In this document: positions 1 through 64,000 of the stretch, piece after piece
Layout of the letters: each line of letters starts with the position of its first letter
Position numbering within the stretch: the stretch's first letter is position 1
Translations under genes and position numbers: made by a program
The notes under the pieces: generated by a model
Seen by the model: the letters and a program-made list of their open reading frames with translations, nothing else
What the model was told of the DNA's origin: nothing
The model's database searches: none
Assembly (NCBI GenBank): GCA_036490475.1
Contig: DASXDT010000001.1
Span: 1 to 64,000, forward strand
Length of the DNA: 64,000 bases
Origin: Candidatus Tumulicola sp.
GTDB taxonomy: Bacteria; Vulcanimicrobiota; Vulcanimicrobiia; Vulcanimicrobiales; Vulcanimicrobiaceae
Reading direction: 5' to 3'

Positions 1-852
<852 letters not shown>

Positions 853-1129
853 AAATTTTATGGAACCCTTGATCAGGCTCTCAAAATTCGCGTTGCTATT
901 TTCAGGACCGCTTGCGAGGCGATCCACACCCGAAGGTGCTAGCGAAATTGTACGTTCTCGCGACTCAAAGACATTGCCAAATTTGACCTTGTCTTACAGG
1001 TCGGAGACCCACAGACTTATTGCGCTGCTGCACTGTTCAGTTTTCAAGGAGCGAACCTAGTCCCGGCCGGCGTTTTCACGCGGATCTCAACGACCGCGAG
1101 GGCGGCCGCCGGTTTAAGTCACAAAGGCT
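853..1129 (-). other. rRNA leader region with boxA-like antitermination signal
   Basis: No gene is seen in this stretch between the rRNA promoter and the 16S 5' end. On the minus strand it carries GCTCCTTGAAAACT (1039-1052), very like the boxA of Bacillus-type rRNA leaders, which recruits Nus factors for antitermination. A short CACC-TTCG-GGTG hairpin lies in 920-935. The region presumably also supplies the 5' strand of the 16S processing stem, but the pairing partner is outside the window. Confidence 0.6.
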
Positions 1130-1158
1130 ATCTTATCGCGCTGGGAGGGGCGTGTCAA
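1130..1158 (-). promoter_or_regulatory. rRNA operon promoter (sigma70 type)
   Basis: On the minus strand a perfect -35 TTGACA (1158-1153), a 17-base spacer and -10 TAAGAT (1135-1130) precede the rRNA leader. It lies about 40 bases downstream of the pruA stop on the same strand. No good T-tailed terminator separates them, although GGGCGTG/CACGCCC arms around the -35 could form a stem. Confidence 0.8.
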
Positions 1159-1196
1159 GGGCGCGAGCCCGTTATTTTTTCCACGCCCTCGACCAC

Positions 1197-2762
1197 TCAA
1201 ACCTTGCGAGAGACGGATTTTGCCTGGAGGAACAGCAGCAAGTAATCCGGTCCGCCGGCCTTGCTGTCGGTTCCCGACATGTTGAACCCGCCGAACGGAT
1301 GAGCGCCGACCATCGCGCCGGTGCTCTTGCGATTGAAGTAGAGATTGCCGACAAAGAAGTCGTCGCGCGCCCTGGCGATCTTCGCCTCGTCGCTGGTGTA
1401 CAGCGATCCGGTGAGGCCGAACTCGCTGTCGTTGGCGATGCGCAGCGCGTCGTCGAAGTTTTCGGCCTTGATGACCGCGAGAACCGGCCCGAAAATCTCT
1501 TCTTGCGCGATGGTACTGTCGGACGCGACGTCCACGATGACCGTGGGCTCGAGGAAAAAGCCTTTGTCGCCGGCTCGCCTGCCGCCGTTCAATACGCGGC
1601 CTTCGCTCTTGCCCTTCTCGATGTACTCCGAGATTGTCTTGAGCGCGCCGGCGTTGATCACCGGACCCATGCCGACCGCCTGGTTCTCCGGGTCGCCGAC
1701 GGTAATCTTGTCCACACGAGCTTTTAGCTTTTCGAGGAACGCGTCGTAGATCGGCGCCTCGATGACGGCGCGCGAACACGCCGAGCACTTCTGACCCTGG
1801 AATCCAAAAGCCGACGCGGCCACGCCTTCGACCGCCGCGTCGATGTCGGCGTCGGCGGCGACGATAATGGCGTCCTTACCACCCATCTCGGCGACTACTC
1901 GCTTGATCCACTTTTGACCGGGCTGGGGCTTGGCCGCCAGCTCGTTGATATGAAGCCCGACTTCTTTCGATCCGGTGAACGATATAAAACGAATGTTGGG
2001 GTTCGACACGATCGCATCGCCGATGACGCCGCCCGAACCCGGAACGAAGTTAACGACACCCGGCGGCAGCCCGGCCTCGTGCAGCAGGTCGACGAACCAG
2101 GCAGCCACGATGGCCGAGTCGCTCGACGGCTTGAGCACGACGGTGTTGCCGGTGACGGCAGCCGCCACGGTCATGCCGGCCATGATGGCGGCCGCGAAGT
2201 TCCACGGGGGAATGACTGCACCGACGCCCAGCGGGATGTAAATCATCTCGTTGCGCTCGCCTTCGATCGGCACGATGTCGTGCACGCGGTCGTAGCGTAG
2301 CGCTTCGCGCGCGTAGAATTCGAGGAAGTCGATCGCCTCGGCCACATCGCCGTCGGCTTCGGGCCAGGTCTTGCCGACTTCGAACACCAGGAGCGCGTCG
2401 TACTCGAAGCGCCGCTGGCGTAGCAGCTCGGCGGCCTTCAAAATGATATCGACCCGGTCGCGGACTGGAACGCGCTTCCACGTTTCGAAGGCGCGCTTGG
2501 CGGCCTCGATGGCTTCGACCGCCTGCTCTTTCGAAGCGGAGCTCGTCTCGCCGACAATCTGCGAGGGATCCGCCGGGTTCACCGAGGCGATCCGTTTCTC
2601 GGTCTCGATCCGCTTGCCGTCGATGACGAGCGGGTAGTGCCGGCCAAAGCGTCTTTTGACGGACGCCAGGGCGGCGGTCATCGCGGCGCGGTCGCCGTCG
2701 TCGGTGAAATTCTTTACGGCTTGGTTTTGGAAGGGCTCCAAGCGCTCGAGCGTTGCAGTCAT
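1197..2762 (-). CDS. pruA: L-glutamate gamma-semialdehyde dehydrogenase (P5C dehydrogenase)
   Basis: NAD-dependent aldehyde dehydrogenase that oxidises glutamate-gamma-semialdehyde (from proline or ornithine breakdown) to glutamate in the cytoplasm. The 521-residue protein has the monofunctional RocA/PruA length. It shows the nucleotide-binding FTGSKEVG (262-269), the general-base Glu in AEMGG (about 292) and the nucleophile Cys in GQKCSACS (about 326). No proline dehydrogenase domain is fused. It is divergent from lhgO across an 87-base gap. The next feature downstream on its strand is the rRNA promoter. Subfamily identification is strong from the overall sequence pattern; substrate is inferred from family. 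Confidence 0.92.
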   Translation of the reverse strand: MTATLERLEPFQNQAVKNFTDDGDRAAMTAALASVKRRFGRHYPLVIDGKRIETEKRIASVNPADPSQIVGETSSASKEQAVEAIEAAKRAFETWKRVPVRDRVDIILKAAELLRQRRFEYDALLVFEVGKTWPEADGDVAEAIDFLEFYAREALRYDRVHDIVPIEGERNEMIYIPLGVGAVIPPWNFAAAIMAGMTVAAAVTGNTVVLKPSSDSAIVAAWFVDLLHEAGLPPGVVNFVPGSGGVIGDAIVSNPNIRFISFTGSKEVGLHINELAAKPQPGQKWIKRVVAEMGGKDAIIVAADADIDAAVEGVAASAFGFQGQKCSACSRAVIEAPIYDAFLEKLKARVDKITVGDPENQAVGMGPVINAGALKTISEYIEKGKSEGRVLNGGRRAGDKGFFLEPTVIVDVASDSTIAQEEIFGPVLAVIKAENFDDALRIANDSEFGLTGSLYTSDEAKIARARDDFFVGNLYFNRKSTGAMVGAHPFGGFNMSGTDSKAGGPDYLLLFLQAKSVSRKV

Positions 2763-2849
2763 GCTTTTATCCTACCAAAACACGCAAGCTCCGAATATGC
2801 CACTTATACGATAGCGGTGCGCCTAGGGGAGAGCGAGAATTACGATACT

Positions 2850-4076
2850 ATGACCTACGACATCGCGATCGTCGGCGGAGGCATCGTCGGCCTCGCGACC
2901 GGCCGTGAGCTTCTGCAGCGCCACCCCGGTCTCAAACTCCTGATCCGCGAGAAAGACGATATGCTCGCGAAGCAGCAGACCGGGCATAATAGCGGCGTCA
3001 TCCATTCCGGCATTTACTACAAGCCGGGTTCGCTCAAAGCCAAGCTGTGTGTCGAAGGTCGCAAAGCGCTCTGGGAATATTGCGCCAAGAAAAATATTCC
3101 GTATAAGAATGTCGGCAAGCTCATCGTGGCCACCGAAGAGCGCGAGCTGGCAAACCTCGACGACCTCTATCAGCGCGGCATCGCAAACGGCATCGACGGC
3201 CTCGAAGTGATCGACGCTGCCGGCATCGCCGAGCGCGAACCACATTGCCGCGGGATCAAAGCGATTTTCTCGCCGGTCACCGGCATCATCGATTACGGCG
3301 TGGTCGCGCGTAGTTACGGCGACGACGTGCGTGTGATGGGCGGCACGATCGAAACCGGTTGCGAAGTGACCGGCATCGACCGCGTCGGCGGCAAGTCGAT
3401 CGTGCGTTCGAATAAGGGCGACATCGAAGCGACGCACGTGATTACGTGCGGGGGTTTACAATCCGATCGGTTGGCGCAGATGACGGGCGGCAAAGCGGAT
3501 CCGAAGATCGTGCCGTTCCGCGGCGATTATCTCATTCTCAAACCCGAGAAACGGTATCTGGTCAAGAGTAATATTTATCCGGTGCCGGATCCGGCGTTCC
3601 CGTTCTTGGGCGTGCACTTTACGCCCCGCATGAACGGCGACGTGTGGCTCGGGCCCAACGCGGTGTTGGCGTTTGCGCGCGAAGGGTATAAGTTTACGAC
3701 GATCAATCCGCGCGATCTGGTCGAAACGCTCACCTATCCTGGATTTATCAAGCTTGCCGGAAAGTTTCTTTCGACGGGCTTGGGAGAAATGTACCGCGAC
3801 GTCAATCGCGCCGCCTACGTACAAGCATTGCAGCGCTACATTCCGGAGTTGACGGTCGACGATACGCTGACCGGTCCGTCGGGCGTGCGCGCGCAAGCGA
3901 TGACCGCCGACGGTTCGATGGTCGACGACTTCGTATTCGACGGCGACGCCGGCGTCGTACACGTGCGCAATGCACCGTCGCCCGCGGCAACATCGTCGCT
4001 TGCGATCGGACGATTCATCGCCGACGACGCCGACCAGCGTTTCGAACTCAATCGCTCGGTAACGGCTGTTTCATGA
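2850..4076 (+). CDS. lhgO: L-2-hydroxyglutarate oxidase/dehydrogenase (FAD-dependent)
   Basis: Oxidises L-2-hydroxyglutarate to 2-oxoglutarate with FAD; in the family electrons go to oxygen or the quinone pool. The start is the ATG giving MTYDIAIVGGGIVGLATG, because the Rossmann GxGxxG then falls at residues 8-14 and AGGGGAGAG lies just upstream. An open frame continues upstream but antisense to pruA. The 408-residue length matches LhgO. The NSGVIHSGIYY motif near the N terminus is characteristic of the family. The stop overlaps the next gene by ATGA, so the two are translationally coupled. With divergent pruA it suggests a small C5 (glutamate/2-oxoglutarate) catabolic locus. Confidence 0.9.
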   Translation: MTYDIAIVGGGIVGLATGRELLQRHPGLKLLIREKDDMLAKQQTGHNSGVIHSGIYYKPGSLKAKLCVEGRKALWEYCAKKNIPYKNVGKLIVATEERELANLDDLYQRGIANGIDGLEVIDAAGIAEREPHCRGIKAIFSPVTGIIDYGVVARSYGDDVRVMGGTIETGCEVTGIDRVGGKSIVRSNKGDIEATHVITCGGLQSDRLAQMTGGKADPKIVPFRGDYLILKPEKRYLVKSNIYPVPDPAFPFLGVHFTPRMNGDVWLGPNAVLAFAREGYKFTTINPRDLVETLTYPGFIKLAGKFLSTGLGEMYRDVNRAAYVQALQRYIPELTVDDTLTGPSGVRAQAMTADGSMVDDFVFDGDAGVVHVRNAPSPAATSSLAIGRFIADDADQRFELNRSVTAVS

Positions 4077-4462
4077 TTGCGACGCGACCGCGCACCTACG
4101 CCAGCGCGCACATTGGCGGCGTTTCGTTCGCGGCCTATCTTCTCGGCATGGGTTTGGCGGGCGCACCGCTCCTCGTAGCGCACGCGCTGCTCGCATTACT
4201 CATCGTGATCGCCGGCGCCGCCGTCGTTTCGTTCCGTCCGTCCACGCTCGGAATGTTTCTGCTCGGGTTCTTCGGCGTGATCGTCACCGCGTACGTGCAA
4301 CATGCCGACGGGTATCTCTTAGGCACGGCTGTGGTCGCGCTTGGGCTCGGCGGCCTCTCGGCAGCGTCGTACGGCCGGCGGTTAGCGCCGCTGTTAATTG
4401 CGGTTGTCGGCGCTGCTATCGGTTGCGGTTTATATTTCCTCGGCGTCCCCTCGGGATACTAG
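4073..4462 (+). CDS. Small integral membrane protein
   Basis: A 129-residue, strongly hydrophobic protein with about four predicted membrane spans and little soluble sequence. It starts inside the lhgO stop codon (ATGA) and is therefore probably co-translated with it. I do not recognise a named family. It could be a membrane partner of the upstream oxidase, but nothing beyond gene order supports that. Confidence 0.7.
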   Translation: MIATRPRTYASAHIGGVSFAAYLLGMGLAGAPLLVAHALLALLIVIAGAAVVSFRPSTLGMFLLGFFGVIVTAYVQHADGYLLGTAVVALGLGGLSAASYGRRLAPLLIAVVGAAIGCGLYFLGVPSGY

Positions 4463-4477
4463 TACACAAAACGCGCC

Positions 4478-5491
4478 ATGAGCGAGAGTAAGCATCTGGA
4501 GATCGAACGCGGTCTAACCGATGATTTCTCCATTCCATCTGGCATTCAACGTATCTCATTTGATGAACGGCTCCCACAAGATGATTTGGAAAAGCTCGGA
4601 AACGAGCTTTATCACCGCCCCGAGATCGCTGTAGCGGCATGCTTCCGCCATGTGAGCCTCCGTAGCAAACGCACCTTAGAGCCAATCACCGATCTCGAAT
4701 TTCTGAGGTACTTTCCAAACATCCGCAACTTATATATCGACCTTTGGGAGCTGATCGATATCTCTGGGCTACGCTACATCCGATCACTAGAATCGTTTTC
4801 GCTAGGCGAGACGAAAACAAAGCGTCATTCGCTCCGTTTCTTAGAGATGTTTCCGAACATTCGGGAGCTATCGCTCGAGGGGCACGTAAAGGGGATCGAC
4901 GCGATCCGGAGCTTACAGAAGCTCGAATGCCTTCGTCTGCGATGTGTCACATTGCCGGACACTAGCATACTCGAGCCGTTACAAGACTTGCGGACGCTCG
5001 AACTTGTACTCGGCGGGACGGTTCGGCTACAAGGTTTGTGCAAACTTTCCAAGTTGCGACATCTCGAATTGACGATGATACGAAAACTTGATGACGTGAA
5101 CGTAATCGGCGAACTAAGAAACGTAGAAACCTTGCATCTGCAGGGGCTGCGTAATGTAACCGAACTTCCGTCCCTTCGTAACCTGACTCGATTGCGATCC
5201 GTGTATCTCGAAACGATGAAAGGCCTACAACATATCCGAGGTGTTGCCGAGGCCCCATCGCTGCAAAAGCTGATCCTTATCGACATGACCAAAGTTGATC
5301 CAACGTCGCTTCGCTGCTTGGTCGGACATCCGACTCTTCGGGAATTTAGAGGCGGCTTGGGTTCGATCAAGCGCAACGCCTATGCGGAAGCCCTACTGGA
5401 TCTAGAGCCTCAGGTTTGGCTTCCGCCTGGTGTACGAGAGAAAGCGGTGCTACAGATTGCGATCGAAGACGCGAAGCGCATGATGAACTGA
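4478..5491 (+). CDS. Leucine-rich-repeat protein, cytoplasmic
   Basis: A 337-residue protein with no signal peptide or membrane span. From about residue 65 it consists of irregular leucine-rich repeats of 22-25 residues, with units of the type LxxLxxLxLxx (for example LQDLRTLELVL and LRNVETLHLQGL). Such repeats form curved protein-binding solenoids. The gene is visibly more A/T-rich than its neighbours and uses codons rare around it, which suggests recent acquisition. No enzymatic domain is seen and the ligand is unknown. A small signal-anchored protein begins one base after its stop. Confidence 0.75.
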   Translation: MSESKHLEIERGLTDDFSIPSGIQRISFDERLPQDDLEKLGNELYHRPEIAVAACFRHVSLRSKRTLEPITDLEFLRYFPNIRNLYIDLWELIDISGLRYIRSLESFSLGETKTKRHSLRFLEMFPNIRELSLEGHVKGIDAIRSLQKLECLRLRCVTLPDTSILEPLQDLRTLELVLGGTVRLQGLCKLSKLRHLELTMIRKLDDVNVIGELRNVETLHLQGLRNVTELPSLRNLTRLRSVYLETMKGLQHIRGVAEAPSLQKLILIDMTKVDPTSLRCLVGHPTLREFRGGLGSIKRNAYAEALLDLEPQVWLPPGVREKAVLQIAIEDAKRMMN

Positions 5492-5492
5492 C

Positions 5493-5825
5493 GTGAAGAC
5501 GCTGATCAAAACGTTGCTCGGGCTCCTTCTACTCGCCGGCGGGGTTGCTCTCGGCACGTTTGTGGAGCGCGCCACGGCGGTTCGGGAGACTCCGTCCGAT
5601 GCGGTTCGGCAGCTCGCGAGTTTTCATCGATGCCTTACCGTTATTCCGGCCGTGCTACACGGCTCGTTGCACAGCTTGCACTTACAGACCGCCAAGCAAC
5701 GAGCGATCTTCGTTTTCGAACTCGAGGGAAGTTGCGCGAAGACGACGCTGCACGGTTTCGAATCGACGGACATCACGAAGCTCACCGGCTACCGCTTCGT
5801 GGCCGGAAACGATCTAACGAAATAG
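5493..5825 (+). CDS. Small exported or membrane-anchored protein
   Basis: A 110-residue protein starting with GTG one base after the leucine-rich-repeat gene. The N terminus (MKTLIKTLLGLLLLAGGVAL) is a typical signal peptide or anchor with no lipobox. The rest is a short soluble region with two cysteines (near 49 and 81) that could form a disulfide outside the membrane. No family recognised. Tight spacing implies co-transcription with the preceding gene. Confidence 0.6.
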   Translation: MKTLIKTLLGLLLLAGGVALGTFVERATAVRETPSDAVRQLASFHRCLTVIPAVLHGSLHSLHLQTAKQRAIFVFELEGSCAKTTLHGFESTDITKLTGYRFVAGNDLTK

Positions 5826-5839
5826 GTCGTTGTGCGAAA

Positions 5840-6208
5840 TTAGGCCGGGCGTTTGACGTGCACGCCGACGGCGATGCCGGCCGAACCCAAAACGATGTTG
5901 AGCAACACGCCAAATGCCGCGACTCCGTAAAACGATGCGTCAGAAACGCCGGGGCCCCGACCGCCAGGGCCAATCAGCGCGGCCAGGTAACCGCCGAGAA
6001 ACACTTCGACGAGCGCTGCGAGGATGATTGGGATAAGGGCCAGCCAGCTTTGCATAAAGCGCCCGGCCAGGATACCCGCGAACACGTAGAGCACCGACGA
6101 CAGTAAAACAAACTGCCCGTAATCGACAGACGTCGCCTTGGCGAAACTCGCCGCGACGACGTCAAAGAGAACCATGACCACCGAGAACAACAGGGCCAGG
6201 CGAAGCAT
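5840..6208 (-). CDS. Small four-helix membrane protein downstream of rplQ
   Basis: A 122-residue hydrophobic protein with about four transmembrane helices and a glycine-rich loop (GPGGRGPG) in the middle. The ATG lies 10 bases after the rplQ stop on the same strand, so it is probably the last gene of the rpsK-rpsD-rpoA-rplQ transcript. No family recognised. It converges with the small exported-protein gene ending at 5825. Confidence 0.7.
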   Translation of the reverse strand: MLRLALLFSVVMVLFDVVAASFAKATSVDYGQFVLLSSVLYVFAGILAGRFMQSWLALIPIILAALVEVFLGGYLAALIGPGGRGPGVSDASFYGVAAFGVLLNIVLGSAGIAVGVHVKRPA

Positions 6209-6218
6209 GGCCCTTGTC

Positions 6219-6572
6219 TTATTTCACCAGTTCGATGAGCGACAACTCGGCGGCGTCGCCGTGACGAACGCGCGTCTTGGTGATGCGCGTGTATCCGCCG
6301 GTGCGGCCTTTGAGGGCCGGCGCGATTTGTTCGACGAGTTTCTTGACGACCGCCGGTTCGGTAATGAACTCGGCGACGTTGCGGCGTGCGGCCAGATCGC
6401 CGGCCATCGCTGCGGTGATCAAACGCTCGATGACGGGGCTGATCTCCTTAGCCTTAGTGGAGGTCGTTTCCATCTTCTCGTGCTTGAAGAACGACGTCGC
6501 GAGATTGCGCAGCAGCGCCTTGCGGTGGCCGTCGGTGCGGGAGAGACGCTTATAGGCGATCTGGTGCGGCAT
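6219..6572 (-). CDS. rplQ: 50S ribosomal protein L17
   Basis: Large-subunit protein near the exit tunnel. The 117-residue protein has the bacterial L17 core (about 115-130 residues), including the N-terminal LSRTDGHRKALLRNLATSF segment. It follows rpoA by 12 bases, the standard order at the end of the alpha operon, and is followed by a small membrane protein. Confidence 0.96.
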   Translation of the reverse strand: MPHQIAYKRLSRTDGHRKALLRNLATSFFKHEKMETTSTKAKEISPVIERLITAAMAGDLAARRNVAEFITEPAVVKKLVEQIAPALKGRTGGYTRITKTRVRHGDAAELSLIELVK

Positions 6573-6584
6573 AACGTTTACTCG

Positions 6585-7511
6585 CTACGACTGGCGCAGC
6601 GATAATCCCCTCTCTGCGAGTACGTCCTTAATTTCATCGAGCGACTTCTTGCCGAAGTTGCGCATCTTCATGATCTCGTCTTCGGTGAGATCCAGCAGCT
6701 CGGACACCTTCGAGATACCCGCGCGCTTGAGACAGTTGAACGAACGAACCGACAGGTTGAGCGTTTCGACCGGAACGTCCCATTCGTTGGGCGGCGTTTC
6801 GGGGAGCGGCTCCGAGCGGTGCGTGAAGCTCGAGAACAGGTCGAGCTGATCTTGCATGATCTGCGAGGCTTTGGCTAATGCATCGTCGGGCGAGATCGAA
6901 CCGTTGGTTTCGATTTCGATCGTCAAGCGGTCGAAATCGACGCTCTGACCGACGCGCGTGTCGTCGACCGAAAAGTTCACCTTGCGAATCGGCGAGAAAA
7001 TCGAGTCGAGCGGAATCAATCCGATCATGTGCTCGATGTTGCGCTGACGGTCGGCCATAACGTAGCCGCGTCCCATCTCGACGCCGATTTCCATCGACAG
7101 ACGCGCGTCCTTAGCGGACAGCGTAGCCAAATGATATTTCGGGTCGAGCACTTCGACGTCGGCATCGGCCGTGATGTCGGCCGCGGTGACTTCGCGCGCC
7201 CCGCTCGCGTTCAGGCTCAGCACCTTGGGTTCGTCGGTGTTCAAACGCACCGGCAAGCCCTTGAGGTTGAGCATCAAGGCGATCGTATCTTCGACCATCC
7301 CGGGAATCGTCGAGAACTCGTGCAGCACGCCGTCGATCTTCATGTACGTAACGGCGGCGCCGGGAATCGAGCTGAGCAGAATGCGGCGCAGCACGTTGCC
7401 GAGCGTGATACCGAAGCCGCGTTCGAGCGGCTCGATGATAAACTTTGCGTAGTTTTCACGACGCTCGCGCACTTCGATGGTCGCGCCCGCGGGCGTTTCC
7501 AACATAGTCAT
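6585..7511 (-). CDS. rpoA: DNA-directed RNA polymerase subunit alpha
   Basis: Scaffold subunit of RNA polymerase: residues 1 to about 225 form the dimerisation domain (FGITLGNVLRRILLSSIPG) and about 245-308 the C-terminal domain with helix-hairpin-helix segments (MRNFGKKSLDEIKDVL) that contact UP elements and activators. The 308-residue length is normal. A 13-residue linker rich in Pro joins the domains. An 89-base gap containing a strong hairpin separates it from rpsD. Confidence 0.97.
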   Translation of the reverse strand: MTMLETPAGATIEVRERRENYAKFIIEPLERGFGITLGNVLRRILLSSIPGAAVTYMKIDGVLHEFSTIPGMVEDTIALMLNLKGLPVRLNTDEPKVLSLNASGAREVTAADITADADVEVLDPKYHLATLSAKDARLSMEIGVEMGRGYVMADRQRNIEHMIGLIPLDSIFSPIRKVNFSVDDTRVGQSVDFDRLTIEIETNGSISPDDALAKASQIMQDQLDLFSSFTHRSEPLPETPPNEWDVPVETLNLSVRSFNCLKRAGISKVSELLDLTEDEIMKMRNFGKKSLDEIKDVLAERGLSLRQS

Positions 7512-7550
7512 GGGTGTTTGTGATCCTTTGTGACCGCTTACGTTATCCGC

Positions 7551-7568
7551 CGCGGGCTCCGGCCCGCG
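7551..7568 (-). other. GC hairpin in the rpsD-rpoA intergenic region
   Basis: CGCGGGC (7551-7557) pairs perfectly with GCCCGCG (7562-7568) around a 4-base loop, in the 89-base gap before rpoA. No T-tract follows on the minus strand, so it is more likely an RNA structure in a readthrough transcript (processing or translational control) than a terminator. Confidence 0.45.
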
Positions 7569-7600
7569 ACGATCGTACGCCTAGCGGCGGGTTGAGGTTA

Positions 7601-8260
7601 TTATCGCGAGTAGTACTCGACGATGAGTTGTTCGTCGACCGGCGTGTCGATTTGCTCGCGCGACGGTAGTTGGACAATTTTGCCGGCTTTATCCGGATCG
7701 TTCCAATCCAGCCATTCGGGCGGGCGGCGGCCGGCCGCGACTTCGAGATTCGAAGCGAACACGGGCGACTTCACGCTGCGCTCGCCGATCGTGATGACAT
7801 CGCCGGGCTTGACGATGAACGACGGAATGTTGACGATCCGGCCGTTCACGCGGAAGTGGCGATGGGTAACCAGTTGGCGCGCTTGCGCGCGGCTACCGGC
7901 CAAGTTCAAACGATACACGACGTTATCGAGACGGCGTTCCAGCAGCGACAGGAACGAGCGGCCGGTCTGACCCGGAACGCGCGCGGCCTCGCGAAAATAC
8001 CGTTCGAACTGCGTCTCGTGCACGCCGTAGTAGCGACGCATCTTCTGCTTCTCGCGCAATTGCCGTCCGTATTCGGACGTTTTATTGCGGGACTTGTTTC
8101 CCGTGGTCTTCTGACCGGGCGCGGTTCCGCGGCGCTCAACGGCGCACTTTTTGGAGAGACAGCGATCGCCTTTGAGAAAAAGTTTGATCTTTTCGCCCGT
8201 ACGGCTCGCAGCTGTTTCGCGGCGGCACAAACGACAAACTGGGCCGGTATAACGCGACAT
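7601..8260 (-). CDS. rpsD: 30S ribosomal protein S4 (zinc-binding form)
   Basis: Primary 16S-binding small-subunit protein. At 219 residues it is slightly longer than E. coli S4. It keeps four N-terminal cysteines (CRLC near residue 9-12 and CLSKKC near 34-39), the C+ form that binds zinc. The S4 RNA-binding domain follows ([20 protein letters not shown]). It starts 3 bases before the rpsK stop region in the same transcript. Confidence 0.97.
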
Positions 8261-8263
8261 CGA

Positions 8264-8659
8264 TTATACCCGTCGCCGCTTCGGCGGACGGCAACCGTTG
8301 TGCGGAATCGGCGTAACGTCTTTAATCATCGTGATCTCTAGGCCGGTGGCCTGAAGCGAACGGATGGCGGCCTCGCGACCGGAGCCCGGGCCTTTGACCA
8401 TCACGTCGGTCGATTTCATGCCGTGGTCCATCGCCTTGCGCGCGGCAGCCTCGGCAGCCATCTGTGCGGCGAACGGCGTCGACTTCTTGGAGCCCTTGAA
8501 GCCCAAGTTGCCGGCCGAAGCCCACGAGACCACATTGCCGTGCGGGTCGCTGATTGTCACGATCGTATTGTTAAACGACGCGTGGACGTGCGTCACGCCC
8601 GACTGAACGTTCTTGATCTCGCGCTTGCGCCGAGTCTTGGTCTGCTTCTTAGCTGCCAA
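8264..8659 (-). CDS. rpsK: 30S ribosomal protein S11
   Basis: Small-subunit platform protein. The open frame extends upstream, but the best start is TTG at 8659: GGAG lies 7 bases before it and the resulting 131-residue protein has the normal S11 length. The S11 core ([19 protein letters not shown]) and the basic tail CRPPKRRRV are present. Normally rpsM lies directly upstream; here four unrelated genes intervene and rpsK has its own promoter. Confidence 0.95.
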
Positions 8660-8731
8660 CCGAAATCTCCGATGTTCCGTAGTTTGGGCGTGAAAGAATG
8701 CCCGGCGCCGAAATCGACGCCACAAGCCGTG

Positions 8732-8760
8732 ATTTTACCGCATGGCCGCCGGAAGCGCAA
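8732..8760 (-). promoter_or_regulatory. Promoter of the rpsK-rpsD-rpoA-rplQ segment
   Basis: On the minus strand TTGCGC (8760-8755), a 17-base spacer and TAAAAT (8737-8732) lie about 72 bases before the rpsK start and just downstream of a terminator-like hairpin. The detached half of the alpha operon can therefore be transcribed independently of rpsM. Confidence 0.65.
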
Positions 8761-8767
8761 GTACGGA

Positions 8768-8803
8768 AATGGAAAGAGCCCACGCCTTTCGGCGAGGGCC
8801 CTT
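8768..8803 (-). terminator. Terminator after the stalk-domain/barrel gene
   Basis: On the minus strand AAGGGCCC and CGCC pair with GGCG and GGGCTCTT around a GAAA tetraloop, with one T.T mismatch and one G.T pair, followed by a pyrimidine-rich TCCATTTCC. It lies 25 bases after the stop of the stalk-domain gene and before the rpsK promoter. Confidence 0.6.
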
Positions 8804-8827
8804 CCGCTTGTGAGGTCTTCGGACGGT

Positions 8828-10123
8828 CTAGAACTTGATGCCCAGACCGGCGAAGGGACCGTTGTCCGTGATACTGGACGGGGCGTTGTTGCGGCCCGTC
8901 AAGTCGTTACCCATCCAACCGAGATCGATGAAGATCGGGCTCTTCCCAATCACATAGTCTAGGCCGACCTGGTATTTGTACATGTTGTACGACAACTGGG
9001 TCGAGGGGATGATCACGTTCGAGTAGTTGCCCGAGATGCTCGGGTAGTACCAGAAGCTGCCGAAGAACGACAGAGCCTGGTTGAGGTCCGGCAGCTTTTC
9101 GATGCCGAAGCCCACACCGTTCATGTTCGGGTAACCGTAGTTGGTGGAACGCCACAGGTAGCCCACGCCAATGTAGACGCGCGGATTGAGAACGCGGATG
9201 GCCAAACGGGCATCAACGTCGGTATCGCGAGCCGTGAAGGCGGGGACGTACGTGCTGTATCCGCCACCGATGCCGGTGACGAAGCATTCCTGGCTGGGGA
9301 CGGCGGCGACCGAGCTGTTCGATCCGCAGTTATGCGGATAACCGTACTGCTCGAACGAGCCTTCGACCATCCAGGGAATGTTCAGCGCGCTGAACTCGAA
9401 CGCGCCGCGGACCGCGTACGAGCTCGTTCCGGTGTTGCCCGGGCTGAACTCGTTGTAGACCTTCGGCGAGATGATGTAGTCGCCCGCGACAAACAAGTCG
9501 TGGTAGGGCGTCTGCACCGGTGCCGGGGTCGGCGTGGGCGGCGGCGGGGGCGGCGGTGCGCTGGGCGGAGCAGGCGGCGGCGTGGCCGGCAAATACCGGA
9601 CGACGACGACGTGTTGATCCGGGACCCATTGCACGTAGGCTCCCATGCCTTCCGAAATTACGCGGACGGGCACGAGAACGTTGCCTTGATAGATGATCGG
9701 CGGGACGTCCAGGGGACGCGATTCGCCGTTGATCATGACTTCCGGCTTACCGACGGTCACTTTGACTTCGGAGCCGGGTTTCGAAACGGTCGCCGTCTTG
9801 GTTCCGGCGTCGTACGACACCGTGGCACCCATTTGCTCGAACATCGAGCGTAACGGGATCAAAAGCGTGCCGCCCTTTACCAGCGCCGCGAGAACGCGAC
9901 CCTGCTTGAGAACGTCAGGCTTCGAATAGACGTGATGATCGTTATAGAGAATCGGAACTGAACCTGACGGCGGAGTTCCGAAGTTCGCGGCGGGCGTTCC
10001 CGCGTCTTGAGCGACGCTGTTGCCAGTGTTTCCAGTCGACGCTTGGGACGGGGAGGCCACCGCGTTGAGACCACACGATGCTGCTATCAGCAACGCGAAG
10101 ACTCCGGTGCTCAGTCGTTTCAC
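8828..10123 (-). CDS. Stalk-domain protein fused to an outer-membrane-like beta-barrel
   Basis: A 431-residue exported protein. The GTG at 10123 is chosen because AAGGAGG lies 5 bases upstream and the next 25 residues form a signal peptide. Residues about 70-195 are a copper amine oxidase N-terminal (stalk) domain, with the typical LLIPLRSMFEQMGATVSYD and VLVPVRVISEGMGAYVQW segments. A Pro/Ala linker follows (about 200-225), then about 200 residues of aromatic alternating strands that end in Phe, like an 8-12-strand outer-membrane barrel. Cysteines in the barrel may pair. The stalk could bind peptidoglycan or wall material and link it to the outer membrane; this role is inferred. It sits between MFS and rpsK genes with its own terminator. 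Confidence 0.75.
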   Translation of the reverse strand: MKRLSTGVFALLIAASCGLNAVASPSQASTGNTGNSVAQDAGTPAANFGTPPSGSVPILYNDHHVYSKPDVLKQGRVLAALVKGGTLLIPLRSMFEQMGATVSYDAGTKTATVSKPGSEVKVTVGKPEVMINGESRPLDVPPIIYQGNVLVPVRVISEGMGAYVQWVPDQHVVVVRYLPATPPPAPPSAPPPPPPPTPTPAPVQTPYHDLFVAGDYIISPKVYNEFSPGNTGTSSYAVRGAFEFSALNIPWMVEGSFEQYGYPHNCGSNSSVAAVPSQECFVTGIGGGYSTYVPAFTARDTDVDARLAIRVLNPRVYIGVGYLWRSTNYGYPNMNGVGFGIEKLPDLNQALSFFGSFWYYPSISGNYSNVIIPSTQLSYNMYKYQVGLDYVIGKSPIFIDLGWMGNDLTGRNNAPSSITDNGPFAGLGIKF

Positions 10124-10146
10124 TAATGCCTCCTTAGGTTTTGCGT

Positions 10147-10172
10147 GCTCGACCGGTCCAATCCGATCGAGC
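10147..10172 (-). other. Inverted repeat in the 5' region of the stalk-domain gene
   Basis: Ten-base arms GCTCGACCGG and CCGATCGAGC with one mismatch (a G.T pair in RNA) flank a 6-base loop, 24 bases upstream of the GTG start. It could be an operator or an mRNA hairpin. There is no T-tract, so it is a poor terminator for the preceding MFS gene. Confidence 0.35.
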
Positions 10173-10227
10173 CAACATGCTTGGGCCACCTAGCGCAGAC
10201 CAAGCACGTACTCTCGCACAATAGTGC

Positions 10228-11421
10228 TTATTCCCCAACGGCGCTACGAGATAAACGCCATAGCCACGCAATTCCAAGCGAAGTTTCACCTGCGGCTAAT
10301 ATGAAGGCCAAGCGGGGGCCAAGCGCTTGGTCCCCTCCGCCCCACCGGGCTAGAACGGCCGTTGTGAGCGCCGGGGCGACGATTTGCGGCAAAATAATGG
10401 CTAGGTTCCACAGCCCCATAGTGGTAGCGAGCGCTCCCGGGGGCAGAATTCGGCAGGCGATGGCCCAGTCGGCGACGAGAAACACGCCCCAGCCGAGGCC
10501 CGCCAGCAAGGTGGCGGCGATGGCGACGAACGGATTGGGGATCAGGGCGAAGACGATGAGCGCCGCCATCACGACGACCCCGCCGATGGTCGCGACGAGT
10601 CGTTTGTCGGCCCGGTCGCTGGGACGCGCGGCAAGTGCGGCGCCGGCCGTTCCGATCGCCGTGAACGAAAGAATGAGAACGCCGGTAAACTGGCGCGCAT
10701 GCACGGCCGGCATATGCAACGTTCCCACCACGTAGAATAACAAATAACCTAGCAGCGTATAGAACCCGACGTAAATCAATGCGCGCGAAATAAACAAGTT
10801 GCCGAACGCGCGAGTAATTTTAAGCCGTTCTTGTGGCAGCGGCGGCGGCAGCGCGAGCCCGCGAACGTGCGCGCTGGTGACGGCGTCGGATCCTAACAGC
10901 ATCGCGATCAACACGCCCGACAGCACCCTCGCATCGGAGATGTACGCCGCACACACCGCGCCAACCGCGTTGCCGGCACTCTGTAACGCCGCCATCCACG
11001 ACGACGCGACGCCGAAGCGAGCGCGCGGCATCGCATCGGGAATGATCGCTTGATACGGACCGATCGCAACGTTCAGCGCGGCCTGCACGCAGACGTACGC
11101 GATCGTGAGCGCCGCGAAGTTCGAAGCACCATAAAACGCGGCAAGCGCGATCGCTCCAACGACTGCGCCGCCAACGTAAAACTCGATGCGACGGCTGCCG
11201 TGTCGACGGCGTGCGTCGGACCACGGGCCGACGACGATCTGCACGATTGCCGCGACCACCGCGCCGACCGTCGCCAACCGCCCGTAGGCAAGCAGGGGCT
11301 GCGAGGTAGCCAGTTCGAGGCTCCGTGACTGCAGCGAAATCCCGAGCAGCGCCCCCCACACCGCCTGCATGCCGAACCACAGCAGTCCGAGACGCGGTGC
11401 GCTAGGCTCGTTGGCACGCAT
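10228..11421 (-). CDS. Major facilitator superfamily transporter
   Basis: A 397-residue polytopic inner-membrane protein with about 12 helices. The ATG at 11421 is chosen because GAGGAG lies 7 bases before it; it overlaps the upstream nucleotidyltransferase gene by 20 bases. The loop after helix 2 carries VGPWSDARRRHG, the MFS motif A type, and the N half resembles the GPH/sucrose-type branch (GPYQAIIPDA). Substrate cannot be read from the sequence. It is the last gene of the DUF72-nucleotidyltransferase-MFS run inserted into the ribosomal cluster. Confidence 0.85.
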   Translation of the reverse strand: MRANEPSAPRLGLLWFGMQAVWGALLGISLQSRSLELATSQPLLAYGRLATVGAVVAAIVQIVVGPWSDARRRHGSRRIEFYVGGAVVGAIALAAFYGASNFAALTIAYVCVQAALNVAIGPYQAIIPDAMPRARFGVASSWMAALQSAGNAVGAVCAAYISDARVLSGVLIAMLLGSDAVTSAHVRGLALPPPLPQERLKITRAFGNLFISRALIYVGFYTLLGYLLFYVVGTLHMPAVHARQFTGVLILSFTAIGTAGAALAARPSDRADKRLVATIGGVVVMAALIVFALIPNPFVAIAATLLAGLGWGVFLVADWAIACRILPPGALATTMGLWNLAIILPQIVAPALTTAVLARWGGGDQALGPRLAFILAAGETSLGIAWLWRLSRSAVGE

Positions 11422-12136
11422 AGCGATACTCCTCTGCGGTGTCCGCGTCGTACGCCAGTTCCGGTGCGCAGTCGCGCACGCCGCTGGCCGGAAAGCCGAC
11501 GATGCGCCGTGCAACGCTTTCTATATCGCTCACGCTTAAACGCCCGAGTGCAAACTTTAGCAGCGCGGGCGGACGGATCATGCCGACCATCTTCCATGGC
11601 GCCTTGCGCGCCTCGAACATTTTAATTGCGTAGTCCACGAGAACCGGCGCGCTGCCGGCCGGCAATACGAACACCCCGCCGTTGACAACGCGTTCGCCGT
11701 TCAGTTTGATACCGAAAGCCGGTCCGTCGGGAAAGCGCCGCACGAACGTGTCGTGCTCGCTCAACGCCACCGCGATGGCTCCAAGCGGAACGCGCGTGAC
11801 GAACTCCGAAACGGCGTCGCCGTCGACGTAGGGCATGTCGCTGGTTGCATACAGCAGCCGTTCTCCATCTTCCGGCCACGCGTTCAACGCGAGCCGCACG
11901 TTGTCGATCCCGGTAACGCCTTCATCGACGAAACGTTCGACGCGGTCCGCACACGCTTGACGCACCGCAGGTCCGCCGATCACTGCGATGCGGTCCACGC
12001 CCGCGTCGCGCAACGCATCGAGAACGCGATCCAGCATGGTCGCGCCGCGCACCGGCGCCAACGCTTTGATATCGGTTCCCGCTAACTCCGCGTAGGCGGC
12101 GTCCACCCGACCGCCGGTGGTGACGACGGCCTTCAC
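11402..12136 (-). CDS. MobA-like nucleotidyltransferase (NTP transferase domain)
   Basis: A 244-residue cytoplasmic protein of the GT-A/MobA-like nucleotidyltransferase fold. The N terminus has TTGG, then a Lys in TDIKALAPV in place of the usual RMGxxK, and ATSDMPYVDG supplies the metal-binding Asp. Such enzymes attach a nucleotide to a sugar phosphate, cofactor or similar acceptor; the acceptor is not evident. The ATG overlaps the DUF72 stop (ATGA), so the two are coupled. Confidence 0.75.
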   Translation of the reverse strand: MKAVVTTGGRVDAAYAELAGTDIKALAPVRGATMLDRVLDALRDAGVDRIAVIGGPAVRQACADRVERFVDEGVTGIDNVRLALNAWPEDGERLLYATSDMPYVDGDAVSEFVTRVPLGAIAVALSEHDTFVRRFPDGPAFGIKLNGERVVNGGVFVLPAGSAPVLVDYAIKMFEARKAPWKMVGMIRPPALLKFALGRLSVSDIESVARRIVGFPASGVRDCAPELAYDADTAEEYRYACQRA

Positions 12137-13005
12137 GCGTCCAGATCTGCGAACAGACCGAGCTGCCGTTTGGCCTTTGGCGGCGGAGCGGGCGGCGGAT
12201 GCGCGACGACCGTCGCGGCCGCGTCGCCGTAGCGATCGTCGAGAAGCATTTCAATGGCTTCGGCATTTGTGGCCGCACGCCCGGCCGCATGGTTGTTGAA
12301 AAACACGAACGTGTCGCTCGCCTGTGCTTCGATCTCAGCGATGCGGTCGGTCCACGGTACCAGTTCTTCGACGGTGTATTCGTAGGCATAGCGCGTGACG
12401 TTGGTCCCGCGCCACCACTGCGCGCTGTTGCGACCGTGAAAGCGAACGTAGCCGACGGGCGACGTCACATCGGACGAGGGCGTCAACAGTCCCTCGAGCT
12501 TCGGCATATCGACGTTCGAGAAACCGGCGCCGGCAGCGCGCAACAGTTCGATGGTTTCGGACGATTGCCACGCCGCATTGCGGAACTCGACCACGACCGG
12601 CAGCTCTTCGAACGCGCCGATCACGCGTTTAAGATACGTGACGGTCTCGCGTTCGGGTTTGAATCCATGCGGGAATTGTGCCAGAACGCAGGCCAGCTTT
12701 CCGGATTCGACGAGCGGCGCGAGATTGTCGCGCATGAGCGCAGCATCGTCGTGCATCTGCGACCGGTCGCGCGGATGGGTCACGGTTTGCGGCAGCTTGA
12801 AACTAAAACGAAACGCAGACGGGGTGTGGGCGTTCATCCCCGCAACCGTCGTCCGCGCCGGAACGCCGTAATAACTGGAATCGATCTCGACGGCCGCAAA
12901 CCGCCGGCTGTACAACGCGAGCATGTCGCGCCCTTTGGTTCCGTCCGGATAGAACGGACCGATCCAGTCCCGGTACGAGAACCCGCAGGTGCCGACGTAG
13001 ATCAA
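12133..13005 (-). CDS. DUF72 (YecE-like) TIM-barrel protein
   Basis: A 290-residue cytoplasmic protein with the DUF72 hallmarks: N-terminal YVGTCGFSYRDWIGPFYP, VEIDSSYYG, the central VVVEFRNAAW and the late VFFNNHAAGRAATNA. The family is widespread and its biochemical activity is not established. It starts 24 bases after the rpsM stop, so it is likely co-transcribed with the spc block, and is translationally coupled to the nucleotidyltransferase gene. Confidence 0.88.
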   Translation of the reverse strand: MIYVGTCGFSYRDWIGPFYPDGTKGRDMLALYSRRFAAVEIDSSYYGVPARTTVAGMNAHTPSAFRFSFKLPQTVTHPRDRSQMHDDAALMRDNLAPLVESGKLACVLAQFPHGFKPERETVTYLKRVIGAFEELPVVVEFRNAAWQSSETIELLRAAGAGFSNVDMPKLEGLLTPSSDVTSPVGYVRFHGRNSAQWWRGTNVTRYAYEYTVEELVPWTDRIAEIEAQASDTFVFFNNHAAGRAATNAEAIEMLLDDRYGDAAATVVAHPPPAPPPKAKRQLGLFADLDA

Positions 13006-13029
13006 CGCGCGTCACATGCGGGTGCGGGA

Positions 13030-13416
13030 CTACTTCTTGGTCGCGACCTTCTTCTTGCCGGCGACGGTGCGTTTGGGACCCTTGCGCGTACGCGCATTGG
13101 TCTTGGTACGCTGGCCGCGAACCGGCAGTCCGCGGCGATGCCGCGTGCCGCGATAGCAGCCGATGTCCATCAGACGCTTGATGTTGCCTTGCACTTCGCG
13201 GCGAAGGTCGCCCTCGACGCGCAATTGCAGCCCGTCGATCGCATCGCGCAGGCGTTTTTCATCGTCCTCGCTCAAGTTCTTGACCCGAATGTTCGGATCG
13301 ATGCCGGAGCGGTCGAGCAAACGCTTCGACGTCGTCGGTCCGATGCCGTAGATGTAGGTCAACGCGATTTCGATGCGCTTTTCGCGCGGCAGATCGATGC
13401 CTGCAATACGAGCCAT
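13030..13416 (-). CDS. rpsM: 30S ribosomal protein S13
   Basis: Small-subunit head protein contacting tRNA and the inter-subunit bridge. The 128-residue protein starts [14 protein letters not shown] and keeps the helix-two-turn-helix ([14 protein letters not shown]) and the lysine/arginine-rich tail after [16 protein letters not shown]. It follows rpmJ as usual, but is not followed by rpsK. Confidence 0.97.
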
Positions 13417-13427
13417 GGATTATCCCC

Positions 13428-13544
13428 TTACCCCTGAACCTGCTTGTGCTTGGGGTTGACGTCGCAAATCACCCGCACTTTGCCGTGGCGGCGGATGACT
13501 TTACATTTTTCACAAATTCGCTTAACGCTGGGTCGTACTTTCAT
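13428..13544 (-). CDS. rpmJ: 50S ribosomal protein L36 (zinc-binding form)
   Basis: A 38-residue protein beginning [17 protein letters not shown] and containing the Cys-Cys-Cys-His zinc set (CEKC, C near 27, H near 33). It lies between map and rpsM, its usual place. The gene for initiation factor IF-1, often directly upstream, is absent here. Confidence 0.95.
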
Positions 13545-13558
13545 GTCTTGCTTTCTAT

Positions 13559-14356
13559 CTATACTGCTGTGGCGAGACGGTAGCGTTCGAGCTCCGAATC
13601 CTCGCCATATTCGCGCAGGGTCAGGACCTTCGGACCGTCGTCCGTGACGGCGATCGTATGTTCGAAGTGCGCTGCGAGTTTACCATCCTGCGTGACAACT
13701 GTCCAGCCGTCACGCTGCACGTTGACCCGGTAGCCACCCTCGGTGATCATCGGTTCGATGGCCAAAACCAGTCCGCGACGCATGACCATGCCGGTGCCGC
13801 GCTTACCGTAATTGGGCACTTGCGGCTCCTCGTGCATCTCGCGGCCGACGCCATGCCCAACAAGTTCGCGGACCACGCCATAGCCGTTTTTCTCGGCGTG
13901 CGCCTGCACCGCGGCTCCGATGTCGCCGAGATGATTTCCGTCGCGCATCTGCTCGATTCCGATCGTCAGACACTCGCGCGTGACCTCGAGCAGCCGCCGG
14001 GCCGCCTCCGAAATCGTCCCGATGGCTACCGTGACGGCGGTGTCGCTGACGTAGCCCTCCAGCGTCGAGCCGATGTCGATCGACAGCAAATCGCCATCGC
14101 CGAGTACGCGGTCGCCGGGAATTCCGTGCACGACTTCTTCGTTGACGGATGCACAGATCGAGCCGCTAAAACCGTGATAACCCTTGAACGTCGGCACCGC
14201 GCCCTGCGCGCGAATACCGCGCTCGGCCATCGCATCGAGCTCGCCGGTGGTCATGCCGGGGCGCACCGACTGCATCAGCTCGGTCAGCACGCCGGCGGTT
14301 ACCTTGCCGCTGCGATGCATCAGTTCGATCTCGCGTCCGGACTTGAGCGCTACCAT
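13559..14356 (-). CDS. map: Methionine aminopeptidase, type I
   Basis: Removes N-terminal methionine from nascent proteins; dinuclear metal enzyme. The 265-residue protein has the five metal ligands in order: Asp in SIDIGS and SDTAVT, His in [12 protein letters not shown], Glu in AIEPMITEG and Glu in FEHTIAV. No N-terminal zinc or SH3 extension, so class Ia. The ATG overlaps the adk stop (TAATG), continuing the secY-adk-map order. Confidence 0.96.
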
Positions 14357-15003
14357 TACGTCCCCGGCGCCCCGATCGCGGCGAGCAGTTGGCGCGTGAC
14401 CTCGTCGACTGCAGCAAGCGCGTCGACGTCAACGAGTTTTCCCCCGCGGCGATAATACTCGATCAGCGGTCGCGTCTGCTCGTCGTAGACATCGAGCCGC
14501 TTGCCGACCGTTTCGGCCTTGTCGTCCTCGCGTTGCACCAACGGGGTGCCATCGTCGTCGTCGATGCCGGCAATACGCGGTGGATTGGTGACCGCGTTAT
14601 AGGTGCGGCCGTTGCGCGGGTTCGACCAGCGCGCGCTAAGACGTGCGATCAACGTGGCGCGATCGGCGTCGAACAGCACGACCGCGTCGAGCGGCCAACC
14701 CTTCTCGGCCAAGAACGTGTCGAATGCTTCGGCTTGCGCGACGGTACGCGGAAATCCATCCATCACGAATCCCGACGGTAAGTTCGCCAGTTCGGCGCCG
14801 ACCATGTCGATGATGACCCGATCGGGCACGAGTGCGCCGCTCGTCATATAGGATTCGGCCAGTCGTCCCAGCTCGGTTCCGTTGGCGCGCTGCTCGCGCA
14901 GAATGTCGCCGGTCGAGATCTGCTTGGCTCCGAAGCGCTGGTCGAGAACGCGCGCTTGCGTACCCTTACCGGCTCCCGGCGGACCAAGAAACACTAGCCG
15001 CAA
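14356..15003 (-). CDS. adk: Adenylate kinase
   Basis: Interconverts ATP + AMP and 2 ADP. P-loop FLGPPGAGKGTQ at residues 5-16, AMP-binding GFPRTVAQAEAF in the middle and a long LID segment without zinc cysteines. The 215 residues match the long-LID bacterial form. The start is TTG at 15003, four bases after the secY stop, the usual spc-operon neighbour. Confidence 0.96.
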   Translation of the reverse strand: MRLVFLGPPGAGKGTQARVLDQRFGAKQISTGDILREQRANGTELGRLAESYMTSGALVPDRVIIDMVGAELANLPSGFVMDGFPRTVAQAEAFDTFLAEKGWPLDAVVLFDADRATLIARLSARWSNPRNGRTYNAVTNPPRIAGIDDDDGTPLVQREDDKAETVGKRLDVYDEQTRPLIEYYRRGGKLVDVDALAAVDEVTRQLLAAIGAPGT

Positions 15004-15007
15004 GAAT

Positions 15008-16339
15008 TTATTTCTTGATGAAGCCGCGGTAATCGCGCATCGCCAGGCGTGCTTCGATTTGCGTGATGGTATCCAGCGCCACGCCGACGACGATCAGCAG
15101 CGACGTCGAACCGAGATAAAACGTCGTTACCGACAGGCCGCGCTGGAGCGCTCCGGGGAGCACGGCCAGCAAGCCGAGGTAGATGGCGGATGCGGTCGTG
15201 ATGCGGACTAGGATCTTGTTGAGGTAATCCACCGTCGGCTGTCCCGGACGAATGCCCGGAATGAAGGCGCCGGTCTTCTTAAGGTTGTCGGCCACGTCGC
15301 GCGTGTTGAGCACGACCGAGCTATAGAAGAACGTGAAGATCACGACCAGCAAGAAGTAGACGATGTTGTACAGCAGGCCGTTGGGCGAGAAGTACAGATT
15401 GAGCAGCTGCGAGATGGCCGGCGGATTGCTCGGTAGCGAGATCGGTCCGAACAGATGGAAGTAGGTCGCCGGCGTATTGCCGTGCGCGAACCACGACAGT
15501 GCCTGCTGCGGCAGCAACAGGATCGAGATCGCGAAAATGATCGAGATGACGCCTGCGTTGTTGAGGCGCAGCGGAATGTAGGTAGAACGTCCGGCGAACA
15601 TCTTGCGGCCGACGGTACGGCGGGCTTGCTGCACGGGCACGCGCCGCTGACCCTGGTATAGGAAGATGATCGAAACGATCACGATCAAGGCGGTCAATAT
15701 ATACAAGACGATGTTAAGCACCGATTCGGCGCCCTGTGTCGTGGACGTCAGCGTCTGCGTGACGTAGGTCGGGAAGCGCAGCACGATGCCGATGAAAATG
15801 ATCAGCGAAACGCCGTTGCCGATACCCTTGTCCGTCATTTGCTCGCCGAGCCACATCAAGAACAACGTGCCGGCCACCATCGCGATAATGGCGTACAGTA
15901 AAAACCAGATGCTAGTATCGTAAAAGACGTGCGAGCGCTCCATGGCGTTGGCCATGAACGTAGCCTGCATGGCGGCCAGCACGATGGTCAGCCAGCGAGT
16001 GTATTGGCTGATCTTTTTGCGGCCTTCTTCGCCGCCTTTTTTGGCCAGCTCTTCGAGTTGCGGCAAGACGACCGTCATCAACTGCATGATGATCGACGCG
16101 TTGATGTAGGGCGTGATGCCCATCGCGATAACCGACAACTTCTGCAGCGCGCCGCCCGACAGGAAGCCGAGCAAGTTGTAGAACGCGCCGCTCTGCAACA
16201 CACTCTGCCACTGCGCTTGGTTAACGTTGGGCAGCTGCACGTGGATCATGAAGACGAACCACGCGAAGCCGAACAGCACGAACAGAAGCCGCTTCCGGAT
16301 CTCTGGGACGAGAACGGCAGCGCGAAGATTATCGAACAA
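15008..16339 (-). CDS. secY: Protein translocase subunit SecY
   Basis: Central channel of the Sec translocon in the inner membrane. The 443-residue protein has ten predicted helices, the plug region with a GGALQKLSVIAMGITPYINA stretch and the conserved cytoplasmic QGQRRVPVQQARR. It starts with TTG one base after the rplO stop, so translation is probably coupled to rplO. Confidence 0.96.
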   Translation of the reverse strand: MFDNLRAAVLVPEIRKRLLFVLFGFAWFVFMIHVQLPNVNQAQWQSVLQSGAFYNLLGFLSGGALQKLSVIAMGITPYINASIIMQLMTVVLPQLEELAKKGGEEGRKKISQYTRWLTIVLAAMQATFMANAMERSHVFYDTSIWFLLYAIIAMVAGTLFLMWLGEQMTDKGIGNGVSLIIFIGIVLRFPTYVTQTLTSTTQGAESVLNIVLYILTALIVIVSIIFLYQGQRRVPVQQARRTVGRKMFAGRSTYIPLRLNNAGVISIIFAISILLLPQQALSWFAHGNTPATYFHLFGPISLPSNPPAISQLLNLYFSPNGLLYNIVYFLLVVIFTFFYSSVVLNTRDVADNLKKTGAFIPGIRPGQPTVDYLNKILVRITTASAIYLGLLAVLPGALQRGLSVTTFYLGSTSLLIVVGVALDTITQIEARLAMRDYRGFIKK

Positions 16340-16340
16340 G

Positions 16341-16856
16341 TTAGATGTTCTCGATGATCGTTGCGCCGGCAGCCGTCAAGGCGTCACGCGCGCTCTGCGA
16401 AAACACGACGTGGCGGAAACGCAATCCGGCCGGCAGATCGTGCCCCGGCCTGGCTTCGCCCAAAATTTTCACGCCGTCACGAAGCGACGCAAGGACGCCA
16501 TGCTTTTTGAGTGATTCAGGCGTGACTTCGATCGATGTATCCCAGCCCGACAAGCGATGCAAATTGACGACCGCAAGACGCGTCCGGAAATGTCCGATAT
16601 CGCGCGCCTTTTGGGAGTAACCGCGGTTGTGCGGTAAGCGCCGCTGCCACGGTGTCTGCCCGCCCTCGAAGGCCGGACCCTTGCCGCCGCCCGAGCGAAC
16701 GGTTTGACCCTTGCCGCCTTCGCCGCCGGTTTTGACCATGCCGGAACCGTGGCCGCGACCGATGCGCTGACGCTTCGGGCGGCTACCAGGCGCCGGAACG
16801 AGCGCGCCGAGTTTGAGTGGACCGGCCGAGGCCGTCGTCGTGGTTTCGTCTGCCAT
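16341..16856 (-). CDS. rplO: 50S ribosomal protein L15
   Basis: Large-subunit assembly protein. The 171 residues are somewhat longer than the usual 145 because of an extra N-terminal 10-15 residues rich in Thr/Ala. The glycine-rich core (RIGRGHGSGMVKTGGEGGKG) and FEGGQTPWQRRLP are typical. It follows rpsE directly; the L30 gene (rpmD) that often sits between them is missing. Confidence 0.95.
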   Translation of the reverse strand: MADETTTTASAGPLKLGALVPAPGSRPKRQRIGRGHGSGMVKTGGEGGKGQTVRSGGGKGPAFEGGQTPWQRRLPHNRGYSQKARDIGHFRTRLAVVNLHRLSGWDTSIEVTPESLKKHGVLASLRDGVKILGEARPGHDLPAGLRFRHVVFSQSARDALTAAGATIIENI

Positions 16857-16877
16857 CGTATTCGTTCTCGTCTGCCG

Positions 16878-17390
16878 TTAGGCGGCGAAGATTTCCTTAA
16901 CCGTCTTGCCACGCAGCGATGCGACGCGTTCGGCGGTCCGCAAGGACCGGAGCGCCTCGACCGTCGCCATGACGACGTTGATCGGATTGGTGGTTCCCAA
17001 GCATTTGGTCAGAATGTCGTGAATGCCGGCCAGTTCGAGCACGGCGCGCATCGAACCGCCGGCGATAACGCCGGTGCCGGGAGCGGCTGGTTTGATCATG
17101 ACGCGTGCGGCGCCTACCTGCATAAATACTTCGTGCGGAATCGTTTTTTCGACCATCGGGACGGTGACCAGGCTCTTCTTGGCCTGCTCGACCCCTTTAC
17201 GGATTGCGTCCGGAACCTCGCCGGCCTTACCGATCGCGAAGCCGACCTTACCGCGACGATCGCCGACGACGACCAGCGCGCTAAAGCTAAAGCGCTTACC
17301 ACCCTTGACGACCTTCGCAACGCGATTCACGCGCACGACCGTTTCTTCGAATCCGCTGTTGTCGCGCTCGCGACCGCCACGATACTGCAT
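16878..17390 (-). CDS. rpsE: 30S ribosomal protein S5
   Basis: Small-subunit protein involved in decoding accuracy. The 170 residues contain the N-terminal double-stranded RNA-binding fold ([19 protein letters not shown]) and the C-terminal domain with [17 protein letters not shown]. It starts where rplR stops (one shared base). Confidence 0.96.
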
Positions 17391-17755
17391 TAAAAGTTCA
17401 ACCCCGCTTCTCGCGCCGCATCCGCAAGCGCGCGTACCCGTCCGTGATAACGATTGCCGCCGCGGTCGAAGACCACGTCGGAGATGCCGGCTTCTTTGGC
17501 CTTAGCGGCGATCGCCGATCCGACCGCTTTGGCCGCCTCGACGTTGGTCTTCGATTCCAAACTTTCGCCGACCGGTTTTTGCACGGTCGAGACCGCAGCG
17601 AGCGTGACGCCGCGCGAATCGTCGACCAGCGTTGCGTAGATATGGTGCAGCGTGCGCTGCACGAACAACCGCGGACGCTCTTGCGTACCGGTAACCTTCT
17701 TGCGCAAGCGCTCGTGGCGCGCGCGACGCGAAACCGCTTTGGAAGCTTGCGCCAT
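17390..17755 (-). CDS. rplR: 50S ribosomal protein L18
   Basis: 5S rRNA-binding protein. The 121 residues begin with a basic segment ([14 protein letters not shown]) and end [20 protein letters not shown], the typical L18 signature. It shares a base with both rplF and rpsE ends, so the genes are coupled. Confidence 0.96.
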
Positions 17756-18306
17756 TACTTCTTGCCAGCCTTTCCGGCTTTACCGAGTTTCTTACGCACG
17801 ACTTCGCCCGCGTACCGGATGCCTTTGCCCTTGTACGGCTCGGGCGGACGCAGATTACGGATGTCGGCTGCGGCTTGTCCGACGGCTTGCTTATCGATGC
17901 CGTCGACGTGCACGCGGTTCGTGCCCTCGACACTCAAGACGATACCGGCCGGCGGCTCGAATGTTACCGGGTGCGAGTAGCCCAAATTGAAATTCAACCG
18001 GTCGCCGGCCTTCGAAACGCGGTAACCGACGCCCTGAATCTCCAGGCTCTTACGAAAGCCCTTGCTCACGCCCTCAACCATATTGGCGATGAGCGTGCGC
18101 GTGAGCCCGTGCGAGCTGCGGTACGGTTTCGAATCGCCCTTGCGCTCGACCGTCAACGTTCCGTCGGACAGCTTGACGTCGACCAATTGCGGTGCGATCG
18201 CCTGGCTCAGCTGGCCCTTCGGACCTTTGACGCTGACGGTGCTCTCGGCGACCGTAACGTCGACGCCGGCGGGAACCGCGACCGGCAACTTTCCTATGCG
18301 TGACAT
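17755..18306 (-). CDS. rplF: 50S ribosomal protein L6
   Basis: Two-domain 23S-binding protein. It starts [17 protein letters not shown] and ends with the family signature [19 protein letters not shown] followed by a lysine-rich tail. The 183-residue length is standard. A 36-base gap separates it from rpsH. Confidence 0.97.
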
Positions 18307-18342
18307 TCTATCGTTCTCTCTCTTGCATCGTTCTAAAGCGGA

Positions 18343-18744
18343 CTACCAGACGTAGGCTATGACCTCGCCGCCGACGCCAACTTTTTTGGCGCGTTTGCCG
18401 GACATGATGCCCTGCGGCGTCGAGATGATGACCAGACCCAAACCGCCCAGCACGCGCGGAATCTCCGACTTGCCGGTGTAGACCCGCAACCCCGGGCGCG
18501 AAATGCGGCGAAGGCCGTTGATGACTTTTTCTTTTTCCGGCCCGTACTTGAGCTGGATGCGGATGAGGCCTTGCGGACCCTCCGTCACGCGCTCGAAACT
18601 GACGATGAAGCCTTCATCGACGAGAATCTGCGCGATCGCCTGTTTGGGGCGCGAGGCCGGAATATCGACCGTCTTGTGGTTGGCCATATTCGCATTGCGA
18701 ATGCGCGTCAACATATCGGCGATGGGATCGGTTACTGCGGACAT
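18343..18744 (-). CDS. rpsH: 30S ribosomal protein S8
   Basis: 16S-binding assembly protein. The 133 residues start [18 protein letters not shown] and end with the signature [20 protein letters not shown]. It follows rpsN by 10 bases. In E. coli S8 is the translational repressor of the spc operon; whether that applies here cannot be read. Confidence 0.97.
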
Positions 18745-18754
18745 GCCTTCCCCC

Positions 18755-18940
18755 TTACCACGACGCCTTGGTCACGCCAGGAACGACGCCTTTGTGCGCG
18801 TTCTCACGGAAGCAGATGCGGCACATAGCAAAGCGACGCAAGTAGCCGCGCGGGCGCCCGCAGATGCGGCAACGATTGTAATCGCGCACCCCGAACTTGG
18901 ACCCACGCTGCTGCTTGACTATCATGCTCGTTTTCGCCAT
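18755..18940 (-). CDS. rpsN: 30S ribosomal protein S14, zinc type
   Basis: A 61-residue short S14 with a CxxC...CxxC zinc site (CRIC and CRIC, about residues 24-27 and 40-43). This zinc form is typical of many non-proteobacterial lineages. Its ATG overlaps the rplE stop (TAATG). Confidence 0.96.
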
Positions 18941-19491
18941 TAACCGCGTCCCTTCTGTAGCGGAAGACCCATCGCCGTAAGAAACTCCGACGCTTCTTCG
19001 TCGTTCTTGGCCGTCGTAACGATCGTGATATCCATCCCGCGCGTCTTGTCGACTTTGTCGTAGTTGATTTCTGGAAACACGAGCTGCTCTCGCAACCCTA
19101 AGTTGTAGTTGCCGCGTCCGTCGAACGACTTCGTCGGCAAGCCCCGGAAGTCGCGGATACGCGGCAGCACGACGTTGAACAGCTTGTCCAGGAACACGTA
19201 CATGCGCTCGCCGCGCAGCGTGACCTTGGCTCCGATGTTCATGCCTTCGCGTAGCTTGAACGCCGCGATCGACTTGCGTGCCTTGGTGACGATCGGCTTT
19301 TGGCCGGAGATCGCCGTCAGTTCCGAAACCGCCGCATCGAGCGACTTGGGGTTAGCAATCGCCTCACCCACGCTCATGTTGATGACGACCTTCGAGAACT
19401 TCGGAATCTCGTGGACGTTAGCATAGCCGAAGCGCTCTTGCAGCTGTTCGCGCACGCGTCCTTGATAGGTTTCCCGCAAACGATTCGCCAC
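18940..19491 (-). CDS. rplE: 50S ribosomal protein L5
   Basis: 5S rRNA-binding central-protuberance protein. The frame is open further upstream inside rplX; the GTG at 19491 is chosen because GAAGGGAG precedes it, it lies 2 bases after the rplX stop and it gives a normal 183-residue protein ([17 protein letters not shown]). The signature [16 protein letters not shown] lies near the C terminus. Confidence 0.94.
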
Positions 19492-19493
19492 GC

Positions 19494-19853
19494 TTACGCT
19501 CCCTTCGCCGATTCGCGCGCGGGCTCGCCGCAGCGCGCGCAAACGCGTTGCGAACCGCCCGTCGGCGACTGCTGATGGCGCAGGCGCGTCGGCAGTTTGC
19601 ACTTCTCACAGACGTATTGCAGAGCCGACAACGGAAGCGGCGCTTCTTTCTCGACGATGCCGCCTGTCTGCGAGCCGCCCATGTTGCCGGACGTACGCTC
19701 TTGTTTGGTGTGCCGCTTGATCACGTTCAGACCTTCGATCGTCGCGGTTCCGTGGTCGACTTGCACCGCCTTGACGGTTCCGCGATGACCGCGTTCTTTG
19801 CCGCGACGGATCATCACCGTGTCGCCCTTTAAAATATTCGGTTTGGCTGCCAT
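19494..19853 (-). CDS. rplX: 50S ribosomal protein L24
   Basis: Assembly-initiator protein. The KOW motif ([18 protein letters not shown]) is at the N terminus. The C-terminal part carries two CxxC pairs (CEKC and CARC) that could bind zinc, a form seen in several phyla. The 119 residues are slightly longer than the E. coli protein, with an Ala/Ser-rich tail. Confidence 0.95.
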
Positions 19854-19858
19854 AACGC

Positions 19859-20236
19859 TTATAACACCTCCGGCGCCAGCGATGCGATCTTTAAGAAGCC
19901 GCGGTCGCGCAGTTCGCGCATGACCGGGCCGAAGACGCGCGTGCCGCGCGGATCCAGATTGTCTTTGTCTCCCTTAATAATCACGCAAGCGTTGTCGTCG
20001 CTGCGTACGACCGAACCGTCGGCACGCCGGATCGGCGCACTCGTGCGGACGACGACGGCTTTGACGACTTGACCCTTCTTGACGGCCGCACCCGGAATGG
20101 CGCTCTTCACCGTTCCGACGACGATGTCGCCGACGTGTGCGTACGAGTGCCGGCTGCCGCCGGAAATGTGAATCACCAGCAGTTCGCGTGCGCCGGAGTT
20201 ATCGGCCACCTTGAGCCGCGTTTCTTGTTGGATCAC
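19859..20236 (-). CDS. rplN: 50S ribosomal protein L14
   Basis: 23S-binding protein at the subunit interface. The start is the GTG at 20236 ([19 protein letters not shown]), which overlaps the rpsQ stop as GTGA and gives 125 residues, close to the usual 122; the longer upstream frame lies within rpsQ. The core [19 protein letters not shown] is typical. Confidence 0.95.
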
Positions 20237-20565
20237 TTCGCTCGCTCCACGATTTCGACCAACCGCCAGCGCTTGTCGCGCGATAACGGACGGCATTCCA
20301 TAATACGAACCACGTCGCCGATGTTGGCTTCGTTGCGCTCGTCGTGTGCCTTGAAGCGCGACGACTTGCGAACGATCTTGCCGTAGGTGCGATGCGGCAC
20401 GCGCGTTTCGGACACGACGACGATCGTCTTGTCCATCTTATTGGACGCGACGCGACCTTGCTTGACGCGCCGCGACGCGCGTTCCGTCGCGTCCGTCGCG
20501 TCGACGGCCGGCGTTTCGACGACCGGCGTCTCGACGACCGGCGTCTCGACGTTATGCTGCTCCAT
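20233..20565 (-). CDS. rpsQ: 30S ribosomal protein S17 with repetitive N-terminal extension
   Basis: 16S-binding protein. The S17 domain ([19 protein letters not shown] and [19 protein letters not shown]) occupies about residues 35-105. Before it is an acidic extension made of VETPV units, encoded by a 15-base tandem repeat. The ATG at 20565 is preceded by GAGGAG and overlaps rpmC by 14 bases; a TTG 15 bases upstream is a less likely alternative. Confidence 0.92.
20506..20550. repeat. 15-base in-frame tandem repeat in rpsQ
   Basis: Three consecutive 15-base units; the two at 20521-20550 are identical (GACCGGCGTCTCGAC on the plus strand) and the first differs at two positions. Read on the minus strand they give VETPV units at the S17 N terminus. 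The unit is a multiple of three, so copy number can change without frameshift. Confidence 0.85.
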
Positions 20566-20773
20566 GCTGCTCCTCGGCAATCCGCTTTTCGGAAATCACG
20601 GTCTGAATGCGTGCGTAGGTACGGCGGATGGCACGAACCTTGCTGAAATCCGTGAGATGCCCGGTACGCAGCGCAAAGCGCAGCGTAAACATCTCGTTCT
20701 TGGTGTCGCGCGCTTTCTGCTCGAGCTCTTTAATGCTCAGCGAACGCCACTCGTCGAGATCGGTTTTTATCAT
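20552..20773 (-). CDS. rpmC: 50S ribosomal protein L29
   Basis: Small helical protein at the exit tunnel. The 73 residues include the L29 core ([20 protein letters not shown] and the late [15 protein letters not shown]). Start overlaps the rplP stop by 4 bases. Confidence 0.95.
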
Positions 20774-21189
20774 GCGGTGACCTCCTCGCGGGCGACGATC
20801 TTGGTATCGATGGGCAACTTGGCGGCGGCGCGTTTCAGCGCTTCGCGAGCGACTTCCGGCGCAACGCCGGAAAGCTCGAACAGCACGCGTCCGGGACGCA
20901 CCACGGCTACCCAGAACTCCGGATTACCTTTGCCGGCGCCCATGCGGACTTCGGCGGGCTTTTTGGTGACCGGCTTATCCGGAAACACTTTGATCCACAC
21001 TTTGCCGCCACGTTTGATGTGGCGCGTCATGGCGATACGAGCCGCTTCGATCTGCCGGCTGGTCATCCAACACGGTTCCATCGCTTGCAATCCGAAATCG
21101 CCGAACGTCAGCGTGCTCCCGCGAATCGCGCGCCCGGTCATGCGTCCGCGATGCACCTTGCGCCATTTGACGCGTTTGGGGGTCAGCAT
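20770..21189 (-). CDS. rplP: 50S ribosomal protein L16
   Basis: Large-subunit protein at the tRNA-binding site. The 139-residue protein starts [17 protein letters not shown] and carries the signature [19 protein letters not shown] and [15 protein letters not shown]. Its first base is the last base of the rpsC stop. Confidence 0.97.
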
Positions 21190-22202
21190 TACTCTTCGGT
21201 GACCTCCGGTTGCGCGGGTGCGGGTGCAGCCTCAGCTTGCGGCGCGGGCGCGGTTTCGACGTGCGGCGCGGGTGCGGCTTCGACGTGCGGTGCGGGTGCG
21301 GCTTCGACGTGCGGCGCGGGCGTCGACTCGACGACTGCGGCTAACCGATCGACGATCGCTTCGGGCGCGCTTTCGTTCGGCAGCGCGGCTTCGGTAAGCG
21401 CTTGCGCCTCGGACTCATGTGCCGGACGAGAGATCGGCGGCTGATGCGGCGGCGCTCCAACCGCTTGCGGAGCACGCTCGCCACTACGGCCGCGGCCGCG
21501 GCCACCCCGTTCGCGACGTTCGCGGAACCCGCCGCGGTCGGCACGATCGCGAACATTGGCATCCGGGCGCGGCTGATCGGGCAGCACTTCGCCGCGATAC
21601 ACCCACACTTTGACGCCGATGCGGCCGAACGTGGTAAATGCTTCGACGGTCGCGTAATCGATGTCGGCGCGCAGCGTGTGCAGCGGCACCTTGCCATCGG
21701 AGTTGCGCTCGGTACGCGCGATTTCGGCACCGCCGAGGCGGCCCGAGACTTGTACTTTGACGCCGCGCGCGCCGGCCTTCATGGTTCGCATGATGGCTTG
21801 CTTCATAGCGCGACGGAACGCGATGCGTTTCTCGAGTTGATCGACGATGTTCTGGCCGACCAGACGCGCATCGAGCTCGGGATGCTTGATTTCCACGACG
21901 TTCACCTGAACGTTCTTGCCGGTCAGACGCTCGAGGCTCTTGCGGATGTCCTCGATACCGACGCCGCGCTTGCCGATGATGATACCGGGCTTGGCGGTGT
22001 TGATGAGAACGCGCACCTGATTGGTACGCCGCTCGATCTCAACTTTGCTAATTGCGGCCGAGCGCATCCAGCGGTTGAGATACTTGCGAATCGCGACGTC
22101 TTCGTGCAACCAATCGATGTAGTGGCGCTTCTCGAACCACCGGCTGTCCCACGTCCGCGTGATGCCCAGCCGCAATCCGACCGGGTGAATTTTTTGACCC
22201 AT
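21189..22202 (-). CDS. rpsC: 30S ribosomal protein S3 with long repetitive C-terminal extension
   Basis: Small-subunit protein at the mRNA entry site. Residues 1 to about 210 are normal S3, with KH domain ([18 protein letters not shown]) and the late [10 protein letters not shown]. The 337-residue total exceeds the usual 210-240: a basic RG-rich segment ([15 protein letters not shown]) is followed by about 90 residues of Ala/Pro/Glu, including several APHVEAAP units encoded by 24-base repeats. The domain call is certain; the role of the extension is unknown. Confidence 0.95.
21250..21321. repeat. 24-base tandem repeat in the rpsC 3' end
   Basis: Three adjacent 24-base units (21250-21273, 21274-21297, 21298-21321) differing at a few third-codon positions, with degenerate flanking copies on both sides. 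On the minus strand they encode APHVEAAP units. Being a multiple of three, the array can expand or shrink in frame. Confidence 0.85.
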
Positions 22203-22204
22203 GC

Positions 22205-22726
22205 TTACTCCGTAGCTCCGGCAGCAGCTGCTGCAACCGGCGCGGTCGCGCGTTTGCGCGAAGATTTCTTGCGGCCCGCTTCGGCGGCCGGACGGCGAAC
22301 GATGCGGCGTGCGCTCTGTACCGAGGCACCGGCGCGTTTGCGCGGCGGCTTGGCCGGCGGCTGTTCGCTCACCATGACGGTAACGTGCGACAGACGCTTA
22401 CGCTTGAAGTACGCACGGCCTTGTGCGCGCGGATCCAGTCGCTTGGTGAAGCGTCCGCCGGGACCGCCGTCGACCGTAATGCGCGTGATGTACAGCTCGT
22501 CGGCATTCATGTCGTGATTGTTGCCGGCGTTGGCGACGGCGCTGCGAACCAACTTGCCGATCGGTTCGGCGGCGTAGACGTCGGCAAACTTCAACAGCGC
22601 GAGGGCTTCACGCACGCTCTTACCGCGAATGGCATCGGCCACGCGGCGCAGTTTACGCGGTCCCATGCGCACGAAGCGCAGATGCGCGACGGCGTTGGTC
22701 GTAGGAAGCGGATGTGCGGCACTCAT
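22205..22726 (-). CDS. rplV: 50S ribosomal protein L22 with basic C-terminal extension
   Basis: Protein lining the nascent-peptide tunnel. Residues 1 to about 115 are normal L22 ([20 protein letters not shown]; the tunnel hairpin around [17 protein letters not shown]). The remaining 55 or so residues are an extra Lys/Arg/Ala-rich tail, giving 173 in total against the usual 110-120. Start overlaps the rpsS stop by one base. Confidence 0.95.
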
Positions 22727-23001
22727 TATTTCACCGTCGCTTTATCGCCGCCATGTCCGCGGAAATGACGCGTCGGCGAAAACTCGCCAAGCTTGTGGCC
22801 AACCATATTCTCGGTGACGTAGACCGGAATATGCATCTTGCCGTTGTGCACGCCGATCGTATGCCCGACCATGGCCGGAACGATCGTCGAAGCGCGGCTC
22901 CACGTTTTCACGACGCGCTTGTCGCGCGTTTCGTTGAGCTGATCGATTTTCTTGATCAGATGCTCGGCCACGAACGGGCCCTTTTTGAGACTGCGGCTCA
23001 T
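22726..23001 (-). CDS. rpsS: 30S ribosomal protein S19
   Basis: Small-subunit head protein. The 91 residues start [15 protein letters not shown] and contain the signature [20 protein letters not shown]. It begins one base after the rplB stop. Confidence 0.97.
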
Positions 23002-23829
23002 TTACTTCGAACCCCGTTTGCGAACGATCATCTTGGTCGTGCGCTTGTTACGGCGCGTCTTTTTGCCCATCGTCATCTGGCCCCACGGCGTGGTCGGCGG
23101 ACGGCCCGAGGTCGAACGCGCCTCACCACCACCATGCGGGTGATCGACTGGATTCATGGCGATACCGCGAACGCTCGGGCGTTTGCCCAAATGGCGTTGA
23201 CGGCCGGCTTTACCGATGACTTGATTTTCGTGCTCGATGTTGCCGAGTTGACCGATGGTTGCGCGGCAATCGATGTGGATGCGGCGCACTTCGCCGGACG
23301 GCATACGCACTTGCGAGTACGTGCCTTCTTTTGCCATCAACTGGGCCGAAACGCCGGCCGAACGAACGAGCTTGCCGCCCTCGCCCGAACGCAGCTCGAT
23401 GTTGTGGATGACGGTACCGACCGGAATGTTCTTGATCGGCAGGCAGTTGCCGATTTTGATGTCGGCGCCGGTGCCCGACTCGATCGGATCGCCGACCTTG
23501 AGGCCGAGCGGCGCAAGGATGTAACGCTTCTCGCCGTCGCGATAGTTGACCAACGCAATACGGCACGAACGATTCGGGTCGTATTCGATCGTCGCGACTT
23601 TGGCGGGAATCCCGTCCTTGGTACGCTTGAAATCGATAATACGATACCGGCGTCGCGCTCCGCCGCCTTTGTGGCGAACGGTGATGCGTCCGTTATTGTT
23701 GCGTCCGGCGTTCTTCTTGCCGGCTTCCAGCAGCGACTTTTCGGGTTCGACCTTCGACAGATCCGAAAAATCCATCGTGGTGATGAACCGGCGGCCGGGA
23801 GATGTCGGGCGATATTTCTTTACTGGCAT
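23002..23829 (-). CDS. rplB: 50S ribosomal protein L2
   Basis: Peptidyl-transferase-centre protein. The 275-residue protein has the conserved [14 protein letters not shown] loop near residue 225-240, which contains the functionally important His, and the usual basic C terminus. Order rplC-rplD-rplW-rplB-rpsS is the standard S10 order. Confidence 0.97.
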
Positions 23830-23831
23830 GT

Positions 23832-24140
23832 TTATTGCTCGAAGTAGTTGACGCCGGCCAGTTCGATTTTTTGTCCGGCCTTGAGGGTGACGACGGCTTT
23901 TTTGAAGTCGCTCTGCTTGCCATGCGTTTTCACGCCGCGCTTGGCGAAGTTGCGCGATTTACCGCGAACGTTCACGGTGTTGACCTTGGTCACGTTCACG
24001 CTGAAGATCGACTCGATCGCATGACGGATCTGCGTCTTAGTCGCGTGCGGGTTCACGACGAACGTGTACTGATTGAGTAGCGCATCGGCCATCGCTTTTT
24101 CGGTGATGCGCGGAGAAACGATGACGTCGCGGGCGTCCAC
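23832..24140 (-). CDS. rplW: 50S ribosomal protein L23
   Basis: Exit-tunnel protein and docking site for signal recognition particle and trigger factor. The 102 residues contain [19 protein letters not shown] and the loop [20 protein letters not shown]. It shares one base with the rplD stop (TAATG). Confidence 0.96.
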
Positions 24141-24799
24141 TAGCGGGCTCCTTCGGCAGCGTCGAGCCGGGCGACAACCGCGTCGTATGCGCCGGTCGTG
24201 AAGATAATGCGGTCGTAGCGCAACACGTCTTTAACATCGAGCGCTCCATCGTCGGTGACGGCGACTCGCCCAAGATTGCGCGTGACCCGCTCGAGCAGCG
24301 GACGAATTTCCTCGCCTTGTCCGCATACGACGAGGGTTTTGGGGCCGGTCTTCGCGGCCTTGACGTTGCCGAACAGCAGCGCCGCGCACGCGGCCGTCTT
24401 GTCGATCGCGAATCCCGCGGTATCGAGCAAGGTGATGGCATCGTTGCGGAAGCGATCGGATAGGGCGGCCATGAACGCGAGGCGGCGTTCCTTTTTATTG
24501 AGCGACTCCGAATAGCTGCGGGGCTTGGGGCCGAACACGACGCCGCCGTGGCGCCATTGCGGCGAGCGGATCGAACCCTGGCGGGCACGACCGGTTCCCT
24601 TTTGCTTATACGGTTTGCGGCCACCGCCCGAGACTTCGTCGCGACGCTTGGTCGAGGCAAGGCCGGCGCGAGCGTTCGCCATCTCGCGATGAACGGCCCG
24701 GAACACGACCGGAGCGGCCAACGCGTAATCGCGGAGCAATAACTCGGGGGCCGCGACCTCGCGTACGGTGGCGCCTTTGGAATCGATAACGTTTGGCAT
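24140..24799 (-). CDS. rplD: 50S ribosomal protein L4
   Basis: Tunnel protein; in E. coli also the feedback regulator of the S10 operon. The 219-residue protein has the tunnel loop signature [20 protein letters not shown] and the C-terminal globular part. It starts one base after the rplC stop. Confidence 0.96.
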
Positions 24800-24800
24800 G

Positions 24801-25448
24801 CTACGCCCCCGCCGCCGGCGCGACCGGCCGGCTCTTGACGCTCTTGCGAACGATCACGAGGCCATTTTTGGCACCCGGAACCGGACCGCGAATCAACAGC
24901 AAGTTGCGCTCGCCATCGGCGCGGACGACTTCCAGATTCTGCGTCGTCGTGCGATCGACGCCGTAGTGTCCGGGACGCCGGCTACCCTTAACGGTACGAC
25001 CGGCGTTGGTGTCGCCGTTCGAGCCGGGCTGGCGGTGGATCATCGAACCGTGGCTCGCGCCGCCGCCGCTGAAGTTGTGGCGCTTGATGCCGCCGGCAAA
25101 GCCGTGGCCCTTCGAGATGCCTACCACGTCGATGCGATCGCCGGCTGCGAACTCGGCGACCGTCACGGTCTGACCGGCTTCGACGCCGTCGATGTCGTCG
25201 CGAAACTCGCGCACGTAACGTGCCGGTTCGACGTTCTGCTTCTTAAAATGCCCAGCAAGGGCACGGGTTACGCGGCGCTTTTTACGCGTGCCGAACCCCA
25301 GAGCCACGGCATCGTACCCGTGCTTCTCTTTCGTCCGGCGTTCCACGACCGTGCAGGGACCGGCTTCGATCACCGTCACCGGGACATATCGCCCGTCGTC
25401 GGTGAAAACGCTCGTCATCCCAACCTTGCGGCCAAGGATGTTCTTCAT
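24801..25448 (-). CDS. rplC: 50S ribosomal protein L3
   Basis: Assembly-initiator protein near the peptidyl-transferase centre. The ATG at 25448 (MKNILGRKVGMTSVFTDDGR) is chosen, giving 215 residues; the upstream open frame runs through the promoter region and is rejected. GGAGGASHGSMIHRQPGS-like core residues mark the family. It is the first gene of this block because rpsJ is detached and lies about 6 kb upstream. Confidence 0.95.
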   Translation of the reverse strand: MKNILGRKVGMTSVFTDDGRYVPVTVIEAGPCTVVERRTKEKHGYDAVALGFGTRKKRRVTRALAGHFKKQNVEPARYVREFRDDIDGVEAGQTVTVAEFAAGDRIDVVGISKGHGFAGGIKRHNFSGGGASHGSMIHRQPGSNGDTNAGRTVKGSRRPGHYGVDRTTTQNLEVVRADGERNLLLIRGPVPGAKNGLVIVRKSVKSRPVAPAAGA

Positions 25449-25563
25449 ACGTCCTCGTCCTGTTGAAATAAGGGGTGCTAGTACACGGGCCCAGGCGTAT
25501 CGACTAGAACTTTCGACCGGCACACGCAAATAACCGCGGGCCGGCCTGGACCACAACCCGGAG

Positions 25564-25592
25564 AGTGTATCAGGCGCCGCGAGAGGCGTCAA
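25564..25592 (-). promoter_or_regulatory. Promoter of the rplC ribosomal block
   Basis: On the minus strand TTGACG (25592-25587), a 17-base spacer and TACACT (25569-25564), followed by a leader of about 115 bases before the rplC ATG. The leader could host ribosomal-protein feedback control, but I see no decisive structure. Confidence 0.7.
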
Positions 25593-25707
25593 GGGCGAGA
25601 GTCGGCAGCCATGATGCCCGGACTTCGATCCATAGAAACGCTAGGTGCGCGTTCGGTGGCTCGCTCGCTTGATTCCGATCCCGCACCGTGCCGGTAAGGG
25701 GCACAGA
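25593..25707. other. Intergenic stretch without a recognised gene
   Basis: Together with the rplC leader (25449-25563), promoter and the repeat element this fills the 513-base gap between rplC and the glutaryl-CoA dehydrogenase-like gene. I see no gene, tRNA or clear terminator in this part. Confidence 0.5.
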
Positions 25708-25950
25708 AGCACTGCAAAATTTGGACTAGACTTAGTCCGCTGGTTCACATTTTGGCGATCGCCAAACTCGTCCTCAATGCTGTTGTTCATGGCCGACGCC
25801 CCGTTTCGCGCTGTCCGAGCCGTCGCCAATACGCCAGACAGAGCCGGACCGAACGCCGAAGCGGCCCAAAAAGCCGCATCCACACGTTACCGATTTGTGA
25901 ACGAGTGGACTAGACGTAGTCCGATTTCGCTACAGTCGAAAACGGGTGTG
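25708..25950. mobile_element. MITE-like element, copy A
   Basis: About 243 bases with inverted terminal sequences of about 35 bases. The left end carries GGACTAGACTTAGTCC (25723-25738) followed by GCTGGTTCACATTTTGG; the right end, read in complement, carries GGACTACGTCTAGTCC (25907-25922) followed by ACTCGTTCACAAATCGG. Each 16-mer is itself an inverted repeat (GGACTA/TAGTCC around 4 bases). A short hairpin segment with CTACAGTC follows at the right. Both ends match copy B (43567-43804) while the interiors do not align. No open frame resembling a transposase is present. It lies between the rplC promoter and the 3' end of the acyl-CoA dehydrogenase gene. Confidence 0.65.
25751..25766. repeat. 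Perfect 16-base palindrome inside element A
   Basis: TTTGGCGATCGCCAAA is a perfect palindrome just inside the left terminus of element A. It could be a protein-binding site; no equivalent perfect palindrome is visible at the same place in copy B. Confidence 0.5.
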
Positions 25951-25961
25951 TGCCGCCCGGC

Positions 25962-27146
25962 CTACGTGAATGCGTCGAGACCGGTGATCTCTTTTCCGAC
26001 GATGAGCGCGTGCATCTCCGTCGTGCCCTCGTAGGTGAGGACCGATTCGAGATTGTTCATGTGTCGGATCACCGGATACTCGAGGGTCACGCCGTTGGCG
26101 CCGAGGACGGTGCGGGCGGTGCGCGCGATCTGCAGCGCTTGGCGAACGTTGTTGAGTTTTCCGAAACTCACTTGCGAGGGATGCAACTGTTTGTCGTCTT
26201 TGCGCCGGCCGAGGTGCAATGCCAACAACGTGCCTTTGTTCAGCTCGAGCAGCATGTCGACCAGCTTTTCTTGCGTGAGCTGAAAGCCGCCGATCGGCCG
26301 GTCGAACTGCACGCGCGTCTTAGAATACTCCAGCGCGGTCTCGTAGCACGACCGCGCGGCGCCCATCGCGCCCCAGATGATCCCGTAGCGCGCTTCATTT
26401 AAACAGGCGAGCGGGCCGGAGAGACCGCGCGCCTTCGGGAGCAGCGCTTCGGCCGGCAGACGGCAGTCGTGCAGCACCAGTTCGCTCGTAACCGATGCGC
26501 GCAACGAAAGCTTGCGGTGGATATCGTTCGCGCTAAAGCCCTTGGTGCCGGCGGGAACGATGAATCCGCGGATGCCGTCGTCGGTCTGCGCCCAAACGAT
26601 CGAAACATTGGCGATCGAACCATTGGTAATCCACATTTTGGTTCCGTCGAGGATCCAATCGGAACCGTCGCGGCGCGCGGACGTGCGCATTCCGCTAGGA
26701 TTGCTGCCGAAGTCCGGCTCGGTCAAGCCGAAGCATCCGATGGCTTCGCCGCGAGCCATCGACGGCAGCCAGCGATTCTTCTGCTCTTCGCTGCCCCAGC
26801 GGTAGATCGCGTACATCGCAAGCGAGCCTTGAACCGAGGCAAAGCTGCGTACGCCCGAGTCGCCGGCTTCCAATTCCAAACAGGCGAGACCGTACGCCAC
26901 CGCGCTCGCTCCAGGACAACCGTACCCGTCGAGGTGCATGCCCAGGACGCCCAACTCACCCAAGCCGCGCCCCAGATCCCGCGGCAAGGTGCCGCTCTCG
27001 AACCAGTCGGCGACGTTAGGGGTAATGCGGTCGCGTACGAACGCGCGGACGCTGTCGCGGATCAGGCGTTCTTCGTCGGAGAGCAGCCCCGAAATGCCAA
27101 TGAAGTCGACGGCGTCGGGAGCGCTACGCGGGGTCGCTCCGCTCAC
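25962..27146 (-). CDS. Glutaryl-CoA dehydrogenase-like acyl-CoA dehydrogenase
   Basis: FAD enzyme of the acyl-CoA dehydrogenase family, 394 residues. It resembles glutaryl-CoA dehydrogenase, which oxidises and decarboxylates glutaryl-CoA to crotonyl-CoA in lysine, tryptophan and aromatic breakdown. Supporting features are [17 protein letters not shown] at the N terminus, [15 protein letters not shown] in the middle, and [20 protein letters not shown] at the C terminus, with the catalytic Glu in YEGT. It could take the end product of the aromatic-CoA modules further along the window. The start overlaps the upstream aldo/keto reductase stop by 4 bases. Confidence 0.82.
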
Positions 27147-28129
27147 CGGTTGACGAAGCTCATATCTTCGTAGCGGTCGCCGCTGGCGACGCCCGGCGGA
27201 AAGATGTCATCAAGCCACTGCAGTTCCTCATCGGTCAGTTGCACCGCAAGTGCGCCGACGTTCTCTTCTATATAGCGCACGCGTTTGGTGCCCGGTATCG
27301 GGACGACGTCGTCGCCCTGCGCCAAGAGCCACGCGAGCGCGATCTGCGAGGGGGCGCAGCCCTTTTTGGTTGCGAGCTGGCGAACCGCATCGACCAGTGT
27401 CAGATTCTTGGCAAAGTTGTCGCCGGTAAAACGCGGCGAGCTGCCGCGAAAGTCCCCGGGCCCAAAATCGCCCGCGCTCTTGATTTCGCCGGTGAGGAAG
27501 CCGCGGCCGAGCGGACTGTATGCCACGATTGCGGCGCCGCACTCGCGGAGCGCCTCTAACTGGCCGTTCTCTTCCAGATCGCGCGACCAGAGCGACCATT
27601 CGTTTTGGACCGCCGCGATGGGGTGCACGGCGTGCGCGCGGCGGACTGTCTCGGCCGAGGCCTCCGACAACCCGATGTAGCGCACCTTACCGGCTTCGAC
27701 CAAGCGCGCCATCGCACCGATCGTTTCTTCGATCGGCGTAGACGTGTCGACGCGATGCTGGTAGTACAAGTCGATCGTGTCGACCTTCAGCCGGAACAAC
27801 GACGCATGGCAGGCAGCGGAGACGTACGCGGCACTTCCGTCAATGCCGCGCTTTTGCGGATCGTTGGGATCGCGCACGATTCCAAATTTGGTTGCGATAA
27901 ACACATCGTCGCGACGGCCCGCAATCGCCCGGCCTACCAGCTCTTCGTTGTCGCCGGTGCCGTACATATCGGCGGTATCGAGCATCGTAATGCCGAGGTC
28001 GAGCGCGCGGTGGATCGTGCGAATCGACTCCTCGTCGTCGCGCTGTCCGTAAAAATCGGACATGCCCATGCAGCCCAGCCCCAGTTCGGATACCAGGGGA
28101 CCGGCCGTACCAAGTTGTCGTTGGTTCAT
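27143..28129 (-). CDS. Aldo/keto reductase
   Basis: NADPH-dependent oxidoreductase with TIM-barrel fold, 328 residues. The catalytic tetrad is visible: Asp and Tyr in [17 protein letters not shown], Lys in FIATKFGI and His in DLYYQHRVD. The N terminus ([20 protein letters not shown]) fits the AKR13-type bacterial group. Natural substrate not evident. Located upstream of and coupled to the acyl-CoA dehydrogenase gene. Confidence 0.9.
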
Positions 28130-28154
28130 CTACCTACCAATCGCCGGCGGGCGA

Positions 28155-28580
28155 TTAGCGTTTCAGCACGCGCGCGAGTTTGTCGAACAACGCCTCGGTC
28201 GACCGCTCGAATTGGTCTTCGAAACGCCGCCAGAACAGCCGGCCATCCGTATCGGATAATTGCGCGTCGAACCTGTGGACCACCGTGGTCGTCTTACCTT
28301 CGGTCGTCACATAGAAACCGTGCACTCCGTCGATGCCTTCGTTTTGAATGCGCCATACGATGCGGTCTTCGGAAACGGCCTCTTGCAGGACGGCATGCAC
28401 GCCCAGATGCCACTCTTCGGTTTTACCGACGGATAACGGGCCGGGCGAACGCATAAACGGCTGCGACGCAAACGGCCAAATTTGATCGCCAGACGTCCCC
28501 ATTTCTTCTAAGAGATGGTAGATTCGCCGTTTCGTGCCGCTAAATTTACGCTCGCGGGCCTCATGAAGCTCGATGGGCAT
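28155..28580 (-). CDS. SRPBCC-like (START/Bet v1) domain protein
   Basis: A 141-residue soluble protein whose pattern (N-terminal helix, WPFASQPFMRSPGPLSVG, WRIQNEGIDGVHGFYV, then a C-terminal helix FDKLARVLKR) suggests the SRPBCC ligand-binding fold. No catalytic residues are identifiable. It sits 14 bases after the second chromate-transporter gene, in the same run. The family call is moderate. Confidence 0.55.
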   Translation of the reverse strand: MPIELHEARERKFSGTKRRIYHLLEEMGTSGDQIWPFASQPFMRSPGPLSVGKTEEWHLGVHAVLQEAVSEDRIVWRIQNEGIDGVHGFYVTTEGKTTTVVHRFDAQLSDTDGRLFWRRFEDQFERSTEALFDKLARVLKR

Positions 28581-28594
28581 GCCCGCTCGCTTCG

Positions 28595-29137
28595 CTAACG
28601 TAGCGCAATTATCCCCACAACGCCCGACGCGACGATCAGCACCGGTGCGCTAAGCTTCGTGCGCAGCGTGAGCAACACGACAACGGCGGTGACGGCGTAT
28701 GGCAAAATGCCGGCCGGGGTTCCGCGCGCGATCGTCAACACGCTCGACCATACCAACCCGACGATGGCCGGTGCCAAGCCACGCGCCAAGATCGGCCGCC
28801 ACGGCGAGTTTGCGAAGCGATCCCAAGCAACGTCGGCTGCCATCATAATCGCGCTCGACGGAACGAACATGCCGACGGTCGCAACCGTCGCGCCGATCAA
28901 CGGCGTCTTCGGCATCGCCGCATATCCGATCAGCGCGGCAAAAATCGTCGTCGGCCCCGGCACGAGCTTGCCGATCGTGTAAAACTGCGTGAACTGTGCC
29001 GACGTCACCCAGCGGTAGTTTTCGACCGCGTCGCGATGCATCTGCGGGATGATGCCTTTGCCGCCGCCGAAGCCTAAGACCGATAACTGTCCGAACGTCC
29101 ATAGCAGATGGAGCGCCGTATGCATCGTACTGCTCAC
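28595..29137 (-). CDS. Chromate transporter, half-size subunit (second of pair)
   Basis: A 180-residue inner-membrane protein with the ChrA half-domain pattern: FGQLSVLGFGGGKGIIPQMH near the N terminus and IGKLVPGPTTIFAALIGY after it, then about four more helices. In the short-chain ChrA family two half-size proteins act together in exporting chromate or importing sulfate-like anions. It overlaps the partner gene by 4 bases. Confidence 0.85.
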   Translation of the reverse strand: MSSTMHTALHLLWTFGQLSVLGFGGGKGIIPQMHRDAVENYRWVTSAQFTQFYTIGKLVPGPTTIFAALIGYAAMPKTPLIGATVATVGMFVPSSAIMMAADVAWDRFANSPWRPILARGLAPAIVGLVWSSVLTIARGTPAGILPYAVTAVVVLLTLRTKLSAPVLIVASGVVGIIALR

Positions 29138-29715
29138 GGCGAGGCGGCCTGACGGCGAGAGCGCAGATATTCGTGCATGATGCCGATTCCGCCGAAAACG
29201 ACTAGCACTAACAGCAACGGCATTTTGAAGAGCGACACGACCACCGCCGTGAGCGCCAGTAACAGCAACTTAATCCAGTCGTTGCGTTCGTCCCAGCTCA
29301 ACTCCAACGCATTGGCCACCGTGAGCCCGAGCGCGCCGACGGCGCAGCCGCGCAGGCCGCCCCGGACGAACGGATTTTCTGAATACTTGAAGTAGAGGGC
29401 GCCTGCGACTAAGACGATGAGGAGCGGCGGAATGCTGGCGCCCAGAAAGGCTGCGATCGCTCCCGGCACGCCGCGCGCGCGCTGACCGCAAAAAATCGCG
29501 AGGTTGAGAATGTTTGGACCGGGCAACACTTGCGCCAACTCGAGGCCTTCCAAAAAGGCGTCTTTGTCCATCCAACCTTGCTTGACGACCTGCTGGCGGA
29601 TCGACGCCTTTTGGCCGCCGCCGAACGACGTCGACGAAATCGCGGCAAAAACCAGCGCGACGCTGAGCAGCGTCGGCCGGACGGGCGGCGCCGGTGCGTC
29701 GTCGCTAGCCGGCAT
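29134..29715 (-). CDS. Chromate transporter, half-size subunit (first of pair)
   Basis: A 193-residue membrane protein paralogous to the downstream gene, with SSTSFGGGQKASIRQQVV and LAQVLPGPNILNLAIFCG as the family signature. Tandem half-size genes are the usual arrangement of the short-chain ChrA type. The start overlaps the HIT-domain gene by 11 bases. Substrate remains inferred from family. Confidence 0.85.
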   Translation of the reverse strand: MPASDDAPAPPVRPTLLSVALVFAAISSTSFGGGQKASIRQQVVKQGWMDKDAFLEGLELAQVLPGPNILNLAIFCGQRARGVPGAIAAFLGASIPPLLIVLVAGALYFKYSENPFVRGGLRGCAVGALGLTVANALELSWDERNDWIKLLLLALTAVVVSLFKMPLLLVLVVFGGIGIMHEYLRSRRQAASP

Positions 29716-30148
29716 CCGGCAGCGGACCGTCGATCACCGGCGACGTGTGTTTTCCGGACAGGATGTGGATGTGCACGTGCTCGGTGTGCTGATATGGCGG
29801 CAGCACGCCCATCCGAACCGTAAAGCCTTTTTCGTACATTCCCATCTTGAGCGCGACTTTTTGAATGCCGGCGAGCAAACGGCTCCAGATGCGCGCGTCC
29901 CCTAAACCGAAATCCAGGAGCGTCGGTATCCATTTTTTCGGAATGATGACGACGTGGACTTCCCACCACTCGGGTTTGCTGCGATCGATGTTGTGGCGGA
30001 ACGCGAAAACGTCGTCGTCTTCGTATACGACCTCATCGGCGCGGGCGCGCGTTCCGTCGAGCCGGCCGCGAAACGTGTGGTCGGGATCGGGCTTCTCCCA
30101 CGTACGCTGTTCTGGGCCGCTGATGAGGTGCGAGATCCACTGCGTCAT
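29705..30148 (-). CDS. HIT-domain protein
   Basis: A 147-residue nucleotide-binding protein of the histidine triad superfamily, with HVHIHIL (HxHxH) near residue 128-134 preceded by PPYQHTE. Members hydrolyse or transfer nucleoside monophosphates from dinucleotides or adenylated substrates. The ATG at 30148 has GGAG before it; a longer open frame upstream is antisense to the divergent paralogue and is rejected. It is the first gene of the run toward gcdH. Confidence 0.85.
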   Translation of the reverse strand: MTQWISHLISGPEQRTWEKPDPDHTFRGRLDGTRARADEVVYEDDDVFAFRHNIDRSKPEWWEVHVVIIPKKWIPTLLDFGLGDARIWSRLLAGIQKVALKMGMYEKGFTVRMGVLPPYQHTEHVHIHILSGKHTSPVIDGPLPDAG

Positions 30149-30251
30149 AAACGCTCCTTCAAAGTAAGCCGGCGCGAACGATCGGAGTTCGACGGCAAAA
30201 CGTCCGTCCTTCCAGCAGGTCGCGCGGCCGTCACGCTCAAAGCGCGTGCGT

Positions 30252-30689
30252 ATGGCCGACTTCAAAGACGGTAAATCCGTCGTTTCCCCGAGCGATATCC
30301 TAGCTGGGCCACCGGACTGGCCCAAGGAACCCAAATCTTGGGACAAGATCGTCGGCGACAGCGAGATCATCTTTGAAGATTCGCACGTCGTCGTGTTCCA
30401 CGATCCGGTCGACGAAGACAATGAGTCGCCGCGTGAGGAGGCCGAGCTGCGCGCGACCTTGTTGTGCAAGAAGCACGTGCACAGCTTGATGGATCTGGGC
30501 GTCGCGGACGAGCAGCTGAGCGCCAAGATTCTGCACGGCATCCAACAAGCGGCGTACAGGCTTGGCTTGGAGGCAAAAGGATTCGAAGTCCGAGCACACG
30601 TGTATCCGCCGATGCAACACCGTCCCGAGTTAGCCTTTAAACTCCGTTCCGGCAAACCGCCCAAGAAAGGCGACGCCGCAGCGGGCTAA
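30252..30689 (+). CDS. HIT-like protein with degenerate histidine triad
   Basis: A 145-residue protein clearly homologous along its length to the divergent HIT-domain protein (for example IIFEDSHVVVFHD versus VVYEDDDVFAFRHN, and AHVYPPMQHRPELAFKLRSG versus RMGVLPPYQHTEHVHIHILSG). The triad region reads HRPELAFKL, so the catalytic histidines are lost. The ATG at 30252 (MADFKDGK) or a GTG 6 bases upstream may be the start. It may be a regulatory or structural partner of the active paralogue, which is speculation. Confidence 0.75.
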   Translation: MADFKDGKSVVSPSDILAGPPDWPKEPKSWDKIVGDSEIIFEDSHVVVFHDPVDEDNESPREEAELRATLLCKKHVHSLMDLGVADEQLSAKILHGIQQAAYRLGLEAKGFEVRAHVYPPMQHRPELAFKLRSGKPPKKGDAAAG

Positions 30690-30768
30690 CTCGTCCCGAT
30701 TGGCCGTCGTCAGTCGGGCCACATAAAAAGTAAGAGGTCGCTCGAGTATCGCGAACCATCGTAGCCAG

Positions 30769-31158
30769 ATGAAAAATGCATTTAGCGCGTTCGCGTCCGG
30801 CGTTAACCGGTTCGTTTCATCTCCGGCAGCGACCGGAGCCGCCTTTATCATCGTCCTCGTTTGGGCGCTTTTCGGGCCAATTACTCGTTATTCCGACGGC
30901 TGGCAGCTTCTCATCAATACCGGAACGACCATCGTCACGTTTCTTATGGTCTTCGTCCTTAATAACGCGCAGAGTCGCGATACCATAGCGATGAACGCAA
31001 AGCTCGACTCCCTTATTAGCGCGATTGAGAAAGCGGATAATCGGCTCATCGGGCTCGAGGCGCTACCGCCCAGCGAAGCCGAACAAATTACGGCGGAACT
31101 CCACCATCCGGAAAACGACGGAAGCGAGAGCCAAACACACCGCGAAAAGGACCGCTGA
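30769..31158 (+). CDS. Low-affinity iron permease family (PF04120-like) membrane protein
   Basis: A 129-residue protein with two hydrophobic spans (about residues 21-41 and 50-68) and a soluble helix after them. LINTGTTIVTFLMVFVLNNA followed by DTIAMNAKLDSLI is characteristic of the low-affinity iron permease-like family found in many bacteria. Transport by the short bacterial members is not established. The C terminus is polar and charged. Confidence 0.75.
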   Translation: MKNAFSAFASGVNRFVSSPAATGAAFIIVLVWALFGPITRYSDGWQLLINTGTTIVTFLMVFVLNNAQSRDTIAMNAKLDSLISAIEKADNRLIGLEALPPSEAEQITAELHHPENDGSESQTHREKDR

Positions 31159-31169
31159 TGCGGCGGGGA

Positions 31170-31203
31170 AGTCGGGGCCACACGGCTCTCGGGCGCCCCG
31201 ACT
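31170..31203. terminator. Hairpin between convergent genes, possible terminator
   Basis: AGTCGGGGC (31170-31178) and GCCCCGACT (31195-31203) form a perfect 9-bp stem with a 16-base loop, lying between the iron-permease-like gene and the DUF5654-like gene. No long T-tract is present on either side, so this is a weak terminator or a structural element. Confidence 0.4.
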
Positions 31204-31219
31204 CTCGCGAAAATAGCGG

Positions 31220-31459
31220 TTAGCGAACCTTCGGGCCGATATCTTTTTCGGCGAGTTTACCGAGTGCTTGCACCACGAAGATGGCCAGCAGCGTGACGAG
31301 CACTGCGTAGATTAGCTCGGCCAGCACACCGCTGCCGGGCTTGAGAAATAACGCGATGGTATCGCTGATAAACTTATTCCATGCGCCCGCGGCGATCAGG
31401 CCGAATGCCACCGTGGCCAGCGCGACCATTGTGCCCAGGTACGTCGGTTTGACTTCCAC
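31220..31459 (-). CDS. DUF5654-like small membrane protein
   Basis: A 79-residue protein with two transmembrane helices (about residues 8-27 and 44-64) and the pattern TVAFGLIAAGAWNKFISDTI, resembling the DUF5654 family. The GTG at 31459 is chosen because GGAGGG lies just before it; a TTG 12 bases upstream would sit inside that ribosome-binding site. A terminator hairpin lies directly upstream, so its own promoter or readthrough from rpsJ is needed for expression. Confidence 0.65.
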   Translation of the reverse strand: MEVKPTYLGTMVALATVAFGLIAAGAWNKFISDTIALFLKPGSGVLAELIYAVLVTLLAIFVVQALGKLAEKDIGPKVR

Positions 31460-31473
31460 GTTGCCCTCCAAAG

Positions 31474-31507
31474 CATAAAACGACGGAGTGTTTTCCGTCG
31501 TTTTATG
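31474..31507 (-). terminator. Rho-independent terminator after rpsJ
   Basis: A perfect 14-base inverted repeat, CATAAAACGACGGA and its complement, with a 6-base loop, 45 bases after the rpsJ stop. Read on the minus strand the stem is followed by TTTTATG. The A-rich start and T-rich end make it a bidirectional terminator candidate. It marks the end of the str-rpsJ transcript. Confidence 0.75.
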
Positions 31508-31551
31508 GGGAACGGCTTGGGCTGCCCTGCCGGGCGGCCGCTTGCGAACTC

Positions 31552-31860
31552 TTAGGCTTTGAGTTCGATGTCCACACCGGCCGGGAGATCGAGATGCATC
31601 AGCGCGTCCATCGTCTTGGGCGACGCTTGCAGAATGTCGATCAGCCGCTTGTGGGTGCGCATCTCGAAGTGCTCGCGCGATTTTTTGTCGTTGTTGGTGG
31701 AACGCTGCACGCAGAAACGATTGATTTCGGTTGGGAGCGGAACTGGACCGCTTACGAACGCACCGGTGCGCTTCGCCGTTTCGACGATGCGCTCTGCAGA
31801 TTGGTCAAGCACGCGGTGGTCGTAAGCCTTTAACCGGATGCGAATCTTTTGTTTTGACAT
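31552..31860 (-). CDS. rpsJ: 30S ribosomal protein S10
   Basis: Small-subunit protein and NusE antitermination factor. The 102-residue protein starts [19 protein letters not shown] and keeps [18 protein letters not shown]. It directly follows tuf, so here it belongs to the str transcript and is separated from rplC by about 6 kb of unrelated genes. Confidence 0.97.
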
Positions 31861-33060
<1,200 letters not shown>

Positions 33061-33137
33061 TTTTTTCCTTACGCTTTATTGCGAGTTAACCGTTTACGTC
33101 ACAAACGCCCTCGCGAAGAGAGCGCCATGACCTACGG

Positions 33138-33167
33138 AATATATCAAGAGGGCAGCGACCCTGTCAA
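33138..33167 (-). promoter_or_regulatory. Promoter of tuf-rpsJ
   Basis: On the minus strand TTGACA (33167-33162), an 18-base spacer and TATATT (33143-33138), about 78 bases before the tuf start, within the fusA-tuf gap. A separate tuf promoter would allow EF-Tu to be made in excess of the rest of the operon. Confidence 0.75.
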
Positions 33168-33179
33168 ACGGGGAAGCCC

Positions 33180-35279
33180 CTAGGCGGCGCCGGCCTTTTT
33201 GCCGGATGCCTTCGCGACGATCTCTTCTTCGACCGAGCGCGGCGCCTTTTCGTAGTGCGAGAACTCCATCGTGTAGGTCGCGCGCCCCTGCGTGGCGGAC
33301 CGCATGTCGGTGGCGTACCCGAACATCTCCGAAAGCGGGATGTTAGCCAGGATGACTTGCACGCCTCCGGGCGCTTCCTCGGTGGACTGAATGACGCCGC
33401 GGCGCCGAATCAAGTCGCCGGTGATGCCGCCCATGTACTCCCGAGGGGTCGTGACTTCCACTTTCATCAACGGTTCGAGCAGAATCGGCCCGGCCGTGCG
33501 ATTGGCTTCTTTCCAACCCATCGACCCGGCGATTTTGAACGCCATTTCCGACGAGTCCACATCATGGTACGAGCCATCGAACGCGGTGACCTTAAAGTCG
33601 AGCACCGGGTAGCCGGCCAGGATGCCGCTCTGTGACGACTCGCGGATGCCTTCCTGAACCGCCTTCGAGTACTCCTTGGGTACCTTGCCCCCGACGATCT
33701 TCCATTCAAAGATGAAGCCGGTGCCGGGCTCTTGCGGCTCGACCCGGAGCCAGATGTCGCCGTATTGACCTTTACCACCCGACTGCCGGACGAATTTGCC
33801 TTGCTTTTCGACCGTCTTCGTGATGGCTTCTTTGTATGCAACCTGCGGTTTGCCGACGTTGGCCTCGACTTTAAACTCGCGTCGCAGGCGGTCGAGAATG
33901 ATTTCGAGGTGGAGCTCACCCATGCCGGCGATAATCGTCTGCTGGGTTTCTTCGTCGGTGCGCATGCGGAACGTCGGATCTTCTTGCGCCAAACGCGTTA
34001 GCGCGATGCCGAGTTTGTCCTGATCGCCCTTGGTCTTCGGCTCGATCGCTTGCGAAATGACCGGTTCGGGGAAGGTGATCGACTCGAGCGTGATCGGCGT
34101 TTTCTCATCGCAGAGCGTGTCGCCGGTACGCGTGTCGGTCAGACCGACCGCCGCGGCGATGTCGCCCGCGCCTATGCTATCGATATCTTCGCGATGGTTG
34201 GCGTGCATGCGCAAAATGCGCCCGATGCGTTCCTTGCGCCCGCTGCGCGAGTTCAGTACGTAGCTGCCCTTGTTCAACACACCGGAATACACCCGGAAAT
34301 ACGTCAAGTTGCCATACGGATCGGTCGCGATCTTGAACGCAAGCGCGCAGAACGGCTGCTCGTCGGACGCTTTGCGCGTCATCTCGTCGCCGGTCTTTGG
34401 ATCTTTGCCGATAATGGGTTTGGCATCGATCGGCGACGGCATGTACTCGACGACGGCGTCGAGCAGCGGCTGTATGCCCTTGTTCTTGAATGCGGAACCG
34501 CACAGCATCGGCAGCACGCTGCCTTCGATCGTAGCGCGGCGCAACGCCGCCTTCATGCGATCGATCGGCAAGTCCTTACCGTCGAAAAACATCTCGAGCA
34601 GCTCGTCATCTTGTTCGGCGATCGCTTCGACCAGCGACTGGCGCCACTTGAGCGCGACCTCACGCAGCTCGCCGGTGACTTCTTCTTCGGAGTCCATGGT
34701 CGAACCGAGATCGTCGGTGTAGACGGTCTTTTTCATCGTGAATAAGTCGACGATTCCCTGGAAGTTGTCCTCGGCGCCGATCGGCACTTGAATCGGGACG
34801 GCGCGACCGCCCAGACGTTCGCGAATCTTGTCGACGACGTTGAAGAAGTCGGCGCCCATGCGATCCATCTTGTTGACGAAGATGATGCGCGGAACCTTAT
34901 ACTTATTGGCTTGGCGCCAGACCGTTTCCGACTGGGGCTGCACCGCGGCAACCGAATCGAACAGCGCGACTAAACCATCGAGCACGCGCAGCGAGCGCTC
35001 GACTTCTACGGTAAAATCGACGTGTCCGGGCGTATCGATGATGTTAATACGCGTGTCGCGCCACGTCGTCGCCGTTGCGGCCGACGTGATCGTGATACCG
35101 CGTTCTTGTTCTTGCACCATCCAGTCCATCGTGGCGGCGCCGTCGTGGACTTCGCCGATCTTGTGGACGCGGCCGGTGTAGAACAGAATACGTTCGGTAC
35201 AGGTCGTTTTGCCGGCATCGATGTGCGCGGCAATGCCGATGTTCCTCGTTCGTTCGAGGGGAAAATCCCTTGTTGCCAT
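33180..35279 (-). CDS. fusA: Elongation factor G
   Basis: Translocase GTPase. The 699-residue protein has [18 protein letters not shown] at the N terminus, DTPGHVDFT and [10 protein letters not shown], followed by domains II-V with the typical C-terminal [21 protein letters not shown] single copy of the canonical length; it follows rpsG by 22 bases. Confidence 0.97.
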
Positions 35280-35301
35280 GGTGTTTGGTGTGTTTTACGT
35301 T

Positions 35302-35772
35302 TTACCAGCGATAGTGTGCGAAGGCTTTGTTGGCCTCCGCCATTTTGTGCGTGTCTTCGCGCTTCTTGATCGTCGCGCCGGTATTGTTGGACGCGTCGAG
35401 CAGTTCGTTCGCGAGTTTTTCTTCCATCGAGCGGCCGGCGCGCGAGCGGGCGAACCCGATCAGCCAGCGCATGGCCATCGCTTGACGGCGGTCCGGACGG
35501 ACTTCCATCGGAACTTGGTAGGTTGCGCCGCCGACGCGCCGCGGACGAACTTCGACCAACGGCATCGCGTTGGAAAGCGCCTGCGAAAACACGTCCATCG
35601 GGTCGCGTCCGGTTTTCTCGGACACGATGGTGAGCGCGGCATACGTAATGTTCTCGGCAGTCGACTTCTTGCCGCGCAGCATCACTTTGTTGATGAACCG
35701 TGCGAGGACTTTCGAATTGAACTTTCCGTCGGGCAGAATCTGCCGTTTGACTGCGGGCCCTTTACGCGGCAT
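35302..35772 (-). CDS. rpsG: 30S ribosomal protein S7
   Basis: 16S 3'-domain assembly protein. The 156-residue protein starts [20 protein letters not shown] and contains the [20 protein letters not shown] segment and the C-terminal helix. Its ATG overlaps the rpsL stop (TAATG). Confidence 0.97.
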
Positions 35773-36212
35773 TACTTCTTCACCGTTCGCTTGGCGCCGT
35801 ACTTCGAACGGCCTTGCTTGCGGTTTGCGGTCCCGGCGGTGTCGAGGGTTCCGCGGATGATGTGGTAGCGAACGCCCGGCAAATCTTTCACGCGGCCGCC
35901 GCGCACGAGCACGACCGAATGCTCTTGCAGGTTGTGGCCGATGCCCGGGATGTATGCCGTGACTTCTTCACCGTTGGTCAAACGGACGCGAGCGACTTTG
36001 CGCAGCGCGGAGTTCGGCTTCTTGGGCGTGACGGTTTTGACTTGGGTGCAAACGCCGCGGCGCTGCGGATTGCCGGCCACTTCGAACTGACGCGTCGGTA
36101 GATCCGGATGCCCCGGCTTGGGACCGGTCAGGATGACTCGGAACGCGCGGGTCTTGACCTTTTTCTCGGTTTTTTCGCGACCGCGGCGAACCAGCTGATT
36201 GATAGTGGGCAA
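35772..36212 (-). CDS. rpsL: 30S ribosomal protein S12
   Basis: Decoding-centre protein. The 146 residues start [13 protein letters not shown] after a TTG initiator, with GGGAGC upstream. The signature [20 protein letters not shown] and the loop [16 protein letters not shown] are present. The length exceeds the usual 124 by about 20 residues at the N-terminal and C-terminal ends. First gene of the str transcript. Confidence 0.96.
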
Positions 36213-36325
36213 AATCGCTCCCTAACACAGTAAAACACGGCCTCCACCCCAAGACCGAAGCCTCGGGAAACCTCGGGAGCGCCCCCGGCACCGCGCCGGG
36301 ACCCCGAGTGGGGCCGAACCTCGGC

Positions 36326-36355
36326 AGTCTACCACGAGCGCGGCGGAAGCGTCAA
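36326..36355 (-). promoter_or_regulatory. Promoter of the str operon (rpsL)
   Basis: On the minus strand TTGACG (36355-36350), an 18-base spacer and TAGACT (36331-36326). A GC-rich leader of about 110 bases follows, with hairpin-forming CCCGGC/GCCGGG and repeated CTCGGG-like tracts that may be regulatory. Confidence 0.65.
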
Positions 36356-36364
36356 CGAGCGGCG

Positions 36365-36763
36365 CTAGGATGCGCCGTCCGTGGCACGTGTAATTTCGCC
36401 GGCAATTTCGGCCGCACTAAAGCCGCGCTGGCGTAGGCCGCGCACGAAACGCTCGGCCGCTTCTTGCAAGCCTTCGCGCCGGTCGGCCCGCGCCGACTCG
36501 GGTGCCCGATCGGCGACGCGGGTTCCGCGCCGGCCCTCGCTGACGATCCATCCCTCGGCTTGCATATCGGTGTAGGCGCGCGCCACCGTGTTGGGAGCGA
36601 TCCGCAAATCGCCGGCCAGTTGGCGAACCGTCGGCAGCAGTGCGCCGGCCGCCAGCGTTCCCGATTCGATCGCGCCGCGTAACTGTTCGGCAATCTGGCG
36701 ATACGGTGGCGTCTCGAGCCGTTCATCGACGTAGAGAAACGGCTCGTGGTTCGCGTCAGGCAA
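36365..36763 (-). CDS. GntR-family transcriptional regulator, YtrA type
   Basis: A 132-residue repressor-type protein. Residues about 10-80 form the winged helix of GntR proteins (PPYRQIAEQLRGAIESGTLA and the recognition segment IAPNTVARAYTDMQAEGWI). The short C-terminal part without a metabolite-binding domain matches the YtrA subfamily, which typically controls adjacent membrane genes. The start overlaps the upstream membrane-protein gene by 8 bases, so the two form one operon with a likely operator at 37587-37606. Confidence 0.88.
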   Translation of the reverse strand: MPDANHEPFLYVDERLETPPYRQIAEQLRGAIESGTLAAGALLPTVRQLAGDLRIAPNTVARAYTDMQAEGWIVSEGRRGTRVADRAPESARADRREGLQEAAERFVRGLRQRGFSAAEIAGEITRATDGAS

Positions 36764-37586
36764 TGTCCCGCTCGAACTTTACTGCCGAGCGCCGGGCGAT
36801 TACGAAGGCCCCCAGGACGGCGGCGAGCAGAGCAGCTTCGGCGATCCATGACGCCACATCGCTCGACCGGCGATAAGAGTCCGCGACGAAAGGGATACTG
36901 GAAGCGACCAGAGCGGTCGCCGGCGCGCAGGCCAACGTGGCCATATTGGTCACGCGTAGCACGCGCAGACGCTCGTCGACCGCATACTCCATCTTCGGAT
37001 CGTCACCAAGTAGGAGCGCACGACCGGCCGCGATTTGCCAGGCGATCCAAGCGAGAATCGCAGTAGCGACCGCGATCACGATCACGACGAGCGGATGCAT
37101 TCCCGGAGAGGCAAGGACGACACCCGTGAACGCCGCGCCCACGGTCAAGTACAGGAACGGCGGTATTGCCTGCAACGGCGAGCGCGGGACCAGCGCTGCA
37201 GCTCTGCGGTGAACGGCACGGCGCATTCCACTGAAGCAGATGAGTTCCGAAGCCGCCAGGCCCAAACAAAACAGCGCGTAGGGAATCGCAAACGGGACGG
37301 CCGGGATGAGTTCGACGATCGCCAGCAAGATGGCAAGGATCCCGACCGAACGCCGCCACGGAACCGCGCTGCCTTCTGCCGCGCGGCGAGCCGCCAGCGT
37401 GCGTTCGAGCCGCGCGACTTGGTCCGGCGTCAACCCCTCCGGCGTGCGAAAAAAGCAAGTCGCTCCGGCGCCCCACCACCCAAGGCTGCGTCGCACGAGT
37501 ATGGCGATGCCCGCCCCGGCCAAAAGCGCCGCCCAAATCAAGCGCAGCAGCATTTCGCGTTCGTACAAAGGAAGATGATGAATCAT
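36756..37586 (-). CDS. Membrane protein partner of the YtrA-type regulator
   Basis: A 276-residue protein with about 7 hydrophobic spans and a cytoplasmic loop near residues 40-70. No ABC motifs are seen; I do not recognise a named family. Its ATG lies one base from the palindromic operator and shows no Shine-Dalgarno sequence, so the mRNA may be leaderless. Co-expression with the GntR regulator points to a role in envelope stress or export, by analogy with other YtrA operons, which is inference. Confidence 0.7.
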   Translation of the reverse strand: MIHHLPLYEREMLLRLIWAALLAGAGIAILVRRSLGWWGAGATCFFRTPEGLTPDQVARLERTLAARRAAEGSAVPWRRSVGILAILLAIVELIPAVPFAIPYALFCLGLAASELICFSGMRRAVHRRAAALVPRSPLQAIPPFLYLTVGAAFTGVVLASPGMHPLVVIVIAVATAILAWIAWQIAAGRALLLGDDPKMEYAVDERLRVLRVTNMATLACAPATALVASSIPFVADSYRRSSDVASWIAEAALLAAVLGAFVIARRSAVKFERDIA

Positions 37587-37606
37587 TGTATCAACACGTT
37601 AATACA
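37587..37606 (-). promoter_or_regulatory. YtrA-type operator at the start codon
   Basis: TGTATCAACACGTTAATACA is a 20-base near-perfect palindrome (TGTAT.AAC..GTT.ATACA) beginning at the base next to the ATG of the membrane-protein gene. A TTGACA -35 (37620-37625) lies 14-17 bases from candidate -10 sequences inside the palindrome, so a bound regulator would block RNA polymerase. Confidence 0.75.
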
Positions 37607-37638
37607 AACGGAACTTTGTGTCAAGCATCTGGTACAAA

Positions 37639-37672
37639 AGCGAAGGGCCGGCTTCAGCGAAGGGCCGGCTTT
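37639..37672. repeat. 17-base tandem duplication upstream of the acyltransferase gene
   Basis: Two adjacent copies of AGCGAAGGGCCGGCTT plus one variable base. They lie between the divergent YtrA-operon promoter and the acyltransferase start. Each contains the palindrome GGCCGGC(C-like) core. Function unknown. Confidence 0.6.
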
Positions 37673-37695
37673 GAGGAACGGGTAAGCCGGGCTCC

Positions 37696-38943
37696 GTGGC
37701 GGCAAGCGGCGACTTCGTCGAACCCCGGCGACTCGGCGTTCTGGACGGTTTACGCGGCCTAGCCGTGCTCTTGGTGCTGTGGTACCACGTGTGGGAGATT
37801 TCGTTTCTTCCATCCCCCGTCGCGTGGTTGCAGTTCGTTCCGGAAACGGGCTTCATCGGCGTCACCCTTTTCTTCTATCTGAGCGGCTTCGTGATCGCGT
37901 ATCCGTTCGTACGCGAATGGCTGGCAGGCGGTCCGCCGCAACGTTGGGGCGAGTTCGCGTGGCGCCGCTTTATCAAGATCGTGCCGTCGTACGTGTTGTT
38001 CATCGGCATCGCGTACGCGCTTGGATACGCGCAAAAACAGCCGGGAGCGTGGGCTCCGGCCGACATCCTGACGCATCTGCTGTTCGTGCATACGTGGTTT
38101 CCGCAAACGTACGGAACCATCAGCGGCGTGTTGTGGACGCTAGCGGTGGAAGTCGAGTTTTATTGCATTTTCCCGCTGGTGTGGTGGTGCTTCCGGCGCA
38201 ATCCTTGGCTGACCACTGCCGGTGCCGTGCTGATCGCCGCCGTGTGGCGGGCGTGGCTGGCGCACTGCTGCATGCAAACCTGGTTCGGCGAGTACTCTGA
38301 AAACTTGCCCGGATATCTCGACATCTTTTTGTTCGGATCGATCAGCGCGTATGCGTACGTGCGTTTCGGCCCGTTGCGTTCGCGCGCCGGCAGCCTCGTA
38401 AGTGCGGTAGCCGGGTTGGCCGGCGCGGCGTGGCTGGTCGTTTTGTTGCAAAGCTTGTACGCCTACCGGCTCGCAGATCAGTGGGCCGGCGTGTGGCAGA
38501 TCGATCGCCGGCCGATGTTGGGCGCGGCCTTTTCGGTGTTGGCGTTGGGTTTTTTGTGGGCGCCCCGGTGGTGGCAGTTGCTACTCGATAATCCGCCGCT
38601 GCGCTTTTTAGCGACGATATCCTACAACCTATATCTCTATCACCAAATGCTGGCGCGCGAACTGTTGGCGTGGCGCATTCCGCCCTACGTCGGCGCCGCG
38701 AATTACGATCCGGTCTGGCAACCGCAGTTTACGGCGATCGCGTTTGCGAGCACCATTGCGCAGGCAACGATCGTGACGTTCGGATTCGAACGTCCGTTGT
38801 TACGCGTGCGGCCGCCGTGGGCGCGTACGAAACGCGACGGGGCACTCGCATCGTCGTGCGACTCGAACGACAACGCGCAAACACCCTCATCGAAGTCGCC
38901 GTCGCGATCGCCGTCATCGCCATTGCCGCCGGCGCCGCCCTAA
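37696..38943 (+). CDS. Acyltransferase 3 (OafA/YrhL-type) membrane protein
   Basis: A 415-residue inner-membrane protein with about ten helices. VLDGLRGLAVLLVLWYHVWE near the N terminus and FFYLSGFVIAYPFV are diagnostic of the acyltransferase-3 family, which O-acylates sugars of lipopolysaccharide, exopolysaccharide or glycolipids. GTG start. The last 30 residues (Ser/Pro-rich) overlap the next gene in another frame by 88 bases. The acceptor cannot be read from context. Confidence 0.85.
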   Translation: MAASGDFVEPRRLGVLDGLRGLAVLLVLWYHVWEISFLPSPVAWLQFVPETGFIGVTLFFYLSGFVIAYPFVREWLAGGPPQRWGEFAWRRFIKIVPSYVLFIGIAYALGYAQKQPGAWAPADILTHLLFVHTWFPQTYGTISGVLWTLAVEVEFYCIFPLVWWCFRRNPWLTTAGAVLIAAVWRAWLAHCCMQTWFGEYSENLPGYLDIFLFGSISAYAYVRFGPLRSRAGSLVSAVAGLAGAAWLVVLLQSLYAYRLADQWAGVWQIDRRPMLGAAFSVLALGFLWAPRWWQLLLDNPPLRFLATISYNLYLYHQMLARELLAWRIPPYVGAANYDPVWQPQFTAIAFASTIAQATIVTFGFERPLLRVRPPWARTKRDGALASSCDSNDNAQTPSSKSPSRSPSSPLPPAPP

Positions 38944-39317
38944 GCGCGTTTCTTGCGATCGGGCGGCATCGCATCGAACGCGATCGCCGCGAAGCGCTCG
39001 AAGCCTGCGTGCGTCGCGAACTCAGCACGGCGGTCGACATCGTGAAATACAGCGGAGGATCGATCGTTCCGGCGAGCGTCGCCACCTCGCTCCCGATGCC
39101 GGGCGGCTCTCCGCTGGCGGCGGTGGTCTCACTGGCGACTCACCGAGCCGGCGGGGCGTGGCAGATCGACGTGTCGGTGCAAGCTTCCGGCGGGACGCCA
39201 GACGGCGGTGCGTCGCAACGTGCCGAGCTGCGAGCGACCGTTGCGGCCCAAGCGCCGGTGCCCGGTTCGGAGTTGCCGCGCAACGGGCTCGTGCCGGCGC
39301 CGCCCGGGGCGCCGTAA
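38856..39317 (+). CDS. Type IV pilin-like (pseudopilin) protein
   Basis: A 153-residue protein with an N-terminal prepilin motif: RA then NTLIEVAVAIAVIAIAAGA, keeping the conserved Glu at +5 but with Asn instead of Phe at +1. A short positively charged leader precedes it, so prepilin peptidase processing is likely. GTG start inside the end of the acyltransferase gene. The next gene begins two bases after its stop, suggesting a two-gene minor-pilin unit. No major pilin or assembly genes are in the window. Confidence 0.7.
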   Translation: MRLERQRANTLIEVAVAIAVIAIAAGAALSAFLAIGRHRIERDRREALEACVRRELSTAVDIVKYSGGSIVPASVATSLPMPGGSPLAAVVSLATHRAGGAWQIDVSVQASGGTPDGGASQRAELRATVAAQAPVPGSELPRNGLVPAPPGAP

Positions 39318-39318
39318 C

Positions 39319-39999
39319 GTGCTGCTGCGTGCGTTGTTCGCAATCGGGCTGATGTGCGCGCTGCTCGAGCCGGCCGTTCGTGCGGCCGCGGGCGGCGCGG
39401 TGGCGGCGCTGCACGCGCGGGCCGCGATAGCGGCCGGCGACGAAACCGGGTTCGCGGTGGCGCGGGCGCGTTTCACATTGGCTCGATGGGTCGCCGCAGG
39501 GAACGACGCGGGCGCCGCACTTCCGCCCAACGCGCAGCTCAGCGCGCAATGCGTGGTGCGGAACGGCGATCATTGCGCGATTCAAAGCGAGGCGACGATA
39601 GCGTGGAGTACGCCGGGCGCGCCGCGCGCGACTCCGTGTCCGAACGAGTCGTGCACGGCATACGATCAAGCCAATGACGACGTGAGCGAAGGGCGCGTTG
39701 AAGCCGCCGTGGTTGTAACGGCGGTCGAGGCCGGCGGAGTAGCACTAGCGACGCGGACGACACGCGTACGCTTTCGCACTTGGCGCGTCGCACCGTATGC
39801 CGCGTTAGACGGGCGGGGCGACGGCACGTTCTCACCGGATTTCGAAGATGCCGGTGACGACGGCGGCGCAACCGATGGGACGGGAACCTTGGCGACGACC
39901 GTTTACCGCAACGCGGTTACAGGGGCGACGATTCCCGCCAACGTTTGGCGCCAGCGTATTGCTCCGGCGGCCACCGCTCCCTTGCGGTGGTCGCCGTGA
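39319..39999 (+). CDS. Secreted protein associated with the pilin-like gene
   Basis: A 226-residue protein starting with GTG one base after the pilin-like gene. The N terminus (LLRALFAIGLMCALLEP) is a signal or anchor, followed by an Ala-rich helical segment. Two cysteine pairs (CVVRNGDHC and CPNESC) suggest disulfides in an extracytoplasmic domain. It may be a PilX-like minor component, but no family is recognised. Confidence 0.6.
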   Translation: MLLRALFAIGLMCALLEPAVRAAAGGAVAALHARAAIAAGDETGFAVARARFTLARWVAAGNDAGAALPPNAQLSAQCVVRNGDHCAIQSEATIAWSTPGAPRATPCPNESCTAYDQANDDVSEGRVEAAVVVTAVEAGGVALATRTTRVRFRTWRVAPYAALDGRGDGTFSPDFEDAGDDGGATDGTGTLATTVYRNAVTGATIPANVWRQRIAPAATAPLRWSP

Positions 40000-40005
40000 G
40001 GCGCT

Positions 40006-40377
40006 TTACAGTTTGAAGATGCTCTTCGTCAAACCGGCGAAAACGGGGACTTCAACTTCTTTGCCTTGGAAACCGGTGACGAACGTCCAGATCCACAGCA
40101 CGAACCAAATCAAGCCGAGGACCATCGTTAGCGGCACCGCGAGCGCCCATAGATGGATCAGCCCGAAGATGAAATCGATCGCGAACAAGAGCACGATGTA
40201 GGCGCCCCAAATCACGATCGACTGCGCGGCCGACCATTTGGCGAACCGGTTGGTTCCACCGCCGAGGAACATGACGATTCCGCCGATGATTCCCAGCAGA
40301 TAGGCTAAGCCCGCGGCGACGTTGGGCGCTAAGCCAAACGGTCCATCAGTGGCGGGAGGCGGTGAGGAAACTGACAT
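40006..40377 (-). CDS. DUF4870-like small membrane protein
   Basis: A 123-residue protein with about three to four membrane helices after a Pro-rich N terminus. GLAPNVAAGLAYLLGIIGG and WSAAQSIVIWGAYI resemble the DUF4870/Tic20-like family of small membrane proteins of unknown role. It converges with the secreted-protein gene and is divergent from the EamA gene. Confidence 0.65.
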   Translation of the reverse strand: MSVSSPPPATDGPFGLAPNVAAGLAYLLGIIGGIVMFLGGGTNRFAKWSAAQSIVIWGAYIVLLFAIDFIFGLIHLWALAVPLTMVLGLIWFVLWIWTFVTGFQGKEVEVPVFAGLTKSIFKL

Positions 40378-40498
40378 TGCACGGCCCTTTCATAAGTGGT
40401 GACGGTCGGTCGGTTGCAATGAACCCCTGGCTTGGCTTTCGTACGTCCTCCCTCCTACCTTAAAAGCGCTGCGTCCTCGGCTGACGAACGCAAAGGCA

Positions 40499-41419
40499 GT
40501 GCGTTCACGTACGCTCGTGTATGCGGGCCTGCTCTATGTTGCCGTCTGTTGGGGACTCAACGTGGTGCTGGTCAAGGCCGCAATCGACCGATTAGACCCG
40601 CTCGTATTCACCGGATTGCGCTTCGTCGCGATGACGCCGTTGGTTTTTGGGCTGGTCGCCGCCACCGGACAACGCGTGCGGTTGCGACGGCGCGACGTGC
40701 CGTTGCTGGTAGCGTGCGCGGCATGCGGATATGGCGCGTATCAATACTTCTGGATCTTCGGACTAGCGAATACGAGCGCGTTCGCGTCCTCGCTGCTCGG
40801 CGCGCTCGCACCGGTGTTCACGCTGCTCATCGTCGCACTCACCGGTGCGGAGCGCGTTACGACGGGTCGCTGGATCGGCGCCGCCATCGCCCTCGCCGGT
40901 GTCGCAGTGTTTGAAGGAGCCTTTGCGGGTCATGCCACGTTTCGGCTCGGCGACGCATTGACGCTGTTATCGTCGCTGTCGTTTGCCGGCTATAACGTGT
41001 TGACGGCGCGACTGGTCGGCCGCTATCCGCCGATCGTGCTAGTCGCGATAACGATGACGATCGGAATGTTGATGATCGCGCCCGTCGGCGCGGCGCGCCT
41101 GCCGCACGTCGACCTATCGCATCTGGGCTGGGCCGTCTGGGGACCGTTCGCATTCGCCGTCGTGTTCCCAATCGTGCTGACGTGGCCGGTGTGGAACTAC
41201 GGCATCGCCCAAATCGGCGCCGCGCGCGCCGGAATGTTTGGTTTTCTCGTGCCGATCGTGGCCGGCTTCGCGAGCGTCTGGATTTTAGGGTCGCACTTGG
41301 AACCGCATCAAATCGCGGGCGCAGCGATTTGCTTGGCCGGGATGGCGATCGCGATGCTGCTCGGACGCCTTTCTATCGCCGGCATTTGGTCGGAGCGTTC
41401 TTCACCGCTCGAAAGGTAG
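40499..41419 (+). CDS. EamA/DMT-superfamily transporter
   Basis: A 306-residue inner-membrane protein with ten helices arranged as two EamA repeats (WGLNVVLVKAAIDRLDPLVF in the first; SFAGYNVLTARLVGRYPP at the start of the second). Members usually export amino acids, nucleosides or other metabolites. GTG start with only a weak AAGG before it. The substrate is not evident. Confidence 0.88.
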   Translation: MRSRTLVYAGLLYVAVCWGLNVVLVKAAIDRLDPLVFTGLRFVAMTPLVFGLVAATGQRVRLRRRDVPLLVACAACGYGAYQYFWIFGLANTSAFASSLLGALAPVFTLLIVALTGAERVTTGRWIGAAIALAGVAVFEGAFAGHATFRLGDALTLLSSLSFAGYNVLTARLVGRYPPIVLVAITMTIGMLMIAPVGAARLPHVDLSHLGWAVWGPFAFAVVFPIVLTWPVWNYGIAQIGAARAGMFGFLVPIVAGFASVWILGSHLEPHQIAGAAICLAGMAIAMLLGRLSIAGIWSERSSPLER

Positions 41420-41448
41420 CGTTCGGCGGCGCGCACAACAGGCCGCGG

Positions 41449-41643
41449 ATGCGAAGCGCGCGCGCGTGGTATGCGCTGCTGCTGTTACCGTTCGTGGGCA
41501 CGCTGCTGCCCTTTTTGTATAACCATCCGAGTCCGGTGCTGTTCGGGCTGCCGTTCTTTTACTGGTATCAGCTGTCGTGGGTTGTGATTACGTCGCTGCT
41601 GTTGGGCGTGGTGGCATTCGTGACTCGCAGCCGAGATGTGTAG
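41449..41643 (+). CDS. DUF3311 small membrane protein (first copy)
   Basis: A 64-residue protein with two helices, of the DUF3311 type (LLLLPFVGTLLPFLYNHPSP, then a second span with LFGLPFFYWYQLSWVV). Such proteins regularly precede sodium:solute symporters and may be their accessory subunits. Here it stands 12 bases before the symporter gene. A paralogous pair occurs at 61034-62697. Confidence 0.8.
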   Translation: MRSARAWYALLLLPFVGTLLPFLYNHPSPVLFGLPFFYWYQLSWVVITSLLLGVVAFVTRSRDV

Positions 41644-41655
41644 CGTTGCTTAGTC

Positions 41656-43161
41656 ATGTCTAGCGCTGCTTTTGTGATGCTCGGCCTAGCGGCCGTGGTC
41701 ACGGTGCTCGGGTTCGTAGCGGCGCGCTGGGGTTCGCCTAATCTGCAGAGTCTCGATGAATGGGCGCTGGGCGGACGCAGGTTCGGCACGATCGTGTCGT
41801 GGTTTCTGCTCGGCGGCGACCTGTATACCGCGTACACGTTCATCGCCGTTCCTGCGCTGGTATATGGCGTGGGAGCATTGGGGTTTTTTGCGGTGCCGTA
41901 TGCTACGGTTGCGTACCCGATTGCGCTCGTCGTGCTGGTACGTTTTTGGGGCATAGCGCGGTCGCGCGGCTATGTGACGAGCGCCGATTTCGTGCGCGAC
42001 CGTTTCGGCTATCGCCCGCTGGAGGTTGCGGTGGCGCTCACCGGGGTGGTGGCCGCAATGCCGTACATCGCCTTGCAGTTGATCGGCATGCGAGCGGCTT
42101 TCGAGCAACTGGGCGGCGTATTTGCGGCGTACCACGGCTTGCCCGCGCTGACGGTAGCTTTTGCGCTATTGGCTGCGTACACATATACAAGCGGCTTACG
42201 CGCGCCGGCGCTGATCGCGTTCGTGAAAGACACGTTGATTTATGTGACCGTGATTGCGGCGATCGTTGTGATTCCTTCGCGGTTGGGTGGTTGGTCGCAC
42301 ATCTTTGCGGTCTCTGCATCCGTGTTAGCATCGAGGCCGAAACCGGGATCGATCTTTCTGGCGCCGTCGCAGTATTTTACCTACGCGACGATGGCATTTG
42401 GTTCGGCCTTGTCGTTGTTCATCTATCCGCATTCGATCACCAGCGTGTTGGCGGCCAAAAGCCAGGAAGTGATCCGGCGGAATATGGCACTGCTGCCGAT
42501 TTATTCGTTGTTGTTGGGGCTGCTCGCGTTGCTCGGATATTGCGCGATCGCGGCCGGCATTCACGTTAAGCCCTCGCAGACGAGCAGCGTCGTGCCTTTG
42601 CTGTTCGCGCGATTCTTTCCGGATTGGTTCGCGGGCGTGGCCTTCGCTGCGATCGCGATCGGAGCGCTCGTGCCGGCCGCGATCATGTGCATCGGTGCGG
42701 CCAATTTGTTTGCGAGCAACGTCTTCCGCGAGTTCTCGCCGGAGCGCAATCCGGTGGAGACGCTGATCGCGCGTCGGTTAACGTTGGCGATGTGCGCTTG
42801 TGGCTTGCTGCTGATCTTCTTCCTTCCCGTGCCGTATGCGATCGACTTTCAGTTGTTGGGCGGATCGGTGATGTTGCAGATCTTCCCGTCCTTCGTTTTG
42901 GGGCTGTGGACGCGCTGGTTCGAGCCGCGCGCGCTGCTGGCCGGATGGGCCTGCGGAATCGCCTCGAGCTGCGCGATGGCGTATGCCGCCGGCTTTAGCT
43001 CGAATTTTACCGTTGTGGTGTTTGGGCACTCGGTGACCGGATTTATCGCATTGTACGCGCTGACGGTCAATCTGTTGGTGAGCGCAGCTGTAACCTTGGT
43101 TTTGCGTGGAATGGGGACGCACGCCGGGATAGACCGCACGACCGCAGGAGATTACACGTGA
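41656..43161 (+). CDS. Sodium:solute symporter family protein (first copy)
   Basis: A 501-residue inner-membrane protein with about 13 helices of the SSS family, with LGGRRFGTIVSWFLLGGDLYT in the N-terminal region and a proline-rich helix breaker near GYVTSADFVRDRFG. It is closest in feel to the monocarboxylate/acetate branch. With the DUF3311 subunit it probably imports an organic acid. Its stop overlaps the ridA start as GTGA, so the two are coupled. Confidence 0.87.
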   Translation: MSSAAFVMLGLAAVVTVLGFVAARWGSPNLQSLDEWALGGRRFGTIVSWFLLGGDLYTAYTFIAVPALVYGVGALGFFAVPYATVAYPIALVVLVRFWGIARSRGYVTSADFVRDRFGYRPLEVAVALTGVVAAMPYIALQLIGMRAAFEQLGGVFAAYHGLPALTVAFALLAAYTYTSGLRAPALIAFVKDTLIYVTVIAAIVVIPSRLGGWSHIFAVSASVLASRPKPGSIFLAPSQYFTYATMAFGSALSLFIYPHSITSVLAAKSQEVIRRNMALLPIYSLLLGLLALLGYCAIAAGIHVKPSQTSSVVPLLFARFFPDWFAGVAFAAIAIGALVPAAIMCIGAANLFASNVFREFSPERNPVETLIARRLTLAMCACGLLLIFFLPVPYAIDFQLLGGSVMLQIFPSFVLGLWTRWFEPRALLAGWACGIASSCAMAYAAGFSSNFTVVVFGHSVTGFIALYALTVNLLVSAAVTLVLRGMGTHAGIDRTTAGDYT

Positions 43162-43550
43162 GCGATTTGGTTTTACCCGAAGGTTGGCCGCGCCCGAGTG
43201 GCTACGCGCAGGGCGTCGTGGCTTCGGGTCGCGTTTTGGCGATTTCCGGCCAGATCGGCTGGAACGAACGGAACGAGCTGGTTGGTCCGGCATTTCTCGA
43301 ACAGGCGCTGCAGGCGCTGCGTAACGTCGTTGCGATCGTTCGCGCGGCCGGGGGCGGGCCCGAGCATCTGATGCGGCTGACATGGTATGTGGTCGATTGC
43401 GCTGAGTATCGCGAGGCGACGCAGGCGTTGGGTGCTGGCTACCGCGAGATTATTGGTTCGAACTATCCGGCGATGACGCTGGTGCAGGTTGCGGCACTGC
43501 TGGAGGAAGGCGCTCGAGTTGAGATCGAGGCGACGGCGGTGCTGCCCTAA
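43158..43550 (+). CDS. RidA-family protein
   Basis: A 130-residue YjgF/YER057c/UK114 protein, a trimeric enzyme that hydrolyses reactive enamine/imine intermediates to ketones and ammonia. SGYAQGVVASGRVLAISGQI at the N terminus, NVVAIVRAAGGGPEHLMRLT in the middle and PAMTLVQVAALLEEGARVEI at the end are characteristic. Expected next to pathways producing aminated ring intermediates, such as 2-aminobenzoyl-CoA breakdown. Coupled to the symporter gene; the MITE-like element B lies directly after it. Confidence 0.9.
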   Translation: MSDLVLPEGWPRPSGYAQGVVASGRVLAISGQIGWNERNELVGPAFLEQALQALRNVVAIVRAAGGGPEHLMRLTWYVVDCAEYREATQALGAGYREIIGSNYPAMTLVQVAALLEEGARVEIEATAVLP

Positions 43551-43566
43551 CGCGGCGGCGCTGCGT

Positions 43567-43804
43567 GACACCCCGATTTCGGACTGTAGGGAATTCGAAC
43601 TACGTCTAGTCCACTCGCTCACATAACTATTACGCAAACTTAACCGTTTTTGCGTCGGTTTTGACTCCAAACGGTTCGCCGTCAGGTCTCACTTGCCGAG
43701 AATTAGGGACGAGCGCGACGATCACTCGCGTTTCGAGCCGAAAAACGCGTTACCAAAACGTGAACTGGTGGACGTAGTCTAGTCCGAATTCCCGACAATG
43801 CTAA
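43567..43804. mobile_element. MITE-like element, copy B (inverted)
   Basis: About 238 bases in opposite orientation to copy A. Its left terminus contains GAACTACGTCTAGTCC (43597-43612) and its right terminus GGACGTAGTCTAGTCC (43770-43785); outside these, GGGAATTC and GAATTCCC extend the inverted repeat. The ends match copy A over 35-60 bases, including the outer CTACAGTC/GAAATCGGG hairpin segment, but the interior of about 130 bases is unrelated. No transposase frame. It lies between ridA and an unrecognised gene and fills the gap between them. Confidence 0.65.
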
Positions 43805-43828
43805 ACATGGGCGGCGGGGTCTATTTTC

Positions 43829-44380
43829 CTAGGATCGCGTGGTATACAAACACCAGCAATAATTCGCGGTTCCAATTCGCGACGCGGATATCTCGTTATA
43901 TCCGTGTATAACATCGACGATATCGCTGGGCTTGACTTCGGGAGGATATTCCGGGAAGTCCACAGCGTTCCCAGTGAGCACCGGAATTCGCCGCCCGTCG
44001 CGCAAGATCAGCGCGAACGATGTTCCGCCCATCGAGGTCTCGCCGCCGCGATACAGCTTATTGGCAAGTAGCGCCGGCAATCGTGAGGGCGATGAAAAAA
44101 TACGCTTAACGCGTGATATCGAGAACAAGCTCTTGCAAGGGTCATCTAAGGGCCAGACGCCCCAATGTTTGTGCCAACTAAACGCCTCAGCGAAGTACAC
44201 GCGATCGATGAGTTGCCCGCTTTCAACTTCGACACAGCAGGGTCGATACACCAGCTCGCCGTCGCGCGATGGCTCAACGGCGAGAATCTCTTGGAGAAGC
44301 CTCCCTTCGAGCACGGGGATGCGCGCTGTGCTGCCGGTTGACTTGCTGCTCCGAACCTCGACATATTGCTGTTTCAGCAT
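43829..44380 (-). CDS. Unrecognised soluble protein
   Basis: A 183-residue protein without signal peptide, with several cysteines (CC near residue 48 and a late CWC). I recognise no family. Its base composition is more A/T-rich than the neighbouring catabolic genes, and it borders the MITE-like element, which hints at acquisition. It lies 9 bases downstream of the CoA-ligase gene on the same strand and may be co-transcribed, but no functional link is visible. Confidence 0.5.
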   Translation of the reverse strand: MLKQQYVEVRSSKSTGSTARIPVLEGRLLQEILAVEPSRDGELVYRPCCVEVESGQLIDRVYFAEAFSWHKHWGVWPLDDPCKSLFSISRVKRIFSSPSRLPALLANKLYRGGETSMGGTSFALILRDGRRIPVLTGNAVDFPEYPPEVKPSDIVDVIHGYNEISASRIGTANYCWCLYTTRS

Positions 44381-44389
44381 CGCGATCGA

Positions 44390-45997
44390 TCAGCGGTCGC
44401 GCAGTTTGTAGCGCTGGACCTTTCCAGTTTCGGTGCGCGGGAGTTCGCTGACGAACTCGATCTCGCGCGGCGCTTTGAACGGCGCTATGCGGGCGATGCA
44501 AAAGGCGCGCAGCTCGTCCGCTTTGTCCGGCGAGGCTTCCGCGGGATCAGCCAACACGACGAAGGCCTTTACGAGCTGCGTCTCCTTCACTTCGTCGCGT
44601 TTACCGACGACGGCGACTTCTTTTACGCCGTCGTGAGCCAGGAGTGCTTGTTCGACTTCCGGTCCGGAAATATTGTAGCCGGCCGAAACGATCATGTCGT
44701 CGGTGCGCGCGACGTACCACAAATATCCCTCGTCATCCATGCGATAGGCGTCGCCCGGGTAGTTCCAGCCGTTTCGAACGTAGGTGCTTTGGCGCTCGTC
44801 GGCCAGATATTTACAGCCGGTCGGGCCTTTGACGGCGAGCCGTCCGACGGTGCCATTTGGAACGCGGTTGCCATCATCGTCGTGCACTTCGGCTACGTAG
44901 CCGGGCACGGCGCGTCCGGTGCAACCGGCTCGAACTTCCGGCGCGGGCGACCCGACAAAGATGTGCAGCATTTCGGTGCTTCCGATCCCGTCGAGGATGC
45001 GAATTCCGGTCGCCGCATGCCATGCTTCCCACACGGGCTTGGGAAGGGTCTCGCCGGCCGAGACGCAGCGTCGTAAAGACGAAAGATTGCGCTGCGGCGC
45101 ATGTGCGGTCATCGCGCGGTAGGCGATCGGCGCGGTGAACAACGTCGTGACGCCGTACGTTTCGATCGCGTCCAATAACTCGGTAGCGCCGGCCTTTTCT
45201 ATCAATAACGTGGCGGCGCCGGCATATAACGGAAACAACAGATGTCCGCCCAGCCCGAACGTAAACGCCATTGGAGCGCTTCCGCAAAACAGGTCGTTCG
45301 CATCGGGCTGCAAGACGTGTGCGCCATAGGAATCGCACGTCGCAAGGATGTCGCGATGAAAGTGCATCGCGGCCTTCGGCTTGCCGGTGGTTCCCGATGT
45401 AAACGCGATCAACGCGACGTCTTCGGCGGCAGTTTCGACGTTGTCGAAACGATCCGAGGCGCGCCGCATGAGCATTTCGACCTCTTCATCCGGGCCGCCG
45501 AAAAATGCAATCGTGAGATCGTCGATGCCTTCGGCTGCGGTCACGAGCTCGTCTTGCAGGCGCCGATCGCACAACGCTAGTTTGACGTGGGCCGTATCGA
45601 TCATCACGCGCAGCTCGGTGCTTCGATAGAGCGGCATGGTCGTTAGCACGACGCCGCCGGCTTTCAAAACGGCGAACCAGCAGGCCGCGAGCATCGGTGT
45701 ATTGGGCGCGCGAAGCAGCACGCGATTGCCGGGAACGAGGCCGAAATCGTCGACCAGCACATTCGCGATTCGGTTCACCGTGGACAACAACTCGGTGTAC
45801 GTCCACGTTCCAGCAGGCGAAACCACGCAACGGCGATCGCCGCGTCCAGCGGCAACGTGGCTGTCGAGTAACGCGTCAACGCAATTCAGGCGCTCGGGAT
45901 AGCGCATCTCCGGAAGGTCGAAGCGCTGCTCCGGCATCATTTCGCGCGGCGGCAGGCGATCCTCGGCAAACGTATCGACGTGGGCGGTCACCCGCAT
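44390..45997 (-). CDS. Aryl-CoA ligase, 2-aminobenzoate/benzoate-type
   Basis: AMP-forming acyl-CoA synthetase of 535 residues that activates a carboxylic acid through an acyl-adenylate. Motifs: AFTSGTTGKPKA for ATP, GIGSTEMLHIFVG, NYPGDAYRMDDEGYLWYVAR with the hinge Asp, and a C-terminal Lys in TETGKVQRYKL. The sequence resembles benzoate- and 2-aminobenzoate-CoA ligases. The ATG at 45997 is one base after the acyl-CoA dehydrogenase stop; the longer frame upstream is rejected. With RidA and the hydroxylase at 55258 it suggests anthranilate or salicylate activation. Confidence 0.82.
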   Translation of the reverse strand: MRVTAHVDTFAEDRLPPREMMPEQRFDLPEMRYPERLNCVDALLDSHVAAGRGDRRCVVSPAGTWTYTELLSTVNRIANVLVDDFGLVPGNRVLLRAPNTPMLAACWFAVLKAGGVVLTTMPLYRSTELRVMIDTAHVKLALCDRRLQDELVTAAEGIDDLTIAFFGGPDEEVEMLMRRASDRFDNVETAAEDVALIAFTSGTTGKPKAAMHFHRDILATCDSYGAHVLQPDANDLFCGSAPMAFTFGLGGHLLFPLYAGAATLLIEKAGATELLDAIETYGVTTLFTAPIAYRAMTAHAPQRNLSSLRRCVSAGETLPKPVWEAWHAATGIRILDGIGSTEMLHIFVGSPAPEVRAGCTGRAVPGYVAEVHDDDGNRVPNGTVGRLAVKGPTGCKYLADERQSTYVRNGWNYPGDAYRMDDEGYLWYVARTDDMIVSAGYNISGPEVEQALLAHDGVKEVAVVGKRDEVKETQLVKAFVVLADPAEASPDKADELRAFCIARIAPFKAPREIEFVSELPRTETGKVQRYKLRDR

Positions 45998-45998
45998 C

Positions 45999-47138
45999 TT
46001 AGGCTTCGAGCACGCTGCGTGCGATGACCAGCTGCTGCACTTCACTGGCGCCTTCGTAAATGCGCAAGGCGCGCACGTCGCGATACAAGCGCTCGACGAT
46101 CGAACCGCGCGTCACACCTAACCCTCCGAAGAGTTGGACGGCGCGGTCGCAAATGCGCGAGGCGGCTTCGGTCGCGAACCATTTGGCCATCGCGGCCTCT
46201 CGGGTGATGCGCGCCGCGCCGTTGTCCTTTGTCCAGGCAGCACGGTAGATCAACAGCGATGCGGCATCGAGTTCGGTCGCCATGTGCGCCAGCGACGACT
46301 GCGTGAGTTGCAATGCCCCCAACGGCGCCCCGAACAACTTACGTTCGCGTGCGTGAACGACGCTCTCGTCGAAGGCGCGGCGCGCCATACCGACGGCGGC
46401 CGCACCAACCGTACTGCGAAAAACGTCGAGGGTCGCCATGGCTATTTTGAATCCGTCGCCTTCGGCGCCGATCCGCGCACGTTCGGGAACGCGAACGCCA
46501 CGAAACGACACCGCAGCCAACGGATGCGGCGCGATCGTCTCAATCGGTTCGCCCGGTTCGACGCCCGGCGTTTCGGCATCGACCGCGAAGGCGGATAGGC
46601 CCCTGGCACCCGGACCGCCGGTGCGCGCGAAGACCAGGTACACGCCGGCCAGTCCAGCGTTTGAAATCCACATTTTTTCGCCGTCGATCGCGTACCCGTC
46701 ACCATCACGGACCGCGACCGTTTGTAGGGCTGCAACGTCGGATCCAGCCTCACGTTCGGAAAGCGCGAACGCTGGAATCAGTTCTCCAGTCGCGACGCGG
46801 CCGAGATAGCGCGCGCGCTGCTCGGCATTTCCGAACAACGAAACGGGTCCGATGCCGAGGCCCTGCATTGCGAACGCAAAATCGCCCAACGCGGAACGAT
46901 AGCCGAGATGCTCGCGCGCGACACACAACGTACGGACGTCGACGGATTTACCATCATTCGGCACGCAGCAGCGCAGCAATCCGGCCGCACCCAGCGCGCG
47001 AACCCAGGCCGTGCACGTTTCAGCCGGGCGCGCTTCGTCGTCTTCGATTTCGACGTCTCGTGCGAAGGCTGCAACGCGTTCGGCGAAGGCACGATGTTCG
47101 TCGCCGAAAAAGGGCCAGTCGTAACGCCCGGCGCTCAT
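45999..47138 (-). CDS. Acyl-CoA dehydrogenase
   Basis: A 379-residue FAD-dependent dehydrogenase. The flavin motifs [17 protein letters not shown] and [19 protein letters not shown] are clear and the catalytic Glu lies in [18 protein letters not shown] near the C terminus. It differs from the enzyme at 25962. In the 2-aminobenzoyl-CoA pathway an acyl-CoA dehydrogenase acts in the beta-oxidation-like steps after ring reduction. ATG at 47138 overlaps the enoyl-CoA hydratase stop (ATGA). Substrate is inferred from context. Confidence 0.85.
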
Positions 47139-47926
47139 CGGCCTTTCCACTCCGGCGCTCGCTTTTCGATAAACGCGTCGTATGCCTCGCGAAAATCCGC
47201 CGTTTCCATGCAGCGCGCCTGCGCACGAGCTTCGGAATCGATTGCATCGTTCAGCGGCATCGACCACTCTTCCAACAACATGTGTTTGGTGACGCCGTGC
47301 GCGAAGGTCGGGCCGGCAGCGATGCTGCGGGCCAGCGTCACGGCTCGCTGGAGGACGTCGCCGGGTTCGCACAGTTCGTTGTAAAAACCCCAAGCAGCGG
47401 CCTCGGCTCCGCCCAGCGTCCTGCCGGTATACAGCAGTTCTGACGCGCGGCCGAGACCGACGATGCGCGGCAAGATCGCGCACGCGCCCATATCGCAGCC
47501 GGCCAACCCGACGCGCACGAACAGGAATGCGACGCGCGACCGCTCGGTACCGAATCGCATGTCCGACGCCATCGCCAGAATCGCGCCCGCGCCGACGCAC
47601 ACGCCGTCGACCGCGGCAACGATCGGCTGCGGACAGGCTCGCATGGCTTTGACGACATCGCCGGTAAGCTGCGTGAACTCGAGCAATTCTTGCGGGGATT
47701 GGGTGGTGAGCGGTCCGATGATGTCGCGTACGTCGCCACCCGAGCAAAAGTTGCCGCCCGCTCCGGCGAGCACGATCGCGTGGACGGTTTCGTCGGTCGC
47801 GAAGTCTGTAAATCGCGCCAACAGTTCGCGATAGAGATCGAAGGTGAGCGGGTTCTTGCGCTCGGGACCGTTGAGCGTGAGCGTCGCGACGCCATGTTCG
47901 ACCGCAACGTCGAGTCTGGTCTGCAT
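47135..47926 (-). CDS. Enoyl-CoA hydratase/isomerase family protein
   Basis: A 263-residue crotonase-fold protein. The oxyanion-hole segments are [15 protein letters not shown] (about 54-68) and [20 protein letters not shown] (about 105-124). A member of this family with an acyl-CoA dehydrogenase and an aryl-CoA ligase is typical of aminobenzoate-CoA and salicylate-CoA clusters, where it may hydrate or hydrolyse the ring product. The ATG overlaps the lipoprotein stop (TGATG). Confidence 0.87.
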
Positions 47927-48363
47927 CAGCGAATCACTAGCGGGAGATCGCGTTCGAAACTGTCGCCGGCGCTGTTGTGGGCGATGACGCGCAACGCATA
48001 CGGCCGAATAAAGATCGGTGCGACGTCGAGAACGTCGACCGCGAACGCAAAGCGGCCGAAACCGACGCGCGGGACGTCGATAGAAAATAAGTTCGTACGA
48101 ACCTCCACGCTGGCGACGTTCGTGCCGCCGACGAATGCACCGGACCAGCGCGTGCCGCGGCGGACGTCGAGCGTCGAAAAATACATTTTGGTGAGACGCG
48201 GAGGTGCTCGGTCGGGTAGCACGTTCGGCGCGGGTAGTGTCGGTGTTCCGCCGATTTGCACGCCCGGCGGTACGGACGGCATGCGCGAAACGCAACCTTG
48301 CAGCAGGGCGACGCCGAGCGCGACGGCGACGATCGACCAACGGGCGCTCCAAGCAACGGCCAT
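47926..48363 (-). CDS. Lipoprotein of unknown function
   Basis: A 145-residue protein with a signal peptide and the lipobox LLQGC, so probably lipid-anchored after cleavage before Cys. The mature part is beta-strand-like with one repeat-free domain ([20 protein letters not shown]) that could be an Ig-like fold. It is the first gene of the enoyl-CoA hydratase run and is coupled to it, which is unusual for a lipoprotein. Divergent from the membrane protein at 48439. Confidence 0.6.
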
Positions 48364-48438
48364 TACCGGCAAGGTCTACGAACCGGCCGTCCATTTCCTT
48401 CAAAGGTCGCCCCCGCCCGCGCGCGTAACGGCTTACGG

Positions 48439-49479
48439 ATGCAGCGCCAGGCGGTACCCCGCAGCGTGGTCTTCGATTACGCAGTCGCGGTGTGCTGTCT
48501 TTGGATTGCCTACGGCTTTTTTGTCGATGCGTGGGCGCACGGTCACGTTCCGATCGAAACGTTCTTTACTCCATATCACGCCACGTTTTATTTAGGAATG
48601 GTTGCGGTAGTAACCGTAATGGCGACCTTCGCCGTCCGCAATCATCGAGCCGGATATGCCTGGTCCGAATCACTGCCGCGCGCATATCGCTTGGCCGCTA
48701 TTGGAATTCCGTTTTTCTTTATCGCTGGATTGGGCGACATGATCTGGCACTCGCTGCTCGGCCTCGAGGAGGGCGTCGATGCCTTGCTGAGCCCGACGCA
48801 TCAGCTCATTGGGTTGAGCATCTTCTTCGTTTCTTCCGGCCCGATCCGCAGCGTCCTCGCCGACCGGCGCCACGCGCGCGATTACGCTCGGCAGTTTCCG
48901 CTGGTCATCGGTTTGGCGACCTGGCTGGTGCTGGTGCATTTCGGGACGGCCTACGCGTTCGATCCGGCAGCCGGTCGAACCAACGCACCGCCGCCGATCG
49001 TTCCGTTCGCGCCAACGTACCTGACGGCGCTCGGGATCGGTTACTATAAAGTGTCGGTCGGCGTGCTCATCGTCATCGCGCAAAGCACGATCGTGGCCGG
49101 TTTTGCATTATGGCTGGTGTCGCGCGTTCGCACCGGTCCGGGCTGGATCACCGCGATGTTCGTTCTCGGCAACGCACCCGCCGCGGCTGCGTTCACCAAC
49201 CACACGTGGCTCTTGGCGACGACGGTGTTGCAGTCGCTCGTCGCCGGTGGATTGGCCGATCTTGCCGTCGCGCGTTGGCATCCCCGGCCGGAACGGCCGG
49301 CGGCCTTCACCCGCTTCGCAGTGTTGGTGCCGGTAACGTACATCGGCGTTTATGTATTGACGACCCTGGCGACCGACGGCGTGTGGTGGGATTGGAACGT
49401 CGCGCTGGGGGCGTGGATTTGGTCGGGCGTCTGCGGATACGCACTGAGTCTACTGGTTCGAGCGCGCCGGGCAGCCTAA
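48439..49479 (+). CDS. Polytopic membrane protein of unknown function
   Basis: A 346-residue protein with about nine to ten predicted helices. Several histidines lie in or near membrane segments ([38 protein letters not shown]), which could coordinate metal or heme, but I do not recognise a family. The ATG at 48439 is the first with a full N-terminal helix. It overlaps the next glycosyltransferase gene. Confidence 0.65.
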
Positions 49480-50993
49480 TCGCCGCGGTTGCAGCAGCCG
49501 CGGCGTTAGTGCTGCACGGTTCGACGTCCGGGCGATACGGGTATTTTCGCGACGAACTGTACTTCATCGCCTGCGCGAAGCATTTGGCATGGGGGTACGT
49601 CGATCAGCCGCCGCTCGTTGCAGTCGCCGCATGGCTATCCGGGCCGGCAAGCTACTCGCTGTTCGCATTGCGTGCGTTTCCCGCGCTTGCAGCCGCATTG
49701 ACGGCGGCGATGGCCGTCGCAATCGTCGCAGAACTGGGCGGCGGACGTTTCGCCCGCGCGCTGGCCGCGGTCGCTACGATACTCACGCCGGCGTACCTCT
49801 TGCTCGGCAACGTGTTGACGACGACGTCGCTCGAGCCGTTGTCTTGGACCTTGGCGCTCTACTGTGCGATTCGCATCGTGCGCGGCGGCGGAGCGCGATG
49901 GTGGATCGCGGCGGCCGGTGCGGTCGCATTCGGAGCGTACGGCAAATACTCGATTGGGCTGCCGGTCGCAGCGATGTTGGTCTCGGTGTTGTTTTTTCCC
50001 GAACGGCAGCGATTGCGGACGCCGTTGGCTCTGTTATCCGGAGCGCTGTGCCTGGTCGCGATTGCGCCGAATCTTTTGTGGCAAGCCGGACACGGCTGGC
50101 CGTTCGTCGATGTCGTGCGCGAGGACGCTTTGCATCGACCGGCGCTCGCTACCGGCTTATTTTTGGAATCGGCGGACGTGCTCCGCAATGCGTGGTCGTT
50201 CGCCGTCGAACAACTCGTCTACACGAACCCGCCGGCGGCGTTGGTATGGCTAGCCGGAATCGCCGCGCCGTTCCGCATTCGCTCGTTGCGCGACATACGT
50301 TTCGTGCCGGTCGCATATTGTTTGACCTTCGTCGTGGCCGTAGCGCTCTCGGCAAAAGGCTACTATATCATCGGTTTCTATGCGACGCTGCTGGCGATCG
50401 GCGCGGTGGCGATCGAACGTTTGGCGGCAGGTTGGCGGGTAACGCTGCTCGGCGCGGTCGCGGTCGTCGGGATCGTCGCGATGCCGTTGTCGTTGCCGGT
50501 GTTGCCGGCCGGCGGACTCGTTCTGTATACGCAAGCCTTCGCTTTGACCGGAACTGGCGGTAGTGCGGCGCATCTGATTCAGCCGGTGTTTGCGGAAGAG
50601 TTTGGCTGGCATCGACTGGCGTCCGACGTCGCTTCGGTCTATCGATCGCTTCCTGCAGCAGACCGTGCGCGCGCCGCCGTGTATGCCGATACGTATGCCG
50701 ATGCCGGAGCGCTGGACTTTTTCGGGCCGGGGTTTGGGTTGCCGCCGGCGATTTCGAGTCAGAACTCATACTATCTGTGGGGCACGCGCGGCTACGGCGG
50801 GAGCGTTTTAGTGGCGGTCGGGGCGTCGCGCATCGATTTGTTACGACGTTTTTATCGCGACGTTCGTTTAGTGCGCACTTCAGACGAGCCGTATCGCTGG
50901 ATCGTCGAAGGGCCGTCGCCGATCTATATTTGCCGCGACCCGATCGCGCCGCTTTCGGTTATTTGGCCGAGCTTACGCTGGTACGGAGCGTGA
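49413..50993 (+). CDS. Glycosyltransferase family 39-like membrane protein
   Basis: Polytopic GT-C-type glycosyltransferase (about 525 residues) that would transfer a sugar from a polyprenyl donor on the outer face of the inner membrane. The first periplasmic loop carries GYFRDELYFIACAKHLAWGY with the Asp-Glu pair, followed by VDQPPLVAVAAWL, as in ArnT/PMT relatives. The start is uncertain: GTG at 49413 or TTG at 49419 would overlap the upstream gene by about 65 bases, and a later GTG (49509) would lose the first helix. Confidence 0.8.
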   Translation: MDLVGRLRIRTESTGSSAPGSLIAAVAAAAALVLHGSTSGRYGYFRDELYFIACAKHLAWGYVDQPPLVAVAAWLSGPASYSLFALRAFPALAAALTAAMAVAIVAELGGGRFARALAAVATILTPAYLLLGNVLTTTSLEPLSWTLALYCAIRIVRGGGARWWIAAAGAVAFGAYGKYSIGLPVAAMLVSVLFFPERQRLRTPLALLSGALCLVAIAPNLLWQAGHGWPFVDVVREDALHRPALATGLFLESADVLRNAWSFAVEQLVYTNPPAALVWLAGIAAPFRIRSLRDIRFVPVAYCLTFVVAVALSAKGYYIIGFYATLLAIGAVAIERLAAGWRVTLLGAVAVVGIVAMPLSLPVLPAGGLVLYTQAFALTGTGGSAAHLIQPVFAEEFGWHRLASDVASVYRSLPAADRARAAVYADTYADAGALDFFGPGFGLPPAISSQNSYYLWGTRGYGGSVLVAVGASRIDLLRRFYRDVRLVRTSDEPYRWIVEGPSPIYICRDPIAPLSVIWPSLRWYGA

Positions 50994-51050
50994 CCGTAGC
51001 GATATAGCACGAAGCAGCAGCCGTAGCGTTGTGAGGGTACTCCGTACAGT

Positions 51051-53180
51051 GTGGCGCGCAACGCTCAAGCCGGCTTCACACTGCTCGAAACCGTCGTCGC
51101 GGTTGCTATTATCGCAGTGCTGGCCGGCGTCGTCGTTTGGTCGCTGGCGCAGCGTCCGGCGGCCGCGTGGCAAGCGGCGAATGATTTCGATGCCGCCTTC
51201 GCTGCGGCTCGCGGAATCGCACAGACGCAAGGGAACGGCGCGACCCTCGCATTTCTACCGCGAGCCGGTGACAAGGGCGGCTTTACGTTGCGGGTATACG
51301 CCGGACGTCCGAACGGCCAAAGCGCGGTGGTGGCCGACAACGTGATGCCGGTCGATTCAACGTTCAGCGTTACCGAGGCTGGTTTGGGCAAACCGCCGTT
51401 TGCGCTCTTTCTTGGCGCATCCGATCATGTCAGCGGGCGCGCTCACTATCCGAAGGTCGACGGCGCGCATGTGACGTTCGCGACGATCGAGCGCGAGCCG
51501 GAATGTCCCGCGACCGGTTTTACATTGCGCTTCTTTTCGCCGGGACGCGCAGCGCTCACGCGACATCTCGCCTGCACCGTCTGGATCGCGACCGCTCCGC
51601 TCCCAAACCCATCGCCTACGCCCAACGTACCGATCGTCGTGCCGACGTCGCTAACGTATTTCTGGCCTACCGTTCGCGAGCAAACCTTCGACGCCAGCGA
51701 ATGGGGCTACACCCATTGGTTTGCGACGACCGATGGTTTTCGTTGCGGCAACGGGGTGGCGACGTTTCCCGACGTATTGCCGTCCCCATATTCGCCGCCG
51801 TACGAAGAGAAAGAGGGCATCGCTACGCCGTCACCACCGCCCAACACGCCGTATTCGTATCCGAACTCGTTCGGGCAGGGCACCAACGACGCGCCGGCAG
51901 CGTTTCCGCTCGAGCCCAGCGCGGCCGGAACGTGTCGCGCGACCGTCACCGACGACTTCGGGCAAGGCGCTTCCACGAGCGTCGATGTGATGGGTTGGCT
52001 GACGGCAACCTACGCCGGGAAATCGTACGCACACGCCACGCAACCTGCGCTGCAGTTTCCGCGCGGGGCGTTGGCGCAACGCGGTGCGAGCGTACGCGTC
52101 GGCGCGAGCAAAACCTACGATGCTCAGCCGTTGCAACCGCAAGCGTACCTCGATCCGTTGTGCGCAAACTACCTTCGCATCGAAACGCAGCCTGGCAACA
52201 CGCCGCAAATACCCTCGAAACAGCCGGCGACCGCGACGATCGTGTTGCACCTTTCTGCGACTCCGCCGTCGCCACTGCAATGCAGCGGTATCTTCTTCGA
52301 TCAATATCCGGGTTCGCGCGAAGGCGAAGGCGTGCCGTTCGGTGCCATCCTCGGAGTCGCGCGAGCGGTAGAACTTTGGCCGCCCGCGATCGAGTTTGCA
52401 GCTTACGGGTCGTCGCTCGTGCAGGGCGCGCATTGTGTGGCGCGGCCATACTCGGGCGCGGAATTCCACGATCTTTCGAGCCCGCCACCGTGGTTGTCCG
52501 GGCTGGTCTCCCTCGACGGCAATGGATGTTACGACGGCAGCGCGTGGATCCGCGAGCCGGAGTCGCCGGGCGCATTCGATGTTTTGGCAGCGCAGAGTTT
52601 GTGTTTGACAAATGGGTCGCTGCAACGCGGCGGCTGGACTCCGGACAACCGTCGTCCCGGACCGGATGGGTTGGCGCTCGCAACACCGCAAGGCGGGCGA
52701 CATGACGGCTCGGTATGCGGCGTCACGCTACGTGGGGATCCGAACGCGCCGAACGGCGGCGTCGTCGCAGTAGCGGCGCGCGTCGTTACGACATGTCCGG
52801 AAAAAGGCAACGCCTGGCTGGGGCCGCTCGACGGCATCTGTTACGACTTGTACGACGAGGTAACGGGGACGACCGAAAACGGCGGCTGGATCGAAGAGAG
52901 CAACGTCGGATTGTACGTGCCGCACGGTACCAGCGGTGACGCGTTGTATGAATGGATCGTGGGCGACGGTTCGTGTTATATCCAAACGCTATTGGGAACG
53001 CCGTTCGCAAATTGGACGACCATCCTCGGTAACGGCGATCCAACGCCGCCACCCGCGCCGTCACCCTCCCCAATTGCGAATTCGGCGGGATTCGGCGTCA
53101 ACGACATCGCGCACGCTAGCGCACTCACGAACGCGCCGGATCCCAAGCCGACGCAGCCGCCCTCGCAAGATTGCAAATAG
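51051..53180 (+). CDS. Large pilin-like secreted protein
   Basis: A 709-residue protein with a class-III-like prepilin N terminus (AQAG then FTLLETVVAVAIIAVLAGVV), keeping Glu at +5. Residues about 30-170 resemble a GspH/FimT pseudopilin globular domain (ANDFDAAFAAARGIAQTQG). After a Pro-rich linker (about 180-200) come 500 residues with 12 or more cysteines and Pro/Thr-rich spacers, unlike any pilin I know. It could be a tip adhesin exposed by a type IV pilus or type II machinery. GTG start without clear ribosome-binding site. Confidence 0.7.
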   Translation: MARNAQAGFTLLETVVAVAIIAVLAGVVVWSLAQRPAAAWQAANDFDAAFAAARGIAQTQGNGATLAFLPRAGDKGGFTLRVYAGRPNGQSAVVADNVMPVDSTFSVTEAGLGKPPFALFLGASDHVSGRAHYPKVDGAHVTFATIEREPECPATGFTLRFFSPGRAALTRHLACTVWIATAPLPNPSPTPNVPIVVPTSLTYFWPTVREQTFDASEWGYTHWFATTDGFRCGNGVATFPDVLPSPYSPPYEEKEGIATPSPPPNTPYSYPNSFGQGTNDAPAAFPLEPSAAGTCRATVTDDFGQGASTSVDVMGWLTATYAGKSYAHATQPALQFPRGALAQRGASVRVGASKTYDAQPLQPQAYLDPLCANYLRIETQPGNTPQIPSKQPATATIVLHLSATPPSPLQCSGIFFDQYPGSREGEGVPFGAILGVARAVELWPPAIEFAAYGSSLVQGAHCVARPYSGAEFHDLSSPPPWLSGLVSLDGNGCYDGSAWIREPESPGAFDVLAAQSLCLTNGSLQRGGWTPDNRRPGPDGLALATPQGGRHDGSVCGVTLRGDPNAPNGGVVAVAARVVTTCPEKGNAWLGPLDGICYDLYDEVTGTTENGGWIEESNVGLYVPHGTSGDALYEWIVGDGSCYIQTLLGTPFANWTTILGNGDPTPPPAPSPSPIANSAGFGVNDIAHASALTNAPDPKPTQPPSQDCK

Positions 53181-53204
53181 TTTATGCCGGACTTGAAACT
53201 AGCG

Positions 53205-54386
53205 CTACGGTGTAAAGCGATACAAGGTGCCGTCGCCGTTGCTGCCGCCGGCCGGAGCCGTGCCATACAGTTGGACGCCGATCGCTAAGAGTCTACCGAA
53301 CGGTTCGCTACCGTCGCTGATGCCCCGGAAGCTGTACAGCGTCTTTTCCGCGCCCGACGCTGTGATCCGAAAGATCGCTCCCTCATTGTTTCTTCCGCCT
53401 TGGTAGGCCGGTCCATACAGCGCTCCGTGGTACGCGATCACTCCACTCATGGGAGCGGCACCATCGTTGCTTTGTTGACCGAAATTATAGATCGTTCCGC
53501 CACTGCCGGATGGGGAGATCGCGAACACGACGCCCTCGGCGTGCGTTCCGCCACCACTCGTCGTGCCAAAAAGCTTGCCGTGGAACGGCGTCACACCTGA
53601 GCAGAACGGATTCTTGCCATCCGTTCCGTTTCCGAAACTGTACAAAATCGCTTCACTTCCGGTGAGCGTCAGGGAATACACCGTGCCCCCGCCGTACGCG
53701 CCGCCGGTGGTGGTCGTTCCGTACAACTTTCCGTTCCACCATGTAAGACGCGATGCCGGAGACGAAGCATCGTTGGCGGTCGCTCCGAAGTCATAGACCG
53801 TTCGTTCTGTGCCGGATGGGTCGATCGCAAACACCACCCCGCTTCCGTGCGCGCCGCCGGATGTCGCCGTTCCGTAGATCGTCCCGTGAACGTCGATTAA
53901 TCCGCCCTGAGGCGTCGCACCATCCGCGCCTCCGAACTGATGCACGATTGCGAACGCACCGTCGGGTGTAACCGAATACACCGAGCCGTCCAAATAGGCG
54001 GTCGTGCCGTACAATTTTCCGTGCCGCGAGAGCAGGCCGCCGTCGGGAAACGCAGCGGCACCATTTGCCGGAAACGCATACAGAACGCGCAACTTACCGC
54101 CCGTCGTCGATTCGTAGACGACTCCCGACGAACCGCTTCCACCTTGCGACGCTACGCCGTACAGCTTGCCGGATTGTTGTATTACCCCCGACGTCGCCAC
54201 ACTGCCGTCCGTAGCGCCGCTAAAATTATGCAGATCGCGAAGGGGCCGGCCCATCGCGTCTGCCTGCGCGGACGGCAATCCCGTCGCCGGAACGCCGATC
54301 GTCTGCGCGGACTGTGCGCAACCGGACAAGAGTATTGCAACCGCGCTCATACAGAGCGCGACATTCGTTGGTCGAGCGGCCTTCAT
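53205..54386 (-). CDS. GloVer-type tandem-repeat lipoprotein
   Basis: A 393-residue exported protein. The ATG at 54386 gives a signal peptide ending in the lipobox ILLSGC. The mature part consists of seven or more repeats of about 45-50 residues with the pattern GxLYGTTxxGGxxGxGxVFxIxxxGxExxLYxF (for example KLYGTTTTGGAYGGGTVYSL), the choice-of-anchor repeat called GloVer. Probably a beta-propeller-like surface protein. It lies 135 bases downstream of the SDR gene and converges with the pilin-like gene. Confidence 0.8.
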   Translation of the reverse strand: MKAARPTNVALCMSAVAILLSGCAQSAQTIGVPATGLPSAQADAMGRPLRDLHNFSGATDGSVATSGVIQQSGKLYGVASQGGSGSSGVVYESTTGGKLRVLYAFPANGAAAFPDGGLLSRHGKLYGTTAYLDGSVYSVTPDGAFAIVHQFGGADGATPQGGLIDVHGTIYGTATSGGAHGSGVVFAIDPSGTERTVYDFGATANDASSPASRLTWWNGKLYGTTTTGGAYGGGTVYSLTLTGSEAILYSFGNGTDGKNPFCSGVTPFHGKLFGTTSGGGTHAEGVVFAISPSGSGGTIYNFGQQSNDGAAPMSGVIAYHGALYGPAYQGGRNNEGAIFRITASGAEKTLYSFRGISDGSEPFGRLLAIGVQLYGTAPAGGSNGDGTLYRFTP

Positions 54387-54521
54387 AGTGTTCCCCGATC
54401 GTAGCGTGGCTTCGATCGATGCTAGCACGAGGCGAGCGGGCTCGTCGGCGGCGTTTCGTCACGACAGGTATCGGAAAATAGTCCCACCGGCGCCGGCGCG
54501 ATCGCAGACCCTTTAGGCTAA

Positions 54522-55268
54522 TTACGCCTCTGTAGAACCCGGAATGACGAGGGCGACGCCGGTGCGGTTGCCCTCGATCAGCCCTAGGACCGCAGAGGCC
54601 ACCTCTTCGACCGACGCGATACGTCCCTCGGGATTATCGCGAGCTAGCCGCTCGCGCGCGTCTGCGACCGCGGCACCGGTATAGCGTACGACGTTGTCGA
54701 CGGCGCGGTCGAGCATGTCGGTATCGGTGTAGCCCGGACAAATCGCGTTGCACGTGACGCCGGTACCGGCGTACTCGGCGGCAATCGCACGCGTCAGTCC
54801 GATCACGCCGTGCTTGCTCGCGCAGTAGGCGGCCAAGTACGCCGAACCTTGCAAGCCGGCGGTGCTGGCGACGTTGACGATCCGCGCCCAACCCGCCGCG
54901 ACCATTTCCGGTGCGACCGCGCGCGAACAATAAAACGTTCCGTCCAGATTGACCGCGATCGACCGTCGCCACAGATCGTCGCCGGTGCGCGTCAGCGAGG
55001 CCGACTCCGCGACGCCCGCGTTGTTCACAAGGATTGCGACCGGACCGTAGCGCTCGCGACAACGATGCAACGCATCTTCGATTCCGCCGGCGTCGGTAAC
55101 GTCGGCTTGGTGCCAATCGGTAGTGTCGCCGTCGGGTGGCGTACGCGACACGATGCTGACGTGCGCGCCATGCGAGCGCAATGCAGCAACGATGCCCGCG
55201 CCGATACCGCGCGCACCACCGGTGACGATCGCGTGACGGCCTGCGAGCGTCCGCGAATCAGACGACAT
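54522..55268 (-). CDS. Short-chain dehydrogenase/reductase
   Basis: A 248-residue NAD(P)-dependent classical [11 protein letters not shown] (about 17-24) binds the cofactor, NNAG follows near 85, and the catalytic residues are Ser in NVASTAG and Tyr-Lys in YCASKHG. It overlaps the hydroxylase gene by 11 bases. In CoA-dependent aminobenzoate/salicylate breakdown such an enzyme could act as 3-hydroxyacyl-CoA or ring-ketone dehydrogenase; specificity is inferred from position. Confidence 0.87.
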
Positions 55269-57534
55269 TGGCGGCGGCCTGCTCGGCCGCGCGTTCGATT
55301 AGCCGCTCGAGTTGCTGTTTTCCGGGAACGTATTGCACCGGCCAATCGGCCTCGGCATATCCGAGTTGCGCGGCGGCGTGTAACGTCCAGAACGGATCGG
55401 CCAGATGCGGGCGTCCGAGCGCGACCAAATCGGCGCGTCCGGCGGCTAGGATTGCGTTGACCTGATCCGGTTCGGTGACGTTACCGACGGCCATCGTCGC
55501 GATGCCGATTTCGTTGCGAATGCGATCGGCGTAGGGCGTTTGGAACATCCGTCCGTAGACGGGTTTGGCATCCGGCGATGTCTGCCCGGTCGAAACGTCG
55601 ATGAGATCGGCGCCGGCGAGCTTGAACGCGCGCGCGATTTCTACCGAGTCCTCGCCGGAAATTCCGCCCGCAACCCAATCGGTCGCCGAGATGCGCACGG
55701 AGATCGGTTTGTCTGCCGGCCACGCCGCGCGCACCGCGGTAAAGACTTCGAGCGGATATCGCAGGCGATTTTCGAGCGAACCACCATAGTCGTCGGTTCG
55801 TTGGTTTTGCAACGGCGTGATAAACGACGACAACAGGTAGCCGTGCGCGCAGTGCAGTTCGATCATGTCGAAGCCGGCGCGTTCGGCCATCTCGGTCGAT
55901 CGTACGAAGGCGTCGCGAATTGCATCCATCTCCGCCCGGGTCAATTCGCGCGGCACCTGATTGACCGGTGCGTACGGAATCGCCGACGGCGCAACGAGTG
56001 GCCAGTTCTCATCGTCCGCGAGCGGTTGATCCATACCCTCCCACATCAGCTTGGTCGAGCCTTTCGGCCCCGAATGCCCTAGCTGCATGCAGATCTTTGC
56101 GTTCGAAAAGTGATGCACGAAATCGACGATCCGCTTCCACGCGCCAAGGTGTTCGTCGAGGTACATGCCGGCGCAGCCGGGCGAGATGCGGCCATCGCGT
56201 GTGACGCAGGTCATTTCGGTAAATAGCAGACCTGCGCCGCCCAGCGCGCGCGAGCCCAAATGGACCATGTGGAATTCGTTGGGCATACCGTCGACCGCGC
56301 TGTACATATCCATCGGCGAAACGACAACGCGGTTGCGTAGTGCGAGCCCACGCAAGAGCAGCGGCGCGAACATCGGCGGTATGGAGGCTCCGCCTGCGAA
56401 CCAACGCTCGACACCCTCGACATACGTTGTATCGCGCAGGCGCAGGTTTTCGTGACCGATTCGTTGGCTGCGCGTCAGCAGGCTATAGGCGAATTGCTCG
56501 GGTGGCAAAGCAGCGTAGCGGGCCACGTTTTCGAACCACTCGGTCGAGTTACGCGCCGCATTCTGTAATTTCAGAACTTCGAGCTTACGAACGTCCTCGT
56601 AGGCGCGAAGCGCGTCTTCCAAACGACCATTTGCGGTCTGCAAAGAATCGGCGAGGCCGATCGCATCCTCCATCGCGAGTTTGGTACCGGAACCGACCGA
56701 AAAATGCGCCGTGTGGGCGGCGTCGCCCATCAGCACGACGTTCTCGTGAATCCAGTGCTCGTTGCCGACACGTGTAAAGTTGAGCCAATCGCGTCCGCGC
56801 AGGTGCGCGCTATTGGTCATCAGTTTGTGACCGTGGAGGTACCGGGCGAACAACTCTTCGCAGAACGCGACGGTCTCGGCGGAATCGAACTTGTCGAGAC
56901 CGTGCGCCAGCCACGTCTCTTCGCGACATTCCACGATGAACGTGCTAAGATCGCGGTCGAAGCGGTAGGCGTGAACGGTGAACCAGCCGTGTTCGGTCTT
57001 TTCGAAAATGAACGTGAAGGCGTCGAGCGGCAACGTCGTGCCGAGCCACACGAAGCGGCATAAGCGCGTGTCGAGGTTGGGCTGAAAGGTCGACGCGTAG
57101 GTATTGCGGATGCGGCTGTTGATGCCGTCGGCAGCGATCAGCAGATCGCAGTCGCGATAGGCCGAAACGTCGGCGACGTCGATTTCGAAGTGCAGGTCGA
57201 CCCCGACTTCGGCCGCGCGGCGTTGTAAAATTCCGAGCAGCTCTTTACGCGAGATCCCACAGAATCCGTGGCCGCCCGAGGCGATCGTCCGTCCGGCGAA
57301 GTGAACGTCGATGTCGTCCCAGTGCGCGAACGCTTCGGTGATGGCGCGATGCGTCGGCTCGTCGGCGGCGCGCAGATTGCCGAGCGTCGCGTCCGAGAAC
57401 ACGACGCCCCAGCCGAACGTGTCGAGCGGGCGATTGCGTTCGATGACGCGGATGTCCCAATCCGGAAACCGGCGCTTGGCCAGAATCGAAAAGTACAGGC
57501 CGGCCGGTCCGCCCCCGACGCAGTTGATCCGCAT
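55258..57534 (-). CDS. Bifunctional salicylyl-CoA 5-hydroxylase / 2-aminobenzoyl-CoA monooxygenase-reductase type
   Basis: A 758-residue two-domain flavoprotein. Residues 1 to about 385 are a class A FAD monooxygenase ([20 protein letters not shown] at 5-24; [20 protein letters not shown] near 265-285). Residues about 395-745 are an Old Yellow Enzyme-type TIM barrel ([40 protein letters not shown]). The fusion is known from salicylyl-CoA 5-hydroxylase and from 2-aminobenzoyl-CoA monooxygenase/reductase, which hydroxylate and, in the latter, reduce the CoA-activated ring. It starts 6 bases after the methyltransferase gene and is central to the pathway inference. Confidence 0.88.
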
Positions 57535-57540
57535 CCGCGG

Positions 57541-58200
57541 TTAGTGCTTGCGCGCGATGAGCACGCCGTCGCAGAGGGTGATGAGCGACACGTCGACCCG
57601 CCGGTCGACCGCGGCCTTGGCGTTGAGCGCGCGCATCGCCACCGTCCCGGTGCCGTTCTGCGAAAGATCGGCGACGTCGCCGCTCTGCAGCGCGTTGTCG
57701 ACCAGAATCAAACCGCCGGGGCGCAGGGCTTCCAATGCCAGTTCGTAGTAGGCGTCGGTGTTGACTTTATCCGCATCGATGAACGCCATGTCGAAGGGCT
57801 CGACACCGTCGGCTAATAGTTCGCGCAGCGTCTCAAGCGCCGGCCCGATATGTAAGTCGATCTTTTCGGCGACGCCGGCCTTCTGCCAATAGCGGCGCGC
57901 GACCGCGGTGTACTCCTCGCTCACATCGCACGCGACCACGCGACCGTCGTCGGGTAATGCCAACGCGACGGCCAGCGAACTATAACCGGTAAAGACGCCG
58001 ATTTCGAGATAGCGTTTCGCGCCGATCGCCCTCGCCAGCAGCTGCATGAAGGCGCCCTGATCGGCGCCGATCTCCATTACCGCATTGGGTAGATTGTCGG
58101 TTTCACGGCGCAGTTCGGCCAAGATCGGGTGTTCTCGAACCGTCGTTTCGAGGATGTACTGCTGTACCGATTGGTCGACGAATTCGCTCTTGCCGATCAT
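57541..58200 (-). CDS. Class I SAM-dependent O-methyltransferase
   Basis: A 219-residue protein of the catechol/caffeoyl-CoA O-methyltransferase-like family. YLEIGVFTGYSSLAVALAL (SAM site) is followed by FIDADKVNTDAYY with metal-binding Asp residues and LILVDNAL. The ATG at 58200 overlaps the upstream FAD-oxidoreductase stop (ATGA); a longer open frame is rejected. It lies just upstream of the hydroxylase. Its target may be a phenolic or carboxylic intermediate, but this is not shown. Confidence 0.85.
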   Translation of the reverse strand: MIGKSEFVDQSVQQYILETTVREHPILAELRRETDNLPNAVMEIGADQGAFMQLLARAIGAKRYLEIGVFTGYSSLAVALALPDDGRVVACDVSEEYTAVARRYWQKAGVAEKIDLHIGPALETLRELLADGVEPFDMAFIDADKVNTDAYYELALEALRPGGLILVDNALQSGDVADLSQNGTGTVAMRALNAKAAVDRRVDVSLITLCDGVLIARKH

Positions 58201-59729
58201 GCTGCCGCTCCGTTTTCTGCTTTCGCTAAATCCTCGAGTATTGCAATCGCCGCACGCTTGCCGGGAAAGCCGCTGACGCAGCCACCAGGGTGCGCGCCCG
58301 AGCCGCACAGATACAGGTTGCGCACCGGCGTGCGCGTGGCGAAACGATGTTCGTAAATTTGTCCTGGCACGAGTTCTCCGTGAAAGATGTGTCCGCCGGT
58401 CAATCCGAAGCGTGCTTCGAGATCGGGCGGCGCGAGGAGTTGACGCGCTTCGATCGCGTTCGGCAGATTGGGTGCGAGGCGGCCCAGGATCGCAACGATC
58501 CGGTCGGCGGCTTCTTCGCGCTTGGCGTGCGTCCAACCATCGGCGCGGTCGTACGGAAAATACTGGGCAAAAATCGACAAAATGTGTTTGCCGGGCGGCG
58601 CCAGCGACGGGTCGGTCGGTGTTTGCAAGAAACACTCTATTAACGGCGAGACGCTCGCACCTTCACGCGCTCCGTCTTGAAACGCGCGCTGGAGGTAGTC
58701 GATCGACGGGGCAACGTGGATCGTCGCGCGATGATGCGGCTGGGGGTCGGCGCCCGGACGCGCGGTGAAATTCGGAAGTTCGCCCAGCGCTAGGTTCAGT
58801 TTCAAGGATGGCCCGGTGGTCTTCCAATCGAGCACTTTGGCGACGAACTGCGCCTCCAGGGCCGACGGGTCGACCATCTCGAGAAACGTTGTGTGCGGAT
58901 GCGCGTTGCTGGCGATCGTGCGGGCGCCGAACTCGGTGCCGTCATCGAGTGCGACGGCGACCGCGCCATCGTCATAGGTGACGATGCGTTCGACATTGGA
59001 TTCGATTCGGATTTCGGCGCCGTGATTGCGCGCGACGTCGGCCAGCGCGCGCGTGATGCTGCCCATACCACCCCGTACGTAGGCCCATGCGCCCTGGACG
59101 CCGAGGATTCGGCCCGCAAGATGGTGCGCGAGCACGTAGCCGGTACCGGGATCGCGCGGGCCAAGGTTGGTGCCGATCAATCCATCATTCACGAGTTCGG
59201 CTTGAATGACCGGCGTCCGAACGTAGCGTTCGACGAGTTCGGCGGCCGAGCCGCGCAATAGCGCCTGCGTATCGTCGTCGAACCGGTCGAAACGCGGTTC
59301 GGCGTCCGAGAACGAATCGAACAGCGCCCGCCCGGCGCGCTCGACGCGCTCTCCGTAGGCTTCGAATCCGGCGATATCGCCCGAGTCGAACTTCGCTATT
59401 TCGCGAGCGTTAGATGCGGCGTCGGTTCCGAACAGCAGAGAACGGCCGTCTTCGAGCGGCGTGAACGCGTACGGATCCTTACGATAGAATTCGAAGCCGT
59501 GCGCTCGCAGATCCAGTTCGTCGACCAGCCATGGGTCGAACAGACTGCACACGTAGGACGCCGCCGACACGGTGTATCCCGGCCAGACCGATGCGTCGCT
59601 GACGGCGGTCCCGCCGATGACATCGCGCGCCTCTAACACCAATACCGAACGGCCAGCTTTGGCCAATAAGGCGGCGCAAACCAAGCCGTTATGTCCCGCG
59701 CCGACGATCACCGCATCGTAGGTGGTCAT
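58197..59729 (-). CDS. FAD-dependent oxidoreductase (phytoene desaturase/PYROXD2-like)
   Basis: A 510-residue flavoprotein with YDAVIVGAGHNGLVCAALLA (3-22) and LEARDVIGG for FAD, the middle GTAVSDASVWPGYTVSAASY and the C-terminal GSGAHPGGCVSGFPGKRAA. It belongs to the carotenoid-desaturase-like amine-oxidase superfamily rather than a true phytoene desaturase; no other carotenoid genes are nearby. The ATG is at 59729. First gene of the methyltransferase-hydroxylase-SDR run. Substrate unknown. Confidence 0.82.
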   Translation of the reverse strand: MTTYDAVIVGAGHNGLVCAALLAKAGRSVLVLEARDVIGGTAVSDASVWPGYTVSAASYVCSLFDPWLVDELDLRAHGFEFYRKDPYAFTPLEDGRSLLFGTDAASNAREIAKFDSGDIAGFEAYGERVERAGRALFDSFSDAEPRFDRFDDDTQALLRGSAAELVERYVRTPVIQAELVNDGLIGTNLGPRDPGTGYVLAHHLAGRILGVQGAWAYVRGGMGSITRALADVARNHGAEIRIESNVERIVTYDDGAVAVALDDGTEFGARTIASNAHPHTTFLEMVDPSALEAQFVAKVLDWKTTGPSLKLNLALGELPNFTARPGADPQPHHRATIHVAPSIDYLQRAFQDGAREGASVSPLIECFLQTPTDPSLAPPGKHILSIFAQYFPYDRADGWTHAKREEAADRIVAILGRLAPNLPNAIEARQLLAPPDLEARFGLTGGHIFHGELVPGQIYEHRFATRTPVRNLYLCGSGAHPGGCVSGFPGKRAAIAILEDLAKAENGAAA

Positions 59730-59841
59730 GCAGCCGGGATACGACCCGGTGCAAACCTTCTCATCTAGCCGGTGGGCCGGGGACCCGCGCTGTGGCAGCG
59801 AATCCGTCGGCCTACGTTTCGCTATTGACCTGAGGAGCGCC

Positions 59842-61083
59842 ATGATGATTCGTTCGCGCATGCTTCGAGTGGCTTTCGGACTCGGCATTGCCACCGCGCT
59901 CGTAAGCGGGTGCGGCGCGCCATCCAGTGAGTCGGTGCCGCTGCTATCGTCCTCTTCCGCGCACGTTGTTAAACCGCAAGCGGCGCAAGCGATTCAAAAC
60001 GTTATCGTTATCGTTCAGCAGCATCGAAGTTTCGACAATGTGTTCGCGGGTTTTCGCGGCGCCGATGCGCCGATGTATGGCCTCGAGCACAATGGAAAAC
60101 GCGTCTCGTTACGACCCATCCGCCTGGAGAGCGTGCCATCGTGCGGTGACGGCGAATTTTCGAACTACTTCGATACCGTCTATAATAAAGGCCAGATGAA
60201 CGGGTGGGATTTGGTCGATGCAAAAGATCCTACGTGCCCATACACTCGCATCGTCCGCAACGAGGTCAAACCGTATTGGGACCTCGCGAAGCGGTATGCT
60301 TTGGCAGACCACATGTTTGCATCGACGCGATACGAATCGTTCGTCGACTCGATCTACCTGGTCGCCGGAACAACCAAGTTACAAGCCAATACGTATGCGG
60401 CCGGAGCGCCGAGCAAAGAACCGTGGGGTTGCGACGCCCCGGCCGGTACGACAACGCCCATTCTGAAAAACGGAAAAATCGAACTTGGCGGACCATTTCC
60501 GTGTTTCACGCAGTTTCCGACCATCGCGGACTTGCTCGACAAGGCCGGGGTCGGATGGAACGTCTATACCGACCGGCCGACGAGCTCATTGCCGTTCGAC
60601 CCCTTCGAGGCGATGAAGGCCGTACGCGAAGGCCCGGACTGGACCGCCGACACGAGCTCGCCCGCATCGAACGTTCTCAACGATCTCGACTCTGGTGCAC
60701 TGCGGCCGGTGTCGTTCGTCCTCTCGCCCGTTCGAGATTCGGACTATCCGGGTAACGGCGGCGGACCCAAGTGGGTGCAACGCATCGTCGAGCACGCGCA
60801 GAAAAGCCGCTATTGGCAGCATCTGGCGATCGTCGTCGTATGGGATGATTTTGGCAACGGCTCGTTCTACGACAACGTCCCTCCAGCCATCCTCGACCCA
60901 ATGGGACTCGGCTTTCGCGTCCCATTGTTGGTGATATCGCCGGCCGTCAAACACGGCTACATTTCGCGCACGCAATACGAGTACGGTAGCATCTTGAAAT
61001 TTATCGAAGTCAACTGGAATCTCGGAACTCTGCGTGCGACAGACGAACGCGCGACCAGCATCCGCGACATGTTCGACCGATAG
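59842..61083 (+). CDS. Phosphoesterase (phospholipase C/acid phosphatase, PF04185-like) lipoprotein
   Basis: A 413-residue exported protein with a signal peptide and lipobox LVSGC; GAGGAG lies 4 bases before the ATG. The family core is visible: HRSFDNVFAGFRG near residue 61-73, a central YWDLAKRYALADHMFASTRY segment and VVVWDDFGNGSFYDNVPPA with the metal-binding Asp pair near the C terminus. The usual Glu-Asn before RSFD is replaced by Gln-His (QQHRSFD), so activity or metal use may differ. Divergent from the FAD-oxidoreductase gene. Confidence 0.8.
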   Translation: MMIRSRMLRVAFGLGIATALVSGCGAPSSESVPLLSSSSAHVVKPQAAQAIQNVIVIVQQHRSFDNVFAGFRGADAPMYGLEHNGKRVSLRPIRLESVPSCGDGEFSNYFDTVYNKGQMNGWDLVDAKDPTCPYTRIVRNEVKPYWDLAKRYALADHMFASTRYESFVDSIYLVAGTTKLQANTYAAGAPSKEPWGCDAPAGTTTPILKNGKIELGGPFPCFTQFPTIADLLDKAGVGWNVYTDRPTSSLPFDPFEAMKAVREGPDWTADTSSPASNVLNDLDSGALRPVSFVLSPVRDSDYPGNGGGPKWVQRIVEHAQKSRYWQHLAIVVVWDDFGNGSFYDNVPPAILDPMGLGFRVPLLVISPAVKHGYISRTQYEYGSILKFIEVNWNLGTLRATDERATSIRDMFDR

Positions 61084-61282
61084 CGGCATTATAATAAACC
61101 GTCTACTTCGCATCCTACTGGCGGGGATTCCGATCGCCGCGCTGTCGGTCGCGGTGCCATTCGTTAACCACGTCGAGCCACGGGTGCTCGGTTTGCCATT
61201 CGTGTTGGCGTGGATTGCCTGGTGGGTTGTGGTGACACCGGCGTTCTTGTGGACGCTCGGACGGATCGAACGGCATTGGTAA
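61034..61282 (+). CDS. DUF3311 small membrane protein (second copy)
   Basis: A small two-helix membrane protein like the one at 41449 (LLAGIPIAALSVAVPFVNHV then LGLPFVLAWIAWWVVVTPAF). The GTG at 61034 gives 82 residues but overlaps the phosphoesterase gene by about 50 bases; a shorter protein starting near 61090 (at a non-ATG codon) would match the usual length. The stop overlaps the symporter start. Confidence 0.65.
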   Translation: MRQTNARPASATCSTDSGIIINRLLRILLAGIPIAALSVAVPFVNHVEPRVLGLPFVLAWIAWWVVVTPAFLWTLGRIERHW

Positions 61283-62697
61283 TCTCGCTATCGATCGTCG
61301 CCTTCATAGTGCTCGCGACCATCGCTTTTGCTCTGGTAAGCGTGCGGCGTTTCCGCATGGACCCGCAGCAGTATCTGGTCGGCGGACGTTCGTTCGGGAC
61401 CGCATTCCTATGGGTGCTGATGGCGGGTGAGATCTACACCAGCTTCACGTTTCTGGGAATGGCCGGCTGGACGTATAGCCTCGGCGCTCCAGCCTACTAC
61501 ATCTTAGCGTACGGCACGTGCGGCTTCGTCATCGGATATTTTTTACTCCCGGCGATTTGGCAGGTCGCTAAAGACCGCAACCTGCTGACCGGGGCGGACT
61601 TTTTCGCCGACCGCTATTCGAGCCGCGCGCTGGGAGTCGGCGTCGCGGCAATGCAGTTCATCACGATCGTTCCCTACGTTACGCTGCAGCTGAGCGGTTT
61701 GCAAACGTTGCTGCACCTCGCCGGCTACGGACGCATCGACGGCATCGCAGCCGCGTGCGTGGCGTTTCTGCTAATTGCCGGATTCGTGTTTACGGCCGGT
61801 TTGCGCGGCACGGCATGGGCGAGTTTGATCAAAGACACGCTGGTCTTGGCGGCGGTCGCGTTCGCGGGCATCGCTATTCCAATTCGGTTTTTCGGCTCGC
61901 CGGCAGGGGCGATCGACCGGGTGCTGGCGGCGCATCCGCATCTGCTGACGCTCCCACCTTTGACGGCGCCGCACGGCGGCATATGGTACGTGACGACGGT
62001 TCTTCTCACGTCGATCGGATTCTTCATGGGACCGCACACGATGAACGCGGTCTATAGCGCTCGCTCCGGAGAGGCGTTGCGACGCAATGCCGCCCTGCTT
62101 CCCATCTATCAGTTGCTGTTGCTGCTGGTGTTGTTTGCCGGCTTGACTGCAATCGTGCTGGTGCCGGGTTTAACCGGCGCGCGGGTCGACCAGTCGTTCG
62201 TGCTGGTCGTCGCGCACTATTATCCACCGTGGGTGTTGGGATGTGTCGTCGGTGCAGGCGCATTGGCGGCACTGGTTCCGGCCAGCGCCATCTTACTCGG
62301 CGCGGCGGGAACGTTCGCCAAAGACGTGCTCGGCGCGTTCGCCATCGCGACGGCCGATGCTGCGCGCGTGCGGGCCACGCGCATCTCGGTCGCGGCGATC
62401 GCAGTGGCGGCGCTGATCTTTTGGTTAACCGAGCAACGCACGCTGGTCGAGCTGCTGTTGATCTATTACAACGCGGTGACGCAGCTGATGCCGGGCATGG
62501 TGGCCGCATTCGTGTGGCCGCGCGCGACCGCGTGGGGCGTGGCAGCAGGAATAAGCGCCGGACTTATCCTCGCGCTTATTCTCTCGCAGTGCGGCATTGC
62601 ACCCTGGGGTATCAATGCCGGATTCCTCGGCCTTCTCCTCAACGTCGCGGTGCTCGTCGCCGTCTCCCTGGCGACGCCGCGGGGGGTTACGGTTTAG
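61276..62697 (+). CDS. Sodium:solute symporter family protein (second copy)
   Basis: A 473-residue inner-membrane protein with about 13 helices, paralogous to the symporter at 41656 (LVGGRSFGTAFLWVLMAGEI versus the matching LGGRRFGTIVSWFLLGGDLY). The TTG at 61276 overlaps the DUF3311 stop and gives the full first helix. Probably imports an organic acid with the DUF3311 partner. It converges with the zinc-ribbon gene, and the stop codons overlap. Confidence 0.82.
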   Translation: MVISLSIVAFIVLATIAFALVSVRRFRMDPQQYLVGGRSFGTAFLWVLMAGEIYTSFTFLGMAGWTYSLGAPAYYILAYGTCGFVIGYFLLPAIWQVAKDRNLLTGADFFADRYSSRALGVGVAAMQFITIVPYVTLQLSGLQTLLHLAGYGRIDGIAAACVAFLLIAGFVFTAGLRGTAWASLIKDTLVLAAVAFAGIAIPIRFFGSPAGAIDRVLAAHPHLLTLPPLTAPHGGIWYVTTVLLTSIGFFMGPHTMNAVYSARSGEALRRNAALLPIYQLLLLLVLFAGLTAIVLVPGLTGARVDQSFVLVVAHYYPPWVLGCVVGAGALAALVPASAILLGAAGTFAKDVLGAFAIATADAARVRATRISVAAIAVAALIFWLTEQRTLVELLLIYYNAVTQLMPGMVAAFVWPRATAWGVAAGISAGLILALILSQCGIAPWGINAGFLGLLLNVAVLVAVSLATPRGVTV

Positions 62698-63017
62698 CCG
62701 AAGCTCGGTCGCGACGCGAAGCAGTCGCGGCAATACACGGGCTTGTCGCCACGCGGATTGAACGGCACCTCAGCGACGCCGCCACACTGGCTGCATGTCG
62801 CAGTAAACATCTCGCGCGGACGTCCGCCGCCGGCACGATCGCCGCCACCGCCCCCACCCGGGCTATTAGAACGCATTGCCTTGCGTGCCTGACGGCAGTC
62901 TTGGCAGCGATTGGGCTTGTTTTGAAAACCTTTTTGCTCGTAAAAGCGCTGCTCGCCTGAGGTAAACGCGAACTCTCGCCCGCAGTCCACGCAATTGAGC
63001 ATTTCATCTGTGTACAC
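62694..63017 (-). CDS. Double zinc-ribbon protein
   Basis: A 107-residue protein with two zinc modules. Residues about 8-45 have CVDCGREFAFTSGEQRFYEQ and CQDCRQARK, the zf-trcl pattern; after a Gly-rich linker, residues about 75-103 have CSQCGGVAEVPFNP and CRDC, the CxxC-x17-CxxC pattern. GTG start with GGGGAG nine bases upstream; the ATG at residue 6 is an alternative. Possibly nucleic-acid-binding; its role is unknown. Confidence 0.85.
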   Translation of the reverse strand: MYTDEMLNCVDCGREFAFTSGEQRFYEQKGFQNKPNRCQDCRQARKAMRSNSPGGGGGGDRAGGGRPREMFTATCSQCGGVAEVPFNPRGDKPVYCRDCFASRPSFG

Positions 63018-63107
63018 GAACCGAGTCTCCCCTTTTGCGGTTAATCTGCTGCGAGGTTTGCGACCTTTCCGGCATGAGTCCTTCCGCTCCGGCGCAAAGG
63101 GCGCAGC

Positions 63108-63632
63108 ATGTCCGTTCCCGAGATTCCGGAGGTCGTCAACCCCTCCGGTGCGGCCGACTATCTAGAGGTTATCACGCGTGCGGTTTTCCAGGCGGGCGTG
63201 CGCTGGAAGCAGATCGCAGACAACTGGGACGCGTACCGGCTGGCGTTCGAGTCGTTCGACCTGCGGCGCGTCGCCGCGTATAACGATCTCGACCTCGAAC
63301 GTGTGCTCGGAACCCCCGGTATCCTTCGCATGCGACGAAAAGTAGCGGCGACCGTGGCCAACGCTCGCGCGCTAGCAGAAATCGAGCGCGAATTCGGGGG
63401 AATTCCGGAGTATCTCCACGCGTTTACCGAGTACGACGCTCTGGCGGCCGACATCCGGCGCCGCTTCGCTTTTATGGGCGAAATGAACGTATGGTACTTT
63501 CTGTTTCGCATCGGGGAGCCGGTGCCGCGCTTCGAGAACTGGGTGGACACCATTCGCGGAGATCATCCACGGATGTACGATATGGTTTTACAGGCGCGCG
63601 CCGCTGGGCGTTCGCCGGAACGAGGAGAATAA
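63108..63632 (+). CDS. DNA-3-methyladenine glycosylase I (Tag)-like protein
   Basis: A 174-residue protein with the Tag/HhH-GPD-like pattern: FQAGVRWKQIADNWDAYRLA resembles the GLSW...YR segment, followed by LGTPGILRMRRKVAATVANA. The N-terminal zinc-binding Cys/His of E. coli Tag are missing, so it is a divergent member that may not excise 3-methyladenine. Single-gene transcript, followed three bases later by a secreted-protein gene. Confidence 0.65.
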   Translation: MSVPEIPEVVNPSGAADYLEVITRAVFQAGVRWKQIADNWDAYRLAFESFDLRRVAAYNDLDLERVLGTPGILRMRRKVAATVANARALAEIEREFGGIPEYLHAFTEYDALAADIRRRFAFMGEMNVWYFLFRIGEPVPRFENWVDTIRGDHPRMYDMVLQARAAGRSPERGE

Positions 63633-63635
63633 CAC

Positions 63636-64000
63636 GTGCGAATGAGCGGCGTACCGTCCGCCATGGTGTTGGCATTTGTCATCGCCGGCCTCACGGCGCA
63701 AACCCCCGCCCCCCCAGACACCGGAAGCGCGGCGCCGGTCACACTTCCCACGAAGCCGCTGCGCTCGCTGGAGTACAATTTTACGGTCGACTATCAACAG
63801 AACGGCGAAGGCCACACCGGTGACATTGGAACCGGCGGCAGCGGCGTCCGTTCGGCGTTGAACGGCATCGGCAGAAACGGCGTACTGAATGCGGATGTCA
63901 TGGGCATGGCCAAAGACGGGGCGTTAGTGATTCGCGTGTCGGAATGGCTGCAAGAACAACCGCGCCCGAGCCAGCCCTATTTATGCGCGGCATATCCGAA
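63636..64000 (+). CDS. Secreted protein, 3' part cut by window edge
   Basis: A frame open from GTG at 63636 to the window end, at least 121 residues. GAGGAG lies 8 bases before the GTG. The N terminus (MVLAFVIAGLTAQTPAPP) is a cleavable signal peptide, followed by Thr/Pro-rich sequence and a beta-strand-like region (SLEYNFTVDYQQNGEGHTGD). No family recognised from this fragment. Co-transcription with the Tag-like gene is likely. Confidence 0.7.
   Translation, partial: MRMSGVPSAMVLAFVIAGLTAQTPAPPDTGSAAPVTLPTKPLRSLEYNFTVDYQQNGEGHTGDIGTGGSGVRSALNGIGRNGVLNADVMGMAKDGALVIRVSEWLQEQPRPSQPYLCAAYP

Follow-up and report, generated by a model that had tools for sequence, protein, structure and literature searches.

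Sixteen inverted-end elements with palindromes in helical register in Candidatus Tumulicola: possible formerly mobile DNA kept as paired protein-bridging sites

The genome of this Candidatus Tumulicola sp. (3.32 Mb, 7 contigs) contains 16 elements of a single family, each bounded by two inverted, palindrome-bearing ends whose spacing follows the pitch of the DNA helix. The dispersal of the copies, the constraint on their ends, the helical register, a phased internal motif, and the clustering of the family together argue that a protein complex very probably holds both ends of an element together. As to the present role of the elements, we tentatively favor, with slightly less than even confidence, the reading that they are ancient elements which once moved and are now retained where they lie, as paired protein-bridging (looping) sites.

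Two copies, A and B, lie in the window, i.e., the 64-kb stretch at the start of contig C1 that was analyzed. Their parts and flanking genes are as follows (coordinates, strand, description).

25707–25938, unstranded: element A, whole, about 232 bp, delimited where paralogue homology stops; profile matches at 25709–25759 (+) and 25885–25943 (−)
25723–25738, +: left palindrome of A, GGACTAGACTTAGTCC, exact GGACTA-N4-TAGTCC
25739–25759, +: left inner conserved segment of A, GCTGGTTCACATTTTGGCGAT (consensus ACTCGTTCACATTTCGGTAAC)
25760–25884, unstranded: interior of A, non-coding, its sequence little constrained
25885–25906, −: right inner conserved segment of A, GTTACCGATTTGTGAACGAGT
25907–25922, −: right palindrome of A, GGACTAGACGTAGTCC, exact GGACTA-N4-TAGTCC
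25923–25943, −: right outer conserved segment of A, consensus TTTCGCACTGTAGGGAATTC reading inwards
43581–43801, unstranded: element B, whole, about 221 bp; profile matches at 43576–43635 (+) and 43747–43805 (−)
43597–43612, +: left palindrome of B, GAACTACGTCTAGTCC, 1 mismatch
43613–43769, unstranded: inner segments and interior of B; palindromes 173 bp apart start to start (16.5 turns)
43770–43785, −: right palindrome of B, GGACGTAGTCTAGTCC, 2 mismatches
24801–25592, −: ribosomal protein L3, rplC (Pfam Ribosomal_L3), flanking A and outside the element
25962–27146, −: acyl-CoA dehydrogenase (Pfam), flanking A, its stop codon 23 bp from the element
43158–43550, +: RidA/L-PSP family protein (Pfam PF01042), flanking B, its stop codon 30 bp from the element

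The original prediction had described the ends of A as inverted copies of each other, each with a 16-base inverted repeat, and this is confirmed: the ends are 75% complementary over 32 nt, and both repeats are exact. Its second copy, B, was said to have the same ends; the palindromes are present, and the flanks are shared with A (outer GAATTC..TAC, inner ACTCGTTCACA), but the palindromes are inexact. The extents it gave, 25708–25950 and 43567–43804, fell in the right places, but their borders have been corrected to about 25707–25938 and 43581–43801, since homology between two related copies ends about 16 bp outward of each palindrome. In A, the palindromes start 184 bp apart, i.e., 17.5 turns, and the length of the interior sets the helical register.

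A profile of the ends, built from sequence only (62 positions, about 55 bits) and run against all contigs, found 32 ends that form exactly 16 inverted pairs. This search detected no lone or broken end in the genome, the next matches being weak or falling on the opposite strand of palindromes already counted. Only two copies had been recognized earlier, and mobility was to be considered unlikely if the ends occurred at only two places with the same neighbors; this condition does not hold, since the 16 copies found here lie beside unrelated genes. A chance origin of the palindrome pairs is ruled out by the profile result, by the sites with up to 2 mismatches in the window (4, against 0.7 expected), and by those with up to 1 mismatch genome-wide (26, against 2 for a reversed control pattern). 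A single end spans about 60 bp centered on the 16-bp palindrome and reads inwards, as a consensus, TTTCGCACTGTAGGGAATTC - GGACTAGACTTAGTCC - ACTCGTTCACATTTCGGTAACG. Conservation is highest in the palindrome and the 11 bases that follow it inwards, and it is weaker at the outer edge. At its center, the palindrome has four bases that occur in both orientations relative to the flanks, as would be expected for recognition by a symmetric dimer.

Outside this genome, no convincing profile match was found in 98 other genomes of the bacterial family or in the rest of a set of 149 phylum genomes, and the elements are absent from G001, the only congener compared. Any function would be lineage-specific, because the family is missing from the congener and from all other Eremiobacterota searched. 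A similar family in G001 was considered and rejected: within 400 kb, that genome has repeated 13-mers of its own (L246–L265), e.g., around CCGCTCAGGATGACAA and GCCCCGCAGCCACGCC, apparently belonging to other repeat families. Matches to the palindrome core only, at G093:C19:119276-119298 (L089, L090) and G097:C126:4665-4684 (L088), are probably due to chance.

The distances between the two palindromes of an element, measured start to start, are 142, 171, 172, 173, 173, 173, 184, 184, 194, 194, 195, 204, 207, 215, 216, and 236 bp, and their phase is concentrated at a period of 10.5–10.6 bp (R 0.86–0.87; R = 0.87 at 10.6 bp). Not one of 200,000 random sets was as phased when the period could vary from 9.5 to 11.5 bp (P < 5e-6 for all 16 elements, part of which are related by descent). 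With descent allowed for by collapsing the sample to its 8 distinct length classes, P is 0.0005 at a fixed 10.5 bp and 0.004 with a free period. In three pairs of copies whose interiors can be aligned, the spacings are unequal by 22, 11, and 32 bp, i.e., 2.1, 1.05, and 3.05 turns; these differences are near whole turns, and the indels that persisted as the interior diverged have therefore been whole-turn ones. The motif CCGATC is present in 11 of the 16 interiors (shuffle mean 1.7; maximum of 6 in 1000 shuffles), and its 14 sites share one face of the helix as measured from either end (Rayleigh p about 0.0005); the exact motif is absent from the interiors of A and B.

The ends have changed far less than the DNA between them. 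Between C1_75814 and C1_248886 (reversed), 32/32 palindrome positions and 21/24 positions of the inner segments are identical, against 81/132 (61%) in the interiors (Fisher P = 1e-6 for the contrast between ends and interior). Similarly, the other homologous pairs have ends 77–93% identical, against 61–68% in the best interior block. No recent copies were found, this being the highest identity that alignable interior blocks reach, and in most pairs the interiors have decayed beyond recognition. The interiors were originally called unrelated, and they are indeed strongly diverged, but several share about 61–68% identity over 80–138 nt. The interior of B, for instance, is related to those of C6_1372252, C1_253970, and C1_259796, and the interiors of A and B are linked via C6_1372252.

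The left and right ends of the same element are no more alike (identity 0.593) than ends of different elements (0.618), a result that speaks against recent birth, gene conversion, and pairing as a hairpin. An invertible promoter (inverton) was rejected on this comparison, since recombining repeats would give the opposite; moreover, outward −10-like motifs often read against the neighboring gene. A structured non-coding RNA or a long 3′-UTR hairpin is very improbable: the elements fold strongly (mean z −5.1), but this is due mostly to their inverted ends (mean z −0.65 for the interiors), the left–right match is not in excess, and no Rfam match was found. Three double changes among 30 ends in the palindrome are a weak sign of an RNA hairpin, equally expected for a dimer site.

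REPINs and BIMEs, i.e., REP doublets moved by a RAYT (Y1 HUH) transposase via single-stranded hairpins, resemble the present family in their inverted, palindrome-bearing ends, less conserved spacer, intergenic location, and long-lived populations (PMC3116915). The elements also lie near gene ends, as such doublets would, and a degenerate GTAG (STAG), which may or may not correspond to the GTAG tag at the foot of REP palindromes, occurs 8–11 nt outside each palindrome. We nevertheless regard this origin as extremely unlikely. RAYT-driven movement failed its direct test in this assembly, no Y1_Tnp/RAYT gene being present in the genome, while the control search finds Y1_Tnp in 5 reference genomes. 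The ends carry no hairpin constraint (0.593 against 0.618, as above), helical phasing is unexpected for a single-stranded intermediate, and there are only 16 copies rather than hundreds. The spacing differs as well, being 71 bp in the GI REPINs of P. fluorescens SBW25 (PMC3116915), as opposed to 142–236 bp here.

Filled and empty sites, whose comparison the original prediction had proposed, could be aligned for element A. The gap between rplC and the acyl-CoA dehydrogenase gene measures 369 bp in the window, including A; in the relatives, the same gap holds about 22 bp (G001), about 26 bp (L136), and about 62 bp (L138) of unaligned DNA, i.e., site A is empty in all three. At other comparable sites, G001 has no element either. 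About 110 bp between the start of rplC and A (25593–25706), without counterpart in the relatives and outside the element family, may be an independent short insertion or else a newly arisen leader; this extra DNA, which is not element DNA, blurs the exact joint of A on that side.

S10 normally adjoins L3; the acyl-CoA dehydrogenase gene beside rplC is a group feature, since it is common to G001, L136, and L138. It is the first of several genes (25962–31860) between rplC and a conserved block adjoining EF-G (31.5–36.2 kb). Next to B, 43829–44380 holds a 183-aa ORF without a Pfam match, in place of which G001 has a different, unrelated gene, with both neighbors syntenic. Synteny with G001 is also broken at C1 about 248.5–263 kb (L070:4475-8164 and 16037-18936), where a 3-kb segment is inverted at C1_248886, and element C1_259796 is likewise at a segment border.

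The 16 loci, the homology that stops at the element borders, and the empty site A support the conclusion that the copies were dispersed through the genome. The mobile element of the original prediction thus stands as far as dispersal is concerned, though not as regards current mobility. The same observations, together with the TIR-like inverted ends, fit the main rival to our reading, namely a MITE that is mobile still or was until lately, with ends that serve as terminal inverted repeats for some autonomous transposon not seen here. Such an element could move by cut-and-paste and keep hopping without multiplying. The register would then arise because the transposase has to synapse the two ends of a segment whose shortness limits its twisting, the explanation proposed for the 10-bp length periodicity of short ciliate IESs in Paramecium and Blepharisma (PMC3408717, PMC9942856). 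Phased, conserved ends are also what a transposase would demand. Yet there is no recently identical pair of copies and no lone end, and conservation within the end is lowest at its outer edge, which is where a transposase would be expected to cut. Target-site duplications, which the original prediction had proposed to seek by flank comparison, were not found, no flanking direct repeat exceeding permuted controls, although old copies may have lost them. Nor was a source transposase with matching ends recovered: an autonomous element with these ends is absent from the genome itself and from the 149 phylum genomes, and nothing matching the ends was found in the viral contigs, phages, and plasmids searched with the patterns used, so an autonomous or viral source was rejected within these collections. 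We hold a still or recently mobile MITE to be possible, if less than probable.

The copies are strongly clustered. Twelve of the 16 lie on C1, at 25.7–260 kb, on a contig that makes up 8.7% of the genome (P = 2e-10), and four lie within 222 kb of C6 (1.353–1.575 Mb), with none on the remaining contigs; the two zones together cover about 460 kb of 3.3 Mb. End register, ends conserved against decayed interiors, and this clustering show that the sites are constrained as pairs, so both halves of the original prediction, first mobile and then paired-site, may apply in succession. The zone is not centered on dnaA (C6 about 886 kb), and any placement at the terminus would be tentative, as is the contig order: codon-3 skew and the links between contigs conflict with the orientation of the rRNA. 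C1 and C6 (L072, L077) end in a 1.25-kb repeat, 88.6% identical and in the same orientation, which probably broke the assembly. Titration sites made of DnaA boxes were rejected, TTATCCACA-like 9-mers occurring in only a few interiors.

On C1, 7 of the 12 copies lie no more than 46 bp after a stop codon, a placement shared by 10% of intergenic positions drawn at random (P = 5e-5; genes called with a simple codon-usage caller), and an eighth lies 36 bp after rnpB (RNase P RNA). This placement bears on the idea that the elements are operator pairs of a looping transcription regulator, i.e., a regulon. Palindromic, dimer-type sites in register are typical of looping repressors, e.g., LacR (PMC1762422). 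A regulon is nevertheless quite improbable: every arrangement of gene orientations occurs around the elements, most of them lie at 3′ ends rather than promoters, no common theme was found among the neighboring genes (L3, RidA, rnpB, others), and about 55 bits per end far exceeds what an operator needs.

A role in place, as bridging sites, is favored because the ends are intact and none is lone, despite interiors that have diverged to about 60%; a MITE family that last multiplied so long ago should have lost ends. Weighing against such a role are the restriction of the family to this lineage and the lack of a theme common to the neighboring genes. In the mechanism we propose, a putative dimeric DNA-binding protein would sit on each 16-bp palindrome, and would make additional contacts with the flanking segments on its inner and outer sides. 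These end complexes would then touch each other, aided by a putative protein at the internal CCGATC site, and close a loop of 140–240 bp that would form well only with the ends in helical register. Its use would be architectural bridging or insulation at gene ends in part of the chromosome, not continuing transposition, a logic comparable to that of domain-specific anchor sites. A more specific version, in which domesticated transposon-like pairs and a third internal site form a chromosome-architecture system, with a dedicated protein closing them into small loops of uniform kind over part of the chromosome, is rather unlikely. The register, the conservation of the ends against a free interior, and the phased CCGATC do go beyond an ordinary MITE.

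Placed among known systems, the elements are like MITEs in being short, non-coding, dispersed in intergenic DNA, and bounded by inverted ends; unlike MITEs, most of their interiors have decayed, target duplications and an autonomous partner were not found, the ends are in register, and the copies are clustered. With the short IESs of ciliates (Paramecium, Blepharisma; PMC3408717, PMC9942856), they share a decayed, transposon-like nature, constrained ends, and lengths that recur with a period of about 10 bp. Here, in contrast, the elements are bacterial and intergenic, the conserved ends are long and palindromic, the periodicity persists at 142–236 bp, and there is no evidence of excision. Repeated putative protein-binding sites concentrated in a chromosomal zone, here two (on C1 and C6), also recall MatP/matS, a system with 23 sites in the Ter domain of E. 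coli (PMC5441646), and RacA/ram, whose sites are domain-specific (PMC6593407). However, matS and ram are single short sites, as opposed to inverted pairs of 60-bp ends set in register inside inserted elements.

Free interiors with conserved ends are known from REPINs, and helix-length periodicity is known from ciliate IESs; to our knowledge, no bacterial element combines the two, and a literature search for one found none. The periodicity serves as a physical fingerprint of one protein complex holding both ends simultaneously, and the sequence is enough to read it. The family offers a test case for mobile elements turning into host sites and, in a phylum with very few cultures, its elements give a concrete DNA bait for finding the binding protein.
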